From Collinsella provencensis (lineage in GTDB: Bacteria; Actinomycetota; Coriobacteriia; Coriobacteriales; Coriobacteriaceae): 64,000 nucleotides of DNA. Each line of letters starts with the position of its first letter. The stretch's first letter is position 1. The stretch spans positions 401,402 through 465,401 of the forward strand of contig NZ_LT904908.1 of the NCBI RefSeq assembly GCF_900199705.1. Direction: 5' to 3'. This document shows positions 1 through 64,000 of this stretch, one piece after another. A model generated the notes under the pieces. It was not told where the DNA came from and searched no databases. It saw only the letters and a program-made list of their open reading frames with translations. The position numbers were made by a program, and so were the translations under genes.

Positions 1-9
1 ACATGCAGT

Positions 10-870
10 TCATCGATCATTGCGCACTCCGTAGAACACGCGGCTCACCGAGTTGTAAAAGCTCTCCGGGCCGTAATCGAGCAAGAGAATATCCGCCTCG
101 CCACGACGCGCGATGACGCGATCGATCTCGCCCTCACACGAGATGAACTGACCATCGAGCGCGATAGCCGGAACCGAGGGACGATCTTTGGACATCTTGA
201 TTTCCACCACATCGGAAGGCGAAGTGAGGAAAGCACGCGCCTGGATAGTGTGCGGCGCCACCGGCACACACACCAGACCCGTGTAATCGGGGCTCACGAT
301 GGGTCCACCAGCAGAAAGCGCGTAACCCGTGGAACCCGTTGCCGTGGAGACCACCACACCGTCGCCACGCAGACGGTCGATATGGTGACCGGATACGGTG
401 ATGTCAAACTCGACCATATCGGAAAGCGGACCACGCGTGACAGCGACATCGTTCAGCGCAAAGCCGTGGAGCGATTGCTCTTCTCCCGCACCGTCGAGGA
501 AGATGACCTCGCAATCGAGCGTGGCACGGCGACTCACATGAAGCTCACCCGCCAGGGCATCGCTCACCACCGCGAGGATGTCCTTTTCCTGCGGGCTCGC
601 CGCCGTCAAAAAGCCAAGATGACCATAGGAAAGACCCAGGATCGGAATCTCTCGATACCCCACGATGCGCGCCGCGCGCAGCAGGGTTCCGTCGCCCCCC
701 AGCGAGATGACCAGACCGCAATCGCTCAAATCGGGTTCACTCACGATGCCCGAGCGCTGATCGGCTGCCCAAATGACCTCAAAGCCCTGACGCGTAAGCC
801 ACAGCTCAAGCGTTAAGCCACTCTGAACCGCCTCGTTCTTGTAGTAATTGGGGACGAGAAACACCTTCAT
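10..870 (-). CDS. nadK: NAD kinase
   Basis: Phosphorylates NAD to NADP in the cytoplasm. The 286-aa length is normal for the family. The signature GGDGT is at about residues 58-62, followed by NDVAVTRG near 140 and the nucleotide-binding GSTGYALSAGGP stretch near 180, so the active site looks intact. The ATG overlaps the tlyA stop (ATGA), which indicates translational coupling in the xseB-tlyA-nadK unit. Just past the stop, at positions 4-2 on the minus strand, an ATG begins what could be the next gene (recN often follows nadK in Gram-positives), but only four bases are inside the window. Confidence 0.96.
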   Translation of the reverse strand: MKVFLVPNYYKNEAVQSGLTLELWLTRQGFEVIWAADQRSGIVSEPDLSDCGLVISLGGDGTLLRAARIVGYREIPILGLSYGHLGFLTAASPQEKDILAVVSDALAGELHVSRRATLDCEVIFLDGAGEEQSLHGFALNDVAVTRGPLSDMVEFDITVSGHHIDRLRGDGVVVSTATGSTGYALSAGGPIVSPDYTGLVCVPVAPHTIQARAFLTSPSDVVEIKMSKDRPSVPAIALDGQFISCEGEIDRVIARRGEADILLLDYGPESFYNSVSRVFYGVRNDR

Positions 871-1703
871 AGCCGTGTCGCTTTCTCTGAAATCTGAGTC
901 GCATATTCAGCGAGTTTCAGCACCTGCTCCTCAAGGGCAGATGGTGAATCGAGCAGATGCGCTTCGTCACGTTGCCCGCGGACACCAAGTAAGAAGAACT
1001 CTCGATTGCCCTTCGCACCCGTAATGGGCGAAACGCACAGGTCAAGTGGAGCAAGACCGCTCGAGGCAAACAGCGTTACCGTATCGCGCAGCACACGCGC
1101 ATGAATTGCGGGGTCGCGCACGATGCCGCCCTCGCCCACTTCATGGGATTCGGCCTCAAACTGGGGCTTCACCAGCGTGAGAAACATGCCGTCCGGTCCT
1201 AGGATCTCCAGAACCGCAGGCAGGATGGTTCGGATGCTCGTGAAGGAAACATCGCAAACGGCCAAATCGCACGCGGCGGCAAACCCCTGCACGGGCACAT
1301 CGACGATGTTCGTACGTTCAAGCAACGTCACGCGTTCGTCGTTGCGAAGCGACCAGTCGAACTGCGCGCGCCCTACATCAACGGAAAGGACCGTCGCCGC
1401 ACCGCGTTTGAGCAAGCAATCGGTAAAACCACCCGTAGAGCAGCCTACGTCAAGGCAATGCATACCCGACGGATTGACGCCAAACGCATCGAGTGCGCCC
1501 GCAAGCTTGAGCCCGCCGCGTCCCACATAGGGAATATGGCCTTTGACGTGCAATTCTATTCCTGGCTTTACTTTCATACCGGGAGACGTCAGGCGCTGAC
1601 CGCCCGAAGAGACGAGACCTGCCATCAAGGTGCGCAGGGCATCCGCGCGGTCTGCGCAGATGCCCTGGGAAATCAGTTCATCATCAAGACGGACGCGCGC
1701 CAT
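867..1703 (-). CDS. tlyA: TlyA family rRNA 2'-O-methyltransferase
   Basis: 278 aa with an N-terminal S4 RNA-binding domain (about residues 1-60) and a Rossmann methyltransferase domain whose SAM motif reads LDVGCSTGGFTDCLL (about 84-98); the VKPQFEA motif follows. Family members methylate 16S and/or 23S rRNA riboses with SAM, and in mycobacteria this gives capreomycin sensitivity; the older name 'hemolysin' is misleading. It lies 9 nt downstream of xseB and overlaps nadK by four bases, so it is part of one operon. Confidence 0.93.
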   Translation of the reverse strand: MARVRLDDELISQGICADRADALRTLMAGLVSSGGQRLTSPGMKVKPGIELHVKGHIPYVGRGGLKLAGALDAFGVNPSGMHCLDVGCSTGGFTDCLLKRGAATVLSVDVGRAQFDWSLRNDERVTLLERTNIVDVPVQGFAAACDLAVCDVSFTSIRTILPAVLEILGPDGMFLTLVKPQFEAESHEVGEGGIVRDPAIHARVLRDTVTLFASSGLAPLDLCVSPITGAKGNREFFLLGVRGQRDEAHLLDSPSALEEQVLKLAEYATQISEKATRL

Positions 1704-1712
1704 TGCGCGCCC

Positions 1713-2030
1713 CTATGCCTGTTGTTCGGCAGCCGAATCCTCGGCGCCCTGGCCGGCCTGAGCGACTGCATCCGCTTCATCCGACGAAACGTCGCCCTCC
1801 GATGCACCCTCGTCCGCAGCGTCCTGCGCGTCAACCTCACGCTCATCAAGCATTTCAGCCTCACGCGGCGAGAGCTCGAACGAATCGACCATATCGACCG
1901 CGCGCGAACCGAGCTCGATTGCCTCATCGAACAGATCGAGGCTGCGCTCGAGCGACGTGTCCTTAGAACGGACGGTCGTGATGATTTCGTCCAAACGAGC
2001 GGTGATGTCGTCGAACGTCCCCTCAGCCAC
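1713..2030 (-). CDS. xseB: exodeoxyribonuclease VII small subunit
   Basis: 105 aa. The first 60 residues form the XseB helical hairpin (FDDITARLDEIITTVRS... LERSLDLFDEAIELG). The last 40 residues are an acidic, Ala/Glu/Asp-rich tail not needed for the fold. XseB joins XseA to degrade single-stranded DNA. xseA, normally directly upstream, is absent: the gene sits 2 nt after nusB. The large subunit must be elsewhere or missing. Confidence 0.88.
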   Translation of the reverse strand: MAEGTFDDITARLDEIITTVRSKDTSLERSLDLFDEAIELGSRAVDMVDSFELSPREAEMLDEREVDAQDAADEGASEGDVSSDEADAVAQAGQGAEDSAAEQQA

Positions 2031-2032
2031 AG

Positions 2033-2653
2033 CTACTCCCCGTCCTCAACGTCGTACGGGTCAACGAAGATGCCCTCGAGGGAGCGCTCGTCATCCAAGT
2101 AGGAACGGTAGTCGCTCTGCTCTTCTTCCTGGCGAGCGCGCAGCGGGTCGATCTCGAACCACAGAGCCGAAATGCACGCGGCTTCGCAGTCGTCTGCAGT
2201 TACAGTGCAGGCAACATGCTGGAGGCTCGGCAGATGGCGATCGCGCACGATGCGTCCGAGCACGCCATTCACAAAACCGGCGGAATCATCGGTGCCATAC
2301 GCCTTGGCGATCTCGACCGCCTCGTTAATGACAACGGCGGCGTCAAGCGTGTCGGCAACCTGAAAATACAGCTCGTACACAGAGGCGCGCAGTAAGTTGC
2401 GGTCGGCCCCGGGCATGCGCTCCAGCGTCCAGTTGGTCGAAACAGCGCGCAGCGCAGAGTCGATGCGCTCGCGATTGGCCGCAACGCCGCGGGCGATTTC
2501 CACGGCATAGTCGGCAAGCGGACCCTTCGACAGAACGAAGTCGCCCGCCAGCACATCATCCACGGCCTCGCCGCGCATCTCCGCCTGGAACAGAATTTGC
2601 AAAGCTTGACTACGGGCAAGCGTGCGCCCGCGGTTAACCTTCAGTGACGCCAC
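2033..2653 (-). CDS. nusB: transcription antitermination factor NusB
   Basis: 206 aa, starting at GTG with AAGGAG 7 nt upstream; the SD overlaps the end of asp23. The NusB fold spans about residues 8-140 (RSQALQILFQAEMRG at the start, INEAVEIAKAYGTDDSAGFVNGVL style C-terminal helices). About 65 extra residues follow, acidic with several Tyr and Asp, which is longer than the usual 135-150 aa. NusB with S10 (NusE) binds boxA RNA during rRNA transcription. The tail has no function I recognise. Confidence 0.94.
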   Translation of the reverse strand: MASLKVNRGRTLARSQALQILFQAEMRGEAVDDVLAGDFVLSKGPLADYAVEIARGVAANRERIDSALRAVSTNWTLERMPGADRNLLRASVYELYFQVADTLDAAVVINEAVEIAKAYGTDDSAGFVNGVLGRIVRDRHLPSLQHVACTVTADDCEAACISALWFEIDPLRARQEEEQSDYRSYLDDERSLEGIFVDPYDVEDGE

Positions 2654-2656
2654 CGG

Positions 2657-3016
2657 CTACTCCTTGGGGAACACGAGGCTGTCAATACAAACGTTCACGC
2701 ACTCCACGTCAACGCCCACCTGTGCGTCGATGGCGTTCACCACGGACTCGCGCACGGACTCGGCGAGCTTCTTGAACGGATAGCCGAAGAACACCGTGAG
2801 GTGCACCGTCAGGCGAAGCTTGTCGTCAACGACCTCGGCCTCGACATCCTCGTAAACCGAGGTGGTCTTAGTGGAGAACATGGAGACGAGGTTGGTGGCA
2901 AGGTCCTTTACGCCCACCGATGCAACGCCCTCGACGCCCTCGACGGAACGCGCGACGATAGCGGCCAGCACCTCGGGTGCAATGCCGATGCCGGCAATAG
3001 TGATCTCTTGCGACAT
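2657..3016 (-). CDS. Asp23/Gls24 family envelope stress protein
   Basis: 119 aa from the ATG at 3016, chosen because AGGAG lies 6 nt upstream; an upstream in-frame start at 3031 lacks an SD. The sequence shows the DUF322/Asp23 pattern: SQEITIAGIGIAPEVLAAIV at the N-terminus and two beta-rich halves. In Firmicutes this family associates with the membrane and is stress-induced; between efp and nusB it is a common conserved neighbour of unknown precise role. Confidence 0.9.
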   Translation of the reverse strand: MSQEITIAGIGIAPEVLAAIVARSVEGVEGVASVGVKDLATNLVSMFSTKTTSVYEDVEAEVVDDKLRLTVHLTVFFGYPFKKLAESVRESVVNAIDAQVGVDVECVNVCIDSLVFPKE

Positions 3017-3078
3017 GCTCACTCCTAACAACGGTGAACGGATGAAGAAGGGTACGTGGAGTATTGTGTGCCCGGGGA

Positions 3079-3642
3079 TTAGAGGCGCTGAACGAACTCG
3101 CCGGTGCGGGTGTCGACCTTGATGCGCTCGCCCTCGTTGAGGTACATGGGAACCATGACCTGAGCACCCGTGTCGATGGTGGCAGGCTTGGTGGCACCCT
3201 GAACGGTGTTGCCCTTGGCGCCGGGAACGGTCTCGATGACCTCAGCCTCAATGAACATGGGCGGGTTCACGCCGAGCAGCTCGGTGTCGGCGTAAAGAAG
3301 CTGGCAGGTGTCGTTCTCGCGCAGCCACTTGGCGTTGTCGCCAATGAACTCCTGGGACACGGGAATCTGCTCGTAGGTCTCCATGTCCATGAAGTAGTAG
3401 TTGTCACCGTCGTTGTAGAGGTACTGCATCTCGTTGGTGAGGAGCTGCACGCTCTCGAACTTGGAACCGGCGTTGCAGGTGTTCTCGACTACGCGGCCCG
3501 TCTTGAGGTCGCGGGTCTTGTAGCGCACGAACGCGCCGCCCTTGCCCGGCTTGACATGCTGGAACTCGACGATGGAGTAGTACTTGTCCTTGATCTTGAG
3601 ACCCATGCCGTTCTTGAAATCAGCGGTAGTGATGGAAGCCAT
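3079..3642 (-). CDS. efp: translation elongation factor P
   Basis: 187 aa with the three beta-barrel domains of EF-P. The tip loop reads VKPGKGGAF with Lys34, the position modified in many bacteria, so a lysine-type rather than EarP/arginine-type factor is expected. EF-P relieves ribosome stalling at polyproline. A good SD (GAGGAAAGG) precedes the ATG. It heads the efp-asp23-nusB-xseB-tlyA-nadK unit. Confidence 0.97.
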   Translation of the reverse strand: MASITTADFKNGMGLKIKDKYYSIVEFQHVKPGKGGAFVRYKTRDLKTGRVVENTCNAGSKFESVQLLTNEMQYLYNDGDNYYFMDMETYEQIPVSQEFIGDNAKWLRENDTCQLLYADTELLGVNPPMFIEAEVIETVPGAKGNTVQGATKPATIDTGAQVMVPMYLNEGERIKVDTRTGEFVQRL

Positions 3643-3679
3643 GGCTTACCTTTCCTCGTTGTTGTTGCGTAACTGTAGA

Positions 3680-3708
3680 AGTATAACCCACAAGCGCATG
3701 ACATGCAC
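3680..3708 (-). promoter_or_regulatory. putative efp promoter
   Basis: On the minus strand a GTGCAT -35 (3703-3708) and a TATACT -10 (3680-3685) are separated by 17 nt, about 40 nt upstream of efp. The same -35 form recurs at other promoters in the window. Confidence 0.5.
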
Positions 3709-3752
3709 TCTACCCAGCTGGATTCCACAGTGTGGAGGTTCCCACAGTTTAG

Positions 3753-5336
3753 TCATACCACATGAACTGCGGGAACATCAGACTGAATAAGAGTGCGCAA
3801 CTCGAATGCACTGTGAACGCGAAGCAGTCGATACGCCTCGCGCCGTGCGACATTAACCGATCCGAGCGAATATGAAAGCTCTTGAGCAATCTCAGGGCCC
3901 GTCTTCCCTTCAAAGATGCCCCAAGCTACCTGAGATTGCAGCTCGGAAAGCCCGCGACCCACAAGATATGAAAGAACCGCATTGCGAGCATCCGTACAAA
4001 ACTGAACTGAATCAACGGGTTTCATTGCCATCAAGCCATATGCGAGCAGTGAGACTGCCGTGAGCCCAAAACCGCTAAAGACAAACACGCGAGATGCCAA
4101 AAGCAATTCCCGGTCAACGACAACAATACCTGGAACAAAATGCATAACTACAAATATGTCAAACAAAGCAAGGTGCAATCCGAGCAGAAACCCTGCAGCA
4201 ACTCCCCGACACAGGCAAAGAACAACACGAGGACACGCGATACGCTTGTTAAAATGAGCCGCGATCAACACGGCACTTGTACATGCGGTTATCAGCACGC
4301 TCACCGATACAGATGTCACCAATAACAACGCAGCACACAAGACAGATAGCAAAGCAAATACGGGAACGTTGGACAGCAAGCCATCACTTATAACTTGTCT
4401 TCTAACAAGGTAAGCACAAGCGACAATCAACGGAGTGGCAAGGGGGATTTCGAAAACCGCAGAAGGATAGAACGTCCCGGGAGTCATAGCTTCAACAAAA
4501 AACATTCCCAAAAGAACACCAAGCCCGCAAAAACGAACAAAGACAAACAGTGATTGCATTGAAGAAGCACCATGATTGTTGTGAGACTCTTCCTCTCTTG
4601 GATGACGAAGAATAAGTGTGGGCTCCAGCTCATCTCGAAGTAGTTTGCGCGCCTCAGACAGAGAAGAAACGCCCAGTTTCTTATAAGCTCGCTGCAAATA
4701 GGTCCGAATAGTCGGCGGTTGGACTTCCATGTACTCCCCCACCTGCGCCGATGTCAATCCATTCAGCGTGTATGCAAGTGCGGCAGATTCCCTCTGAGAT
4801 AAACCTCGTTGTTCCAAGACCTCAATAAGCGGGGCAATCACTCGGGCTTCTTCCGAATCGGCGTCATTGGAGTCCTGGAACTTGGTTACTCCTTCTGTTT
4901 GCCCGGTACGATTGACAGAATCGAAATAAAATCGAACAACCAGGTAAATAGCCCAACCCTCAAGCGTACTCGCCATAGTACATAAACTCTGTATTGCAAG
5001 AAGCATAGAGACATCAACGGGTTGAATGCGAAACGCGCATATCCCGCAGAGCACCAAAGCACACACACCAAAACCAATTAACGTGACGCGCTCTATTATT
5101 TTGATGATTGTCGCGTCCCTCAATACAGATGCTTTGCGCACAGGAAGCAATAGTGCACTGGTCAACAAGCCAACCAAACAAGGAGAGAGACTTAAATAAA
5201 GAGCGATAGAAATGCCGTAAAGGGGCGAGAAGAATATGAACAATTCGAAGACGCATATAAGCGTCAGCAGCACATTCAGATAGCCGAGCACCGAAACCGC
5301 CCGTGCTCCTTTGTTATGCAGGCGCTTTTCAAACAT
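3753..5336 (-). CDS. tandem membrane / LuxR-type HTH regulator
   Basis: About 527 aa (530 from a GTG at 5345; neither start has a strong SD). The architecture is duplicated: N-terminal helices (about residues 15-140), a LuxR/GerE-type HTH at 181-235 (LSQRESAALAYTLNGLTSAQ...TIRTYLQRAYKKLGV), a second block of about six hydrophobic helices (265-440), then a second HTH-like segment at 465-520. Coriobacteriia carry many membrane-LuxR proteins, normally with one HTH at the C-terminus. The second HTH is more diverged (LSELQSQVAWGIFEGKTGPE). Base composition is clearly AT-richer than the flanking genes, suggesting transfer. It lies 9 to 18 nt downstream of the exported-protein gene. Ligand and targets are unknown. 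Confidence 0.85.
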   Translation of the reverse strand: MFEKRLHNKGARAVSVLGYLNVLLTLICVFELFIFFSPLYGISIALYLSLSPCLVGLLTSALLLPVRKASVLRDATIIKIIERVTLIGFGVCALVLCGICAFRIQPVDVSMLLAIQSLCTMASTLEGWAIYLVVRFYFDSVNRTGQTEGVTKFQDSNDADSEEARVIAPLIEVLEQRGLSQRESAALAYTLNGLTSAQVGEYMEVQPPTIRTYLQRAYKKLGVSSLSEARKLLRDELEPTLILRHPREEESHNNHGASSMQSLFVFVRFCGLGVLLGMFFVEAMTPGTFYPSAVFEIPLATPLIVACAYLVRRQVISDGLLSNVPVFALLSVLCAALLLVTSVSVSVLITACTSAVLIAAHFNKRIACPRVVLCLCRGVAAGFLLGLHLALFDIFVVMHFVPGIVVVDRELLLASRVFVFSGFGLTAVSLLAYGLMAMKPVDSVQFCTDARNAVLSYLVGRGLSELQSQVAWGIFEGKTGPEIAQELSYSLGSVNVARREAYRLLRVHSAFELRTLIQSDVPAVHVV

Positions 5337-5354
5337 ACCTATCACGTATCCGCA

Positions 5355-5870
5355 CTACCAGGAGAAATCAGCGTAGATTGCCGGCTGAGAACTGATTTTT
5401 GGCAGGCTATAGGTTTCTCCGCCGTAGGTGATGTAGATGCGTCCTGTTGTACCCTCTTGGGTCGCATAGGCCAGATGGGCAGATCCCACCTCTTGCCCCT
5501 CTTCATCAAGCAGGGTGTAAACGTTGGGATCGATCGTTGCTTGATACGTACCTTCGCTCACCCACTGGCGCTGAGCTTCAGCATCGTAAAACACAAGCTG
5601 CCATTCTCCTTCATCGGTGGCAACTCCATCGTTCATGAAGGCGGCGCTGAAACACGACCCATCTGGCACTTTCGGATTCTGGTATGTTCCGCGCAGCGAA
5701 TAGCCAGCCGTGGCTCCGTCAAGGATACGAGTTCGCTCCCCATACCAATGGGCAGCCAAAAGCGCAGACAGAAGGATCAGAGCGTAAAGAACCACAACAC
5801 CGATGCGCCATGAAAAAGGTACGTGACGCTTCTGCACAGAACTACTCGCCGAATCATTGATAGCGCTCAT
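5355..5870 (-). CDS. one-TM anchored hypothetical protein
   Basis: 171 aa from the ATG at 5870, chosen because GGGGGAGG lies just upstream; an in-frame ATG at 5882 lacks this spacing. A short Ser-rich cytoplasmic N-terminus is followed by one membrane helix (RIGVVVLYALILLSALLAA) and about 125 outside residues rich in Tyr, Gly and Thr with beta-strand character (GRIYITYGGETYSLPKI). I do not recognise the family. Its close spacing to the LuxR-type membrane regulator suggests co-expression, perhaps as a sensor or surface partner; that is inference. Confidence 0.7.
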   Translation of the reverse strand: MSAINDSASSSVQKRHVPFSWRIGVVVLYALILLSALLAAHWYGERTRILDGATAGYSLRGTYQNPKVPDGSCFSAAFMNDGVATDEGEWQLVFYDAEAQRQWVSEGTYQATIDPNVYTLLDEEGQEVGSAHLAYATQEGTTGRIYITYGGETYSLPKISSQPAIYADFSW

Positions 5871-6040
5871 TGCCTCCCCCATCCACTTGGGAACAACACT
5901 AACCCTATCAGTATACCCATCGAAAAGATGCCATCAGAGGTTATAAACCCACGATGACAAGCCATTCGTTCAACCTATTATATTCCTGCATTCATATTGT
6001 GTAATAATTGATAAATACTTTCCGACTAGTGAAGGAAGAC

Positions 6041-6289
6041 ATGGACGAGAAAATCAGCCCTAAGGCAATGTATATCGAGTTGGTCATTGGAGCAGCGCTA
6101 TCGGCGCTCATATTCTTTGGCGCATGCAGCTTTACATCAGTGAGCCCATTGTTGCATATCTCGTTTGACCTGTGTCTGCTCTGGTATCTCGTGCAAACCG
6201 TACGACGCAGGCGCTTCGTGACCGCAGCGTTGCTTGGAACGCTCATAGTAGTCGACATCTTCTGTTATCTATCCGGCATCGCGGCGTAA
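6041..6289 (+). CDS. small two/three-TM membrane protein
   Basis: 82 aa from the ATG at 6041, which has GAAGGAAG upstream; an in-frame TTG at 6008 would extend it without an SD. Hydrophobic segments lie at about residues 9-30 (MYIELVIGAALSALIFFGAC) and 40-80, with a basic RRRR patch between them. No family recognised. It is one of only two plus-strand protein genes called here and is divergent from the LuxR cluster, within the AT-richer segment. Confidence 0.55.
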   Translation: MDEKISPKAMYIELVIGAALSALIFFGACSFTSVSPLLHISFDLCLLWYLVQTVRRRRFVTAALLGTLIVVDIFCYLSGIAA

Positions 6290-6331
6290 ACACTGGCTTT
6301 TGCATGCTTGGCGCCCATTCGAAAAGCATTG

Positions 6332-6495
6332 AATGCACAATGGGGTAGGGTTTTCGCACAGTTTTGGCTAACCGCCGAGTAGATCGCCGTTTTAAGAAAA
6401 AGAGCATCACTTCTACCTGCGGTTTCTTTTCGCTGATTTACTCTCTACTTGGAGAAATTCCAAAGTTGTGCGAAAACCCTATCCCGTTGTGCATT
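6332..6495 (+). repeat. 36-bp inverted repeat with 92-nt internal region
   Basis: The arms are 6332-6367 and 6460-6495; the conserved core is TAGGGTTTTCGCACA. They differ at four positions, and each difference gives a G.U pair if the plus strand is transcribed, so plus-strand RNA would form an uninterrupted stem. No other copy was seen in the window. It could be a structured RNA, an RNase III substrate, or a miniature transposon-like remnant. It accounts for most of the 334-nt gap between the small membrane protein and pepP. Confidence 0.6.
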
Positions 6496-6542
6496 AAAAG
6501 CCCCATCTCTTGGATTTGCGACTTTGCATCCAAGAGATGGGG
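6496..6542 (-). terminator. terminator of the aro/pepP unit
   Basis: A perfect 15-bp stem (CCCCATCTCTTGGAT with its complement at 6528-6542, loop 12 nt) is followed on the minus strand by CTTTTAAT. It lies 82 nt after the pepP stop. Confidence 0.8.
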
Positions 6543-6623
6543 GCGTGTTTTCCTGAGTTCCCCAGGCACCTTTGGTTTGTTCGCGCCAACCGCGATCAAA
6601 TCGCAGCTCCCGCACCACTCAAA

Positions 6624-7754
6624 CTAGCAGTCGATGACCACCAGGTCGTGGGTCGAGGTGGTGAAGGGCTCGAAGCCGTCCTCGGTCACCACGCCGTAGT
6701 CCTCAAGGCGCACGCCGCCCACACCGGGCAGATACACACCGGGCTCGACCGTCACAACGGCACCAGCCTCAACGACATTGCTCTTGCGACCGAAGTTCGG
6801 CAGCTCATGGATGTCGATGCCCACGCCGTGGCCAAGGCCGTGGCCATAGTAGTCACCATAGCCTGCATCGCCGATGATCTTCTGGCTCAGAAGGTGGATA
6901 TCGTGGCCGTCAACGCCCGCGTGAACCGCCTTGACACACTCCTCGTGCGTACGGCGCACCAAGTCGTAAAGCTCGCGCTGCTTCTCGCTCGGCTCGCCCA
7001 AAACGACCGTACGGGTCATGTCGGAGCGATAGTCGCGATAGCCCGCGCCGTAGTCCATGAGCACGAAGTCGCCCTTCTCGACCACGCGATCGGAGGGAAT
7101 GGCATGTGGGTTGGCGGTGTTGGGGCCGCTCGCCACGATGGAGCCAAACGCCAGGGAATCGGCACCGTTGTTGAACATAAAGTTCTCGAGCTCGGAGCGA
7201 ATCTCCTTCTCGGTGAGACCCGGACGGATGAACTCGCACATGTGCGCAAACGCCGCATCCGTGATGGACTGCGCATGGCGCATGAGCTCGAGCTCCTCCT
7301 CGTCCTTGATGGCACGCATGAGCTGGATATCACCATGCATGAGCGGCAAGTTGGCGCAGATGGAGCAATCCTCCAGGCCGCGCTCGATACCACGGTAGAA
7401 GCCGATCTGCATGTCGTCCTCAACGGCGATCACGCGGCTCTTGGTGTCGCGTGCGCGCTCGGCAACCCACAGCGGCATGTCGATGACCAACATATCGAGC
7501 TTCCAAGGATGTCCCTCGGGCAGGTTCTCCTCAAAAGTGTTGAAGTAGCGGGAGTCGGTGTGCAGATAGCACTCATCGGCAGTGATGAACGCGACATGCG
7601 GGTACTCGCCCGTGTAGTCGAACACGCCCATGGCGCCCGTCAACCAGCGAAGATTCGCCTCGTCGCGCACAACGACCGCGTCATAGCCGCGCTCGTCCAT
7701 GAAGGTGCGCAGGCGGGCAATGCGACCTGCAGGTCCGGAAAGAACTTCACTCAT
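6624..7754 (-). CDS. pepP: M24 family Xaa-Pro aminopeptidase
   Basis: 376 aa: a creatinase-like N-terminal domain (about 1-140) and a pita-bread M24 peptidase domain (145-376). The five metal ligands are visible: Asp234 (MDYGAGY), Asp245 (RSDMTRT), His309 (GHGLGHG), Glu337 (VEPGVY) and Glu351 (RLEDYG). It should remove N-terminal residues preceding proline. In many Gram-positives pepP directly precedes efp; here about 3 kb of AT-richer DNA intervenes. SD AAAGGCAG precedes the ATG. Confidence 0.93.
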
Positions 7755-7800
7755 AGCAATACTGCCTTTCTATACGACGTTCGTCCTGTTACTCAGCCTA

Positions 7801-8910
7801 TCACGCACACGAGCGCGATGAGAGGAAGGCGCGCGCATGGCGCTCAAGTATCTCATCATCAACACTTGTGAGACGAATGATGCCCGGATTTTTGGGAAGA
7901 GCGAGCTGGAAGCGATTGGCCTCGCGAAAACGTTCGCGCTTGAGCGCTTCGATAAACACCTCGGGTTCGAGCTCGAACGTCAGCTCTTCAACACCGAGGT
8001 CCTCGAGGTAGTCGTCCTGCAAGAACATGGAATCGACGGAGAAGCCGAACGCATCGACCGCGATGCGGGCCTCAAAGCGCAGACCCTCGGCAAGCAGCTG
8101 ATACTCGGGGAACTGTGAACCCAGACACGCGCGCAGAGCATGGGCCGTGGTTTCGCCGTACATGAACGCCTTGCGCGAAGCTGGGCTCACGGACTTCACG
8201 GTATTCAGGCGCGCGGTAAGAGCCGCGCCAACGCCCTCGATATAGGCGATCTCCCCGCCGCTGAGCAAACCCTCGATGCGCTTTTCAAAGCCTTCCCATG
8301 CGCGGCGGCTGTCCGTAAGCGCGGCAGCGACCATGCGTACAAAGCCCAAAGCGTTGCGCTCAAACGAAGCGGTGCGCACCAAATCAAGGTCGCACACGAC
8401 CAGCGTCGCCTCGGGCATGAGGCTCACGAGGCCCTGCTGACCAGCAGCAGCGCCCTCTTCATCCAAAGAAAACGGTCCAGCGGCAGTGGGACACGTAATC
8501 ATGGCGTCAAGCGTGGTTGGAATAAGCGCGCACGACAGACGCCCCGCCCACATGCGCGAGGAGAAGCTCGCCAAAGAGCACACACTCGCATCGCCGAAGC
8601 CCACGAGCAGGTCCTCACCGGTAATTCCCGACGTGGCAAGCGCATGCAACACGCGCTCGACGGTCGAGAATGCTGTTGCCCGAGTCTCTTCGACAGTCAG
8701 TTCGGATACGCTGAAACCACCGTCAATAAGGGCGCGACGCACGCACTCTACCTGCGATTCATCTTCAGAAGCACCGTAAAGCAAAAACGCACGGCATGCC
8801 TTTCCCACCGATCCGCCCAACAGGCGCGGCAGCTCGTCAAGCGCACCACATCCCATGCGGTAATCCGTGGTATATCCACCAAAGTTGAGCAGCTGGCGAC
8901 GGATCGTCAT
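7801..8910 (-). CDS. 3-dehydroquinate synthase-like protein lacking active-site residues
   Basis: 369 aa aligning along its whole length with AroB (GFGDASVCSLASFSSR matching GGGVVGDLAGF; ALIPTTLDAM matching VPTTLLAQV). The catalytic positions are gone: VDSSVGGKTGIN has become ITCPTAAGPFSL, the Zn ligand Glu and nearby Lys in GLAEVIKYG have become GFVRMVAAA, the Zn-binding GHTFGHA has become GETTAHA, and the His of LHGEAV is Leu. It sits four bases overlapping aroK (ATGA), the normal aroB position. I infer loss of dehydroquinate synthase chemistry, or a changed activity. Confidence 0.75.
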   Translation of the reverse strand: MTIRRQLLNFGGYTTDYRMGCGALDELPRLLGGSVGKACRAFLLYGASEDESQVECVRRALIDGGFSVSELTVEETRATAFSTVERVLHALATSGITGEDLLVGFGDASVCSLASFSSRMWAGRLSCALIPTTLDAMITCPTAAGPFSLDEEGAAAGQQGLVSLMPEATLVVCDLDLVRTASFERNALGFVRMVAAALTDSRRAWEGFEKRIEGLLSGGEIAYIEGVGAALTARLNTVKSVSPASRKAFMYGETTAHALRACLGSQFPEYQLLAEGLRFEARIAVDAFGFSVDSMFLQDDYLEDLGVEELTFELEPEVFIEALKRERFREANRFQLALPKNPGIIRLTSVDDEILERHARAFLSSRSCA

Positions 8911-9440
8911 AGCAAACCACGCTCCAAAAGCAATTCAGCAACGGTATACGACACATCGGTGAACGATGCGCCGCGAATGTCAACGGTAAGATCGGCAGCC
9001 TGTTCATACAGGGGCTTGCGATGCTCCAAAAGCCCCGCGGCATGTTCCACGCTTTTGAAATCCGGACGCGTGTCGGAACGACGAATCTGCCGCAGAGAAT
9101 CGTCCAGGTCACCGTCGAGATAGACACAGTAACCCATCTGGTGCATGAGCTCGATGTTACGGGGCGTCTCGACAATGCCGCCTCCGCACGAGACCAGCAA
9201 GCTCCTCTCGGAACTCAAATCCTCAAGCACGGCAGTCTCGAGCCTGCGAAAATGCTCCTCACCATGGGCTCCGAACAGCTCGGTAACACTTTGCCCGGCA
9301 CGGCGTTCGACCAGTCGGTCGGTATCGACGTAGCGACGGCGGAACATGCGACCGAGGTTGCGTGCAAGCGTCGACTTACCCGCACCGAGAAAACCCACGA
9401 AGAACACGTGGTCGCAGCCGCGTTTTTCCAGCTCAGCCAT
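8907..9440 (-). CDS. aroK: shikimate kinase
   Basis: 177 aa P-loop kinase: Walker A GFLGAGKST (about 16-24), shikimate-binding DTD (39-41), RRLE (about 64), GGG (about 86-88) and a lid RPDF (about 125). It phosphorylates shikimate with ATP in aromatic amino-acid synthesis. All key residues are present, in contrast to the adjoining degenerate aroB-like gene with which it is translationally coupled. Confidence 0.93.
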   Translation of the reverse strand: MAELEKRGCDHVFFVGFLGAGKSTLARNLGRMFRRRYVDTDRLVERRAGQSVTELFGAHGEEHFRRLETAVLEDLSSERSLLVSCGGGIVETPRNIELMHQMGYCVYLDGDLDDSLRQIRRSDTRPDFKSVEHAAGLLEHRKPLYEQAADLTVDIRGASFTDVSYTVAELLLERGLL

Positions 9441-9446
9441 AGCGAC

Positions 9447-9944
9447 CTACTCCTCGCATTCCAGGTGCGCCAACGCGCGGCGCTCGAAGATGCGGAAGAT
9501 GTGCGTGTACCACATATCAACGTGCGTTTGCGGTTTGACCAGAATGGTCTCCACGCCGGCGAAGTTGCCCGCCCACACATCGGTATACAGCTGATCGCCA
9601 ATCATGACCGACTCATCCGCCTTGGCGCCAAGGCGTTCAAGGCCATAGTTGATGGCAAACGGCAACGGTTTGCAAGCAAAGAAGATGTAATCCATACCCA
9701 ACTCGCGAGCAGAGCGGGCGACATGGTTCTTGTGCCAGTTATTCGAAACCATGATGAGCTTGAACCCCAGCTCGCGCGCGTGATCCATCCATGCGCATAC
9801 CGCATCGGGGGCAGTCGTGCGATCGCGCGGCACCAACGTGTTGTCGCGGTCAAAAAGCAGCGCGCGCTTGCCTTGCGCCCATAAGGCGTCAAGGTCGATA
9901 TGTTCAACACATGAAATGTAACGAGTGGGACTGAATTTGCTCAT
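9447..9944 (-). CDS. yqeG: YqeG family HAD-IIIA phosphatase
   Basis: 165 aa HAD protein with the nucleophile motif LFDRDNTLVPRD (DxDxT), motif II VSNN and motif III around GDQLYTDVWAGN. Family members are predicted phosphatases (some act on phosphatidylglycerol phosphate in other lineages), but the substrate is not set by the sequence. It is 6 nt upstream of aroK and 3 nt downstream of mltG. Confidence 0.85.
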   Translation of the reverse strand: MSKFSPTRYISCVEHIDLDALWAQGKRALLFDRDNTLVPRDRTTAPDAVCAWMDHARELGFKLIMVSNNWHKNHVARSARELGMDYIFFACKPLPFAINYGLERLGAKADESVMIGDQLYTDVWAGNFAGVETILVKPQTHVDMWYTHIFRIFERRALAHLECEE

Positions 9945-9947
9945 AGG

Positions 9948-11351
9948 TTAATTCCAGGATTGCATATGTTCGTCGTAGGTTTCGGAGAAGTACTCCTCCT
10001 CCTGCGTAATGAAGAAGTACAGGTCGTTGGAGTCCGCGGGGTTCAGCGTTGCGTTGATGGCCTCAAGCGATGGGGAGCAGATGGGCGTGGGAGGCAAACC
10101 CGGATTCTTGTACGAATTGTATGGGCTCTCAATGGTCTGGATATCGTTTGCCGTCACAGCACCGCCCGTCTCGTACATGAGCGTGGCATCGCTTTGCAGG
10201 TAGGGCCTACCGGCAAAGTCTCCCCTGCCGGCAAGGCGATTGAGGAACACCGAGGCCACGTGTGCGCGCTGCTCGGCATACAGTCCCTCGCGCTCGACAA
10301 TGGAAGCCAAGTTGACGAGCTCATACACACTCAAATCAAGGCCATAGCGTTCGTTGAGCGCAGCTCGGGCAGAATCAAAATCCACCACATTCAACACCTC
10401 AATCTGGAACTGATCGAGCATGGCTCGGATGATTTGATCGGACGTGGGGTCCCCGTTGAACATATAGGTCTTGGGGAACAGGAAGCCCTCGAGCGAATCG
10501 TCGTTCACGCCCTCAAGGAACGGATAATCTTCAACGTAATTCGAGGCCTTCGCCTGTGCCAAGAAGTCATCTGCGGAAATCCCATACGTCTCTTCCACCA
10601 AAGCAGCCGTTTGCTTTACGGTTTTGCCCTCGGGAACGACAAGTTTGAGCGTATCCCCGTTGGGACCTGCCACAAGCTGCTTGACGACTTCGATGGGGTC
10701 TTGTCCTGTGTAGAACACATATGCACCGGGCTTGAGCGACATCTCCGCATCGAGCCTTTTCACCGCGGCATAGTAATCCTTGGGATTCTCGATAACGTGA
10801 TTCTCGGAAAGAATGGACGCGATCTCATCACCGCTCGCACCATCGGGAATGGTGAGCGTGACCTCCTGACCGGGTTCGACGGTGTTGGGAGCCTCACCTG
10901 GAACGCCGAACAGCGCAGGGAACACGAATAGCGCGATTGCGGCCACAACCGCAACGGCGATAACGACGCCGAAAATGACGGGAAGAGGCGACGACTTCTT
11001 TTGCGGCTGACGACGGGCATACGGAGATGCGGCGTTATGCGAGGAAGCTGCGGAACGACCGTGGGACGGCACGGTGCCGCGAGATGCAGATGCGGCACGA
11101 GAAGGCGCCATGTCCTGTGCGGGACGCGTTTGCGCAGGTTGATTGGCAAAACGGGTGCCGGCGGGACGCCCGGTGGAAGAAGCGGGAGCGGCACCATGTC
11201 CCTGAGTCGAACGAACGTTGCTCGCTCTTGCGGAGGCATGTTGTCCTCCCTGAGTTTGAGCACCTGCATCCGAATCGGTACGGAACCGAGTACCGGCGGG
11301 ACGTTGACTTGGATTAGGTGTGGGGCGCTGCCCGTTGGGGACGTTAGCCAC
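9948..11351 (-). CDS. mltG: endolytic murein transglycosylase MltG
   Basis: 467 aa from the GTG at 11351 (AAAGGAAG upstream), which overlaps the ruvX stop by 8 nt; an ATG at 11378 is less likely. The order is a Pro/Ser/Ala/Arg-rich cytoplasmic tail of about 125 residues containing the heptad RPAGTRF twice, one membrane helix (PVIFGVVIAVAVVAAIALFV), LysM-like and catalytic YceG domains. The catalytic Glu is in LASIVEREG, and NPGLPPTPI is the family motif. It cleaves nascent glycan strands at the membrane. The tail is longer than in Gram-negative MltG. Confidence 0.92.
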   Translation of the reverse strand: MANVPNGQRPTPNPSQRPAGTRFRTDSDAGAQTQGGQHASARASNVRSTQGHGAAPASSTGRPAGTRFANQPAQTRPAQDMAPSRAASASRGTVPSHGRSAASSHNAASPYARRQPQKKSSPLPVIFGVVIAVAVVAAIALFVFPALFGVPGEAPNTVEPGQEVTLTIPDGASGDEIASILSENHVIENPKDYYAAVKRLDAEMSLKPGAYVFYTGQDPIEVVKQLVAGPNGDTLKLVVPEGKTVKQTAALVEETYGISADDFLAQAKASNYVEDYPFLEGVNDDSLEGFLFPKTYMFNGDPTSDQIIRAMLDQFQIEVLNVVDFDSARAALNERYGLDLSVYELVNLASIVEREGLYAEQRAHVASVFLNRLAGRGDFAGRPYLQSDATLMYETGGAVTANDIQTIESPYNSYKNPGLPPTPICSPSLEAINATLNPADSNDLYFFITQEEEYFSETYDEHMQSWN

Positions 11352-11772
11352 GCTCTTCCTTTCGACGTTGGGAATCAAGCCATGCCTGCAAGAACAACGA
11401 GGCGGAGATCATATCGACCTTGCCGCGCATCTGTTTTTCGTTCAATCCCTGCGCACGCAGAATCCGTTTTGCCTCGGTTGAGGAAAGCCTCTCATCGATA
11501 AATGCGAGCGGAAGCCCCGCAGCGTCTGCAATGCGTTGCGCCACGGAGCGGATGTGCTCGGCTTGGGGACCTTCCTCCCCCGCCATGGTCTGCGGCAAGC
11601 CGCACACCAAAATCTCGGGTTCGTAATCCTCGAGAATCATGCGAAACGACCGCGCCATGCCCTCGACCTCGGCTGCGGGCAACACCTTGACGGGACTCGC
11701 CACGCTCCCGGTGCGATCGGAGACCGCGATACCGGTACGAGCACCACCGATGTCAAGGGCAAGGGCGATCAC
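11344..11772 (-). CDS. ruvX: Holliday junction resolvase-like RuvX (YqgF)
   Basis: 142 aa from the GTG at 11772, which has AAGGA 7 nt upstream and follows the alaS stop by 10 nt; longer starts would run into alaS. RNase H-like fold with acidic residues in ALDIGGARTG, IDERLSS and KVDMISA. Family members resolve junctions and/or help 16S rRNA 5' processing. The alaS-ruvX-mltG order is conserved in Firmicutes and Actinobacteria. Confidence 0.92.
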   Translation of the reverse strand: MIALALDIGGARTGIAVSDRTGSVASPVKVLPAAEVEGMARSFRMILEDYEPEILVCGLPQTMAGEEGPQAEHIRSVAQRIADAAGLPLAFIDERLSSTEAKRILRAQGLNEKQMRGKVDMISASLFLQAWLDSQRRKEERG

Positions 11773-11782
11773 AAGGTGTTCC

Positions 11783-14443
11783 TTACTCGGAAAGCGCAGC
11801 CTTGGCCGCCTCGAGCGCCGCGGCGATACCAGCGGCGTTCTTGCCACCCGCCTGTGCCATGTTCGGACGACCGCCTCCGCGTCCGTCTACCGCGGGGACA
11901 ATCTGCTTGATGATATTGCCCGCATGGAAACCAGCGGCAACAGCCTCGTCAGTTGCGGCGGCGAGCAGTGCAGGGGTGCCCTGCTCAGTCACAGTGCCCA
12001 ACACAACGGCAACGGGACCGGCGATCTTCTCACGCACGGTATCCCATACGTTACGCAGGTCAGCGGCCTCAAGGCCGGCGAGCTCAGCGGTCACGAGCTT
12101 GTAGGAACCCATGTCGGCCGCAGCCTCGATGGCGCTGGAAATCGCGTCGGAAGAACCGCCGGTGAGCGTCTTCTTGAGCTTCTGATTCGCCTCACGGAGC
12201 TCCGCCTGGAGCGCAGTGATACGAGCAGGGACCTCGTTGGCACGGCACTTGAGACCTGCCGCGGCCTGGTCGACCAAAGCAGCGCGGTTCTCAAGGTACT
12301 CGATGGCGCCCTTCGAGGTCACAGCCTCGATACGGCGGATGTTCGAGCCGGTGGAGGACTCGGAAACGATCTTGAACAGACCGATCTCGGCCGTATTGCG
12401 CACGTGGGTGCCGCCGCACAGCTCACGCGAGAAGGGCTCGTCGCCCTCACCAGCGGAAACGACGCGCACGACATCGCCGTACTTCTCGCCGAAGAGCGCC
12501 ACGGCACCGGAGGCCTTTGCCTCTTCGATGTCCATGACCTTGGTGATAACCGGCTCGGCAGCGAAAATCTCATCGTTGACAATATGCTCGATCTGAACAA
12601 GCTGCTCAGTGGTGAGTGCCTCGAAGTGCGTGAAGTCAAAACGCAAACGATCCGGGGAAACGAGCGAGCCAGCCTGATTCACATGGTCGCCCAAAACCAT
12701 CTTGAGCGCGGCGTCGAGCAGGTGCGTAGCGGTATGGTTGCGACGCAGCAGCGCGCGACGCTCGAAATCGATGGAGGCGCACACGGAATCACCCACGGTC
12801 AAAGTGCCCTCAAGCACCTTGGCAACGTGGCCGTATAGGCCACCATGCGCGTGCGTGTCGGACACGATCACCTCGGCGCCCGCATCAGTTGCAAGCGCAC
12901 CGGCGTCTCCCTGCTGACCACCCATCTCGGCGTAGAACGGGGTGCGATCAAGCACGATCTCAACCTCGTCGCCCGCGTTCGCAAACGAGACGCGCTCCCC
13001 TTCCTTGACGATTGCAAGCACCTGGGCGTCATCGAGCTCTTCCTCGTCATAGCCCACAAACTCGGTCGCACGGATCTCGTCGGAAAGCTCGGTCCACACG
13101 TCGTTGAACGAACCCCAAGCGTCGCCCTTGGCAGCGGCGCGAGCGCGCGCCTTCTGCTCGGCCATGTTGGCGTTAAAGCCCTCGATGTCGACGGCATGGC
13201 CCATCCCCTCTGCGATCTCGATGGTGAGATCGATGGGGAAACCAAAGGAGTCGTGCAGCATAAAGGCGGCCTCACCGGGGAGAACCTCGCCCTCGGCAAG
13301 CTTTGCGAGCTGCGCATCAAGGTACACACGGCCGTTGTTGAGGGTGGTGGAGAAGCGATCCTCTTCAGCGCTCACGATACCCTTGACCAGGGCGGCGTTC
13401 TCGATAAGACCGGGATAGGCGTCGCCCATCACCTCGTTGACGGCGTCGATGAACTGGCTGAGGAACGGCTTTTCGATGCCGAGCAAACGGCCATGGAACA
13501 CTGCGCGACGTAGGAGACGGCGCAACACGTAGCCGCGGCCCTCGTTGCCCGGAAGCACGCCGTCAGAAATCAGGAAGTCAACCGAGCGCGCGTGATCGGC
13601 GATGATGCGCAGGGAACGGGAAGCGCCCACGTAATCGTCCTCGACATAGCTCTTGCCCGAGATGCTCTCACCCAGGGCGATGAGGCTCTGCATGACGTCA
13701 CCGTCATAGAAGGAGCTCTTGTGCTGCATGATGGCGGCCATGCGCTCGAGGCCCATGCCCGTGTCGAGGTTGCGGTGCGGAAGCTCCGGCATGGAGCCGT
13801 CCTCCTGGCGATCGAACTGCGTAAAGACCAGGTTCCAGAACTCGAGGAAGCGGTCGCAATCGCAGCCGGGAGCGCAGTCGGGCTTGCCGCAACCGACTTC
13901 CTCTCCCTGATCGAAGTAAATCTCGGAGCACGGACCACAGGGGCCAGTGGGGCCGGCGGCCCAGAAGTTGTCATCCTCGCCCAAGCGGGAGATATGGTCG
14001 GCGGGCACGCCCAGGCTGCGCCAAATCTCAAAGGTCTCGTCATCGTCGGTAAACACGGTGAAGTACAGGCGCTCCGCCGGCAGCTTGAAAACCTCGGTGA
14101 TGAGCTCGTAGGCCCATGCGCAAGCCTGATCCTTGGGCACGCCGCCAAAAGCGAAGTTGCCGAGCATCTCGAAGAACGAGGCGTGACGGCCATCGGCGCC
14201 GATGATGTCGATGTCGTTGGTGCGCACGCACTTCTGGCACGAGCATGCACCGACCTCCTTCATCGTCTTTTTTCCCTGGTAGAACTCCTTGAACTGGTTC
14301 ATGCCGGCGTTTGCGAGCAACAGCGAGGGGTCATCGGGAACGAGTGAGGAACTCGGGTAGAGCTTGCAGCCCTTCTCCACGAAAAAGTTGAGGTATGCCG
14401 AACGAATTTCGGCAGTCGTCATGGTTGGATAGTCAGCGGCCAT
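11783..14443 (-). CDS. alaS: alanyl-tRNA synthetase
   Basis: 886 aa, full-length class II enzyme. The catalytic core is at about 1-460 (motif 2 region, GLERMAAI), the editing domain carries HTATHLL and CGGTHV zinc/editing residues, and the C-terminal DHHA1-like oligomerisation domain ends near KAALSE. It charges tRNA-Ala and edits Ser/Gly. SD CAGGGAG precedes the ATG. No T-box fits in the 66-nt upstream gap. Confidence 0.97.
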   Translation of the reverse strand: MAADYPTMTTAEIRSAYLNFFVEKGCKLYPSSSLVPDDPSLLLANAGMNQFKEFYQGKKTMKEVGACSCQKCVRTNDIDIIGADGRHASFFEMLGNFAFGGVPKDQACAWAYELITEVFKLPAERLYFTVFTDDDETFEIWRSLGVPADHISRLGEDDNFWAAGPTGPCGPCSEIYFDQGEEVGCGKPDCAPGCDCDRFLEFWNLVFTQFDRQEDGSMPELPHRNLDTGMGLERMAAIMQHKSSFYDGDVMQSLIALGESISGKSYVEDDYVGASRSLRIIADHARSVDFLISDGVLPGNEGRGYVLRRLLRRAVFHGRLLGIEKPFLSQFIDAVNEVMGDAYPGLIENAALVKGIVSAEEDRFSTTLNNGRVYLDAQLAKLAEGEVLPGEAAFMLHDSFGFPIDLTIEIAEGMGHAVDIEGFNANMAEQKARARAAAKGDAWGSFNDVWTELSDEIRATEFVGYDEEELDDAQVLAIVKEGERVSFANAGDEVEIVLDRTPFYAEMGGQQGDAGALATDAGAEVIVSDTHAHGGLYGHVAKVLEGTLTVGDSVCASIDFERRALLRRNHTATHLLDAALKMVLGDHVNQAGSLVSPDRLRFDFTHFEALTTEQLVQIEHIVNDEIFAAEPVITKVMDIEEAKASGAVALFGEKYGDVVRVVSAGEGDEPFSRELCGGTHVRNTAEIGLFKIVSESSTGSNIRRIEAVTSKGAIEYLENRAALVDQAAAGLKCRANEVPARITALQAELREANQKLKKTLTGGSSDAISSAIEAAADMGSYKLVTAELAGLEAADLRNVWDTVREKIAGPVAVVLGTVTEQGTPALLAAATDEAVAAGFHAGNIIKQIVPAVDGRGGGRPNMAQAGGKNAAGIAAALEAAKAALSE

Positions 14444-14509
14444 GAAGGTACTCCCTGATTGTCGAGTTGCAGCCCACTACGGGCGATTCTTAAACTCAAC
14501 GATTATACG

Positions 14510-15922
14510 TTAACGACCGCTCCGTGTTGTGTCGGTTTCCTCGGGTTTCTCTGCCTTCTCGGAGTCTTCAGACTCAGAATCGTGTTCATGTGAGGCAAAG
14601 GGGTTCTCAAAAGAGCCAAACGGATTATCGAGCACCATGAGTTTTGCCCACGGATTATCCAAATCGGCCTGCGGTTTGGGCTCCATTTCCGCATCGGGCA
14701 TCGAATCGTTATCGAGGATCTGCGAGTGCGCCACGAACGCGTCATCCCCTAGTGCGTCATAGGCGGGCACGGGCCTGCCGTCCGCATCGTGGAAGGGTGT
14801 GCCACGGAACAGTGCACCTTTATACGACACGATCTGCTCCCCCGTACGACTCTCGAAGTAGAAGATGAACAGCGACTTGATGACAGCGACCAACGGCAGA
14901 GCAACGACCATACCGATCGCCCCGCCAAACGTCGAGCCAATAACGAGCGCGGTAAGCGAGAGCACCGGATGCACCGACATCGTGGACTGATTGATCTTGG
15001 GCGCAATCACGTTGTCCGTGACGTTTTGGGAAAGCACGGCCACAACCAGCGTCCAGAATGCCATGATGGGGCTGTAAAACAGCGCGATTATCACTGCGAT
15101 CGCAGCTGAGATGGAGGGACCGACCACGGGGATGATGTTCAAAAGACCCGAAAGCAAGCCCATAGTCGCAGCATACGGATGGCCCACGACCAAAAATCCC
15201 AAAAATGCCAGCAGTCCCTGAATCGTCGAGTTGATGAGCGTAGAACGCAGGTAACCGCCCACTGAACGGCTCACGACGGCGATCATCAAGCGGTAGTCAT
15301 CGGCGACGTTGTCGGGAAGGACGCGGCAGATCTCCTCGTTGATGATCGGATAGTCATTAGCCAGCCAATACGCCAGCACAAAACCCAAAAACACCGTGAA
15401 GAGCACGGAGGCGACATTGTTCACCATGGGAACAAGCCCGTCGCGGATCGCCGCGAGCAGTCCCGTGAACACCTGATTGAGCATGTCCTGAAGCATCGCG
15501 AACAGGTCCTCGAACTTGACCATGTCATTCAGGTGTTCGACGATCGCATATTGTTTTTCGAGTCCGGCAATCCACGTGCCGATACCAGCGATCTTTCCGG
15601 GGGCATCCTTCACCAAATCGACGAGCTGACCCGTCACCAGAGGAATGACCAGCACGAACAACAAAACGAGCGCCACCAGCACGACCACCAAGCCGATAAG
15701 CGCGCCAACGCCGCGCGGAAAGCCACGGCGTTCAAGCCTGTTGACGATAGGTGAAGCGACAAACGCCGACATAGCTCCCACACAGAGGAACAACAACACG
15801 TCCGACAGCGTCCCAATCACGCGGAGCGCAAAACCTCCAATGATGAAAAAGCCGATGACGATCCAAATGTTCAGAAATGTGATCTTTGCCATGCGCTCTG
15901 AGCGCGACGTATCTTGTTGCAT
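14510..15922 (-). CDS. AI-2E / PerM family transporter
   Basis: 470 aa from the ATG at 15922 (GAGG upstream). About eight hydrophobic helices fill residues 10-350 (PF01594 pattern, e.g. GFVLAYWLANDYP and NIIPVVGPSISA), followed by about 120 hydrophilic, acidic residues. Family members export AI-2 or act as Na+/H+ antiporters; the substrate here is unknown. It lies 35 nt downstream of the sigma factor gene and is probably the last gene of that operon. Confidence 0.85.
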   Translation of the reverse strand: MQQDTSRSERMAKITFLNIWIVIGFFIIGGFALRVIGTLSDVLLFLCVGAMSAFVASPIVNRLERRGFPRGVGALIGLVVVLVALVLLFVLVIPLVTGQLVDLVKDAPGKIAGIGTWIAGLEKQYAIVEHLNDMVKFEDLFAMLQDMLNQVFTGLLAAIRDGLVPMVNNVASVLFTVFLGFVLAYWLANDYPIINEEICRVLPDNVADDYRLMIAVVSRSVGGYLRSTLINSTIQGLLAFLGFLVVGHPYAATMGLLSGLLNIIPVVGPSISAAIAVIIALFYSPIMAFWTLVVAVLSQNVTDNVIAPKINQSTMSVHPVLSLTALVIGSTFGGAIGMVVALPLVAVIKSLFIFYFESRTGEQIVSYKGALFRGTPFHDADGRPVPAYDALGDDAFVAHSQILDNDSMPDAEMEPKPQADLDNPWAKLMVLDNPFGSFENPFASHEHDSESEDSEKAEKPEETDTTRSGR

Positions 15923-15957
15923 GCTGCCTCGTAATCTACCGGGTGGCACTGGACCCT

Positions 15958-16743
15958 CTAGCCGGTCATGACCCCGTCGGGGTCGATCTTTTCCTGAATT
16001 TTCTTGAGCGTTCGACGCAGCAGACGGCTAACCTGCACTTGAGAGATTCCCAGTTTTTCAGCTATCTCGATTTGCGTCATGCCCTGAAGGAAGCGCAGCT
16101 CGATGACCTCGCGCTCACGCGGCGAGAAACTCGCGAGAGCCTCCTCGATCACGATGCGATCGTCCGTGAAGGCAAGCTCCTGATCTTCGGTGGCATAGCG
16201 ATCGATGACCGACGGTGTGTCATCGTCCTCCATGCCCGAGGGCGCCTCGAGCGAAACGGAGCTGTAAGCGGAAGAGGACTCCATCGCCTCGAGCACCTCA
16301 TCGACCGTTGCATCGAGATAATCGGCGATTTCTTCAATTGTAGGCGAGCGCTGCAACTGCACGGTCAGCGCGTCCGTAGCCTGATTCACCTTGGCAGAAA
16401 GCTCCTGCAAACGGCGGGGCACGCGAACGCTCCAGCCCTTGTCACGGAAGTGGCGCTTGATCTCACCCATGATGGTGGGGGTGGCAAAGGTCGTGAACTC
16501 AAGACCGCGGCTCGGATCAAAGCGATCGATGGCCTTGAGCAAACCGAGGTACCCGACTTGAATCAAGTCGTCGATGGGCTCACCGCGATTTTTGAACTTA
16601 TTGGCGATAAACCGCACCAGATTGAGGTGAGACATCACGAGCTTTTCGCGGGCGTCGGTATCGCCCTCTTCCTTATAGCGTCTGAAAAGTTCGCGCGTCT
16701 TCTCCTTATCCCAAGCGGTTTTTCCCGAGGTCTTAGAGGGCAT
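15958..16743 (-). CDS. SigB/SigF-family RNA polymerase sigma factor
   Basis: 261 aa from the ATG at 16743, which has AAGGCGG upstream; an ATG six bases earlier is too close to the SD. Region 2 is GLLKAIDRFDPSRGLEFTTF, region 3 is RVPRRLQEL and onward, and region 4 ends REREVIELRFLQGMTQIEIA... VSRLLRRTL. This is the group-3 SigB/F/G type that controls general stress or sporulation in relatives. The start lies inside the end of the RsbW-like gene (11-nt overlap), the classical anti-sigma/sigma arrangement. Confidence 0.93.
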   Translation of the reverse strand: MPSKTSGKTAWDKEKTRELFRRYKEEGDTDAREKLVMSHLNLVRFIANKFKNRGEPIDDLIQVGYLGLLKAIDRFDPSRGLEFTTFATPTIMGEIKRHFRDKGWSVRVPRRLQELSAKVNQATDALTVQLQRSPTIEEIADYLDATVDEVLEAMESSSAYSSVSLEAPSGMEDDDTPSVIDRYATEDQELAFTDDRIVIEEALASFSPREREVIELRFLQGMTQIEIAEKLGISQVQVSRLLRRTLKKIQEKIDPDGVMTG

Positions 16744-17119
16744 TAACATCCGCCTTTACGTCAAGCAGCAAACGAGCGGGTTGCTCATGCTTTTCATACA
16801 CGTCGCAAACGCTGCCGAGAATGAGGTCGACATACGCTGCCGTGGGGTCATCATCGGAAGGCTCGGCAAACGCGGGAACATCGAGCGCAAACGTCATGGC
16901 AAGATGCGTCTCGTCGGTATCGAAATCGATAACGAGGTCACTGCCCGCCGCGGTTCCGCAGGCATAGATAAACGCCTCTTCGGCCGCCATGCGAATATCC
17001 TCAACGCGCTCGACCGACATGGAAGAAAGCGTGGCGACATTCGCCGCGGTCATACGCACAATTCTGGCAAGATGCGGATCACAGGCAACCGTAAGGGACA
17101 CGTGCGTAGCTTTACTCAT
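16733..17119 (-). CDS. RsbW-like anti-sigma factor with degenerate ATPase
   Basis: 128 aa from the ATG at 17119 (GAGGAG upstream, 8-nt overlap with the previous gene). The RsbW/SpoIIAB pattern is visible in RVEDIRMAAEEAFIYACGTA, the N-box helix. The Mg-binding Asn of this helix is Tyr, and I see no DxGxG G1 box or ATP lid. It may still bind the adjacent sigma factor, but kinase activity toward an anti-anti-sigma factor is doubtful. Only position and the N-box helix support the call. Confidence 0.72.
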   Translation of the reverse strand: MSKATHVSLTVACDPHLARIVRMTAANVATLSSMSVERVEDIRMAAEEAFIYACGTAAGSDLVIDFDTDETHLAMTFALDVPAFAEPSDDDPTAAYVDLILGSVCDVYEKHEQPARLLLDVKADVNAL

Positions 17120-17678
17120 GAGACGACTCCTCGGTTTGCCCGTAGGTGTAATACTGCTGAGGCTGCTGGGGCTCACTCGCAGTCTCATCGTGCACAGGAG
17201 GTTCATCCAAGTCGAGCTCGTCGGGCGTCGACGAACCGGAAGCCTCTTCGAGCGTACGCGAGCCATCCACGGGCGCAGACTTGGTGCCCTTGCCGAAGAA
17301 CTTCTGCACCTTTTCGCTTGCCGCATCGGCAAGACCGGTCACCGCATTCGAGGTGTTTGCCGCAGCACCGCTCACCGTCGATACATCGCGCAGTACGCCG
17401 TTCACCTCAATCAGGTCGGCCGAAAGCGCCTCGACGGCAACGTTCGTCTGCTTAAGCAAAGGTTCGATCTGCGCCATGGCGGGCTGCAACTCGTCGATGG
17501 CGGCATCGAGCTTGGCGACCATGGGACGCGCCTCTTCGAGCGTACCGTTGAGTTGGCTAACCGTTTTATCGAGTGAGTCAACGACACCGCGGGTGCGGCG
17601 CAGGGTGAGCGCGAGCTCGACAACGGCCCAAGCGCCGGCGAGTACCAGGACGATAAGTGCGATTTGTATAGGCTCCAT
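17112..17678 (-). CDS. DUF948-like membrane-anchored coiled-coil protein
   Basis: 188 aa: one N-terminal membrane helix (PIQIALIVLVLAGAWAVVEL), a long heptad-type helical segment (about 30-115), then an acidic, Gln/Pro/Ser-rich tail. The pattern matches DUF948/YtxG-like stress proteins, which are often SigB-dependent. GGAGG precedes the ATG. It is first in the unit with the anti-sigma and sigma genes. Role unproven. Confidence 0.7.
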   Translation of the reverse strand: MEPIQIALIVLVLAGAWAVVELALTLRRTRGVVDSLDKTVSQLNGTLEEARPMVAKLDAAIDELQPAMAQIEPLLKQTNVAVEALSADLIEVNGVLRDVSTVSGAAANTSNAVTGLADAASEKVQKFFGKGTKSAPVDGSRTLEEASGSSTPDELDLDEPPVHDETASEPQQPQQYYTYGQTEESSHE

Positions 17679-17772
17679 ATGTGCCTCCGGTCACGTTGAA
17701 TACACAGCTCTTCTGATGATACCCGTTTGGCGCAAGAAACAATCCGCAACGCACGCCGAAACGAAACGAGCG

Positions 17773-19119
17773 TTACCGCGGCTTGTTCTCCGCACGCCAC
17801 TGTTCCCAACCGCGGCCACTCGGTTTCCAGAACGCTCCGCGCTCCAACCCTTCGGGCAGATAGCGTTGCTCAACCCACCCTTCAGGATAGTCGTGTGGAT
17901 ACTTGTACTCCCCGTATTCATCGGAACCGGGACGGTGACGATCGCGCAGATAGCTGGGAACCTCGCGCTGCCCGCTCGTGTGGATATCCTCCATCGCAGC
18001 GTCGACGGCGGCTTCTGCTGCGTTCGACTTGGGCGCTAACGCGTTGTAAATCGCCGCTTGAGCCAAATTGATGCGGCATTCGGGATACCCGATGACCTCG
18101 GCAGACTTAAACGCAGCCTCAGCAATCAAAAACGCCATGGGATCAGCGTTGCCGATGTCCTCACTCGCTTGGATCATGATACGGCGCGCGATGAACTTAG
18201 GGTCCTCCCCCGCATCGATCATGCGGGCGAGCCAATACACCGCCGCATCGGGGTCGCTACCGCGCATGGACTTGATAAACGCCGAGATGACGTCGTAGTG
18301 CATGTCGCCCGATTTGTCGTACGATAACCCACGACGCGGATTCGCCTGACGGACATCCTCGAGTGTGATGGCGAGAGGCACTTCCTCGCCACGCGGCTCA
18401 GTGTTCTCGTCTGGCGCTTCACCCGTGGAATCAACCGGACGCGTAAGGGCAATCTCGCTCGCAAGCTCGAGCGTCGTGAGTGCGGCACGGGCATCCCCCG
18501 CAGCAAGGGTGCAAATGGCAGCGATCACCTCATCGGAGGCCTCATACTTATTCGCCAATCCCTCGGGTGCGGATAGGGCGCGACGCACCAGTTTCTCAAC
18601 ATCGCTATCACTCAGGTGCGTGAGCTCGACCACACGGCTGCGCGAAAGCAACGCCGAGTTGACCTCGAAGTAGGGGTTCTCAGTGGTGGCGCCAATCATC
18701 ACCACAGTGCGGTTTTCCACCGCATGAAGCAGGGCATCCTGCTGCGAACGCGAGAATCGGTGAATCTCATCAATAAACAGAATCGTCCTACGGTCGAACA
18801 TCATAAGGCGATGCTTGGCTTCTTCAATCTCGCGGCGCAGGTCTTTGACAGTTCCCGTAATGGCGGAGACCTCGACGAACTCGCTTTTTGTGGACGAAGC
18901 GATGATATGGGCAAGCGTGGTTTTCCCCGTGCCGGCCGGACCATACAGAATCACACTTGAAAGCACATCGTGCTCGATGGCGTTACGAAGCCACGAACCG
19001 GGCCCGACGGCCTTTTCTTGACCCACATAGTCCTCAAGCGAAGAGGGGCGCATGCGCACGGCAAGCGGTGCGTTCTTAAGCTGCCTCACGCGTTCATTGT
19101 TCGAAAAAAGGGTGTCCAT
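17773..19119 (-). CDS. rarA: replication-associated recombination protein A (RarA/MgsA)
   Basis: 448 aa clamp-loader-like AAA+ ATPase. Walker A is GPAGTGKTT (about 55-63), Walker B is ILFIDEIHRF (about 105-114), sensor 1 is IGATTEN, and the C-terminal MgsA tetramerisation domain runs from about 290. It acts at stalled replication forks with SSB. The start gives the conserved MDTLFSNN beginning with YVGQEKA further on. Confidence 0.95.
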   Translation of the reverse strand: MDTLFSNNERVRQLKNAPLAVRMRPSSLEDYVGQEKAVGPGSWLRNAIEHDVLSSVILYGPAGTGKTTLAHIIASSTKSEFVEVSAITGTVKDLRREIEEAKHRLMMFDRRTILFIDEIHRFSRSQQDALLHAVENRTVVMIGATTENPYFEVNSALLSRSRVVELTHLSDSDVEKLVRRALSAPEGLANKYEASDEVIAAICTLAAGDARAALTTLELASEIALTRPVDSTGEAPDENTEPRGEEVPLAITLEDVRQANPRRGLSYDKSGDMHYDVISAFIKSMRGSDPDAAVYWLARMIDAGEDPKFIARRIMIQASEDIGNADPMAFLIAEAAFKSAEVIGYPECRINLAQAAIYNALAPKSNAAEAAVDAAMEDIHTSGQREVPSYLRDRHRPGSDEYGEYKYPHDYPEGWVEQRYLPEGLERGAFWKPSGRGWEQWRAENKPR

Positions 19120-19155
19120 ATCCTACTCTATCTGCAAAAATGCCCAGCGTTGCGG

Positions 19156-20409
19156 TTAGACTCCTACGTGATTCGCCTTGATGTACGTGCGCTGCAAAAA
19201 CTCCAAGTCATCGAAAAGCGTCGTCGCAAGCTCAGTGAAATACCCATCGGTCATACTGGCGATGTAATCGACGACCGTCTGGTCGAGGTCGCTTTGCCAG
19301 TCATACGTGCGGTCGTAATAACTCAGCGCCTTTTCGATGCGCGCGATGTGATGGCGGAAGATGAAGCTCGACTCATCCCCGTGCTCAAGATCGTGATAGA
19401 AATGCTCGTACATGCGACGGAACGCCTGGGCCATCATGTCGCCGTGCTCTTCTTCCACGCCACCTGAGCTGTAAATCTTTGTGTAGTTCTCGCGTTTGGC
19501 ACGGGCGATCTCGTCAAAGAGCTCCTCGCTCATTTCAATGCGATTTTTACCGTAGCTGTGTTCAACGATGTCGATTGACGCGTGGGTGAGAATCCACGTG
19601 TTATAGCCGCCGCCCAACCCGTCATCGAAGGCGTCCTCGGAAAGCAACCCCGCCTCGATGGCATCTTGGCGATCGCGACCCACGTAAGCGATGATGTCCG
19701 AGATACGGACCACACAACCCTCAAGCGTCATGGGACGCAACGTTTTCACGTAATCGAAATCGTTGCGATAACAGTTTTCAACCACCTCGTCGAACGACTC
19801 AAATGAATCGAGCCCCGAAAGCTCGAAGATGCGCTGCTCGTACTCACCGTTATGGCAGAGCACGCCGTCGAGCGTCTGCAAACTCAAATTGCGCCCATAG
19901 AGCTTGTCAAGCACGCGCACGGAGTGCACGTTGTGGAAAAACGAGCGCCCCGTCCGCTCGAACAGGATTTCGTTGAGGTGCTTTTCACCCGCATGTCCAA
20001 ACGGCGTGTGCCCCAAATCGTGCCCTAGGCCAATCGCCTCGATGAGATCGCAATTGAGACCCAAGGCGCTACCGATATCGCGCGCAATGCGGGCAACGAG
20101 CTGCACGTGAAGGCCACGACGCGACAAATCGTCGTTGCTGCGAAAGCTGAACACCTGCGTCTTCCCGTTGTAACGGTTATACGCGGGAAGATGGAGGATC
20201 TTCTCAACATCGCGCACGTACGCGGGGCGCAGGATATTCCCCTCGTCTCCCGGACGATCGTCACGGCGAATCGCCGTGTCGTCACTTGCCCGATAGGGAT
20301 TGACCCATCCACGGGCACGATTCTCCTTCATGCGCTCAAGCAGCTCGGCAGAAGGCTCATCGGGCATCGAAAGCAACCGCTCCCGCAGCTCGCTGTTCAC
20401 GTCAGTCAT
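19156..20409 (-). CDS. dgt: dGTPase-like HD-domain triphosphohydrolase
   Basis: 417 aa. The HD motif region is GLGHDLGHTPFGHAGE (about 140-155), preceded by RGLHVQLVARIARDIG with another metal His, and by the family-typical NPYRASDDTAIRRDDRP start. It hydrolyses dNTPs to deoxynucleosides and triphosphate. In many actinobacteria it precedes dnaG; here it lies between rarA and a prepilin peptidase. Confidence 0.88.
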   Translation of the reverse strand: MTDVNSELRERLLSMPDEPSAELLERMKENRARGWVNPYRASDDTAIRRDDRPGDEGNILRPAYVRDVEKILHLPAYNRYNGKTQVFSFRSNDDLSRRGLHVQLVARIARDIGSALGLNCDLIEAIGLGHDLGHTPFGHAGEKHLNEILFERTGRSFFHNVHSVRVLDKLYGRNLSLQTLDGVLCHNGEYEQRIFELSGLDSFESFDEVVENCYRNDFDYVKTLRPMTLEGCVVRISDIIAYVGRDRQDAIEAGLLSEDAFDDGLGGGYNTWILTHASIDIVEHSYGKNRIEMSEELFDEIARAKRENYTKIYSSGGVEEEHGDMMAQAFRRMYEHFYHDLEHGDESSFIFRHHIARIEKALSYYDRTYDWQSDLDQTVVDYIASMTDGYFTELATTLFDDLEFLQRTYIKANHVGV

Positions 20410-20476
20410 ACGCCTGTCCCCTCACGATATTTTTTCAACGCTATCTTCGCACACCGCTCGGACAAAACACGCGAGG

Positions 20477-20938
20477 CTACGCAACGTTTGACACAAAGAA
20501 AAGAACGGCCATGGAGCTCGCAACAAAGGGCAACAACGGAAGCGAGTGCTTTTTCCAAAGAACACCGACTAACGCCAGCGCCATAAGCCCGAACGAGAAG
20601 GAAAGCAGGGCACCTAAGGGACTTATCAACATAGATGCGGCAAGAAACTTGATGTCCCCCATTCCGAGACCGGTGTCCCCATCATGGGTGCGCCGCCACA
20701 AGAGCTCACAACCGACGAGTGCGGCGCAGCATATGACAGCCTGAACACCGCAAACCAGCAGATGCTCGACACCACCGAGCGATATGCTGAACAGGGCGCA
20801 GCACAGGGCAAACGAGCAGGCAAGCGCATTGGGAAAGCGACGAGAACGAGCATCGATAACCGCGGCGGCAAGAACGTGCGCCAGCACGAGAACGCCGAGC
20901 ACCGGCTGCAGCAACTCGACGATATGCGACCACGCCAT
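20477..20938 (-). CDS. A24 family prepilin peptidase
   Basis: 153 aa, mostly membrane helices. The two catalytic aspartates are in IDARSRRFPN (about 28-37) and GMGDIKFLA (about 92-100). The N-terminal methyltransferase domain of PilD/ComC is absent, so this is the short TadV/CpaA-like form. It should cleave prepilin leader peptides; no pilin or Tad gene lies in the window, but comEC and comEA do. Confidence 0.85.
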   Translation of the reverse strand: MAWSHIVELLQPVLGVLVLAHVLAAAVIDARSRRFPNALACSFALCCALFSISLGGVEHLLVCGVQAVICCAALVGCELLWRRTHDGDTGLGMGDIKFLAASMLISPLGALLSFSFGLMALALVGVLWKKHSLPLLPFVASSMAVLFFVSNVA

Positions 20939-21014
20939 GCTCTCCCCCGCCCTTCCATTGCGTTTCGATATGCTGGGGATGATACCCCCGAACGCCCGAA
21001 CCTAAGCAGACGGG

Positions 21015-21020
21015 TATAAT
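21015..21020 (+). promoter_or_regulatory. -10 element of the D/Y-rich protein gene
   Basis: A perfect TATAAT 32 nt before the ATG at 21052, in the gap between this plus-strand gene and the divergent prepilin peptidase gene. No convincing -35 was found. Confidence 0.4.
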
Positions 21021-21051
21021 GGTCCAAGTTCTCAAGACGATAGGAGACGCC

Positions 21052-21438
21052 ATGGAAGCGCCTGATTTCAACTATAACAACCCCACGTCCAATCCCCAGC
21101 AGCCGAGCAACGGTACAACGGACCTCTCACCCGTCGCCACGCCCGCTGTCATCGAAAGCGCGAGCGCATCGACCGCCTGTCAGACTTCGTCGTCCAAATT
21201 TGCCTATATCCTTACGGGCTCGGTGCTGGGCATCCTCACGTTGCTCGCCCTCGGCCTCACGTTCCTGGTGTTTTCAGTCTTCCAGGCAACTGCCGATATG
21301 GCGTACTACTACGACGACTATGACGATGATGCATATTACGACGATTACGATTACGATGACTACTACGAAGATGAGCTCGACGAGTTCGAGCAGAAGCTCA
21401 TCGACTCCCTCACGGGCGAATCGCACATACGCGTGTAG
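21052..21438 (+). CDS. Asp/Tyr-rich single-pass membrane protein
   Basis: 128 aa from the ATG at 21052 (TAGGAG upstream, 7-nt spacing). A Pro/Ser/Thr-rich N-terminal half precedes one membrane helix (FAYILTGSVLGILTLLALGL and onward), then a segment made almost only of Asp and Tyr (about 28 residues) and a short Glu-rich helix. No known family. The extreme composition could bind cations or nucleic-acid-like ligands, but this is speculation. Confidence 0.6.
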   Translation: MEAPDFNYNNPTSNPQQPSNGTTDLSPVATPAVIESASASTACQTSSSKFAYILTGSVLGILTLLALGLTFLVFSVFQATADMAYYYDDYDDDAYYDDYDYDDYYEDELDEFEQKLIDSLTGESHIRV

Positions 21439-21491
21439 CAGCGATAACCTGTAAAACACAGACTGCAGCGTCCATACGTTGCAAACGACTA

Positions 21492-21525
21492 AACCCCGCG
21501 CCGTTCAAACGCGGGGTTATGTTTT
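21492..21525. terminator. bidirectional terminator
   Basis: AACCCCGCG pairs with CGCGGGGTT across a 9-nt loop; ATGTTTT follows on the plus strand and TTTAG on the minus strand. It lies between two convergent genes and can serve both. Confidence 0.8.
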
Positions 21526-21582
21526 GGCAACCGACAGGTTTTATTTCAGCAGCCAGCTCGTTTAATCGCGCTTTACGCCCAG

Positions 21583-22857
21583 TTATTGAGCACCGTTCAA
21601 CACGTCATCGAGCGTAACGGACACATCATGCGGCGTGGGCACCCAGTCGACCTTGAGGAAGAGCGCAGCAACCGTCAGCGGCATATACGTGAACATGAAG
21701 ATGGGGAACGTGAACAGATTGGTGAAGATGCGCCATTTCTTGGGACAGTGAATGTGCTTCCACTCGGTAATCGTCGTGGTTAGCCCCATCACGAAGAAGG
21801 TTCCATACATATACAGGAACAGCCCAATGACCGAAGCCGCCGTCTGTTCGAGCTCTGCATCCGTAGCCAGGAAACCGTGGCTGAAGCCGCCGACGATCAG
21901 GAACGTGGCATTCACCATCAAGCACATGAGCGTCAGCAGCATGGCGGGACCCACAACCATGAGCATGTCATAGGCGGCAAAGCGCCTGAATTTGCCGATA
22001 CTCGTGAGCATGTGTTTACCGTAGCTGAAAAGCACCTGGTAAAAACCCTTGGTCCAGCGCATGCGCTGCTTGATGGACGCTTTGAGCGTCAACGGCTGCT
22101 CGTCGAAGAACTCCGCAGGGGCATAACCGATACGCACGCCGTGAATGGCACAGAACGTCGCGAACTGAATATCCTCGGTAAGCGTGTGGAAATCCCAGCC
22201 GCGCATGCCCTCGATGATCTTTGAGGACACCAAGTATCCCGAACCCGAAACCGCACAGGACGTGCCACAGATCATGCGGGCATTGTTGAGATAGCGCGCC
22301 TCACGGATAAACCACGTGGCATACGCGGAGCTGATCCAGCTGCTGCCGAAGTTTTTGGAATTGCGGTAGCTCGTCAGGGCTAGATATCCCTGGTCAAAGG
22401 CATCATTCATGATGCTCACGTAGTCGCGCGCGAGCAGGTTGTCCGCGTCGAAGATGAAGAACCCCTCATAGCGGTCCGGATACTCCTCGAGAATGCGATC
22501 GAAACCGTAATCCATGACCCAGCTTTTGCCCTTGCGCGAAAGGTCGTTGCGCTCATACACGATGGCGCCTGCCTCGCGCGCCTCGGCAGCAGTGTTGTCG
22601 GTGCAGGCATCGGCAACCACGAAGATGTCGATGAGCTCGGAAGGGTAATCCTGATCCTTGATCGAACGCACCAAATTGGCGATGACCGCTTCCTCGTTAT
22701 GAGCGGCGATGAAGAACGCATAACGATGCAGCGTCTTGGCCTTGGGGATCTTCACCTGACCGCGAATGAGGCCGATGAAAAAGAAAACGACCTGATAAAG
22801 AAAGCAGACGGTGAAGATCACGCCGACAATGGAATTGAAGATAACGATAGGTGTCAA
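21583..22857 (-). CDS. family 2 processive glycosyltransferase
   Basis: 424 aa from a TTG at 22857, chosen because AGGAG lies 6 nt upstream; the longer GTG/ATG forms have no SD. N-terminal membrane helix, GT2 domain with FFIAAHNEEA, ADACTDNT, FDADNLL (DxD-type) and a QxxRW-type motif (KQRMRWTKG), then three to four C-terminal helices. These motifs mark processive beta-glycan synthases such as hyaluronan, cellulose or poly-GlcNAc synthases. No accessory polysaccharide gene is adjacent, so the product is unknown. Confidence 0.85.
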   Translation of the reverse strand: MTPIVIFNSIVGVIFTVCFLYQVVFFFIGLIRGQVKIPKAKTLHRYAFFIAAHNEEAVIANLVRSIKDQDYPSELIDIFVVADACTDNTAAEAREAGAIVYERNDLSRKGKSWVMDYGFDRILEEYPDRYEGFFIFDADNLLARDYVSIMNDAFDQGYLALTSYRNSKNFGSSWISSAYATWFIREARYLNNARMICGTSCAVSGSGYLVSSKIIEGMRGWDFHTLTEDIQFATFCAIHGVRIGYAPAEFFDEQPLTLKASIKQRMRWTKGFYQVLFSYGKHMLTSIGKFRRFAAYDMLMVVGPAMLLTLMCLMVNATFLIVGGFSHGFLATDAELEQTAASVIGLFLYMYGTFFVMGLTTTITEWKHIHCPKKWRIFTNLFTFPIFMFTYMPLTVAALFLKVDWVPTPHDVSVTLDDVLNGAQ

Positions 22858-22994
22858 AGCACGCTCCTGAACGTGAGATACTGCCGCAGATAAGTGTACG
22901 TCATCTCTTGCACGGGCACGCAATCTCCAAGCAGCTGCTAAGGGAGGCGTGCTCGCACGCGTTCGGATGTGCAGCTTGCCACCCGAATGAATGC

Positions 22995-24011
22995 CTAGTC
23001 TTCCAAGAGCCCGAGCTGCGGGATGATTTCCTCGCCGGCTTCAGTGCGTCCCAGCGAGCGATCGTGAAGTTCGTCCAACGCCGCGGCCAAATCCCATGGC
23101 AACTCATCACGACACTCGATATGCTCGCCCGTAACCGGATGCTTGAACTGAACGCGCCATGAATGCAGGAACTGGCGATCGAGGTCGAGGTTCGCGTGCT
23201 CAGACCCCTTACCGTACAACGGGTCACCCACCAACGGATGGTGGATATGGCGCATGTGCACGCGGATCTGATGCGTACGACCCGTATAGAGATGGCATTC
23301 CACCAGCGTATAACCTTCGTCGCCACGCGCGGGCTCAAAGCGCTCGAGCACGCGGAACGTCGTGATCGCCTGACGCGCAAACGGATCATCCGATACGGCC
23401 ATCTTCACGCGGTCGCGCGTCGAGCGAGCGATACCCGTGCTGATGGTCCCCTCGTCCATGACGATCTCGCCGTGGACCAGCGTGATGTAGCGACGATCGA
23501 GCGTGCGCGTGCGAATGAGATTTTGCAAGGCGCGCTGTGTATCGTCATCCTTGGCGGCAAGCATCAAACCCGAGGTGTCGCGATCCAAACGATGCACGAT
23601 ACCAGGGCGATCTTCTCCCTGGACAGTTCCAAGGTGCTCGATGCCGCAGTGATGCACGAGCGCATTGGCAAGGGTTCCGTCCTCATGCCCATGCGCGGGA
23701 TGGCACACCAAACCGCGCTGCTTTGAAAGCACGATGAGGTAGTCGTCCTCATAGCGAATGTCGAGCGGAATCGCCTGGCCCACAATCGCACCTGGCTCCC
23801 GCACTTCAGGGAGCTCAACGGAGATGCGGTCGCCCTCGACCACCTGCTGCTTTTTTGACAGGCATGTCTCGCCGTTGATGACAACCGCACCCGCTTCTAT
23901 CAACTTGGCGCAGGCAGAACGAGACGGACAGGCTTCGAGCGTACCCAAAAAAGCATCGAGACGCTCGCCCGCCCGTTCAGCTGGCACCACGATATGCAGC
24001 TCGCCCGCCAT
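22995..24011 (-). CDS. rluD: RluA/RluD-family 23S rRNA pseudouridine synthase
   Basis: 338 aa: S4 domain (about 15-75) and a pseudouridylate synthase domain with the catalytic Asp in HRLDRDTSGLML. RluD-type enzymes modify helix 69 of 23S rRNA, though the exact target cannot be read from sequence. Its ATG overlaps the lspA stop (TAATG); the lspA-rluD pair is widely conserved. Confidence 0.93.
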   Translation of the reverse strand: MAGELHIVVPAERAGERLDAFLGTLEACPSRSACAKLIEAGAVVINGETCLSKKQQVVEGDRISVELPEVREPGAIVGQAIPLDIRYEDDYLIVLSKQRGLVCHPAHGHEDGTLANALVHHCGIEHLGTVQGEDRPGIVHRLDRDTSGLMLAAKDDDTQRALQNLIRTRTLDRRYITLVHGEIVMDEGTISTGIARSTRDRVKMAVSDDPFARQAITTFRVLERFEPARGDEGYTLVECHLYTGRTHQIRVHMRHIHHPLVGDPLYGKGSEHANLDLDRQFLHSWRVQFKHPVTGEHIECRDELPWDLAAALDELHDRSLGRTEAGEEIIPQLGLLED

Positions 24012-24637
24012 TATTTTCCGTCCTTGTTCGTACGTTTGCGCACACGCTCGGCACGACGCTCGGCACGGCGAGCAGCGGCACGCTTGTCACGCGCATCGAG
24101 CTCAGCACCCGCATCGACCTTCGCTGCAGGCGAAAGGAACATGAAGCCCACAAAGGCAAGTGCCACACCACAGGTAACGCCGATGTCCGCCACATTGAAC
24201 ACCGGGAACGAGATGAAATCGGTCGCGATGAAGTCAACGACGTAGCCGAGCATCACGCGATCAAGTGCGTTTCCCAGCGCTCCACCGGCAACCAGCGACA
24301 ACCCGAAAACTTCGACGCGCGAGAGCTGCTTGCTGCGCAATAGATACACAACGATAGAAGCCACTACAACGAAGGCGAACAGGGCAAAGAGGATTCCCAT
24401 GCCCTCGCCCATGCTGAAAGCGGCACCGATATTGGCGACAAAGCGAAAGCTCAGCACACCGGGGATGAACGGGATGTTCTCCCCCGTCGCTGCCAACGTG
24501 TTGCGCACATAGACCTTAGAAATGTAATCAAGCGCGAACACCGTGACGCTCACGATGAGCGCCACGGGCACACGCCACGCCAAAGGCGGATCGAAATCCA
24601 CCTCTGGCTTGTTCTTGTTATTCAACTCGGTAGCCAT
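24011..24637 (-). CDS. lspA: lipoprotein signal peptidase II
   Basis: 208 aa from the ATG at 24637, which overlaps the ileS stop (TAATG). Four membrane helices; the catalytic Asp pair lies in NIGAAFSMGEG plus GNALDRVMLGYVVDF (the usual NTGAAF has Ile for Thr). The extra length is a cytoplasmic N-terminus and a strongly basic Arg/Lys C-terminal tail of about 30 residues. It cleaves prolipoproteins after lipidation. Confidence 0.94.
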   Translation of the reverse strand: MATELNNKNKPEVDFDPPLAWRVPVALIVSVTVFALDYISKVYVRNTLAATGENIPFIPGVLSFRFVANIGAAFSMGEGMGILFALFAFVVVASIVVYLLRSKQLSRVEVFGLSLVAGGALGNALDRVMLGYVVDFIATDFISFPVFNVADIGVTCGVALAFVGFMFLSPAAKVDAGAELDARDKRAAARRAERRAERVRKRTNKDGK

Positions 24638-27444
24638 TACGCGTCGAGCGCCTGAGCGCAACGGTCGCAAATATGGGCGTGCTCGCCATGAACTCCCGTG
24701 CTCTCACGGTAGTTCCAGCAACGGTCGCATGCTTCACCATGCGCGGCCTCAACCGTAGCAGCATACGCGTCGCCCTCGGCAAGCGCGACCTCACTCACGA
24801 TGTAGAACTCGGCAAGATCGACGGCGTACTCGCCGGTCAGCAGGGCATAAGCCTCTGCCGGAACAACGGCCTCGACGCGTACCTGCTGGCTCTTGGTGAA
24901 GGTACCGGCAGCACGTGCATCCTCGATCGCCTTGGTCACCACACCGCGTAGCTCAAGCGCAGCCTCGAGCACCGGACGGTACTCGTTGGCCTGCTCAAGT
25001 GTGATGGGGGCCTGGTACCAATCAAGCAGCGCCGCGTATTCCTGATTGTCGCGGCAGCCCGCAGGAGCGTACTCCATAGCCTCGTCCACCGTGTAGGCAA
25101 GGATAGGCTGCAAATCGCGCATGAGCATGGAAAGCAGCTCTGCCACGACGGTCTGGGCGGATCGGCGCTCGAGCGAATCGCTCTTCTCGCAGTACAGGCG
25201 ATCTTTAAGCGCATCGAGATACACGTTGGAAAGCTCAGTTACCACAAAGTCGTAGAGCGTGCGGTAGGCGCGGTTGAACTCGAAGGCCGCATAAGCATCG
25301 TCAACCTCGGCCTGAACCTGCGTGAGGCGCGCAAGCATGAGCTTGTCGAGCGGCATGAGGTCGTCGAAAGCAACGCCGTCGGTGCTGGGCTCGAACTGAC
25401 CCTCAAGCACGGAGAGCAGGAAGCGCAGCGTGTTGCGGAAGCGACGATAGGCATCGGCCGTACGGGCGAGGATCTCGTGATCGCAGGCGACGTCGGTCGA
25501 CGTGTCAACCGAAGCGACCCAAAGGCGCACGATGTCGGCACCCATCTCGTCGCAGATCTTGTTGGGGTCGATGACGTTACCCAGCGATTTGGACATCTTG
25601 CGACCCTGTCCATCGAGCGTGAAGCCCTGGGACACAACTGCCTTGTACGGAGCGACACCATTCGCGCCCACGGAAGTAAGCAGCGAGGACTGGAACCATC
25701 CGCGATGCTGGTCGGAACCCTCAAGGTACACGTCCGCCGGATACTCGAGTTCGTCGCGATACTCGCACACGGCCTTCCAGGAAACGCCGGAATCCCACCA
25801 CACGTCGAGGATGTCACGGTCGGCCTTGAGATGGTGGCCACCGCACTTGGGGCACACGCAGGCCTCACCCAGATAGTCCTCGGGGGCATCGGTGAACCAG
25901 GCATCGGAGCCCTTCTCGTGGAACAGGGCGATAACCGCATCGAGGGTCGCGTCGTTCATAACCTTCTCGCCGCAGTCGGCGCAGGTATAGCTCGGAATCG
26001 GCACGCCCCAATTGCGCTGACGCGAAATGCACCAGTCGGGACGCTGCTCCACCATGGCGCCAATGCGATTGGAGGCATGTGCGGGATACCACTTCACGTG
26101 GTTGCGCACCTGATCGAGCGCCTGCTCGCGCAGACCGGTCTTGTCCATGGAAACAAACCATTGGTCGGTTGCGCGGAAGAGCACCGGGTGCTTGCAGCGC
26201 CAGCAATGCGGATAGCTGTGCGTGATCTTGACTTCGGCAACGAGCATGCCGCGGTCGCGCAGGAACTGAATGATGTGCGGGTTGGCCTCGTCGGTATCCA
26301 TACCAGAGAACGGACCGCCCGTACCGAACTCGGTGCCGGTGTAGAAGCGACCGTCATCGTCGACGGGCATGCAAATATCCATGCCCTCCTTAAGGCAGAC
26401 ATAGTAGTCGTCCACACCGTGACCAGGCGAATTGTGAACGATACCGGTACCGTCTTCGGTGCCGACGTAATCGGCGAGCAGCGCCACACCCTCGATACCA
26501 TCGAAAATGGGCTGCTTGTAGTGCAGGTGATCGAAGGTCTCCGCAGGGACCTCGTACGGCTTGCCGCCGACCATGACCGGCGTGCAATCCCAGCCCGCGA
26601 TGCCGCAGACCTTCTCCGCCAGGTCCTTGAGCATGATCTCGGCGCGGCCGTCGTGCTCGATAGCGGTGTAGATGGCCTCGGGCTTGAGCGAGACCGCCTG
26701 GTCGGAGGGGATGGTCCACGGGGTCGTAGTCCAGATCACGAAGTCAACCGGACCGTCGAAGGACTCAAGACCGGCAGGTTTGCTCGTGAGCTCAAAGCGC
26801 ACGTAAATCGACGGGCTTGTCTCGTCACCATACTCGATCTCCGCCTCGGCAAGCGCCGTGTGGCAGTGCTTGCACCAGTGCACGGGCTTGTGGCCGCGAT
26901 AGACCATGCCCTTGTCGAACATCGCCTTGAAGACCTCGATGTCGGCGGCATCATGCTGGTGATACAGCGTGAGGTACGGGTTGTCCCAATCACCCAGCAC
27001 GCCCAGGCGCTTGAAACCCGCACGCTGCAGGTCGATGTTCTCAACAGCAAACTCGTTACACAGCTCGCGAATTTCAGCCGTGGAGGTCTGGTTGAACTTC
27101 TCGGTGCCGAGCTTCTCCTCAACCTTGTGCTCGATCGGCTGGCCGTGGCAGTCCCAACCGGGAACGTACGGAGTCTCAAAGCCCTGCATGGCCTTGTAGC
27201 GGTTGATCATATCCTTGGCGATCTTGTTCATCGCGTGGCCCAGATGGATGGGGCCGTTGGCATACGGAGGACCATCGTGCAAAACGAATTTGCCCTTCTT
27301 GCCGGCGTTCTTTTTGAGCATGAGCTCATAGACGTGATTTTGCTGCCAGCGCTTGAGGCGTTCCGGCTCACGCTGCGCCAAAGCGGCGCGCATGGGGAAC
27401 TTGGTTTTGGGCAGATTCATCGTCTGCTTGTACTCGTTTGCCAC
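24637..27444 (-). CDS. ileS: isoleucyl-tRNA synthetase
   Basis: 935 aa starting at GTG with AAGAAGGGGG upstream. HIGH motif GPIHLGHAMNK, KMSKS motif GRKMSKSLGN, CP1 editing domain, and a C-terminal zinc finger (CDRCWNYRE...CDRC). Zn-containing bacterial-type enzyme. It is preceded by a T-box riboswitch with an Ile specifier codon, and is followed by overlapping lspA and rluD. Confidence 0.97.
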   Translation of the reverse strand: MANEYKQTMNLPKTKFPMRAALAQREPERLKRWQQNHVYELMLKKNAGKKGKFVLHDGPPYANGPIHLGHAMNKIAKDMINRYKAMQGFETPYVPGWDCHGQPIEHKVEEKLGTEKFNQTSTAEIRELCNEFAVENIDLQRAGFKRLGVLGDWDNPYLTLYHQHDAADIEVFKAMFDKGMVYRGHKPVHWCKHCHTALAEAEIEYGDETSPSIYVRFELTSKPAGLESFDGPVDFVIWTTTPWTIPSDQAVSLKPEAIYTAIEHDGRAEIMLKDLAEKVCGIAGWDCTPVMVGGKPYEVPAETFDHLHYKQPIFDGIEGVALLADYVGTEDGTGIVHNSPGHGVDDYYVCLKEGMDICMPVDDDGRFYTGTEFGTGGPFSGMDTDEANPHIIQFLRDRGMLVAEVKITHSYPHCWRCKHPVLFRATDQWFVSMDKTGLREQALDQVRNHVKWYPAHASNRIGAMVEQRPDWCISRQRNWGVPIPSYTCADCGEKVMNDATLDAVIALFHEKGSDAWFTDAPEDYLGEACVCPKCGGHHLKADRDILDVWWDSGVSWKAVCEYRDELEYPADVYLEGSDQHRGWFQSSLLTSVGANGVAPYKAVVSQGFTLDGQGRKMSKSLGNVIDPNKICDEMGADIVRLWVASVDTSTDVACDHEILARTADAYRRFRNTLRFLLSVLEGQFEPSTDGVAFDDLMPLDKLMLARLTQVQAEVDDAYAAFEFNRAYRTLYDFVVTELSNVYLDALKDRLYCEKSDSLERRSAQTVVAELLSMLMRDLQPILAYTVDEAMEYAPAGCRDNQEYAALLDWYQAPITLEQANEYRPVLEAALELRGVVTKAIEDARAAGTFTKSQQVRVEAVVPAEAYALLTGEYAVDLAEFYIVSEVALAEGDAYAATVEAAHGEACDRCWNYRESTGVHGEHAHICDRCAQALDA

Positions 27445-27518
27445 GAATACCCCCTTCTTGTTGTGGGCACTTCACGTCGAGATGCATGCAGTACATCATG
27501 ACACCCCGTCACGACATG

Positions 27519-27890
27519 AAAAAAGCGCCCGTCCCTTACAAGCTGGGACGAAGCGCCTTGAGAATTGCGTTTGAGCAGTTGGACGCTGTGATTTTCACAG
27601 CCTGCTTGCGCGCGAAGCGTTTCGCTATACCACCCAGCTTAGGCTCGTGCGCCTGGCTGCGCACTCCCCCGTTACTCGGCTGGTCCGTAACGACGACCAT
27701 CCCGGCGGCATCTACTGAACCATCTTGATTGCGTGCACGAAACAAGGCGGACGCCTGCTCCTTCACATGCGGCAAGACAATCGTTCGGACCGCGGCTCCG
27801 GGGTGATTTTCAACTCGGCCACACGCGCTCGGTTCTCAGCTTCCCCGAGCTCTCTCATCCGCATGGATACGACCTACTCGTCCCCATCAA
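27519..27890 (-). promoter_or_regulatory. T-box riboswitch of ileS
   Basis: On the minus strand a long Stem I contains the AG-bulge-like GAGAGAGCTC and the specifier region GTTGAAAATCACC, with AUC (Ile) at 27805-27807 followed by a purine. The T-box TGGGTGGTATAG is at 27625-27636; its UGGU matches an ACCA tRNA end. A terminator (27525-27557, followed by six U) ends about 75 nt before the ileS start. Uncharged tRNA-Ile should allow read-through. A possible promoter lies just upstream: GTGCAT with TATGCT or TATTAT. Confidence 0.85.
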
Positions 27891-27999
27891 CGCCTGTGGG
27901 CAGCATAATAACACGTATCGGGCCGATGCACCCCATAGTGCACCGACCCGATAAAATCGCTATCCCTTCGGGATCGCCTCTTCGCAGAAATCTACAAAA

Positions 28000-28677
28000 C
28001 TATCCCTTTGCAGGAATGAGCGTTGCGATGTGCTGGGCAAACTCAGCGACGTTCATCGTCTGGACGATAACCTTGCCCGGCCCCGTCAGCTTTGTCAGGA
28101 ACAGACCCTCGCCGCCAAGCACGATGTTCCCCAGGCCCTTAACCGTCTCGATCTCATAATTGACGGAGGGAGAGAAGGCAACGACATTGCCCGTATCAAC
28201 TTTGAGCACCTCACCAGGGGCGAGCTCCCTCACGACGGCATCGCCGTCGACCTCGAGGAATGCCATGCCCGTGCCACCGAGGCTCTGGAGGATAAAGCCC
28301 TCGCCGCCGAAGAAACCAGCGCCGGCCTTCTTTGTCAAAATCGTGTTGAGCTCTACGGTCGTCTCGGCGCACAGGAACGCTCCCTTTTGAATAACGAGGG
28401 GGTCTCTGCTCGCATCAACAGGGACGATAGTGCCGGGAACCGTTGAGGCGAAACCGATTTTCGAACCGTCGCGCATCGAGGTGTAGTTCGCCATGAACAT
28501 GCTCTCACCCGCAAAGGCGCGCCCAAGGCCCTTGAGAAAACCGCCGCGCGTGTTCGTGCCCATCTCGAAACCATCAGTCTGCCACGACATACCGCCAGAT
28601 TGCGTGAAGACGGTTTCACCCGCATCGAGCGTCAATTCAACGGCAGGAACGGTCTGTCCAAAAATCTCGTAGTTCAT
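28000..28677 (-). CDS. TIGR00266/AIM24 family protein
   Basis: 225 aa from the ATG at 28677 (AAGGGAG upstream); a longer ORF start at 28791 lacks an SD. All-beta AIM24-type protein with Gly-rich turns (GAGFFGGEGFILQSLGGTG, GNIVLGGEGLFLTKLTGPG). The family is widespread and its bacterial function is unclear; a mitochondrial member affects cristae. Single-gene unit upstream of the ileS T-box. A 15-bp stem (27920-27957) and a small hairpin lie downstream, without a clear U-tract. Confidence 0.82.
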   Translation of the reverse strand: MNYEIFGQTVPAVELTLDAGETVFTQSGGMSWQTDGFEMGTNTRGGFLKGLGRAFAGESMFMANYTSMRDGSKIGFASTVPGTIVPVDASRDPLVIQKGAFLCAETTVELNTILTKKAGAGFFGGEGFILQSLGGTGMAFLEVDGDAVVRELAPGEVLKVDTGNVVAFSPSVNYEIETVKGLGNIVLGGEGLFLTKLTGPGKVIVQTMNVAEFAQHIATLIPAKG

Positions 28678-28751
28678 CCGATGCTCCCTTCTCGAGAACC
28701 GCCTTGAAATCAAGTTTATAGAGGCAACCAAAAGGCTGGTGGGTTGTTCGC

Positions 28752-28774
28752 TAGGCGGTGTCTTTTCGCCTAGG
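28752..28774. other. inverted repeat upstream of the AIM24 gene
   Basis: CTAGGCG and CGCCTAG, perfect 7-bp arms with a 9-nt spacer, about 75 nt upstream of the AIM24 start. This could be an operator or a short hairpin. It lies in the roughly 300-nt gap between the AIM24 gene and cstA, in which I see no other supported gene. Confidence 0.35.
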
Positions 28775-28978
28775 ACAGGTATCAGGAGCACAGATAATCC
28801 ACGTCTGACCTATCATTTCTAACAGGTATTTCCACGTTTTTCAGGAGATTGAGAAGTTACGAGGCGGCATGTGCACTTCAAAAGAACAAGTAGCCGCGCA
28901 GCTGGGTGGCGCGCTGAAACATGCCCCGATACCAATCGACAGAACAACGTCCAAAGCGTGCCCGTATACCCAAACGTT

Positions 28979-30868
28979 TTATGCCTCGGCGCCTTCTCCC
29001 ATCGGAAGAACGACAGAAACCGAACGTTCCGAAGCAGTCACATGATCTCGTCCCATCTCGGTCCACTCGGGCTCCTCGTCGGGCAAAGAACCTGCCTGCT
29101 TGGTAAAGAGCTCACGCAGGCAGCGATAGGCCACGATAACGCCCAAAACCATGAGGAGCATGGCAAATACCAGCTGCAAACCCTTGGTAGCTGCGACCGA
29201 TATCAAAGCACCAGATGCGTCGGGCATGTAACCAAAGAAGCCATAGGCAGATACCGCAACGTAGCAACCCCAAGCGCTCTGAACCAGCGAGGTGAACGTG
29301 CACACCAGCAGGAATGCCACCGGCACATACAGCATCCAGCCACGACGACCCGTGCACTTGCAAAAGACTGCGAGCGTAATCATGCACATACCACCCAGCA
29401 GCTGATTGCTCGCGCCAAACAACGGCCAGATGTTGGTGTAGCCGCCAAAGGTGAGAGCCAAACCGGGAACCAATGTCACGGCAGTAGCAATCCAGGGATT
29501 GCCAAACACGCGCATGGCCCCACGTTTTTCGGCCGAAACGGCAAGTGCGTCATTGCTAGAGGCGAAAAACTCAGTAAGTGAGGTGCGTGCGATGCGCGCT
29601 ACGGCATCAAGGGAGGTAAGTGCCAGCGCCGAGACGCACATAGTCATGAAGACCGTCGCAACAGTTGAATCCACGCCAAACGAGGTCATACCGCGTGCGA
29701 TACCTGCCGAAAAAATCTGGAACGGTGTTCCCACAGCCGCGCCACCGGCGCCGGTCGTATTCATGGTCGAGAACATGATGCCTGCGATGATTACAGCCAG
29801 CACACCCACGAAAGATTCGACCACCATGGCACCGTATGCCACGGGCAACGCGTCAGACTCCTTCTCGACCTGCTTGGAAGACGTTCCCGAAGAGACCAAG
29901 CTGTGAAAACCGGAAAGGGCGCCACAGGCAACGGAAACAAACAACACGGGGAACAGATAGTTGCCTCGCTGCGCGAGCTGATCAAGCGTCGCCGCATCGA
30001 CCACTGCAGGCGCGGTCATAACTGCCTGTCCATTCACTCCCAAAACCATGATGCCCAACACTGCGCAGACAATCATCAGAATCATCATGATGCTGGTGAG
30101 GTAGTCGCGAGGCTGCTTGAGGACCTGAATGGGCATCGCTGCGGCAAACACCAGGTAGACCATGACGACGGCAATCCACCCGTTCATGTCCAGATAGATG
30201 GGGAACTGCATACCTACCGCAAACATCGCAACCATGAGAACGACGGCAAACGCGAACTGACGCACACCGGCAAGGTTGAACTTGCGACACACAAATCCAA
30301 AGACGATGGCAACAAAGGTGAACAGCATCGAAATCGTACCCGCGCACCCCGCCGCATACGAAGCATCGAAATTCACAGCATTCGTTGCAGCGTCAACCGT
30401 GGTCTTAAAGGTTCCGGCGACCATCGAGGTGAATGCAGCAATCACGATGATGCAGAAGAGCCACGTAAACAGCAAAAACAGGCGACGTCCCGTACGGCCG
30501 ATGTACTTCTCGATGAGCTGGGCGAGTGACTTGCCGTTGTTCTTCATCGAGGCGACCAGCGCACCAAAATCGTGCACAGCACCAAAGAATATGCCACCCA
30601 CCATGACCCACAAAAGCACCGGCAGCCAACCGAACATCATGGCGACAATGGTTCCCGTAACGGGACCCGCTCCGCAGATCGAACTAAATTGATGCGAGAA
30701 CGTGGTGAAACGCGATGCAGGTGAGAAATCCTTCCCGTCCTCCATGCGGCGTGCCGGCGTAAGGGCATCGGTGTCTACACCCCACGTTTTTGCCAGCCAA
30801 CGGCCATAGACAAGGTAACCTGCGGCAAGCACCACCGCAGCCACCGCCATTACAACAACTCCGTTCAT
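28979..30868 (-). CDS. cstA: carbon starvation protein CstA family transporter
   Basis: 629 aa from the ATG at 30868 (AAAGGAAG, 5-6 nt spacing); the open frame extends to 30976 without an SD. About 15 to 17 membrane helices, with family signatures TFSHQFSSICGAGPVTG near the N-terminus and FHSLVSSGTSSKQ further on. CstA proteins take up peptides or pyruvate on carbon limitation. Upstream lies a leader peptide rich in Leu/Ile codons and an attenuator, so expression probably follows branched-chain amino-acid supply. Confidence 0.93.
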   Translation of the reverse strand: MNGVVVMAVAAVVLAAGYLVYGRWLAKTWGVDTDALTPARRMEDGKDFSPASRFTTFSHQFSSICGAGPVTGTIVAMMFGWLPVLLWVMVGGIFFGAVHDFGALVASMKNNGKSLAQLIEKYIGRTGRRLFLLFTWLFCIIVIAAFTSMVAGTFKTTVDAATNAVNFDASYAAGCAGTISMLFTFVAIVFGFVCRKFNLAGVRQFAFAVVLMVAMFAVGMQFPIYLDMNGWIAVVMVYLVFAAAMPIQVLKQPRDYLTSIMMILMIVCAVLGIMVLGVNGQAVMTAPAVVDAATLDQLAQRGNYLFPVLFVSVACGALSGFHSLVSSGTSSKQVEKESDALPVAYGAMVVESFVGVLAVIIAGIMFSTMNTTGAGGAAVGTPFQIFSAGIARGMTSFGVDSTVATVFMTMCVSALALTSLDAVARIARTSLTEFFASSNDALAVSAEKRGAMRVFGNPWIATAVTLVPGLALTFGGYTNIWPLFGASNQLLGGMCMITLAVFCKCTGRRGWMLYVPVAFLLVCTFTSLVQSAWGCYVAVSAYGFFGYMPDASGALISVAATKGLQLVFAMLLMVLGVIVAYRCLRELFTKQAGSLPDEEPEWTEMGRDHVTASERSVSVVLPMGEGAEA

Positions 30869-31003
30869 ATTACTTCCTTTCCAAGAAATGTCATCGAAAA
30901 CATCTGTCGCGTGTCGTCTTAAACGCTTTTTGCAAGCCCATTGCGAACTTGGAAAACACTTTCGAGATGCTGCCACACAACCAATACATGCACCCTATAG
31001 ATA

Positions 31004-31039
31004 CAAAAAGAGGGCCGTCGCATTTAACGACGGCCCTCT
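31004..31039 (-). terminator. attenuator terminator upstream of cstA
   Basis: 12-bp perfect stem (AGAGGGCCGTCG at 31009-31020 with its complement at 31028-31039), 7-nt loop, followed on the minus strand by TTTTTG. It lies 135 nt before cstA and after the leader peptide. Confidence 0.85.
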
Positions 31040-31080
31040 ACCTCGCATCTGTATGTCGAGCCGCCCGTAATCCCACGGGC
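31040..31080 (-). promoter_or_regulatory. alternative pairing region of the cstA attenuator
   Basis: The segment GGCGGCTC (31065-31058) can pair over 8 bp with GAGCCGTC inside the leader ORF (31138-31131), or, with a 2-nt bulge, with the terminator's 5' arm GAG(GG)CCGTC. A third hairpin, CGCCCGT with ACGGGCG, overlaps it. These are the mutually exclusive pairings expected of translational attenuation. Confidence 0.6.
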
Positions 31081-31098
31081 GACCAGCAGCCACCCGCG

Positions 31099-31146
31099 CT
31101 AGATAATCTCAATAATGGTTAGTAGCTCGTGACGGCTCATGCTCAT
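31099..31146 (-). CDS. branched-chain amino-acid leader peptide
   Basis: 15 codons reading MSMSRHELLTIIEII, with tandem CTA Leu codons (rare in high-GC genomes) and four Ile codons (ATT ATT, ATT ATC) before TAG. AAAAGG lies about 9 nt upstream of the ATG. It is followed by competing hairpins and an intrinsic terminator, the layout of a leu/ilv-type attenuator. A ribosome stalled at CTA CTA would cover GAGCCGTC and free the antiterminator segment. Too short for ordinary gene finding. Confidence 0.8.
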   Translation of the reverse strand: MSMSRHELLTIIEII

Positions 31147-31196
31147 GATCGACAACCTTTTCTTCTTAAGACGCACCGCTCAAAGCGGCGCGTCTG

Positions 31197-31210
31197 CCAA
31201 CAGTTGTTGG
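31197..31210. promoter_or_regulatory. near-palindrome at the cstA leader start site
   Basis: CCAACA-GT-TGTTGG, two perfect 6-bp arms with a 2-bp centre, overlaps the predicted transcription start. A candidate operator for an unknown repressor. Confidence 0.35.
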
Positions 31211-31211
31211 T

Positions 31212-31239
31212 AGGATACACTCTATTTTGCTAAAGTCCA
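31212..31239 (-). promoter_or_regulatory. promoter of the cstA leader
   Basis: TGGACT (31234-31239) and TATCCT (31212-31217) with a 16-nt spacer on the minus strand, giving a start near 31205 and a leader of about 200 nt to the terminator. Each hexamer matches consensus at 4 of 6 positions. Confidence 0.4.
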
Positions 31240-31328
31240 TCCTCTTTGCTTCTCGTTACATTCATGTTTCGGATGTTTCATCTTGATAACGATGTAATTT
31301 GTCGCAAGACAAGGCATACATTCAAAAC

Positions 31329-32384
31329 CTAGCAGATCTTATGCACCCAACCGTGAACATCCTCGACCGTTCCATCCTGGATACCTGTAAGCGTCTCACG
31401 CAGGCGAGTCATAACGGGACCCATGCACTCGTGCCCCTCTTCAAACGTCACGACGTCCTTATCATCGTGAATCTCACCCACCGGGGAAATCACCGCAGCG
31501 GTACCGCACAGACCGCACTCCACAAACGCACCCGAGGCAACCTCATCCCATGTAACGGGACGCTCCTCGACATCCACATCCAAATCGCGCGCAACCTGTA
31601 CAAGCGAACGACGTGTGATGGAGGGCAAGATCGAATCGGTATGAGAAACGGGCACCACCAGCTTGCCGGAGCGATCGACAAACAGCACGTTGGCGCCACC
31701 GGTCTCCTCAACGTAGGTGCGCGACTGCGAATCCAGATAGAGATTCTCGGCAAAACCTGCAGCATGAGCATCCATACCTGATTTCAAGCTCATGGCGTAA
31801 TTAAGACCCGCCTTGATATTGCCCGTTCCATGGGGCGCCGCGCGATCATAACGCGCAACGCACAGACGGATGGGCTTGGCTCCACCCTTGAAATAAGGAC
31901 CCACGGGTGTGACCAGAATGCGGAACTGATACTCATCGGCCGGCTTGACACCGATAACATCGCCTGTAGCGATCATAAGGGGGCGCACGTACAACGTTGC
32001 ACCCGACCCAAACGGCGGAACCCATGCTGCGTTAGCACGTACAACCTGTTCAACCGCATCGACAAAACGATCCTGCGGGTACGGCGGCATCACCAAGCGC
32101 TCAGCAGAATCGGCCATGCGACGCGCGTTCAAATCAGGACGAAAGCACACGATGTCGCCATCGCGCGTGGTATAAGCCTTGAGACCTTCGAAAACCTCTT
32201 GGCAGTAATGGAAAATGCCAGCGCACTCCGAAAGCGTAATCGTGTGGTCCGCTGTAAGCTCGCCAGCGTCCCATGCACCGTTTTTCCAATTGGATACGAA
32301 GCTGTAATCGGTCTTGCGATAGTTGAAGTCCAAATTCGACCAATCAAGTTGCTTTTTCTTCGCACCCAAGTTCTCTGTAATCAT
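31329..32384 (-). CDS. ilvE: branched-chain amino-acid aminotransferase
   Basis: 351 aa fold-type IV PLP enzyme of the IlvE-II group. The PLP lysine is in GTGNIKAGLNYAMS; YVEETGGANVLFV and the LPSITRRSL segment are family motifs. It interconverts Leu, Ile and Val with their keto acids. AAGGAAGG lies upstream of the ATG. It precedes the cstA attenuator; the two genes share a branched-chain amino-acid theme. Confidence 0.95.
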   Translation of the reverse strand: MITENLGAKKKQLDWSNLDFNYRKTDYSFVSNWKNGAWDAGELTADHTITLSECAGIFHYCQEVFEGLKAYTTRDGDIVCFRPDLNARRMADSAERLVMPPYPQDRFVDAVEQVVRANAAWVPPFGSGATLYVRPLMIATGDVIGVKPADEYQFRILVTPVGPYFKGGAKPIRLCVARYDRAAPHGTGNIKAGLNYAMSLKSGMDAHAAGFAENLYLDSQSRTYVEETGGANVLFVDRSGKLVVPVSHTDSILPSITRRSLVQVARDLDVDVEERPVTWDEVASGAFVECGLCGTAAVISPVGEIHDDKDVVTFEEGHECMGPVMTRLRETLTGIQDGTVEDVHGWVHKIC

Positions 32385-32471
32385 TGCTCAGCCTTCCTTT
32401 CAAACCGCTAAACGGCAACGCATATCGCTGTTCTTCAAACCGCCCAAAGCGTCAAACAAACGATGCGTGGG

Positions 32472-32517
32472 ATTGTACCTTTGTGCACTCTATCGAAATG
32501 GAGTGACCTATAGGTCA
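32472..32517 (-). promoter_or_regulatory. ilvE promoter region with perfect palindrome
   Basis: A TACAAT -10 lies at 32472-32477 on the minus strand. A perfect 14-bp palindrome TGACCTATAGGTCA (32504-32517) lies just upstream of the expected -35 position, a typical place for an activator or repressor of branched-chain metabolism. The -35 itself is poor, which would suit an activated promoter. Confidence 0.45.
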
Positions 32518-32563
32518 TCAAAGTTTAACGGAAGAGGAAATGCGTCAATATAAGCCGTACAAC

Positions 32564-32594
32564 AAAAAACGGGCCCCGCTCCTGCGGGACCCGT
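32564..32594 (-). terminator. rpsT terminator
   Basis: ACGGGTCCCGC pairs with GCGGGGCCCGT (one G.U pair) around a 4-nt loop, followed by TTTTTTG on the minus strand, 25 nt past the rpsT stop. Confidence 0.88.
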
Positions 32595-32618
32595 CACACA
32601 TCAAAGATGTTGGAAAAC

Positions 32619-32879
32619 TTAGAGGCTGTTCACGAGCTTCTGAACGCCGGACTTGCGGTTGGCAGCCTGGTTCTTGTGAATAACACCCTTGGCGACGGCC
32701 TTGTCGAGCTTGCGATAAGCAGTGGTGGCAGCAGCCTGAGCAGCAGCCTTGTCGCCAGCCTCAACGGCGGTCTTAACGTGCTTGATCACGGTCTTGAGCT
32801 CGGAGCGGATCGCCTTGTTGCGAACGCGAGCGATCTCATTGGTGCGGATGCGCTTCTTCTGGGACTTGATGTTTGCCAT
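32619..32879 (-). CDS. rpsT: 30S ribosomal protein S20
   Basis: 86 aa, Lys/Arg/Ala-rich three-helix protein starting [15 protein letters not shown], the S20 signature. It binds 16S rRNA early in 30S assembly. AAAGGAA precedes the ATG. It is a single-gene unit with its own promoter and terminator. Confidence 0.97.
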
Positions 32880-32955
32880 CGGGTTCGGTTCCTTTCGAAT
32901 ACTTCTTACGTTCTATCCGGCCTCTGAGACACGGGTTGAGGTCATACGGTCGAGT

Positions 32956-32984
32956 ATTGTACACACGCCTTCGCCCTCGTGCAA
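32956..32984 (-). promoter_or_regulatory. rpsT promoter
   Basis: TTGCAC (32979-32984), 17-nt spacer, TACAAT (32956-32961) on the minus strand. Confidence 0.65.
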
Positions 32985-33060
32985 GCACATATCGCCCAAT
33001 TGTGCAGGTTACGCAGCAGAATCCACAAGTTAGTTCATTTCGATGACCTACGGCACAGCG

Positions 33061-34020
33061 CTAGGGACGCATGATTCCCGTCACCCACATGAGAAAAGCG
33101 AGCTCGCTGTCGCGAGACCCCTTCAACGCCAGCTCCGTTTCCGCTGCCGTAGATAGGGCGTCGAGCAATTCTTCCATGCGCCAGCGACGCGCCCACGTAA
33201 GATGATTTTTCACTTGCCAGCCCTGCACACCGAGCGTCGAGGCAAGTTGGCTCCCCTGTCCACGTGCATCCAGCGCCTTTGCGATGATGAGCTCACGGAT
33301 ACGCGTCACCAAAAGTGACCACAAGCGCACTTCACTTTTTTCAGGCTGCATTTTAAGCAGCTCGAGGGCCTTGTTCGCATCGCGCGCAGAAACAGCGTTC
33401 AAAAACTCCCACGGCTTGACCTGCACGGTGCGCGCAACGTGGCGTTCTACATCGGCAAGCGAGATTTCCGGACCCTCAATCATGGCTGCGAGCTTTTTCA
33501 GTTCGTTATCGAGCATGCGGGTATTCTCACCTGCACGGGCGACAAGCGCTTCCGCCGCGTTAATCGACATGCGCTTACCATGCGTTTGCGCCATCTTGAC
33601 TACCTGCGGAGGCATCTCCCATGCTTTTTTAAGCCCGCAATCTATCACAGCTTTCGACCCGAGCTTGGCAATCGCCTTATACAGACGCGTGTTCTTCGCA
33701 AGCGATGTCGCAATGACGAGACACACCGTCGTTGAAGACGGATTCGCAAAGTACTCGACCAGAGGCTCGCTCACCGTCTTGGGCAATTTGTCGCAGTTTT
33801 CCAGGATAACAAGACGGAAATCCGCGCCCATGGGAAACGTATTGAGCGAAGCGATGACATCATCGATCTGCGGGTCTTTTGCCATATCGCGCACATCGAT
33901 ATTAAAGTCCGCCATACCGGTCTTCTCAAGGCGGGCGCGCATGCGCTCGATTGAACGCACGCGCTTCAGTTCATCCGCCCCAACAACAAGATATCCCGGC
34001 AAAAGTTGCTGTTCAGCCAT
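33061..34020 (-). CDS. holA: DNA polymerase III subunit delta
   Basis: 319 aa from the ATG at 34020 (strong GGAGGTG; an upstream ATG at 34038 overlaps the SD). HolA/YqeN pattern: LPGYLVVGADELKRV start, AAA+-like fold without a functional Walker A, and the C-terminal collar domain (VSARDANKALELL). It opens the sliding clamp as part of the clamp loader. It follows comEC-comEA, an order common in Gram-positives. Confidence 0.93.
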   Translation of the reverse strand: MAEQQLLPGYLVVGADELKRVRSIERMRARLEKTGMADFNIDVRDMAKDPQIDDVIASLNTFPMGADFRLVILENCDKLPKTVSEPLVEYFANPSSTTVCLVIATSLAKNTRLYKAIAKLGSKAVIDCGLKKAWEMPPQVVKMAQTHGKRMSINAAEALVARAGENTRMLDNELKKLAAMIEGPEISLADVERHVARTVQVKPWEFLNAVSARDANKALELLKMQPEKSEVRLWSLLVTRIRELIIAKALDARGQGSQLASTLGVQGWQVKNHLTWARRWRMEELLDALSTAAETELALKGSRDSELAFLMWVTGIMRP

Positions 34021-34107
34021 AGCTTCACCTCCGCTCACTCATGTGCAGTATCTACACTCGGCTCATTCTACCCTCTCGCCATTCAACCGTCCTCCTTTCC
34101 CTCTTGG

Positions 34108-36459
34108 CTACTTCAAAATCTCTGAACGCTCCGTCGTGACGCGCGGGCCTGTTTCGCCTGGATAAATGACGATATCCCCAACATCTTTCGTGCATAAAAA
34201 CAAAGCGCCTGCATCTTTGGCGAGCTGGACACACGCCCTGTCCGGATGTCCGTATGAGTTGTCTTCGCCGGCACTTGCAACGGCGATTTCAGGTTCCAGC
34301 ACGTCCAGCAGCTCTCCGGTCAACGAAACCTTCGAGCCATGATGCCCCACTTTAAGCACATCAATATCGCCGACCTCATCCGCAAATACTGCCAGCTCTT
34401 CGCACTCGGCATCTCCCGTCAAAAGCATGTCGAGCGTCTTGCCTGCTCGTTCATATGAAACACCGAGACAAACTGAATCGCAGTTCTCCTCGCCATCAAC
34501 GGGAACATCTGGCCACACCATGGTGCATGCAAAAGCGCCCACATGTACGCAGTCGCCCTCAGCAAGTTCAGCTTTCTCTATCGTCCGCTCTTCCAGCTCC
34601 TCGGGCATAGCGGCAAGCGCCCCTTCTGCCACGATGATGCGATCAACGGGAATCGAATCGAGTATGTCAGGCAAACCTCCCCAGTGATCGCGATCCCAAT
34701 GCGTCACGACCACTGCGTCCAAATGCATCACATAATTGCGTGTAAGCGCAATAGCAGCCTGTTCATCGACACCTGCATCTACAAGCATGGTATGAGGCCC
34801 GTCTCGCAACAAAATGGCATCCGCTTGCCCAACATCCAAAACAACGACTGAAGGCGGTGCGAATAGCAACCAACGCACCGTGTTCCCAAGCAACAACGCC
34901 CCAACAAGTGAAAACGCAATCGCCATCGTGGCGCGACTCACATCTTTCCATGCGATATACGCCAGTACGGCAAAACCATACGCGACAATCGGTAACCACC
35001 AACTTGCTTCAATCTTCACCGACGCATATGGAATCCGTGAAAACATGTTTGCGAGAAAGATCGAAACACGTGCCAGAGTGTCGGGGATCACCAGCATGCA
35101 GGCGCCAAACGGCAGCAACGCCGCGGGGGTGACCAGTAGCCCCACAACCAGCAAGGCACTCATGACCGGACCAACCACCACGTTTGCCAAGGGGGCCACA
35201 ACCGACATCTCCCCAAAGACCGGAACGGTCAATGGGAGCGTCGCCCATTGCGCAACCAGCGTGAGCGAGAGCGGTTCGGACATCACGCTCGGAATACCCA
35301 GTTGTTCCAAAAGATGTGCAACATATTTGCCAAATACCAGCAGGAATAAAACGCTCAGCGCAGACAGTTGAAAGCCCAGATCGTAGACCGTGCCTGGATT
35401 GCAAACCATCAAGACGCATATCGCCCACGACAATCCTGACAACGGGTGAGCACGGCGTTTGAAAAGGGTCGTGGCCATACTCGCTGCGACCATCACCACC
35501 GAACGTATCGCAGAGGGGGCGCAACCGGTAAACAACACATACCACACCATCACGCCAAGCACCACAAAGCGCGTTAAGCCACTTCCCCACCGTGTCTTGC
35601 GCAAAGCCGCCTCGAGCAGCATCGAAATGAACGCCAGATGGCTTCCGGATACGGCAACGAGGTGAGAAAGACCGCAGCGCGCAAATGCCTCGTTCGCCTC
35701 AGTTTTGTTCAGCTCTGTCGTCCGTCCGCAAATCGTTCCTGCAAGTAACGCTCGCGCATCAGTCTGTCTGGGATCTATCGCGGTGAGGAGTAAGGAGCGT
35801 AGTCCGTCCACGCCGTGCAAAAAACTGCCGCCATCAGCGTTGATCACCCGCACTACCTGTAGATGGGCCACCTCTCCCTTCATGAATCGGCTTCGCGCCC
35901 ATTCATCGTCGCCAAGCGGCTTCAGCCTGCCAACCACTCTGAGCTTAGAACCCGCCTCAAACGCTTCATCCGCCGTAAAACGAACCGATGCTCGATACCG
36001 TCCCGACACTCCGTCCAGCACGTCGGCAGTCGACGAAATCCCAAATTCTCCGATGCTTGGGTCACCTTTCACCACAAGCGTGCACGAGCCAATCGAGACG
36101 CCCCCAAGCGAGCGAGCGTGTCCCTGCCATCTCAACAACCAAACAGACGCCGTCACACAACCCACGAGCATACCTACGCCCACGCAGCAGAGAACCTTAT
36201 AGGCCTCCTTCCAGCGAACTTGATTGCATAATCGCTCTGCAGCTCCCATTCGTTTTCTACACATCACTCCAAGGGCGAGGACAAGAAATCCCAGCACAAC
36301 AAGCGCGCCGATCTGACCGACAGGAAGAATGCACGACATGGCGCGCCAACGCCACCCCTCATTCAGCACAAGTGCGGCAGACCCGCATAATCCCAGGGCA
36401 CCGAAGGCAGTCGGAGGCACATAGGGCCGCGGAGGTAATTCCAATTTCCCCGTACGCAT
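34108..36459 (-). CDS. comEC: ComEC/Rec2 DNA uptake channel
   Basis: 783 aa: N-terminal helices and OB-like domain (about 1-210), competence membrane domain (about 225-500; GLSHLVAVSGSHLAFI is the signature), and a C-terminal metallo-beta-lactamase domain with VVTHWDRDHWGG and GHHGSK. It carries single-stranded DNA across the membrane in natural transformation. It starts 6 nt after the comEA stop, so the two form one operon. Confidence 0.93.
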   Translation of the reverse strand: MRTGKLELPPRPYVPPTAFGALGLCGSAALVLNEGWRWRAMSCILPVGQIGALVVLGFLVLALGVMCRKRMGAAERLCNQVRWKEAYKVLCCVGVGMLVGCVTASVWLLRWQGHARSLGGVSIGSCTLVVKGDPSIGEFGISSTADVLDGVSGRYRASVRFTADEAFEAGSKLRVVGRLKPLGDDEWARSRFMKGEVAHLQVVRVINADGGSFLHGVDGLRSLLLTAIDPRQTDARALLAGTICGRTTELNKTEANEAFARCGLSHLVAVSGSHLAFISMLLEAALRKTRWGSGLTRFVVLGVMVWYVLFTGCAPSAIRSVVMVAASMATTLFKRRAHPLSGLSWAICVLMVCNPGTVYDLGFQLSALSVLFLLVFGKYVAHLLEQLGIPSVMSEPLSLTLVAQWATLPLTVPVFGEMSVVAPLANVVVGPVMSALLVVGLLVTPAALLPFGACMLVIPDTLARVSIFLANMFSRIPYASVKIEASWWLPIVAYGFAVLAYIAWKDVSRATMAIAFSLVGALLLGNTVRWLLFAPPSVVVLDVGQADAILLRDGPHTMLVDAGVDEQAAIALTRNYVMHLDAVVVTHWDRDHWGGLPDILDSIPVDRIIVAEGALAAMPEELEERTIEKAELAEGDCVHVGAFACTMVWPDVPVDGEENCDSVCLGVSYERAGKTLDMLLTGDAECEELAVFADEVGDIDVLKVGHHGSKVSLTGELLDVLEPEIAVASAGEDNSYGHPDRACVQLAKDAGALFLCTKDVGDIVIYPGETGPRVTTERSEILK

Positions 36460-36465
36460 GCGCCA

Positions 36466-37191
36466 TCACACGCAAATCGATGCTTTGAGCTTCTCAAACT
36501 TCTTTTCACCGATGCCGCTCACCCGCATCAAGTCCTCAGGGGATGCAAATGGACCATTCGCTTCGCGATCATCGACAATGGATTGCGCGGTCGAAGGCCC
36601 GATTCCCGGCAGCGTATCGAGCTCCTCCACATTCGCTAGGTTAATATTCACCAGCGATGAACCGGATGTTACGCTTGATGCTCCTCCAGATGCACTACCC
36701 GATGCCCGTGTCGATATGTCCTCACCTTCGTGAGGAACGTACACTTGTTGTCCATCCACAAGCTTTGCCGCACGGTTCACGCTCGACACGTCCGCATCGC
36801 TTGAAAGACCACCGGCAGCATCTATCGCATCTTGAACGCGATCCCCCTCACGCAATTGAACAACCGAAGGACTTTCAACCGCCCCCGCAACATCTACAAC
36901 AATGACATCACCCTGCGGGGACGAGACTTCTTCATCATTCTTATCGTCAGATTCCCCTGCCTCACGCTGTCCCTTAGATGTAGCTTCGGCATCATCTGCC
37001 GTATCGTCACTTCGCAGGTTCACGCGCTCAATCTCAATACCGCCTGCATCCACTGCCTGCAACACGCCAAACAGAGCCGAACCAGCAAGTAACCCCACAA
37101 CTAGTGTCAACGCCACCAAAAGCATAGGACGTTGCCGTAACGTTGTGATCAGCCGACGCTTTTTCTCTTCCCCTCGTTCCAGCTGTGCCAT
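36466..37191 (-). CDS. comEA: ComEA DNA-binding competence protein
   Basis: 241 aa: membrane anchor (PMLLVALTLVVGLLAGSALF, about 22-42), an SLBB domain (VVDVAGAVESPSVVQL... around 100-160), and a C-terminal helix-hairpin-helix pair (LPGIGPSTAQSI and VSGIGEKKFEKL). It binds incoming double-stranded DNA at the cell surface. GGAGGTGG precedes the ATG. With comEC and the prepilin peptidase it suggests a capacity for transformation, though the pilus genes are not here. Confidence 0.93.
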   Translation of the reverse strand: MAQLERGEEKKRRLITTLRQRPMLLVALTLVVGLLAGSALFGVLQAVDAGGIEIERVNLRSDDTADDAEATSKGQREAGESDDKNDEEVSSPQGDVIVVDVAGAVESPSVVQLREGDRVQDAIDAAGGLSSDADVSSVNRAAKLVDGQQVYVPHEGEDISTRASGSASGGASSVTSGSSLVNINLANVEELDTLPGIGPSTAQSIVDDREANGPFASPEDLMRVSGIGEKKFEKLKASICV

Positions 37192-37317
37192 CCAACCACC
37201 TCCATCTCTATAGTGCCAAGATGGAATGTGCCGGCGGCAAACAAAAACAGAAAGTGGAATGCGACCTTACGAGTTAACCCCTCGTCATCTAAAATCGCAG
37301 GTAAATGTAGGTAAATT

Positions 37318-37371
37318 AAATAAAAACCCCTTGGCCCATGCAAATCACGAGGAAGGCATGCACCAAGGGGC
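37318..37371 (-). terminator. terminator after thiI
   Basis: CCCCTTGG pairs with CCAAGGGG, with an inner GCATGCC/GCATGGGC-type helix, followed on the minus strand by TTTTTATTT, 31 nt past thiI. Confidence 0.82.
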
Positions 37372-37401
37372 AATTATCAACGTACAGCTGGAGTATTCGG
37401 A

Positions 37402-38688
37402 TTACTTCTCGAGCAATTCCTCATCGTCAAACGTCTTGTCACTATGATTACGAACACGAGTCTCACGTGGCGCAAGCACTTCGTGACGCGCCTTCATCGC
37501 ACGAGGACGATGGTACACCGGGGCATCGAAATCGACGTATTCGACCGAATCGACCAAATGCTCGATCATCGCCTCATGGTCGAACATCTCCCACGCCTCA
37601 TGCACTGCATCGAGCTTGGCATGCGTTTCGGGACGACGCGGCATAAACAGCGTGCAGCAGTCGGGAGCAGTCTGACACGAGATGTCATACGTGCCGATCT
37701 GCTGAGCACGCGCGATAATCTCCTGCTTATCCGAACCGATAAGCGGACGGAAGACGGGAATATCCACGACCTCATTGACTGCCATGATGTTCTCAAGCGT
37801 CTGCGATGCCACCTGGCCAAGCGATTCGCCGGTCACGAGTGCCTTGGCGCCTTCGAGCTTTGCAATACGCTCCGCAACGGAGTACATCACGCGTCGATAC
37901 ATGATCACCCGCAGGTCAGAGGGGGTTTTGAGCGAAATCTCACGCTGACAGTCACCGAACGGCACCACGTACATGCGGCCAATCTGCACCGCGGGAGCCA
38001 GCTCGCGAATAATATCCTGGCAGAGATACTCGCTCGTATCCGCCGTCTGCGGGCGCCCGGAAAAATGCACGGGAACCGTCACCGCACCGCGGCGAGCCAA
38101 CAGCCACGTTGCAACCGGAGAATCGATACCCGAGCTCAACAGCGTCACAACCTTGTCGGCAGACCCCTGCGGCAAGCCTCCCACACCGCGGATGCTCTTG
38201 GCGTACACGTAGACGCTTCCCTGCACCACGAGCACGTGCACCGTGGCATCGGGATCCTTCATCTTGACTTTTTTATCGGGGAACGCCAAACAGAGCGCCT
38301 CGCCCACCTGCTGGTTCAAATCCATGCTGGTAAGCTCGTAATCTGTATTGGAGCGGCGCGAGGCAGCTTTAAACGTTTCAAACGACCCAAACTCACGCAG
38401 AGCCTCGATGGCCGCCTTGCAGTACTCAGCCGGTTCACGATTGGTGTGAAATGCCAGAGAGCATCGGGCGACACCCGGAACCTTGGCAATCAGCGGCATA
38501 GCGGCTTCGGCCTCGCCACGCTCGGAAAACGTCACCAAAATATGACCGGAAATGCGCGTGATGGTCGCAACGGAAAAGGCGGCCAAAGCCGCCTTGATTG
38601 AATCCATGAGCACGTGCTCGAACCGGGAGCGGTTCTTGCCCTTGAGCCCTATCTCATGATAATGAACCAGGCAAACACGACTGGCCAC
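37402..38688 (-). CDS. thiI: tRNA 4-thiouridine sulfurtransferase ThiI
   Basis: 428 aa starting at GTG directly after the rpoZ stop. Ferredoxin-like and THUMP domains (about 1-165), then a PP-loop ATPase with the SGIDSPVATWLLARRG motif. Cysteines in CQTAPDCC are near the C-terminus. There is no rhodanese domain, as in the Bacillus type, so sulfur is taken from a partner desulfurase. It makes s4U8 in tRNA and may serve thiazole synthesis. Confidence 0.94.
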   Translation of the reverse strand: MASRVCLVHYHEIGLKGKNRSRFEHVLMDSIKAALAAFSVATITRISGHILVTFSERGEAEAAMPLIAKVPGVARCSLAFHTNREPAEYCKAAIEALREFGSFETFKAASRRSNTDYELTSMDLNQQVGEALCLAFPDKKVKMKDPDATVHVLVVQGSVYVYAKSIRGVGGLPQGSADKVVTLLSSGIDSPVATWLLARRGAVTVPVHFSGRPQTADTSEYLCQDIIRELAPAVQIGRMYVVPFGDCQREISLKTPSDLRVIMYRRVMYSVAERIAKLEGAKALVTGESLGQVASQTLENIMAVNEVVDIPVFRPLIGSDKQEIIARAQQIGTYDISCQTAPDCCTLFMPRRPETHAKLDAVHEAWEMFDHEAMIEHLVDSVEYVDFDAPVYHRPRAMKARHEVLAPRETRVRNHSDKTFDDEELLEK

Positions 38689-38973
38689 TTATTCCTCCGT
38701 GGGATCGATGTGGCTCAGAGCGTTCGCATAACGCTCGTGATCGTAGGAAATCGTGCCATCCACAATCTCCTCCATCGCCATGGAAATGGTGTCCTTGCCG
38801 GAGAGCATCACGGTGATGTCATCGGTATCCTGGACGGTCAACACACGATTGTGCTGGCCACGCAGCATATTGTTGATATCGCAGGCGCGCTGGGAGGCAA
38901 GCGAAGCGAGAAGGAAGCGATTGTGATCGGTCTTCTCGAGCAAATCGTCGATAGCAGGCTTCACAACAGACAT
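38689..38973 (-). CDS. rpoZ: RNA polymerase omega subunit
   Basis: 94 aa from the ATG at 38973, overlapping the gmk stop (TAATG) with AAAGG upstream. RpoZ/Rpb6 pattern around NRFLLASLASQRACDINNML. The C-terminal part is acidic. It stabilises beta-prime during RNA polymerase assembly. The gmk-rpoZ order is highly conserved. Confidence 0.93.
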   Translation of the reverse strand: MSVVKPAIDDLLEKTDHNRFLLASLASQRACDINNMLRGQHNRVLTVQDTDDITVMLSGKDTISMAMEEIVDGTISYDHERYANALSHIDPTEE

Positions 38974-39548
38974 TAGCAAGCATTCCTTTCATGAGCGTTT
39001 AAGACGACGAGGAGCTCGTCGGTAGCACGGTCGAGATCGTCGTTGACCACGATGTCGTCGTAACGGTCGCGCAGCTGCATCTCGCTCTCAGCAGTATGCA
39101 GACGCAGCGCCAATGACTCTGGAGTCTCAGAGCCACGGCCGATGAGGCGCTCTCTCAAAACTTCGAGCGAGGGTGGCTCGATAAAAATGAGAACAGCCTC
39201 CGGGAAGCGCTCCTTAACGGCAAGCGCACCCTGAACGTCAATCTCAAGAATGAGGGATTGGCCCGTGGCCAGATTGCGATCGACCTCGCTGGCAAGCGTG
39301 CCGTAGCGGTGATCATGCACCTGCGCCCATTCAACGAAATCCCCCGCCTCGATGCGGGCGGAGAACTCATCGTCGGTCAAAAAATAATAGTTCACGCCGT
39401 CGATCTCGCCGGCGCGCGGCTCTCGCGTGGTAGCGGAAACCGTCAGACCCAGGTCGGTACGCACCGCGCGCACGCGCGCGACCAGCGTACCCTTCCCTGC
39501 GCCTGACGGCCCGGAAATCACAAAGAGCTTTGGCTCGGTGAGGCTCAC
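38973..39548 (-). CDS. gmk: guanylate kinase
   Basis: 191 aa starting at a GTG right after the mIHF stop. P-loop GPSGAGKGTL (about 14-23), GMP-binding TTREPRAGEIDGVNYYF, and lid region. It converts GMP to GDP. No SD is evident, so translation is probably coupled to mIHF. Confidence 0.96.
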   Translation of the reverse strand: MSLTEPKLFVISGPSGAGKGTLVARVRAVRTDLGLTVSATTREPRAGEIDGVNYYFLTDDEFSARIEAGDFVEWAQVHDHRYGTLASEVDRNLATGQSLILEIDVQGALAVKERFPEAVLIFIEPPSLEVLRERLIGRGSETPESLALRLHTAESEMQLRDRYDDIVVNDDLDRATDELLVVLNAHERNAC

Positions 39549-39857
39549 TTACTTGGTAAGCTGCTCGAGGAGCTGCTCGCGCTGACGGACACCGAGGCCC
39601 TGAACGCGACGGGTGGCGGAGATACCCAGCTCGTCCATAATCTTTGCGGCCTTGGCCTTGCCATAGCCGGGGAGAGACTCGATGAGCGTGGAGACCTTCA
39701 TGCGGGAAGCAATCGGATCGTCGGAGTTGAGAACAGACTCGAGGGAAACGGAACCCTTCTTGATCTGCTCGCGGAGCTCGGCACGAGCGTGACGGGCGGC
39801 AGCGGCCTTCTCAAGTGCAGCCTTGCGCTGCTCATCGGTGAGCTGAGGAAGCGCCAT
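39549..39857 (-). CDS. mihF: actinobacterial integration host factor (mIHF)
   Basis: 102 aa from the ATG at 39857 (GGAGG upstream). The pattern LPQLTDEQRKAALEKAAAARHARAE and the later GYGKAKAAKIMDELGIS match mIHF, a nucleoid protein specific to Actinobacteria. It bends DNA non-specifically and is unrelated in sequence to the enterobacterial IHF pair. Its position before gmk-rpoZ is the actinobacterial norm and supports the phylum call. Confidence 0.93.
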   Translation of the reverse strand: MALPQLTDEQRKAALEKAAAARHARAELREQIKKGSVSLESVLNSDDPIASRMKVSTLIESLPGYGKAKAAKIMDELGISATRRVQGLGVRQREQLLEQLTK

Positions 39858-39945
39858 TTGAACCTCCAAATAATAGGCTTCTTCTTACATGTCATTGGTT
39901 CTCTACGTGTTGTTACGTGCAGATTCGAACCTTCAACGGCATCAT

Positions 39946-39974
39946 AGCGTAGTCTAACGTGGGGCAAAGTGCAA
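39946..39974 (-). promoter_or_regulatory. mIHF promoter
   Basis: TTGCAC (39969-39974), 17-nt spacer, TACGCT (39946-39951) on the minus strand, about 90 nt before the mIHF start. Confidence 0.5.
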
Positions 39975-39995
39975 GCATGTCGGGCAAAACCTGCA

Positions 39996-40048
39996 CTAAA
40001 ACCCCCGTATTCGCGCATTTTTTGCAATATACGCGCAGCTACAGGGGT
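39996..40048 (-). terminator. pyr operon terminator
   Basis: ACCCCTGTA pairs with TACGGGGGT (one G.U pair), with an inner CGCG/CGCG helix, followed on the minus strand by TTTAG. It lies 11 nt after the pyrF stop. Confidence 0.75.
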
Positions 40049-40058
40049 CGCTTCATCG

Positions 40059-40784
40059 TTACTCCACGCCCGCTACAAGCTCAGAGACAATCGCCTCGTA
40101 CGCAACGACGGGATCATCGGCACCGGTGATGGGACGCCCCACCACGATGTGGCTTGCTCCGCGCTCGATGGCCTGGGCGGGCGTCGCCACGCGTGACTGA
40201 TCGCCAAGTGCGGCGCCTGCGGGGCGCACGCCCGGGGTGACAATCCATGCATCCGGACCCAACAGCGTGCGCATGGACTCGGCCTCCATAGGAGAGCACA
40301 CGATGCCGTCGATACCGTTATCCTGCGCCAAGCGTGCCAAACGAGCCGCCTCATCGGCCACCGCGTCAGTCACGCCGATTTCGGCCAAGGCATCCTGATT
40401 CATGCTCGTAAGCACCGTGATGGCAACGAGGTTGGGGCGATCGCCACGCACCTCGGCTGCCTGTTCGGCGCCCTCGCGACATGCCGCAAGCATCGCACCG
40501 GAGCCCAAGCCATGGACGGACATCAAGTCAGCCCCGGCAAGCGCCGCGGAACGCGCAGCTCCACGCACCTGATGCGGAATGTCATGGAACTTCAAATCGA
40601 GGAAGACCTTGAATCCGCGCTCCTTAAACGCCTGCACGATCTGCGGACCTTCAGCATAAAAGAGGGTCATACCCACCTTGAGCCACTGCGCATGGCCCTC
40701 AAGGGCATCGGCGAGCTCCATGGCGCGGTCGCGGTCGCAGTCAATCGCGACGATAATGCGATCGCGTGCATCGGACTCTAGCAT
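40059..40784 (-). CDS. pyrF: orotidine 5'-phosphate decarboxylase
   Basis: 241 aa TIM barrel. The catalytic DxKxxD is in FLDLKFHDIPHQ; PGVRPAG binds phosphate. It converts OMP to UMP, the last step of the pathway. It overlaps pyrD by 7 nt and is the last gene of the pyr operon. Confidence 0.96.
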   Translation of the reverse strand: MLESDARDRIIVAIDCDRDRAMELADALEGHAQWLKVGMTLFYAEGPQIVQAFKERGFKVFLDLKFHDIPHQVRGAARSAALAGADLMSVHGLGSGAMLAACREGAEQAAEVRGDRPNLVAITVLTSMNQDALAEIGVTDAVADEAARLARLAQDNGIDGIVCSPMEAESMRTLLGPDAWIVTPGVRPAGAALGDQSRVATPAQAIERGASHIVVGRPITGADDPVVAYEAIVSELVAGVE

Positions 40785-41701
40785 TCGAATGCTCCAATCA
40801 GCTCGTTGATGTCAGAAACTCCCTGGCTTTCCGCCCACGCCTCAAGCTCGTGCAGGATGCGGACGGATGCATCGGGCTCGATGAAGCTCGCCATGCCAAC
40901 CGACACGCAGCACGCACCCGCGAGGATGAATTCGGCCGCATCCTCGCCGGTCATAACGCCACCGACGCCGCAGATGGGGATATTGACGGCCTTTGCGGCC
41001 TCCCACACCATGCGCACGGCAATCGGATGGCAAGCCGGACCGGAAATGCCACCCGTGGGCTTTGAGAGCTTGGAACGGCGCGTATGCACATCGATGGACA
41101 TGCCGGAAATCGAATTGATGATCGTTAGACCATCAGCGCCTTCCGCCTCGAGGGCACGGGCGATCTCGGGCACGCGAACCGGGGCCATTTTCACAAACAG
41201 CGGCTTGTCCGTCACCTTGCGGCAAGCGCGCATGACGCCCGCAGCCCCTTCGGGCGTGGAGCCGCAAGCGGCACCGCCCGCGGCGATGTTGGGGCAGCTC
41301 ACGTTGATCTCAAAGCCAGCAGCCCAGGGACACAGCTCCACGAACATCTCGAGCGCACGGACATACTCCTCGGTAGAGTGACCGGCGACCTGGCAAATGA
41401 CCTGCGTCCCCTTATCGGTGAGGTCGGAGAGCCACGGACCGTAATCGCGAGCAAACGCCTCGACGCCCGGATTCTGCAAGCCTACGGAGTTCATCATGCC
41501 GCCGCGAACCTCGGTCATGCGAGGGGCGGGATTACCGGGCCATGGTTCGGCTGCGCATCCCTTGGTCGTAATGGCGCCGAGCTGACTCACATCCATGAGC
41601 TCGCTGAACTGCCAACCCTGACCAAACGTTCCCGAAGCGGTGTTGATGGGGTTCTTCATCTGCACGCCGCCGAAGTTGACGGCCATATTCACCTTGCTCA
41701 C
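40778..41701 (-). CDS. pyrD: dihydroorotate dehydrogenase B, catalytic subunit
   Basis: 307 aa from the GTG at 41701, which overlaps the pyrK stop (GTGA) and has AAGGTG upstream; an ATG at 41686 is the alternative. FMN TIM barrel of class 1B. The catalytic Cys is in INVSCPNIAAGG; GVGGVMTGEDAAEFILAGA is the FMN-phosphate site. It works with PyrK to use NAD+ as acceptor. Confidence 0.95.
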   Translation of the reverse strand: MSKVNMAVNFGGVQMKNPINTASGTFGQGWQFSELMDVSQLGAITTKGCAAEPWPGNPAPRMTEVRGGMMNSVGLQNPGVEAFARDYGPWLSDLTDKGTQVICQVAGHSTEEYVRALEMFVELCPWAAGFEINVSCPNIAAGGAACGSTPEGAAGVMRACRKVTDKPLFVKMAPVRVPEIARALEAEGADGLTIINSISGMSIDVHTRRSKLSKPTGGISGPACHPIAVRMVWEAAKAVNIPICGVGGVMTGEDAAEFILAGACCVSVGMASFIEPDASVRILHELEAWAESQGVSDINELIGAFEC

Positions 41702-42492
41702 CAAACCACCACCTTGGTCGCATCGAACACCGGTCCGCACATGCAGGCGCCCTGCATGCCGTCCGTGGTCTCCACATTGCAGGTGCTGCAGGCACCGAAA
41801 CCGCAGCTCATCATGCGCTCAAGCGAAGCCTCGCACGCCACGCCCGCCGCAGCCGCCGCATCGGCGACCTCGTGCATCATGACGCCCGGACCGCAGGTGG
41901 CAACGTAGTCGTACGCGCCCGTGGCAAGGAGCCGCGAAGCCGAATCGGTGCAAAAACCGTGCTCCCCCGCCGTACCATCGTCGGTGGCGACGCACACGTT
42001 CTCGCAGCCCAGGGCCTTAAAGTCCTCAACGCCCACGAGTTTGTCGGCTGTCGCCGCGCCAATGCAGGCATCGACGGCGATACCACGCTCCATCAGGTCA
42101 CGCGCAAGGCACAGCACGGGCGGAACGCCGATGCCGCCGCCTACCACAAGAGCGCGCTTGGTACCCTCGGGTGCGGTCCAACCGTGACCACCGGGGCCCA
42201 GCAGATCGCTGGTAGCTCCAGGCGTCCAAGCGGACATGCGACGCGTGGCGTTGCCCACCACGGCATACCAGATCTCGACCGTTCCGTGCTCCGGATCTGC
42301 CGACACGTAGCTCAGCGGAATGCGCAAGAGCTCGAAAGCGTCACCCGGTACGCGGATATTCACGAACTGACCGGGTTTGAGCGCACGTGCGAGCCTAGGG
42401 GCCGAAATAACAAGCGAGAAGATGCCGTCGGCAATCTTCTCGTTTGAAATGACCTCGAAGTCATGCATGCGCGCGGGTGAAGGATTTGGCAT
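41698..42492 (-). CDS. pyrK: dihydroorotate dehydrogenase B, electron transfer subunit
   Basis: 264 aa from the ATG at 42492 (GGGAGAGGGG upstream). FAD-binding barrel (RIPLSYVS), NAD-binding domain (ALVVGGGIGVPPVL) and a C-terminal [2Fe-2S] site with CGFGACSTCN and CMCG. It passes electrons from PyrD to NAD+. It is translationally coupled to pyrD. Confidence 0.94.
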   Translation of the reverse strand: MPNPSPARMHDFEVISNEKIADGIFSLVISAPRLARALKPGQFVNIRVPGDAFELLRIPLSYVSADPEHGTVEIWYAVVGNATRRMSAWTPGATSDLLGPGGHGWTAPEGTKRALVVGGGIGVPPVLCLARDLMERGIAVDACIGAATADKLVGVEDFKALGCENVCVATDDGTAGEHGFCTDSASRLLATGAYDYVATCGPGVMMHEVADAAAAAGVACEASLERMMSCGFGACSTCNVETTDGMQGACMCGPVFDATKVVVW

Positions 42493-42532
42493 GTGTATCC
42501 CCTCTCCCTTGCAAAATGTTGACAGAGACAAT

Positions 42533-42575
42533 GGGCGCGCAGCACGGGCCAATCTTGTCGCCGCACCGCGCGCCC
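42533..42575 (-). other. intercistronic hairpin between pyrC and pyrK
   Basis: A 15-bp stem with three G.U pairs on the minus strand (GGGCGCGC at one base, GCGCGCCC at the other; loop 13 nt) fills the 95-nt gap. There is no U-tract, so it is more likely an RNA-processing or stability element than a terminator. Confidence 0.5.
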
Positions 42576-42587
42576 CTTGAGGCTATG

Positions 42588-43877
42588 TTAGCAAACAACG
42601 CCCTCGGCGAGCGTGCGCTTGCCGCCCACGAAGACATCCGTGGCGCGGCCGGTAAGCTCGGCACCCTTGAAACCGGAGTTCTTGGCGTGGCTGACGAACT
42701 CGTTCTCGTCGACCGTCCACGTGGCATCGGCGTCGAACACGGTGATGTCGGCGACGCTGCCCTCGGCGATGGTGACGGGCTCGAGGCCGAGAATCTCACG
42801 CGGCTTGGAGCTCATGAGCTCGACCATGCGAGCGTAACCCATCTTGCCGGTCTTGATCAGGTTGGTGATAACCAGGGCAAGAGAGGTCTCCAGACCGATC
42901 ATGCCGAAGGGGGCGAGCTCGAACTCGCGGGACTTCTCCCAGTCGGAATGCGGGGCGTGATCGGTCACGATGGCGTCCACCGTGCCGTCGAGCACGCCGG
43001 CGATCAGCGCCTCGGTATCGGCAGCGGTGCGCAGCGGCGGGTTGACCTTGTGGCAGGTGTCATACGTGCCGTCGAAGACCTCCTCGGTGAGGAAAAGGTG
43101 ATGCGGCGTGGCCTCGCAGGTCACGGGCAGACCCTTGGCCTTGGCGGCGCGCACATACTCGAGGCCCTTGGCCGTGGAGATGTGCTGGATGTGCAGCTTG
43201 GCACCGGTGAGCTCAGCGATCTGGATGTCGCGGGCGATCTGGATCTCCTCGCCCTCCGCCGGCCAGCCGAGCAGACCGAGACGGGTAGAGACGACGCCCT
43301 CGTTGATCTGGCCCTCGCCGACGAGGTCCTCGTCCTGGCAGTGGCTCATGAAGACCTTGCCGAACATCTTGCCGTAATCCATGGCACGACGCAGCATGCC
43401 GGCACCCTGGACGCCGCGGCCGTCATCGGTGAAGGCGACGGCGCCGTGGGCGACCATGTTGCCCATCTCGGAGATGACCTCACCCTTGAGGCCCTTGGTC
43501 ATGGCACCGGAAGGATACACGCGGCAGTGGCCCTTGACGGCGGCAACGGACTTGACGTACTCGATGACCACGCCGTTATCGGTCACAGGGTCAGTGTTGG
43601 GCATGGAGCACACACCGGTGAAGCCGCCCTTGGCAGCGGCAGCGGTCTCGGACTCGATATCGCCCTTGGCCTCGTAACCGGGCTCGCGCAGGTGGACATG
43701 CATATCCACCAGGCCGGGTACGAGGTACTTACCGGTGAGGTCGAGAACCTCGGCACCTTCGGCGGTGAGACCCTCGCCTACCGCGGCGATCTTGTCGCCG
43801 TCAACGAGGACATCCATGATGCCGTCGAGCTCGACAGCCGGGTCGACGACGTGGGCATTCTTAAGAAGCAAGGCCAT
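42588..43877 (-). CDS. pyrC: dihydroorotase
   Basis: 429 aa from the ATG at 43877 (GGAGGTG upstream), overlapping the end of pyrB by 17 nt. Amidohydrolase fold with metal-binding HVHLREPG and TDHAPHS, type I dihydroorotase. It cyclises carbamoyl aspartate. Gene order pyrR-pyrB-pyrC-pyrK-pyrD-pyrF. Confidence 0.96.
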   Translation of the reverse strand: MALLLKNAHVVDPAVELDGIMDVLVDGDKIAAVGEGLTAEGAEVLDLTGKYLVPGLVDMHVHLREPGYEAKGDIESETAAAAKGGFTGVCSMPNTDPVTDNGVVIEYVKSVAAVKGHCRVYPSGAMTKGLKGEVISEMGNMVAHGAVAFTDDGRGVQGAGMLRRAMDYGKMFGKVFMSHCQDEDLVGEGQINEGVVSTRLGLLGWPAEGEEIQIARDIQIAELTGAKLHIQHISTAKGLEYVRAAKAKGLPVTCEATPHHLFLTEEVFDGTYDTCHKVNPPLRTAADTEALIAGVLDGTVDAIVTDHAPHSDWEKSREFELAPFGMIGLETSLALVITNLIKTGKMGYARMVELMSSKPREILGLEPVTIAEGSVADITVFDADATWTVDENEFVSHAKNSGFKGAELTGRATDVFVGGKRTLAEGVVC

Positions 43878-44805
43878 TATCGGCACCTCCAAGCAGCAGA
43901 TACAGGGCAGCCATGCGCACGCAGATACCGGCGTAGACCTGGTCGATGATGACCGAGCGCTCCGGATGGTCGGGCATGTAGGAATCGAACTCGACGCCAC
44001 GGTTGATCGGGCCGGGGTGGCAGATGATCGCGTCGGGCTTCATGAGGCGCTCACGGGCCTTGGTGAGGCCGAAGAGCTGGTGATACTCGCGCAGGCTCGG
44101 GAACGGAGCGCCCTCGAGGCGCTCGCGCTGGATGCGCAGCATGTAGACCACGTCGAGATCGGGTAGGACGTCGTCCAGGTTATAGGCGATGTGGTCGGCA
44201 CCGAGAACCTCGGGCGCGGGCGGCATGAGCGTACCGGGAGCCACGACGGTGACCTCGGCACCCATGATCTTGAGCGCAGGGATGAGGGAACCGCAGACGC
44301 GGGAGTGTCCGATGTCGCCCACGACGCCGACCTTGAGGCCGTCGAAGCTCCCCTTGCGCTCCCAAATGGAGTACAGGTCGAGCAGGGCCTGAGTCGGGTG
44401 GCCGTGCTTACCGTCACCGGCGTCGATGACGACGGCAGGGCTGGCCTGGCTTACGATGTAGGGCGCGCCGGCGTGGCGGTCGCGCACGACGATGCAGTCG
44501 ATCTTGTAGGCGTCGAGCGTCATGACGGTGTCGATGAGGCTCTCGCCCTTCACCGTGGAGGTGGAGGAGCCACCGAAGTTCAGAGTATCGGCGGAAAGGC
44601 GCTTCTCAGCGAGCTCAAAGGAGGAGCGGGTACGCGTGGAAGGCTCGTTGAACATATTGACGATGGTCTTGCCCTTGAGGGTGGGGACCTTCTTGATGGC
44701 ACGCTCGTTGACCTGAGAGAAGGCCTTGGCGGTCGTCAGGATCGTCATGAGCTCCGAGTCGGAATACTCGGAAATGTCGATCAGGTGCTTATGGTTGTTG
44801 AACAT
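43861..44805 (-). CDS. pyrB: aspartate carbamoyltransferase, catalytic chain
   Basis: 314 aa. Carbamoyl-phosphate site EPSTRTRSSFELA (about 53-65) and aspartate domain motifs HPGPINRGVE. No regulatory pyrI chain is present, as in Gram-positives. It starts 3 nt after the pyrR stop. Confidence 0.97.
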   Translation of the reverse strand: MFNNHKHLIDISEYSDSELMTILTTAKAFSQVNERAIKKVPTLKGKTIVNMFNEPSTRTRSSFELAEKRLSADTLNFGGSSTSTVKGESLIDTVMTLDAYKIDCIVVRDRHAGAPYIVSQASPAVVIDAGDGKHGHPTQALLDLYSIWERKGSFDGLKVGVVGDIGHSRVCGSLIPALKIMGAEVTVVAPGTLMPPAPEVLGADHIAYNLDDVLPDLDVVYMLRIQRERLEGAPFPSLREYHQLFGLTKARERLMKPDAIICHPGPINRGVEFDSYMPDHPERSVIIDQVYAGICVRMAALYLLLGGADNGLAS

Positions 44806-44808
44806 GGA

Positions 44809-45390
44809 CTACTCGCCTCCCAGCGGCGCGGAGCCCACGCGGGAGCCCGGCTCGACATCGAAGATCTCGACGGTGGTGCGACCGTCGACTTCCTGCAGAT
44901 ACAGGCGGACGTTCTCGTTGTGTGCGGACGGAACGTTCTTGCCCACGAAATCAGGGCAGATAGGCAGCTCGCGATGACCGCGGTCGACGAGCACGGCCAG
45001 CTCGACGCGGCTGGGGCGACCCAGGTCCATAATGGCATCGAGAGCGGCGCGGATGGTGCGGCCCGTGTAGAGGATGTCATCCACGAGGACAATGCGCTTG
45101 CCATCGACGTTGAACTCGACCTTGCTGGCGTGCACTTCGGGAGCGAAGGTAGCGAAGTCGTCACGGTAGAAGCTGATGTCCAGGCTTCCGAGCTCGACGC
45201 GCACCCCCTCGATACGCTCGATTTCGTCCACGAGTTTCTTGGCGAGCAGGTCGCCGCGGGTCACGATGCCGACAAGCGCGAGATTCTCAACGCCCTCGTT
45301 CTTCTCGACGATCTCGTGCGCAATGCGCGTGATCGCACGGCTGATGGCGGTTTCGTCCATGATGACCGCCTTAGGTGAAGACATGCCCAT
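44809..45390 (-). CDS. pyrR: PyrR bifunctional regulator / uracil phosphoribosyltransferase
   Basis: 193 aa from the ATG at 45390 (AAGGAAGGAG upstream); the longer ORF lacks an SD. The PRPP motif is VLVDDILYTGRTIRAALDA. PyrR binds pyr mRNA in a UMP-dependent way and has UPRTase activity. As first gene of the operon it likely regulates its own leader, in which a long stem is visible. Confidence 0.95.
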   Translation of the reverse strand: MGMSSPKAVIMDETAISRAITRIAHEIVEKNEGVENLALVGIVTRGDLLAKKLVDEIERIEGVRVELGSLDISFYRDDFATFAPEVHASKVEFNVDGKRIVLVDDILYTGRTIRAALDAIMDLGRPSRVELAVLVDRGHRELPICPDFVGKNVPSAHNENVRLYLQEVDGRTTVEIFDVEPGSRVGSAPLGGE

Positions 45391-45578
45391 CAAACTCCTT
45401 CCTTTGTGCCATGGCCGTGTTCCAATAGGCCCAACAGCCAAAAAATAATGCCCGACCGCGTCACGCGATACGAGCACACCCACGAAGACTCCGAGTCAAG
45501 AGCTATGTTTTCCTTGCGGGTATCTCGTACCACGATTAAAGGTCTAACCTATTGTACACAGATAGTTGTCGCATGCAC
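45391..45578 (-). promoter_or_regulatory. pyr operon promoter and structured leader
   Basis: GTGCAT (45573-45578), 16-nt spacer and TACAAT (45551-45556) form the promoter. The leader can fold a long stem: GGTACGAGATACCCGC with GTGGGTGTGCTCGTATC, one bulge and G.U pairs, enclosing a GACT-CGG-AGTC hairpin. A U-rich run (TTATTTTTT) follows but its preceding stem is weak. This is the likely PyrR target; I could not match a canonical PyrR binding sequence. Confidence 0.5.
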
Positions 45579-45687
45579 ACAAACTTTTGGCTTCCTTTCG
45601 AACTGCACAACGAAAATGCACTCGTTTTTAAGAAGCACAGGTCAAATGCCGTATTGGCAATCTCTCAAATTTTTTAGAAAAAATAGG

Positions 45688-45715
45688 TTGCACATATGAA
45701 CCCATGTCGTATAAT
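45688..45715 (+). promoter_or_regulatory. tRNA-Asn promoter
   Basis: TTGCAC (45688-45693), 16-nt spacer and a perfect TATAAT (45710-45715), about 30 nt before the mature tRNA. Confidence 0.75.
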
Positions 45716-45745
45716 GAACTCCGTTGCGCACGCGCAGCTACATAT

Positions 45746-45820
45746 TCCTCGATAGCTCAATGGTAGAGCCCGCGGCTGTTAACCGCGTTGTTGTAGGTTC
45801 GAGTCCTACTCGAGGAGCCA
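45746..45820 (+). tRNA. tRNA-Asn (anticodon GTT)
   Basis: 75 nt with encoded CCA. Acceptor arm TCCTCGA pairs with TCGAGGA, D-loop TAGCTCAATGGTAGAGC, anticodon stem CGCGG/CCGCG with loop CTGTTAA, and T-loop GGTTCGAGTCC. All arms pair. Promoter and terminator flank it, so it is a single-gene unit. Confidence 0.96.
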
Positions 45821-45829
45821 GAACTTCCA

Positions 45830-45855
45830 CCCGCCCCCACCGGCGGGTTTTTTAT
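45830..45855 (+). terminator. tRNA-Asn terminator
   Basis: CCCGCC pairs with GGCGGG across a 6-nt loop, followed by TTTTTTATTT. Confidence 0.88.
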
Positions 45856-45910
45856 TTACTTTCAATTGAATGACATCCAATCAAAGCCAGCTCAAATCAA
45901 AACACCCAAT

Positions 45911-45982
45911 CGAATTCCGTTGCTTTTTCGCACTTTTCAGCCCGTTTTCACCCCTCAAATGCCGAAAAACCAACGGAATTCG
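45911..45982. repeat. inverted repeat between tRNA-Asn and rpoD
   Basis: Arms 45911-45932 and 45961-45982: a perfect 12 bp (CGAATTCCGTTG), one mismatch, then 7 bp (TTTTTCG). The loop is about 28 nt. No gene is seen in the 320-nt stretch between the tRNA terminator and the rpoD terminator. No integrase or duplicated tRNA end was seen. Confidence 0.5.
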
Positions 45983-46078
45983 CAGTGCGGAAGAAATGGC
46001 GCGCAGAAGAGGCGGCACACGTACGCAAAAAATGCCGTCGCGTATAAATGGTGCGCTCCGCGTTTGTTGCGTGTACAC

Positions 46079-46105
46079 AAAAAAGCCGCACCCGGAGGTG
46101 CGGCC
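46079..46105 (-). terminator. rpoD terminator
   Basis: GCCGCACC pairs with GGTGCGGC around CGGA; on the minus strand it is followed by TTTTTTGTG, 70 nt past the rpoD stop. Confidence 0.9.
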
Positions 46106-46174
46106 TTACCAGCAACTTGACTTGAAATACAATTCGGCGACAAACCTGAAACCCAATGTAGCTCAACAGCCAGC

Positions 46175-47515
46175 TTAGCTCTCGATGTAATCCTTGAGCT
46201 TACTGGAACGGCTGGGATGACGCAGCTTAGCAAGCGTCTTGGACTCGATCTGGCGAATGCGCTCGCGCGTGACACCGAACTCGCGACCGACTTCCTCAAG
46301 CGTGCGCGGATGACCGTCGGCAAGACCGAAACGCAGCTCGATAACCTTGCGCTCACGATCGGCAAGACCGTCAAGCACCTGTTTGAGCTGCTCCTGCAGC
46401 ATCGAGAAGCTCGCGGCATCGGCAGGCACCACAGCCTGGGAGTCCTCGATGAAGTCTCCAAGCTGGGAATCTTCTTCCTCGCCGATAGGAGTCTCGAGAC
46501 TCACGGGCTCTTGGCTGATCTTTTGAATCTCGCGCACGCGATCGGCGCTCATATCCATCTCAGCACCGATCTCCTCGGGAGTCGGGTCGCGTCCGAGGTC
46601 CTGAAGCAGCTGACGCTGCACGCGAACGAGCTTGTTGATGGTCTCGACCATGTGCACGGGGATACGGATGGTGCGCGCCTGGTCGGCAATAGCGCGGGTG
46701 ATGGCCTGGCGAATCCACCACGTGGCATACGTGGAGAACTTGAAGCCCTTCTCGTAGTCGAACTTCTCGACCGCGCGAATCAGGCCGAGGTTGCCTTCCT
46801 GAATGAGGTCGAGGAACAGCATGCCGCGACCGACATAGCGTTTGGCGATGGAGACGACCAGACGCAGGTTGGCGGAAATCAGCGCCTGTTTGGCATCCAG
46901 ACCCACCTGCTCCACGCGCATGAGGCGACGCATCTCGGCGCGGGAGAGCTCCAGCTCACCGGCCTCCTGGCGCTCGAGCTTGTCGGTGGCGTCGAGACCG
47001 GCCTCGATCTTCATGGCGAGGTCGACCTCTTCGGCGGCGTTCAACAGGTCGACCTTGCCGATCTCCTTGAGATACATACGCACCGGATCGCCGGTAAGCA
47101 TAACCGTGGAGGCATCGATTCCGCGAACACGCGAGCGGCTGCGCGTGGTGCGCACCGTGCGGGCCTTCTTCTTCGACTTAGTGGAAGCCATCTCGGCATC
47201 AGCCTGCTTGGCCATCTTGAGGTCATGGTCCTCGTCGCTCTCATCGCGATCGGGATCGTCGACGTCCATGACATCGTTGTCATCATCGTCGACAGAGAGG
47301 GCAGGCTCATCATCCTCGCCGGCAGAGACAATCTCAACGCCGCGGTTGCGCAGCGCCTGATAGATGGAACTCAGCTGGGCATCGGTGACATCGACATCTT
47401 TAAGGGCGATTTGGATGTCGTCCTCAGTAACGGATCCCGTCCTTGACCCTGCATCAACGAGTTTTTCAATCGTGGGGTCCAACTCAGATCCGGTGCTTTG
47501 AGTCTTTTTTGGCAC
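46175..47515 (-). CDS. rpoD: primary sigma factor RpoD/SigA
   Basis: 446 aa from a GTG at 47515 with AAGGGAG upstream; an ATG at 47530 has no SD. Region 1.1 is present ([20 protein letters not shown]), then an acidic linker ([12 protein letters not shown]), region 2 ([20 protein letters not shown]), region 3, and region 4.2 ([20 protein letters not shown]). Housekeeping sigma of about 450 aa. It follows dnaG, the classic macromolecular-synthesis order. Confidence 0.97.
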
Positions 47516-47605
47516 AGATGCTCCCTTCATAGCACATAGGATTCATCACTTTACCACGGTTCTATACCCATTCAAACCAAAATGTTACATAAACTCGCTA
47601 AAGAA

Positions 47606-49654
47606 CTAATCCGTTTTGAATGGATCGGCGATATCGCCGACAGCGCGCTCAAGCTCGCGTATACGTGCGGTGTTTTGAGACGCCTGGATGGTAAGGGCAC
47701 GGCGCTCCTCGCTGGAAAGCGACGAGGCGGTGCGCAAGCGGGACTGCGCGCTTTTCAGGCGACGACGCAGTGTGTAGAGCTCCAAGGTATCGAGCAAAAA
47801 CTGGATATTCGTCTCGGTTGGATGGGCGCTGGTCGAAGACATGCTGCCCGCCGAAACGAGTTGTGCTGCCTCGGGACATACCGCACGAGCCGCCGACATG
47901 ACGTCTACGGCGCCGGTCTGCTCAGGGGTTGCCAGCACTGACCAGGCAATCGCCTCATGACGTGCGTCCACCCACTCGATCTCGGTGATGCGATCAGCGA
48001 ACATGCGGAAGCTGTCGGGGAATGTGGTGAGCAGCGTGAGCAGCTCACGCTCACATGCCAACTGACGGCGTTCCAAATCGGTGAGCACAGACAGATCGTC
48101 GTTGACGGGTGAAGTCGGTTGCGCCGAACCCGAAGTTATGGGTGCACCCGCACCTTCGTCGACGGACACTCCCCCATCATTGGGAAGATAATCGTAGGGG
48201 ACCTCGTCATAGGGCGGATAGTCATCACTCGATGCGGCGCGTGCCACGCTTGCATTCGTCGCCTGAGACGGCATTCCGGCGCGGTCCATCTGCTCGCCGT
48301 CACGCGCGGCCTGCAAGCGCTCGCGCTGCTGCTCACGGCGACGGTTCGCCTCCTCACGCTGCTGGACCTCGCGGAACACCTTGCCGGCGTTGCCGCGAAT
48401 CATCTCGACATCCAAGCCCAGGCGGTCGGCGATTTGCATGTAATAGCCATCGATCATGTAACTCGCACGAAGCGGATAGATGAGTTCGAGCGCCGCACGC
48501 ATGGCCTTGGCACGACCGCCTGGCGTCGAGATATCGCTCTCCTCCTCCAGCTTCCCAAACACGAAATCCATGAGGGGAATAGAGTTGTCGAGCAGTTCAC
48601 GCAGCTTTGCGGCTCCGTTGGCGCGCACGTAATCATCTGGGTCCATACCATCGGGCAAGATGACGCACCGCAAGTCGATGTCGTCTTTCTCGATGAACTG
48701 AATGGCGCGACGCGCGGCCTTCTGACCTGCGGCATCACCGTCGAACATGTAGATGATCTTCTTCGTGAAACGCGTGAGCGTCTTGACGTGGCGCTCGGTA
48801 AGCGCCGTACCGAGCACCGCGACGATGTTCTCGATACCGGCCTTCCAGCAGCTCATGGCCGAAATGTAACCCTCAACGACAATGGCCTCGTCGCTGTTCA
48901 CGATATGGTCTTTTGCCCAGTTGAATCCATACAGGTTCTTACCCTTGTGAAAGATGGGCGTCTCGGAGGTGTTGAGATACTTGGCGTTGGTTTTTTCCTT
49001 ATCGAGCGCACGACCGCCAAACGCGATGCAGCGACCCTGCTCATCGAAGATGGGAAATATCACGCGGTCGAAAAAGCGATCGACCAACCCACCGTTGCGT
49101 CCGCGGAAGACGACATTGGCATCGATCATCTCCTGAGAGGTGAAACCCTTGGAAGACAGATGCTGAACGAGCATGTTGCGGCCCGGCGCGAATCCCAAAC
49201 GATACTTACGGCAGGTATCGGCATCGAGGGCGCGACCTTTGCAGTAGTCGCGACCCCGAGCGTCCTTGCCGCGCATGAGCAGCATGTGATAGAAGCTCGA
49301 CGTCTCTTCACAAACGTCGATCAGGCGATTGCGTTTGGTTCCCGTGCGTTTGAACGAAGGGTCGTCCTCAATCTCGATGTCCGCGCGCTCGGCAAGGTAG
49401 CGAATGGACTCGGGAAAGCTCAGATTCTCGCGCTTCATCACATACGTGAAAGCGTCGCCACCCTCACCGCAGCCAAAACAGTGCCAAACCTGCGTGGCGG
49501 GAATCACGTGAAACGACGCCGTCTTCTCGCCATGAAACGGGCAGCAACCCCACAGGTCATTGCTGCCGCGGGGCTTGAGCTCAACAGTCTCTTGCACAAG
49601 CGCGACAAGGTCGGTTGCGTCACGCACCTTATTTTTGTCTTCCTCGGAAATCAT
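47606..49654 (-). CDS. dnaG: DNA primase
   Basis: 682 aa: N-terminal CHC2 zinc finger (CPFHGEKTASFHV...HCFGCGEGG), TOPRIM domain with VVEGYISAMS and FDGDAAGQ, and a C-terminal DnaB-interaction domain with a Pro/Ser/Gly-rich linker before it. It makes Okazaki primers. Its ATG overlaps the ribF stop (ATGA). Confidence 0.96.
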   Translation of the reverse strand: MISEEDKNKVRDATDLVALVQETVELKPRGSNDLWGCCPFHGEKTASFHVIPATQVWHCFGCGEGGDAFTYVMKRENLSFPESIRYLAERADIEIEDDPSFKRTGTKRNRLIDVCEETSSFYHMLLMRGKDARGRDYCKGRALDADTCRKYRLGFAPGRNMLVQHLSSKGFTSQEMIDANVVFRGRNGGLVDRFFDRVIFPIFDEQGRCIAFGGRALDKEKTNAKYLNTSETPIFHKGKNLYGFNWAKDHIVNSDEAIVVEGYISAMSCWKAGIENIVAVLGTALTERHVKTLTRFTKKIIYMFDGDAAGQKAARRAIQFIEKDDIDLRCVILPDGMDPDDYVRANGAAKLRELLDNSIPLMDFVFGKLEEESDISTPGGRAKAMRAALELIYPLRASYMIDGYYMQIADRLGLDVEMIRGNAGKVFREVQQREEANRRREQQRERLQAARDGEQMDRAGMPSQATNASVARAASSDDYPPYDEVPYDYLPNDGGVSVDEGAGAPITSGSAQPTSPVNDDLSVLTDLERRQLACERELLTLLTTFPDSFRMFADRITEIEWVDARHEAIAWSVLATPEQTGAVDVMSAARAVCPEAAQLVSAGSMSSTSAHPTETNIQFLLDTLELYTLRRRLKSAQSRLRTASSLSSEERRALTIQASQNTARIRELERAVGDIADPFKTD

Positions 49655-50676
49655 GCGAGCCTCACCCCCGTATCGCCGAACAGCCCTCGGACAGTCTGAA
49701 TATCATTGTTGACTGTCTCGATGAGCGCGTCAATCGATTCGAACTTGCGCGACGGTCGAAGGCGACGGTCGAAGGCGATTGCGATGTCCCTACCATACAG
49801 ATCACCCGTGCAGCCGAGGAGATTTGCCTCGAGATGCGCGGAATGGGCGTCCGAATCGAACATGGGGGGCAGTCCGGCGTTGATGGCGGCGGGCCACACG
49901 CTGGCGTCGATAAGGGCGAGACCGGCATATACGCCGTTTGCGGGAAGCTGGATTCCCGTGTGCAAAGCCATGTTGGCGGTGGGAAACCCCATATCGGCTC
50001 CCTGACCACGACCATGCTGCACCGTACCGCGCAAAAGCGGACGACGCCCCAGTTCGCGACGCGCCATCTCGATAGAGCCTTGGGCGAATAGCGTGCGGAT
50101 GCGCGTGGCGGTTATGGGCGCACCATCATCCTCGAGCAATGCGTGACCGTGAACCTCGATGGCATGCTGCGCGCCCCACGCCTGCATGACCTCGACTGTC
50201 GAGGCGCCGCACCTTCCCAAACGAAAATCCGTGCCGACGTGAATCGCCTGGATGTCGAGGGCAGGCGCCAGGACGCGCGAGAAGAACGCATCGTGATCGA
50301 GCTCGGCAAGTGCAGGCGTGAATGGAACGACCGCCACATGAGCGCCAGTCGACAGCAGGGCGCACACACGATCGTCAAAGCTCAGAAGCTTATGGGCGGG
50401 GTGTGCGGAAAGCACCTCATCGGGGTCAGGATCGAACGTGACCGCCACAGTCGCCACGCCGCGCGATGCGGCATCGGCGGCAGCGCGAGCGAGCAGATCT
50501 TGGTGCCCACGGTGAAAACCGTCAAATGCGCCGATGGCGATAACGCAGGGTAGACCCCGTGGCGCCTCCGCCCCATCGACGTAAAACATCCGCCCGCCGC
50601 CGTCGGACAAAAGAAAATCACGTTGAAGTTCGCGAACATCGGGCATGGATGCACGGGGAACAGGGGTGCTCGTCAT
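49651..50676 (-). CDS. ribF: bifunctional riboflavin kinase / FAD synthetase
   Basis: 341 aa from the ATG at 50676, overlapping the truB stop (ATGA) with GAAGG upstream. N-terminal FMN adenylyltransferase domain (IGAFDGFHRGHQDLL, about 65-80) and C-terminal flavokinase barrel (RGTVQHGRGQGADMGFPTAN). It makes FMN and FAD. Confidence 0.94.
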   Translation of the reverse strand: MTSTPVPRASMPDVRELQRDFLLSDGGGRMFYVDGAEAPRGLPCVIAIGAFDGFHRGHQDLLARAAADAASRGVATVAVTFDPDPDEVLSAHPAHKLLSFDDRVCALLSTGAHVAVVPFTPALAELDHDAFFSRVLAPALDIQAIHVGTDFRLGRCGASTVEVMQAWGAQHAIEVHGHALLEDDGAPITATRIRTLFAQGSIEMARRELGRRPLLRGTVQHGRGQGADMGFPTANMALHTGIQLPANGVYAGLALIDASVWPAAINAGLPPMFDSDAHSAHLEANLLGCTGDLYGRDIAIAFDRRLRPSRKFESIDALIETVNNDIQTVRGLFGDTGVRLA

Positions 50677-51611
50677 AGTGCAACGCCTTCGATTCCCTGG
50701 GGAAACACCAGCTCCATGGCAAGCGCGGTGCCCTCGCATCCGGCGATGGCGCGAAGCTGTCCCGCATGAACCAGGGCAACACCCGGAGCACCGGAAGCCT
50801 CTGTCCCTCGATATTCACGGTCGCGGGCAATGGCACGTCCGTTCATCACAAATGTCAATTCCTTTTCGGTCAGTTCACTTGCCGGCAAGCCCAACACGGA
50901 AACAGGGTCAAGCGCATGTTCGCGGGCGGCCTGCGGATTGATATCTTCGATACGCAGACACATGCCACTCGTGATGGAGCCCGAAGATGTGCGACGCAAA
51001 TCGCAGATATGGGCGGCACTCCCCGCCGCACGTCCGATGTCGCGCGCGAGAGCACGGATATAGGTGCCCTTGCTCACCTCAAATACGCAGGTCCACACCA
51101 CTGTTTCGCCAATCTGGTCGATAGCGACCAGTTCGGCGGAATACACTTCGATGGTTCGCGCGGGAAGCTCGATGTCCTCCCCCGCGCGGGCGCGTTTGTA
51201 TGAACGCACACCGTCAATGGAAATCGCAGAGAACGCCGGGGGAACCTGCTCTTGCTCTCCCACATAATCCGCGAGGACCTGGCGGGCAAACATGGGCGAG
51301 AGAAGGTTTTCCGACAAAGCCGCCGTGCGCGTGACCTCTCCCTCGGCATCGTCGGTCGTCGTCTCAGATCCAAAGGCGATGCGCGCGAGATACCCCTTGC
51401 GATCGAGCGTGATGCGGCCGAGCAAACGCGTTGCCTGACCCACGCCTACAATCATGACGCCGGACGCGAGCGGATCGAGGGTTCCGGCATGGCCCACGCG
51501 CCGCTCCCCCACCGCACGCCGAACCTTGGATACCACGTCATGCGAGGTGATACCCACAGGCTTATCGACGGCAAGCAGGAGATTCAGTTCACTGGGCTTT
51601 CTCTTCGCCAT
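50673..51611 (-). CDS. truB: tRNA pseudouridine-55 synthase
   Basis: 312 aa. The catalytic Asp is in GHAGTLDPLASGVM (about 40-53), with the PUA-like C-terminal domain present. It forms the T-loop pseudouridine. It starts 2 nt after the nrnA stop in the rbfA-nrnA-truB-ribF cluster. Confidence 0.96.
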   Translation of the reverse strand: MAKRKPSELNLLLAVDKPVGITSHDVVSKVRRAVGERRVGHAGTLDPLASGVMIVGVGQATRLLGRITLDRKGYLARIAFGSETTTDDAEGEVTRTAALSENLLSPMFARQVLADYVGEQEQVPPAFSAISIDGVRSYKRARAGEDIELPARTIEVYSAELVAIDQIGETVVWTCVFEVSKGTYIRALARDIGRAAGSAAHICDLRRTSSGSITSGMCLRIEDINPQAAREHALDPVSVLGLPASELTEKELTFVMNGRAIARDREYRGTEASGAPGVALVHAGQLRAIAGCEGTALAMELVFPQGIEGVAL

Positions 51612-51613
51612 GG

Positions 51614-52627
51614 TTACAGCAACGCCTCCAACATGGGGAGCACACGTTCTGCAGCCTCCTTGACCGTGCCTTTGAACGTAAAACCAGCCGCAGCCGCATG
51701 ACCGCCGCCGCCCAATTTGACGGCGACGCCCGAGATATCGACATGTCCCTTAGAACGCAAATTGCCGCGCACGACACCGGGCGCGGATTCACGCAGGAAC
51801 AGGCAGAGCTCGGTTCCGGCAACCTGGCGCACCACATCGACCAAGCCGTCGCATTCCGCGGGCTTGACACCGCGGCTCTCGAGGTCCTCGGCAAATGCGT
51901 AACTGTAGGCCACACGCCCACCGCAACGCGTGTCGATGCGACTCATCACGACAGATTCGAGATGCAGGTACTCGAGTCGTTGGCTCTGGTACACCTCGAG
52001 TGCGATCTTCGACGGTTGGGCACCGGCATCCACCAGGTGAGATGCGCAGGCAAATGCCGAAGGATTGGCGTTTTGGTATTGGAAGCGACCCGTATCGGTC
52101 ATGACACCCGTCAGCAGGCACGTTGCGATATCGGGCGTCAGGGGCCAACCGGCGGCATCGATCAGCTCGAATACGAGCACGGCGGTAGCGGCAGCCGAAG
52201 CAACGCGCACTGTGACATCGGCGAACTCCTCGCGTGCGGGATGGTGGTCGATGCACACGCGCCCCATGGCATGTTTTGCCACCGAAGCGGAATCCTCCAA
52301 ACGCTCGAGCGTGGGAGCGTCCACCGAAATGAAGAGATCGTACGCTTCCATATGCTGAACCGACGGGGTCAGCTTGTCGGAACCCGGCAAAAACCGGTAG
52401 ATCCGCGGAATCGCGCCGTCATCGGCCAAAAGCGCGTCGATGCGCTTGGACGGAAACTGCTGGCACAGGGAAAGGAAGAGCCCCAAAACGGAACCGAGGG
52501 CATCACCATCGGGGTTCGTGTGCCCCGAGATGGCGATTGTCCGCGCGTCCTCGATGTAGTCGATGACGCTTTCCCACATATCCGGTGTTGTGCTCCGCCC
52601 CGTGCAGGGCGACGTGCTAGCGCTCAT
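51614..52627 (-). CDS. nrnA: DHH/DHHA1 phosphoesterase (NrnA-like)
   Basis: 337 aa from the ATG at 52627 (AGGAAGG upstream), overlapping the rbfA stop by 11 nt; the longer frame reads through rbfA. DHH motifs: SGHTNPDGDALGS, VSVDAPTLERL, and VCIDHHPAREEFAD; C-terminal DHHA1 with GGGGHAAAAGF. It degrades nano-RNA and dephosphorylates pAp. Confidence 0.94.
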   Translation of the reverse strand: MSASTSPCTGRSTTPDMWESVIDYIEDARTIAISGHTNPDGDALGSVLGLFLSLCQQFPSKRIDALLADDGAIPRIYRFLPGSDKLTPSVQHMEAYDLFISVDAPTLERLEDSASVAKHAMGRVCIDHHPAREEFADVTVRVASAAATAVLVFELIDAAGWPLTPDIATCLLTGVMTDTGRFQYQNANPSAFACASHLVDAGAQPSKIALEVYQSQRLEYLHLESVVMSRIDTRCGGRVAYSYAFAEDLESRGVKPAECDGLVDVVRQVAGTELCLFLRESAPGVVRGNLRSKGHVDISGVAVKLGGGGHAAAAGFTFKGTVKEAAERVLPMLEALL

Positions 52628-53090
52628 CGACGCCTTCCTCCTCGGTGACAGCGTCGTCAACGGGCGCATCTTCAGCCTCATCGGCGTTCTCCGCTCCCTT
52701 GCCGTCGGCCTGCTCGATCGGATAACCGAATTCGTCCTTTTCCACGGCAAGCGTGGCAGGCACGTTCTCGAGAGCGCGCGAAATGCGCTCCGCCTCATCG
52801 GTAGAGCGATCGATCTTGAACGCGAGCTCGGGCGTCACGCGCCAATCGAGGCCGCGCGCGAGCAGGCTGCGAATGCGGCCCTTGGCGGCATTGAGCGCAC
52901 CGAGGACCTCTTCGTAGCGATCGGCGTCGCAACTCACGAACACACGGGCAAACGAGCGATCTTGGGAGACCTCGACGCCCGTGAGCGTCACGAACTCGAG
53001 ACGCGGGTCGGCAATCTCGAACAGCAGGATGTAACCGAGCTTCTCGCGAAGCTGCTCGCCCAAACGACGGGTCATCGGCGTCTGCTTCAT
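52617..53090 (-). CDS. rbfA: ribosome-binding factor A
   Basis: 157 aa: KH-like fold (residues 1-110, RLGEQLREKLGYILLFEIADPR start) with a roughly 45-residue acidic tail rich in Glu, Asp and Ala. It matures the 30S subunit and is a cold-shock factor in E. coli. AAGGAGAG precedes the ATG. Confidence 0.94.
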   Translation of the reverse strand: MKQTPMTRRLGEQLREKLGYILLFEIADPRLEFVTLTGVEVSQDRSFARVFVSCDADRYEEVLGALNAAKGRIRSLLARGLDWRVTPELAFKIDRSTDEAERISRALENVPATLAVEKDEFGYPIEQADGKGAENADEAEDAPVDDAVTEEEGVDER

Positions 53091-53106
53091 AGCTCTCCTT
53101 CAACGC

Positions 53107-53130
53107 GGGCCCACTCAAACGAGCGGGCCC
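53107..53130 (-). other. hairpin between infB and rbfA
   Basis: GGGCCCGCTC pairs with GAGTGGGCCC (one G.U pair), tetraloop GTTT, in the 72-nt intercistronic gap. No U-tract follows, so it is probably a processing or pausing element rather than a terminator. Confidence 0.5.
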
Positions 53131-53162
53131 TCAATCTCAAACAAACAACCAGGTGGCACGCG

Positions 53163-55856
53163 TTACTCGGTACGTGCGACCTCGACGATCTTGTAGGCCT
53201 CGAGGATGTCGCCGACCTTGATGTCCTGGAACTTCTCGATGCCCAAACCGCACTCGTAGCCGCTCTTGACGGTCTTGACGTCGTCCTTGAAGCGGCGCAT
53301 GGAACCGAAGACGCCATCGAACACCACGACACCGTCGCGGACCACGCGGACCTTGTCGTCGCGTGAAATCTCGCCCTCGGTGACCATGCAACCGGCGATG
53401 AGGCCGGCCTTGGGCACGCGGAACGTGTCGCGGACCTCGGCGGAACCGGTTTGGACTTCCTCCTCCGTGGGCTTGAGCATACCGATGCGCGCGGCGTCGA
53501 TGTCCTCGATGGCCTTGTAGATGATGGAGTAGGTCTTGATCTGCACGTTCTCGCGCTCCGCCGCATCACGGGCCTTGGGCTGCGGGCGCACGCCGAAGCC
53601 GATGATGATGGCGTTGGATGCCATGGCAAGCGTGACGTCCGTCTCGGAGATGGCGCCGACGGCGGAGTGAATGATGTTGATGCGAACCTCGGACTGGTCC
53701 ATCTTGCTGATGGAGTCGGCCAGAGCCTCGATGGTGCCCTGAGCATCGGCCTTGACAACCAGGTTAAGCTCCTTGAGCTCGTTTTTGCTCATCTCGTCGA
53801 ACAGGGTCTCGAGCGTGACGTGCTTGACCTTGTTCTGCTCCTCGATGCGGGCCTTGAGTGAGCGCTGCTCGGCCAGGTTGCGGGCATCGCGCGGATCCTC
53901 GAAGACGCGGAACTCGTCACCGGCGGCCGGGACGGAGTTGAGGCCGAGGATCTCGACGGCATCGGAGGGACGGGCCACGTCCTTGTGCTCGCCGTGCTGG
54001 CCGAGCATGGCGCGGACGGAGCCGTAGCTCATACCTGCGACGATGGTGTCGCCCACGTGCAGCGTGCCGCGCGTGACGAGCACCGTGGCAACGGGACCGC
54101 GACCGCGGTCGAGCTTGGCCTCGATGATGTTACCCGACGCGAACGTGTCGGGATTGGCCTTGAGCTCGAGCACGTCGGCCTGAAGCAAGATGGTCTCGAG
54201 CAGGTCGTCGATACCCGTGCGCACCTTGGCGGACACGTTGACGAACATGTTCTGGCCGCCCCACTCCTCGGGGATGATGCCATACTCGGTGAGCATCTGA
54301 CGCACCTTGTCGGGGTTGGCCTCGGGCTTATCGCACTTGTTGACCGCGACGATAATGGGAACGCCGGCAGCTTTGGAGTGGTTGATGGCCTCGATGGTCT
54401 GAGGCATCACGCCGTCGTCGGCAGCGACGACCAGCACGACGACGTCGGTGATCTTGGCACCGCGGGCACGCATGGCGGTAAACGCCTCGTGGCCCGGGGT
54501 GTCGACGAACGTGATCTGACGGCCGTTGATCGTGACCTCGGAAGCGCCGATGTGCTGGGTGATGCCGCCGGCCTCGCCGCTCCACACGTTGGTGTGGCGG
54601 ATGGCGTCGAGCAGGGACGTCTTGCCGTGGTCGACGTGGCCCATGACCGTGACCACGGGCGGACGGGGCTTGAGGTCCTTGGGGTCGTCGTAGAAGTTGA
54701 AGGAGTTCTCCTCCTCGGGAGTGACGATGCGCACCTGGCGACCCAGGTCGTCGGCCACGAGCTCGACGAGGTCGTTACTCATGGTCTGCGTCATGGTGAG
54801 CGGGGTGCCCAGCAGGAACAGGCGCTTGATGATGTCGTTTGCGGAGACATCGAGCGCTTCGGCGAGCTCTGCCACGGTCACGCCCTCGGAGACCTTGACG
54901 GCGTCGAGGTCCTCGGGGTTGATGCCCTGTGCCAGAGCCTCTTCGATCTTGCGCTCCTCGGCGGCAGCGGCAGCCTCGGCGGCGCGCTTCTCCTTGCGCT
55001 TCTTGCGGCGACCGGTGGACTCGCGGGAAGCCTCCTCGACGGCGGCGCGGGCCTCCTCGAGCACCTTCTCGCGGCTGTACTCCTCCGCCTCGCGGGCCAT
55101 GCGCGCGTAGCGGTCCTCGCCCTCGGGCTGCTCGTGACCACGGCGCTTCTTGCCTCCCTTGGCCGCTTTCTCGGGCGCAGGCGGGGAATTATCGGGCATG
55201 GTTGGCGCGGAGCTGCGACGACGGCTGCGCGTGGGCGCCTCGGAAGCGGCCTCAGCGGCAGCAGCGGGAGCGCCGGAACGGGCGTTGCGGTTGTTGCGAC
55301 GACCACCGCGCTCATTGCGGGGCGCGCGCTCCTCGGGCTTGGTAGCCTCCTTCTTCTCCTTGAGCACGGCCTCCTGCTCGGCGATCTGATCGAGCAGCGA
55401 ACGGAATCGCTGACCGGAGTCGCTCGCGGGAACGGCACGGCGCTTTGCCTCGAGCTCGGCCTCGCGGGCGGCCTTCTCGGCCTCCTCCTTGGCACGGCGC
55501 TCGGCCTCCTCCTTGGCGGCACGGGCGGCCTCGGCGGCAGCCTGGGCCTCCTGGGACTGGCGACGCTCCTCCTCGCGGCGAGCCTCGGTGGCCAGGCGCT
55601 CTTCCTCGGCCTTCTTGGCGGCCTCGACCTCGGCGGCACGTGCGGCTTCCTCTTCGGCCTTCTTGGCGGCCTCGACCTCGGCGGCGCGGGCCGCGATAAT
55701 GGGGGCGAGATGCTTCTTCACCATGGAGACATAGGCGTCCTCAAGGGTGGAAGATGCGGACTTTGCGGGAATCTTCAATTCTTCTAGATAGCCCATGAGC
55801 TCCTTGGACGTCATGCCGAAGTCCTTGGCCAGGGCGGAGATACGTTGTTTCGCCAT
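53163..55856 (-). CDS. infB: translation initiation factor IF-2
   Basis: 897 aa from the ATG at 55856 (AGGTG upstream); a GTG three codons earlier is possible. IF2N domain, a long charged Ala/Glu/Lys/Arg coiled region (about 60-155), a basic Arg/Asn/Pro segment, a second IF2N-like domain, then the GTPase with [19 protein letters not shown] and [12 protein letters not shown], and C-terminal barrels. It brings fMet-tRNA to the 30S subunit. Confidence 0.97.
55608..55685. repeat. direct repeat within infB
   Basis: Two identical 30-bp copies, 55608-55637 and 55656-55685, are offset by 48 bp (16 codons), encoding repeated [13 protein letters not shown] segments in the coiled region. In-frame slippage here would change tail length without a frameshift. 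Confidence 0.75.
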
Positions 55857-55927
55857 AAGCTTCACCTACCTCTTACGCACACGCGGTGCGGATCATCAAA
55901 CAAACGGGCACAAACGCGGGCGGAAGA

Positions 55928-57202
55928 CTAGATGAGGTCCTCGGCGTTCTCAAAGACATCGGAATCGGAGCCATCAAAGTCGGCAGGGTCATGCACGCCG
56001 CAGTAGTTGGAGCCGGGGCGTGCATGGTTGCGGCACTGAACGCCCTCGGGGCTCACGTAGGCGCAGCGCTCGACCTCGAGCTCGCCTTCATCGTCGAGCA
56101 GGTCCTCGACGGGCTCCGCGGGAAGCGGAACGTTCTTGAGGATGTCGGCGGCCAGGGTCTCGCTCTTGATATCGATATGCCAACCGGTCAGACGTGCGGC
56201 GAGGCGGGCGTTCTGGCCCTCCTTGCCGATGGCAAGGGACAGCTGGTCATCGGGAACGATGACGCCGGCGTAGTTCTTCTCCTCGTCGATGAGGACGCGC
56301 GTGACCTTGGCGGGAGACAGGGCGTTGGCGACGTAGACAGCGGGGTCCTCGTCCCAAAGGATGACATCGACGCGCTCGCCGCGCAGTTCACCCACGACCG
56401 CGCGCACGCGGCTGCCCTTGGGGCCCACGCAGGCGCCCACGGGATCGAGACGGTCATCGAGCGAGTGGACGGCGACCTTGGAGCGCTGACCAGGCTCGCG
56501 TGCGATGGACTTGACCTCGATCGCACCGTCGTAGACCTCGGGAATCTCCTGCTCGAACAGACGGCGCATGAGCTCGGGATGGGTACGGGAGATCACGATG
56601 GGCGGACGGGAGTGCTCGCCGCGGACGGGCGGCAACGTGGAGTTGGGATCGCGCACGTCGATGATGACGGCCTTGAGATGCTGGCCGTGCGGGTAACGCT
56701 CGCCCATCGGGCGCTCGTTGCGCTCGCCGGGGTTGCGGCGCTGATCGAAATGCGGCAGCTCGGCCTCGACGCCCTCACGGATCTTCACGATGGTGAAGTC
56801 GGCGGTGGACTGGAGCACCGTACAGTTGATGAGGTCGCCGATACGGCCGGAGAACTCTTCGTAGATCTGCTCACGGGCGGCATTGCGCACGATGGCGTTG
56901 ATCTCGGCCTTGGCGGTCTGAGCGGCAAAGCGGCTCACGCCCTTGAGGTCGAGCTTCTTCTCGATGAACTCGGTGAAGTTTCCCTCCTCGTCCATGGAGT
57001 CGTCGATGGGTTCGAGCTCGTAAACGTAGATCTTGCCGGTCTCGCGGTCGATGGTGACCTTGGCACCCCAGTCGAGCTTGAGGTTCTTGGCGTAGGTCTC
57101 GGCGAGCGCTGCCTCGAGACGATCGATCAGGAGGAGCTGGTCGATGTGACGCTCCTGGCACAGGGCCATGAGCGCTTCCATCATGTTCAGTTCTTCGGCC
57201 AT
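55928..57202 (-). CDS. nusA: transcription termination/antitermination factor NusA
   Basis: 424 aa: N-terminal RNAP-binding domain (1-130), S1 (about 135-200), KH1 ([16 protein letters not shown]) and KH2 ([16 protein letters not shown]). The last 50 residues carry a zinc-ribbon-like set ([15 protein letters not shown] then YCGVH) followed by an acidic tail. The usual separate ylxR between nusA and infB is absent. It starts 1 nt after the rimP stop. Confidence 0.95.
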
Positions 57203-57203
57203 C

Positions 57204-57698
57204 TTACTTCCCTTCCTTGGAGCCCTTGAAGTCGAAAACCGGCTTCAACGTGCATTTCTTCACTTCGTCATAGGAGATGGTCACCGTCTCGCCCTCTTCG
57301 AGCTCAAGGGTGACGGACGTGTCGTGCGCCTCGGCGATCGTGCCCTTGTACGAACGACGACCCTCGGTCGCAGTCGTGGTGAGTTCGACGGGCTCGCCCG
57401 CAAAACGGGAGAAATCGGATGGACGGCGCAGAGGGCGATTCATGCCCGGGGAGCTGACCTCGAGCGTGTACGCCGACTCGATGGGATCGAGTGCCTCGAT
57501 GCAGTCGGAAACCCAGGCGGTCTGGGCAGTGACCTCATCGAGGTTGATGGGATCGCCCGAAAGCTTGTCCAAACGTACGCGGATGCACGGGGCCTTGGTG
57601 GCGCCCACAATCTCGACATCCACAATATCGATATCGTGAGCTGCGGCTTTCTCTTCGAGGGCATCGATGATGCTCTGCTCGAGTTTGCTCTTGACCAT
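57204..57698 (-). CDS. rimP: ribosome maturation factor RimP
   Basis: 164 aa: N-terminal alpha/beta domain (EVSSPGMNRPLRRPSDFSRF is the signature) and C-terminal SH3-like barrel. It assists 30S assembly. A strong AAAAAGGAGG precedes the ATG. It is first in rimP-nusA-infB-rbfA-nrnA-truB-ribF-dnaG. Confidence 0.95.
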   Translation of the reverse strand: MVKSKLEQSIIDALEEKAAAHDIDIVDVEIVGATKAPCIRVRLDKLSGDPINLDEVTAQTAWVSDCIEALDPIESAYTLEVSSPGMNRPLRRPSDFSRFAGEPVELTTTATEGRRSYKGTIAEAHDTSVTLELEEGETVTISYDEVKKCTLKPVFDFKGSKEGK

Positions 57699-57718
57699 GC
57701 AGCACCTCCTTTTTCATG

Positions 57719-57748
57719 AAAAGGGAGCGCGGCGGATGCCGCACTCCC
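57719..57748 (-). terminator. terminator-like hairpin in the rimP-nusA leader
   Basis: GGGAGTGCGGC pairs with GCCGCGCTCCC around ATCC, followed by TTTTC on the minus strand, ending 21 nt before the rimP ATG. It lies between the predicted promoter and the operon it leads, so it is a candidate attenuator. Confidence 0.6.
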
Positions 57749-57776
57749 TTCACGTGACAACTTCATTTGCCAGAGC

Positions 57777-57806
57777 AATATAACACATCCCCAGCATAAG
57801 GGGCAA
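57777..57806 (-). promoter_or_regulatory. promoter of the rimP-nusA-infB operon
   Basis: TTGCCC (57801-57806), 18-nt spacer, TATATT (57777-57782) on the minus strand, about 80 nt before rimP. Confidence 0.5.
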
Positions 57807-57899
57807 TTTTACGCACACTCGGCGGTGAACGGGAGGGCCGTAAGCCCACAAATTCCGCACATACCGACAGCTATGTCGTTTTGAGCGCGCCGCAGGGCG

Positions 57900-60485
57900 C
57901 TACTTCACGACCAGGTTGACCAACTTACCGGGAACGCAGATGGCCTTGACGACCGTCTTGCCCTCAATCCACTTGGCAGCAGCGGCCTCGGCGGCAGCCT
58001 GCATGACAGCTGCGTCGGCGTCGGTGGGAACCATCGCACGGGCGCGCATCTTGCCCAACACCTGAACCGCGATTTCAACCTCGTCGGCAGCGGCCTCGGC
58101 CTCATCGAACTCAGGCCACGGCGCGGTGTAGACGCTCCCCTCGCACTGCAGCGCGGCATGCCACAGCTCTTCGCAGACAAACGGGCAAATGGGCGAAAGG
58201 ACACTCACGATATCCACGGCCACAAGCGTGCAGAGCGCCGCGTCGCGGGCATCCACGGGCGTCGCGTTGAGGTAGGCGTTCGCTGCGTTCACAAGCTCCA
58301 TCATCGCGGAAATCGCCGTGTTGAACTGGCCACGATCGAAATCGTTGGTGCACTTGGCAAGCGTGCGATGACGCTCGCGATAGAGCTTCAAACCCTCCTC
58401 GTCCAATGCGGACTTGTCAAATACGGCGGTTTTATCGACGCCATCGACGAGCTGCCACACGGTGCGCCATGCGCGCTTGATGAAGCGGTTGGCTCCCTCG
58501 ACGGCCTTCTCATCCCAGTCGAAATCCTTCTCGGGCGGAGCGATGAACAGGATGGCAAGGCGCATGGTGTCGGCGCCGAACGGCTCGATTACCGAGCTCG
58601 GCGGCACGACATTGCCCTTGGACTTGGACATCGTGTCGCCATTGGCGTCCTTCACCATGCCCTGGCACAGCAGGTTGGTGAACGGCTCGTCGGCGCCGAG
58701 CATGCCCATGTCGCGCAACGCCTTGGTGAAGAAGCGCGAGTACAGCAGGTGCAAAATCGCGTGCTCGATGCCGCCGATGTAGTTGTCAACGGGCATCCAA
58801 CGATCGGCCGCCTCGCGCGAGAACGGCAGTTCGGTGTTGTGCGGGTCGGTATAGCGCAGGTAATACCAGCTCGAGCAGGTGAACGTGTCCATGGTGTCGG
58901 TCTCGCGGCGAGCGGGAGCACCGCACACAGGGCAGGTCGTCTCGTAGAACTCGGGGCACTCTGCAAGCGTCTGACCGCTGGCAAGATCGAGGTTATCGGG
59001 CAGCAGCACGGGCAGTTGGTCCTCCGGCACCGGGACGATGCCGCAGTGCTCGCAGTGAACCGCAGGGATGGGGTTGCCCCAGTAGCGCTGACGGGAGATG
59101 AGCCAGTCGCGCAGACGGAATTGCACGCTGCGACGACCCGTGCCGGCGGCCTCGAGGTCTGCAACGATGGCCGCCTCACCCTCGGAATGCTTGCCGCCCG
59201 TCATGCCGGTGTACTTGCCGGACTGAACGAGCGTGCCCTCGCACGTGAGGGCCTCATCCCAGTCCACGCTGGTGACCACAGTACCCTGCTCGTCTTTGAG
59301 CTGCTCATACAGCGGATCGTCATCGGAAAGGATGATGGGCACGATGGGCAGGTCGTACTTCTTGGCGAACTCGAAGTCGCGCGTATCGCCGCACGGCACG
59401 GCCATGACGGCACCGGTGCCGTAGTCGGAGATCACGTAGTCGGCAACCCACACGGGCACCTTGGCGCCCGAGACGGGATTCACTACGTAGCGGCCGGTGA
59501 ATGCGCCGTGCTTCTCCACGACGCCCTGCGCGCGCTCGACGGCGGAGATGTGCTTGGCGCCCTCGACGATCTCGCGGACACCTGCCTCGTACTCGGTGCC
59601 CTCGACAAGCCCCATCAGGCCCTTGTACTCGGGAGCGAGCAGGAAGAACGTATTGCCGAACAGGGTGTCGGCACGTGTGGTAAAGACGGTGAGCTTGCCT
59701 TCGTCGCCCTCGATGGGGGCTCCGTTGGCATCGCAAAGCGTGAAGTCGACCTCGGCGCCCTCGGAACGGCCAATCCAGTTGGCCTGCATCTGCTTGACGC
59801 GCTCGGGCCAACCGGGCAGCTTCTCCAGATCGTCGAGCAGCTCCTGGGCGTACTCGGTGATCTTGATATACCACTGCTCGAGCTCGCGCTTCTCGACCTC
59901 AGAATCGCAACGCCAGCAGCGGCCCTCGATCACCTGCTCGTTGGCAAGCACGGTGTTGCACTTGGGACACCAATTGACCGGGTTCTTCTTGCGGTAGACC
60001 AGGCCGCGCTCCCAGAGCTTCTCGAAGATCCACTGGCCCCAGCGATAGTAGTCGGGATCACAAGTTTTGACGAGACGATCGAGGTCGTAGGAGAAGCCCA
60101 TGCGCTTCATAGTGGCGAGCGCCTGGTCCATGTTCTTGTACGTCCACGCGGCTGCCTGGGTCTTATGCTTGATGGCGGCGTTCTCGGCGGGCAGGCCAAA
60201 GGCGTCAAAGCCGATGGGGTGCAGCACGTCGAAGCCACGCATGCGGGCCTGGCGAGCCATGGCGTCACCGATGGTGTAGTTGCGGGCATGGCCCATGTGC
60301 AGGTCGCCCGACGGATACGGGAACATCTCGAGCACATACTTCTTGGGCTTGGACGAATCCGTGTCCACGGCGAAGAGGTTCTGCTCCTCCCATGCCTTCA
60401 TCCACTTGGTTTCAATCGCCTGCGCATCGTAGGTGGGAATCTCCCCCGCCACGCGCTCGGCCTGATGATCAGTGCAATCACACAT
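57900..60485 (-). CDS. leuS: leucyl-tRNA synthetase
   Basis: 861 aa from the ATG at 60485 (GAGGAG upstream); a GTG at 60503 is possible but lacks an SD. HIGH motif [16 protein letters not shown]1 editing domain, ZN1 cysteines (CPKCNTVLA...CWRC and CEHC...CPVC pairs), and [10 protein letters not shown]. It charges tRNA-Leu. No T-box seen upstream. Confidence 0.97.
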
Positions 60486-60543
60486 AGCCTGCTCCTCGGT
60501 CACGTCATGTCATACGAGTACTACATATTCAATAACGTTCGCT

Positions 60544-60572
60544 ATTCTAGCAGGTATGAATCGTGCGGGCAG
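60544..60572 (-). promoter_or_regulatory. putative leuS promoter
   Basis: CTGCCC (60567-60572), 17-nt spacer, TAGAAT (60544-60549) on the minus strand, about 60 nt before leuS. The -35 resembles the one at rimP. Confidence 0.4.
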
Positions 60573-60701
60573 CATCAACATGCAACAATGATTTGGGAGT
60601 CGATTCTATGCACCGCTCGGTTGGAGGCGCGAGCATCATCCGTCGGCTTTTGCCACGGTAATTCCCCATCAGAACCCCCATAAGGGGTGGTTTGCTCTTA
60701 T

Positions 60702-60733
60702 AAAAAAGACCCGCGCCGAAGCACGGGTCTTTT
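60702..60733 (-). terminator. guaB terminator
   Basis: AGACCCGTGC pairs with GCGCGGGTCT around TTCG-type loop bases, followed by TTTTTATA on the minus strand, about 30 nt past guaB. Confidence 0.88.
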
Positions 60734-60759
60734 GCATCTCAAACGGATGGGTTCACCAC

Positions 60760-62271
60760 TTAGCTGTAGCTCACCGTCTGCTGGGAGTCCTTGACCACGA
60801 CGTCGTGGGCACCGCCCTCGACGATGGAGGTGGCGGACACGAGCGTGAGGCGCGCCTTCTCCTGCAGCTCGGGAATAGTGAGCGCACCGCAGTTGCACAT
60901 GGTGGACTTCACCTTGTAGAGCGTACCGTTCACGCCATCCTTGAGGGAACCAGCGTAGGGCACGTAGGAGTCGACACCCTCGACGAAGGAGAGCTTCTGG
61001 GCGCCGCCCAGGTCATAGCGCTGCCAGTTACGGGCACGCGCAGAGCCCTCGCCCCAGTACTCCTTCATGTACTGACCGTTCACGTTCACGCGACTCGTTG
61101 GGCTCTCGTCAAAACGAGCAAAGTAACGACCGAGCATGAGGAAGTCAGCGCCCATGGCGAGCGCGAGCGTCATGTGGTAGTCGTACACGATGCCGCCATC
61201 GGAGCACACGGGCACGTACACGCCGGTCTCCTCGAAGTACTCGTCGCGGGCGCGGCACACGTCGATAAGCGCGGTAGCCTGACCACGGCCGATGCCCTTG
61301 GTCTCACGCGTAATGCAGATGGAACCGCCGCCGATACCGACCTTGATGAAGTCAGCGCCGCAGTCGGCGAGGAAGCGGAAGCCCTCAGCGTCGACCACGT
61401 TGCCGGCACCGACCTTGACGGTGTCGCCGTAGTTGGCGCGAATCCACTCGATGGTACGCTTCTGCCACTCGGAGAATCCCTCAGAGGAGTCGATGCACAG
61501 CACGTCGGCACCGGCCTCGACCAGCAGCGGCACACGCTCGGCGTAGTCGCGGGTGTTGATGCCCGCGCCGACCATGTAGCGCTTGTTTTCGTCGAGTAGC
61601 TCGTTGGGGTTGGTCTTGTGGCTGTCGTAATCCTTGCGGAAGACCATGCCGGCAAGGTGGTCGTTCTCGTCGACCACGGGAAGGGCGTTGAGCTTCTTGT
61701 CCCAAATCAGGTCGTTGGCGTCCTTGAGCGAAATGCTCTTGTCGGCAACCACGAGCTCGGTGCGCGGCGTCATGAACTCGGCGACCTTCTTGGAGTGGTC
61801 ATCGCGGCTGGGGCGATAATCGCGGCTCGTCACAATGCCGAGCAGCTTGCCACGCGGGGTTCCGTCGTCGGTGACGGGCATGGTGGAATGACCGGTCTTC
61901 TCCTTGAGGGCGATAACCTGCTCCATGGTCATATCGGGCGTCAGCGTGGAATCGGACTCCACGAAGCCGGCCTTGTGGTCCTTAACGGCCTTGACCATGG
62001 CAGCCTCGTCCTCAGCGGTCTGAGAGCCGTAAATGAAGCTGATGCCGCCCTCAGTTGCAAGGGCAACACCCATGTTCACGCCGGACACGGACTGCATGAT
62101 GGCCGACACCATGGGGATGTTCAGGGAAATCGCAGGCTCCTCACCGCGCTTGAAGCGGGTCAGCGGGGTTTTAAGGGAGACGTTTGTTGGAATGCACTCG
62201 GAAGACGAGTAACCAGGAACAAGCAGATACTCGGAAAAGGTATGGGACTCACCGGGGAAGAACGTTGCCAT
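60760..62271 (-). CDS. guaB: IMP dehydrogenase, Tritrichomonas-like type
   Basis: 503 aa with a (beta/alpha)8 barrel split by a CBS pair (about 105-220). The catalytic-loop sequence is [18 protein letters not shown] rather than the usual bacterial GPGSICTTR, and the flap has NWQRYDLGG with the Arg-Tyr dyad. From memory this matches the Tritrichomonas foetus IMPDH, a parasite enzyme thought to be of bacterial origin, over long stretches (e.g. [20 protein letters not shown]). It makes XMP for GTP synthesis. Single-gene unit with its own terminator. Confidence 0.95.
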
Positions 62272-62542
62272 GATGCTCCTTTACGTTTTACTACCGACTT
62301 GGCTGAGGTCGTTTTGCGCGTAGCTTTAACGCCCTTTAGTTACGATTGAGCCATTGTAACGCAGTAATGTGATCAAGTGGTCCTCGGCAACCGTCTTCAA
62401 ACGGTCTGCCCATTCCCGTGCGGGCGTGCCCTACTTTTGGCTTCCCCTATGCAAGCGACTCCGAATCACGCATATCCGGCAAAAACGGCCACTTCGCGTC
62501 TTGGACAAGAAAAAATGCATGCCGGCTTGCGAAAACCATCGC

Positions 62543-63118
62543 CTACAAACCCAAAAACGCCTTGAGGCCGATGCAAATCAAAACAATACCGCCCGCAATC
62601 TGAGCACGCGTGCCAAATCGATCGCCGAGCTTGCGGCCAAGTAGCAGCGCGAATATACAACATGCAAATGTAGTAACACCGATCATGCAGCTGTACAGCG
62701 CAAGGCTTTTTCCATCCGCAGCAAGGGATACTCCTACGATAAGCGCATCGATGGACGTTGCGATAGCCTCCATCCTGACCATGCGCCAGGTGAGATGCGT
62801 TGACGGACAAGCTTCAGGCTCGCGCAGCTCGCGCACGGCGTCGACGATCATCTTGCCGCCCACAATACCGAGAATGACCAGCGAAACGACTCCCGCATAC
62901 GCATTGATGTAGTCGGCGATCATAATGCCGCCCACATATCCGAGTATGGGCATACACATCTGAAACAACGCAAAATACACGGGCATGCCGAACTTTAACG
63001 CCTTCGACATGTCGGGTTCGCACAGACTGTTGGAGAGTGTGACCGTCATCGCATCCATAGCGAGGGCAATGCCCAAGACGAAGCTTTCGAGCAATGCTGC
63101 GCCCGTAATAGAAATCAT
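62543..63118 (-). CDS. mntP: putative Mn2+ efflux pump MntP
   Basis: 191 aa, six helices. The acidic MntP motifs are present: GIALAMDAMTVTLS in TM1 and EAIATSIDALIVGVSLA in TM4. The family exports Mn2+ and is often controlled by a yybP-ykoY riboswitch, but only 52 nt separate it from the next gene and no such element fits. AAAGGAAG precedes the ATG. Confidence 0.88.
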   Translation of the reverse strand: MISITGAALLESFVLGIALAMDAMTVTLSNSLCEPDMSKALKFGMPVYFALFQMCMPILGYVGGIMIADYINAYAGVVSLVILGIVGGKMIVDAVRELREPEACPSTHLTWRMVRMEAIATSIDALIVGVSLAADGKSLALYSCMIGVTTFACCIFALLLGRKLGDRFGTRAQIAGGIVLICIGLKAFLGL

Positions 63119-63170
63119 GCGCTTCCTTTCGCGAATCTATCAGGTGGACGGTGTGGCTGAGAGAGCAACC

Positions 63171-63977
63171 TTACTCCCCGCGGCGCAACGAGCGAAACAC
63201 GCGGTCGAGCTCTGCGGCAACCTCCAGCGGGTTATCGAGACCGGCGAAGATGCGAACGGTATGGCCATCGCTGCCATTGGGTGCGCACATCCGCGTGTGA
63301 GATCCGCCAACCGGATACGTCCGTCCGTTCAAGCGACACGCCTCGATGAACTCCCCCGCCGTCATGCCCGCTGCTGGGTCAAGCTGGAACTCGACCGCGG
63401 GGCCGAAGCCGTGCATCAACATGCGGGTGGCAACCTCATGGTCGGGATGACTTGGCAGCCCCGGATACGACACTGAGGCAAGCTCCTCGCAACAGCTTAA
63501 ATATTCTGCAAGTGCGCGGGCATGGTCGAAATGCCGCTGCATACGCTCGGGCACGGTGCTGAGACCCTCGGAAATAGCAACGAGATCGCACGTATCAAGC
63601 TCGTCAGCATCAAGCGCAAGTGGGCCACGCGCAGCCACCGCGACTACCTTGCGTTGCAATTTGCCCGCGGCAATGCGATCAAATGCCTCAAAGCTCACGT
63701 CAGCGCCCAGCTCAAATGGCCTGCAACCAAAATGCGACGGAACGGTAATGTCCGCCAGCAAGCGCCCGCCGGCAACGTGCACCCCCTGTGCGCGTGCGCG
63801 CAGGTCGGGGACGCGCAGGCCGGCCCCACCAAGAGCGTCAACCGCAACGTCGTGCTCTCCCGCCAGCGCAAACCGTTCAAGCACCTCATCAACGTGCCCT
63901 GCATATACAAAGAGGGAGGTCGTGGCGCCAACTGCTTCCGCATACCGAGCTTCGAGCTCATGCCGAGACAACACCAT
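63171..63977 (-). CDS. truncated, lysine-less Cys/Met-metabolism PLP-fold protein
   Basis: 268 aa from the ATG at 63977 with its own SD (AAAGGTGG), so it appears to be a designed start rather than a broken gene. It aligns with cystathionine synthases from about their residue 110 on: LLADITVPSHFGCRPFELGAD matches VVDNTF...LALGAD, and YPGLPSHPDHEVATR matches the C-domain. The PLP lysine motif SxTK is replaced (SFEAFD). The first about 105 residues are absent. It probably lacks PLP catalysis; it could be a partner subunit of a full-length paralogue upstream of the window. mntP follows 52 nt later. Confidence 0.7.
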   Translation of the reverse strand: MVLSRHELEARYAEAVGATTSLFVYAGHVDEVLERFALAGEHDVAVDALGGAGLRVPDLRARAQGVHVAGGRLLADITVPSHFGCRPFELGADVSFEAFDRIAAGKLQRKVVAVAARGPLALDADELDTCDLVAISEGLSTVPERMQRHFDHARALAEYLSCCEELASVSYPGLPSHPDHEVATRMLMHGFGPAVEFQLDPAAGMTAGEFIEACRLNGRTYPVGGSHTRMCAPNGSDGHTVRIFAGLDNPLEVAAELDRVFRSLRRGE

Positions 63978-64000
63978 CAAAACCACCTTTCACCTGCAAA

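Follow-up and report, generated by a model that had tools for sequence, protein, structure and literature searches.

Comparative evidence for a predicted leader-peptide attenuator with leucine and isoleucine codons upstream of cstA in Collinsella and its relatives

In E. coli-type attenuators such as those of ilvGMEDA, leu and his, a leader peptide with control codons, mutually exclusive hairpins and an intrinsic terminator act together, the position of the ribosome being the signal. The element upstream of cstA described here has leader control codons, exclusive hairpins and an intrinsic terminator in common with these systems. However, it comprises five segments, of which the first immediately follows the stop codon, and precedes a transporter gene, in many cases in genomes that lack a key biosynthesis family, whereas the E. 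coli systems control biosynthesis operons. The ilvB-II, ilvB-OMG and ilvB motifs, which precede ilvB, have upstream open reading frames (ORFs) rich in branched-chain codons, and attenuation has been proposed for them; ilvB-II is assigned to Corynebacterium and the ilvB motif to Leptospira (PMC10272879). Actinobacterial attenuators and LEU elements possess leader peptides with Ile/Val/Leu codons before ilvB, leuA and leuS (PMC1262725); its main text contains no occurrence of cstA, Coriobacter or Collinsella. The cstA element resembles the ilvB-type motifs in its ORF with branched-chain codons but differs in its target, cstA, and in having no Rfam match; it resembles the actinobacterial attenuators in its Ile/Leu codons but differs in its target gene.

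A study on E. coli describes upregulation of cstA-type genes during carbon starvation, and neither "attenuat" nor "leader" occurs in its text (PMC7730263). E. coli CstA belongs to the same protein family, whereas in Collinsella and its relatives the conserved control region is a leader peptide. A study covering histidine control lists Collinsella intestinalis under a repressor (PMC9413887). A preliminary description of the present locus knew of no comparable case, and searches of an open-access collection likewise yielded no attenuator at cstA and no branched-chain attenuation in Coriobacteriia; an attenuator at cstA is likely new to the literature.

The leader region between ilvE and cstA

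On the minus strand of the window (the whole 64,000-nucleotide stretch of Collinsella provencensis DNA analyzed, to which all positions refer) ilvE is followed by a gap and then by cstA (Table 1). In this gap are a promoter-like pair, an ORF of 15 codons, further complementary stretches and a terminator of 13 pairs with a tract of five U. Re-reading of the minus strand confirmed the coordinates and sequences of the preliminary description. The terminator stem (31039-31009) has 13 pairs and a 5-nt loop followed by TTTTT, and it ends, as had been proposed, 135 nt before the cstA ATG (30868). The leader ORF reads ATG AGC ATG AGC CGT CAC GAG CTA CTA ACC ATT ATT GAG ATT ATC TAG, and its GAGCCGTC (31138-31131) is complementary to GGCGGCTC (31065-31058, minus strand). 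Folding of the strand 31175-30998 was significantly more stable than that of shuffled versions (z -5.88; 0/200 shuffles as good).

The promoter-like pair (31239-31212) is weak, with 8/12 consensus positions by hand count; a promoter scan left it unflagged and flagged another site, 30894-30867, instead. With one regular expression such a pair was found in 19/37 family rows, the window row included, mostly with TTGACT or TTGACG, 89-99 nt upstream of the leader ATG in 18 rows and 72 nt upstream in one. An Rfam 15 scan of the window revealed nothing above the gathering threshold except a tRNA, and a low-threshold search of 30900-31300 gave six matches, none of them a T-box and the best scoring 22.5 bits (cut-off 50); in the absence of an Rfam match, a T-box or other Rfam RNA was rejected as the identity of the element.

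An inverted repeat, CCAACA-GT-TGTTGG, was observed at 31197-31210, just 3' of the -10-like hexamer of the leader, and represents a possible operator site. A strong hairpin without a U tract (GACGCGCCGC TTTGA GCGGTGCGTC, minus strand, 31170-31194) is located in the 5' region of this transcript, ahead of the Shine-Dalgarno-like AAAAGG of the leader.

Table 1. Features of the ilvE-cstA region (positions in the window)
Feature	Position	Strand	Basis or remark
ilvE, branched-chain aminotransferase, upstream neighbor	31329..32384	-	outside the conserved unit
-35-like TGGACT	31234..31239	-	sequence
-10-like TATCCT	31212..31217	-	sequence; 16-nt spacer from -35-like TGGACT
Leader peptide ORF MSMSRHELLTIIEII	31099..31146	-	sequence; equivalent in relatives
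Segment 0, GAGCCGTC within the leader, pairing partner of segment 3	31131..31138	-	sequence; own-versus-swapped test
Leader control codons	CTA CTA 31125-31120; ATT ATT 31116-31111; ATT ATC 31107-31102	-	
Segment 1, CGCGGGTGGC, immediately 3' of the stop codon	31089..31098	-	helix 1:2 covariation
Segment 2, GTCGCCCGTG, partner of 1 or 3	31074..31083	-	covariation of 1:2 and 2:3
Segment 3, ACGGGCGGCTCG, possible partners 0, 2 or 4	31057..31068	-	pairing tests
Segment 4, terminator 5' arm; also predicted antiterminator partner of segment 3	31027..31039	-	
Segment 5, terminator 3' arm	31009..31021	-	helix 4:5 covariation
Terminator U tract (TTTTT)	31004..31008	-	sequence
cstA, downstream gene, 629 aa	28979..30868	-	Pfam PF02554

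Conservation of the leader and of its alternative helices

A search for cstA detected the gene in 41/43 genomes of the genus and 62/65 of the family, with two copies in the window genome. When the upstream DNA was read by script, an equivalent leader was present before 63/63 family cstA copies (62/62 cstA-bearing genomes), which argues that the window leader is not due to chance. Each family leader consists of a short Ile/Leu/Val-rich ORF followed by CGGG, GCCCG and GGGCGGC segments and a GGCCGTC terminator arm, and a few loci, e.g., L048, L052, L053 and L062, show variants of this pattern. The window genome has another ilvE-cstA pair (L002, G000:C3:1106604-1111451), whose cstA and ilvE are 83% and 80% identical to those of the window pair and which has its own leader, MSMRRHELLLEIISIV, and a terminator.

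The leader ORF was chosen as the most L/I/V-rich short upstream frame and CTA was no criterion, so that the Ile enrichment of the leaders arises partly by construction whereas CTA is unaffected. CTA was found in 37/37 non-redundant family leaders and in 42/43 aligned leaders, and at least two Ile codons (partly by ORF choice) in 37/37. In the family leaders 44/57 Leu codons are written CTA, compared with 8/387 in eight window genes. Thus, the Leu/Ile codons of the leader are kept in relatives, although the tandem CTA proposed as the control site occurs in only 6/43 aligned leaders, a single CTA being the conserved form in cstA leaders. Ile occupies codon -2 in 34 of the 37 leaders, -6 in 24, -7 in 20 and -5 in 18, and a Shine-Dalgarno-like motif precedes 28/37 leaders versus 91/740 control windows. 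Segment 3 contains TAGC in only 8/37 family leaders, indicating that CTA is not kept merely for pairing there; retention of CTA only as a pairing partner was rejected, as TAGC is missing from this segment in 29/37 leaders, all of which have CTA.

To compare the pairings, 43 sequences (37 from the family, 6 from outside) were aligned after removal of those with >93% identity to a kept one; kinship among them inflates all of the following covariation and swap tests. Helix 1:2 was paired in 86.0% of cells, with double changes in 9/11 pairs (slid controls at most 42.2% paired), helix 2:3 in 84.8%, with double changes in 4/8 pairs (at most 53.4%), and the terminator helix 4:5 in 92.9%, with double changes in 8/12 pairs (at most 67.9%). 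The covariation score of each of the three helices was reached by 0/500 shuffles; in the 2:3 test, one slid control had more double-change pairs (5 vs 4) but far fewer such cells (6 vs 21). Column 92 of segment 2 can pair with both its segment 1 and its segment 3 partners in 35/43 rows. Because segment 2 is shared, covariation of both 1:2 and 2:3 is what would be predicted for mutually exclusive helices. Duplex energies of own versus swapped partners gave z -8.8 for 1:2, -6.2 for 2:3, -14.0 for 4:5 and, over 43 rows, -6.2 for the pairing of the leader with segment 3, with 0/2000 permutations as good in each test. The proposed pairing of the leader with GGCGGCTC is just one of two routes by which segment 3 can be sequestered; conservation is better for the other switch, in which the post-stop hairpin 1:2 competes with helix 2:3.

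The predicted antiterminator helix 3:4 is conserved without covariation. It was paired in 86.3% of cells versus at most 64.0% in slid versions; the 43-sequence alignment contained no double change and showed no own-versus-swapped difference (z +0.3), and pooling with elements of other genes (50/58 sequences usable) gave a non-significant trend (z -1.8; 203/5000 permutations as good). By eye, most cstA elements have CGGC in segment 3 and GCCG in segment 4, and six elements of other genes (L190, L195, L196, L197, L200, L220) have CAGC and GCTG, respectively. Compensatory changes, suggested as a check in the preliminary description, are hence present in 1:2, 2:3 and 4:5 but lacking in the antiterminator, which was numbered 2:3 there.

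These comparisons, made at the level of DNA, demonstrated the ORF, its codons, the terminator, the covarying helices and their place before cstA. The leader in all family copies together with the covarying helices supports the attenuator reading given earlier for cstA. We infer translation of the leader, ribosome stalling and read-through as follows. RNA polymerase would start at the promoter 31239-31212 and a ribosome would translate the leader. With ample Ile and Leu, the ribosome at the stop codon would cover segment 1, CGCGGGTGGC, and segment 2 would pair with segment 3, leaving segment 4 free to form the terminator with segment 5, so that transcription would end before cstA. With the ribosome stalled at CTA or at one of the first Ile codons, the anti-3 segment of the leader would be covered and segment 1 would pair with segment 2; segment 3 would then pair with segment 4 as antiterminator, and cstA would be transcribed. 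In transcripts with no ribosome, the leader or segment 2 would tend to hold segment 3 and the terminator would form.

The effect of the ribosome position was modeled by folding the transcript to the end of segment 4 after its 5' portion had been cut back to 13 nt from the beginning of the A-site codon, this 13-nt footprint being an assumption. Counting changes of 1 bp or more relative to a ribosome at the stop codon, a Leu stall increased 3:4 pairing in 35/43 sequences and decreased it in 1/43; for a ribosome at the first Ile codon the counts were 36/43 and 1/43, respectively. Mean 3:4 pairing was 6.8 bp with the Leu stall, 1.6 bp at the stop codon, 1.4 bp at the last Ile codon and 2.2 bp with no ribosome, and the window element changed from 10.7 bp (Leu stall) to 0.2 bp (stop). 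The low 3:4 pairing with a ribosome at the last Ile codon makes the early codons the predicted sensors. The predicted switch was absent in 8/43 sequences: the same-genome paralogue L002, L010, L028, L030, L032, L049, L057 and L133, the last with a reversed effect. Region-blind masked folding of 42/43 rows gave a mean gain of 0.28, compared with 0.01 in dinucleotide shuffles of the post-stop stretch; 28/42 rows were above 0.2 and one below -0.2 (16% and 12% of shuffles, respectively). The comparative data strongly support a leader-peptide attenuator with Leu/Ile codons before cstA, its response to Ile/Leu being predicted: the conserved leader and five segments very probably constitute a ribosome-mediated transcription attenuator that would activate cstA in response to a shortage of charged Ile- or Leu-tRNA.

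Distribution of the element and its target genes

A covariance model built from the 43-sequence alignment identified in the window genome the two full-length cstA leaders and two weak matches, which are the same terminators read backwards. The model matched 92/395 genomes of the order. In the family it matched all 62 cstA-bearing genomes and none of the three without cstA (3/3), which repeats the ORF result because most of those or near-identical sequences trained the model. Outside the family, matches directly upstream of cstA were found in 10/61 (f2), 3/64 (f4) and 0/8 (other) cstA-matching genomes, counts which were taken by coordinates with strict filters and are lower bounds. In a sample spread over the phylum, 17/396 genomes had a match at E 1e-6, all 17 from this order.

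Out-of-sample matches of the model precede MHS-type symporters and genes resembling 2-oxo-acid enzymes. The MHS-type MFS symporter, whose best NCBIfam match is TIGR00883 below its cut-off, follows the element in other families of the order (L192-L198, L200, L201, L206, L212-L226). A symporter search at E 1e-120 found 15/395 genomes, and 13/15 have an Ile-containing leader with such segments; the remaining two are G186 and G220. In G186 only the 3' part of the terminator is kept before the symporter, the contig ending ~300 nt upstream, and the model match lies on another contig. There was zero overlap between the 15 symporter genomes and the 75 genomes with attenuated cstA, which fits, but does not prove, that symporter and CstA do one job. 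At L188 the element precedes genes for a 2-oxo-acid hydratase-like and then a ketopantoate-reductase-like protein, at L187 a ketopantoate-reductase-like protein alone, and at L190 and L191, by eye, hydratase-like proteins; these four elements come from G028, G124 and G152. The locus L189 (G224:C42) stops at a contig end, before its downstream gene.

Masked folding favored the switch by >0.1 in 13/15 elements of other genes, the exceptions being L191 and L195. None of the 15 other-gene leaders examined has CTA, all have Ile and some have no Leu, which makes Ile the common denominator.

Weak matches in G066, G099, G293, G349, G209 and G166 were excluded from membership. The one in G066 (L199, G066:C2:101500-106300) comprises a leader-like ORF, MRDKPADLIKPVVVID, and a terminator, directly followed by the gene for a CobW-like GTPase; this genome has no cstA match. 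In the related genus g39 (G148, G150, G151, G155, G162, G163, G176 and others) the cstA matches span an in-frame TAG, which may reflect either a disrupted gene or similarity extending past the stop.

Role of CstA and alternative explanations

The window CstA met the Pfam CstA family (468.7 bits) but reached only 192.8 of the 1188 bits of the equivalog cut-off of NF011590 (E. coli-type CstA pyruvate/proton symporter), so that the E. coli specificity is not transferable to it; no solved structure of a CstA relative was found by sequence at E 0.01. The ilvE-cstA setting given in the preliminary description is true of the window genome, yet among the fetched loci (tblastn; flanks mostly 1.5 to 6 kb) ilvE lies beside cstA only at the two loci of that genome. 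In several relatives (G013, G014, G019, G029, G039, G040, G041) ilvE shares the strand of cstA and lies about 7 to 25 kb upstream of it, suggesting that the tight pair in the window genome may be a compaction of an older neighborhood.

The window genome (1.74 Mb, 99.89% completeness) has two ilvE genes and no match to the Pfam models PF01450 (ketol-acid reductoisomerase) and PF00920 (IlvD). In the family, ilvE is present in 63/65 genomes, PF00920 in 44/65 and PF01450 in 31/65; 34/65 have no PF01450 and 21, a few of them incomplete, neither of the two families. Since PF01450 is missing from many carriers, pyruvate imported by CstA could not yield branched-chain amino acids there by the usual route. 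Pyruvate uptake feeding Val/Leu/Ile synthesis was rejected as a misfit for the window genome, where PF01450 and PF00920 are absent though ilvE is present twice. With these two branched-chain biosynthesis families absent, CstA of this organism would serve uptake. This leaves three candidates for the imported compound: branched-chain 2-oxo acids that IlvE would aminate, pyruvate in a general response, or peptides, so that the peptide import suggested in the preliminary description is one option among several. The purpose of the control would presumably be to bring in Ile/Leu or something yielding them.

It is quite possible that the attenuator is real and that Ile/Leu serve as a proxy for general starvation, CstA importing pyruvate or peptides as a carbon and nitrogen source and not specifically to provide branched-chain amino acids; this concerns the purpose and leaves the mechanism unchanged. 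In favor of it, E. coli CstA imports pyruvate, with pyruvate and bromopyruvate as the only competitors in competition tests (PMC7730263), a result which speaks against broad 2-oxo-acid uptake by E. coli CstA; CstA is also named a peptide transporter (PMC5847655). Against it, the low NCBIfam score does not allow the transfer of this specificity, and a branched-chain theme is suggested by the occurrence of the element also before an unrelated symporter and before genes resembling 2-oxo-acid enzymes. We tentatively consider, as a less likely reading, a small uptake regulon: an Ile/Leu attenuator class of this order, new to the literature, would precede cstA or, in other genomes, an unrelated MHS-type symporter and occasionally 2-oxo-acid enzymes, and CstA would import branched-chain 2-oxo acids (or peptides), with IlvE forming Ile, Leu and Val. 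Such a role would explain why two ilvE-cstA neighborhoods exist in a genome from which the remaining pathway has been lost.

TnaC is a leader peptide that senses a small molecule by nascent-chain arrest. An action of this kind, instead of scarcity of charged tRNA, would fit the Q-L-x-I-I-S-x-I-I-like peptide recurring in many Collinsella leaders; it is very improbable here, since the peptides diverge widely between groups (MNVRHLSIAIEIIA, MFQASKHSQIEITNII, MNLLVTLISITSVIS) with Ile as the main common feature, and Leu in cstA leaders is mostly encoded by the one rare codon CTA (44/57), which points to tRNA decoding. Finally, the idea that the hairpins do no more than end ilvE transcription and that the short ORF is fortuitous, for which ilvE lies suitably upstream of a good intrinsic terminator, was rejected with near certainty, because leader, segments and terminator stay with cstA where the fetched flank has no ilvE, the leader is separated from ilvE by a promoter-like site, and the alternative helices covary.

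An Ile/Leu-responsive attenuator at cstA, as preferred here, would tie a poorly understood transporter to amino-acid supply. It would indicate which shortage the cell seems to expect the transporter to relieve and would offer a direct handle on the substrate question for the widespread CstA-family transporters, for which pyruvate and peptides have both been named in E. coli. The context is that of gut bacteria of which about half (34/65 family genomes) lack ketol-acid reductoisomerase, and with this element leader-peptide attenuation would reach beyond biosynthesis operons and include the uptake of nutrients in a major gut lineage.
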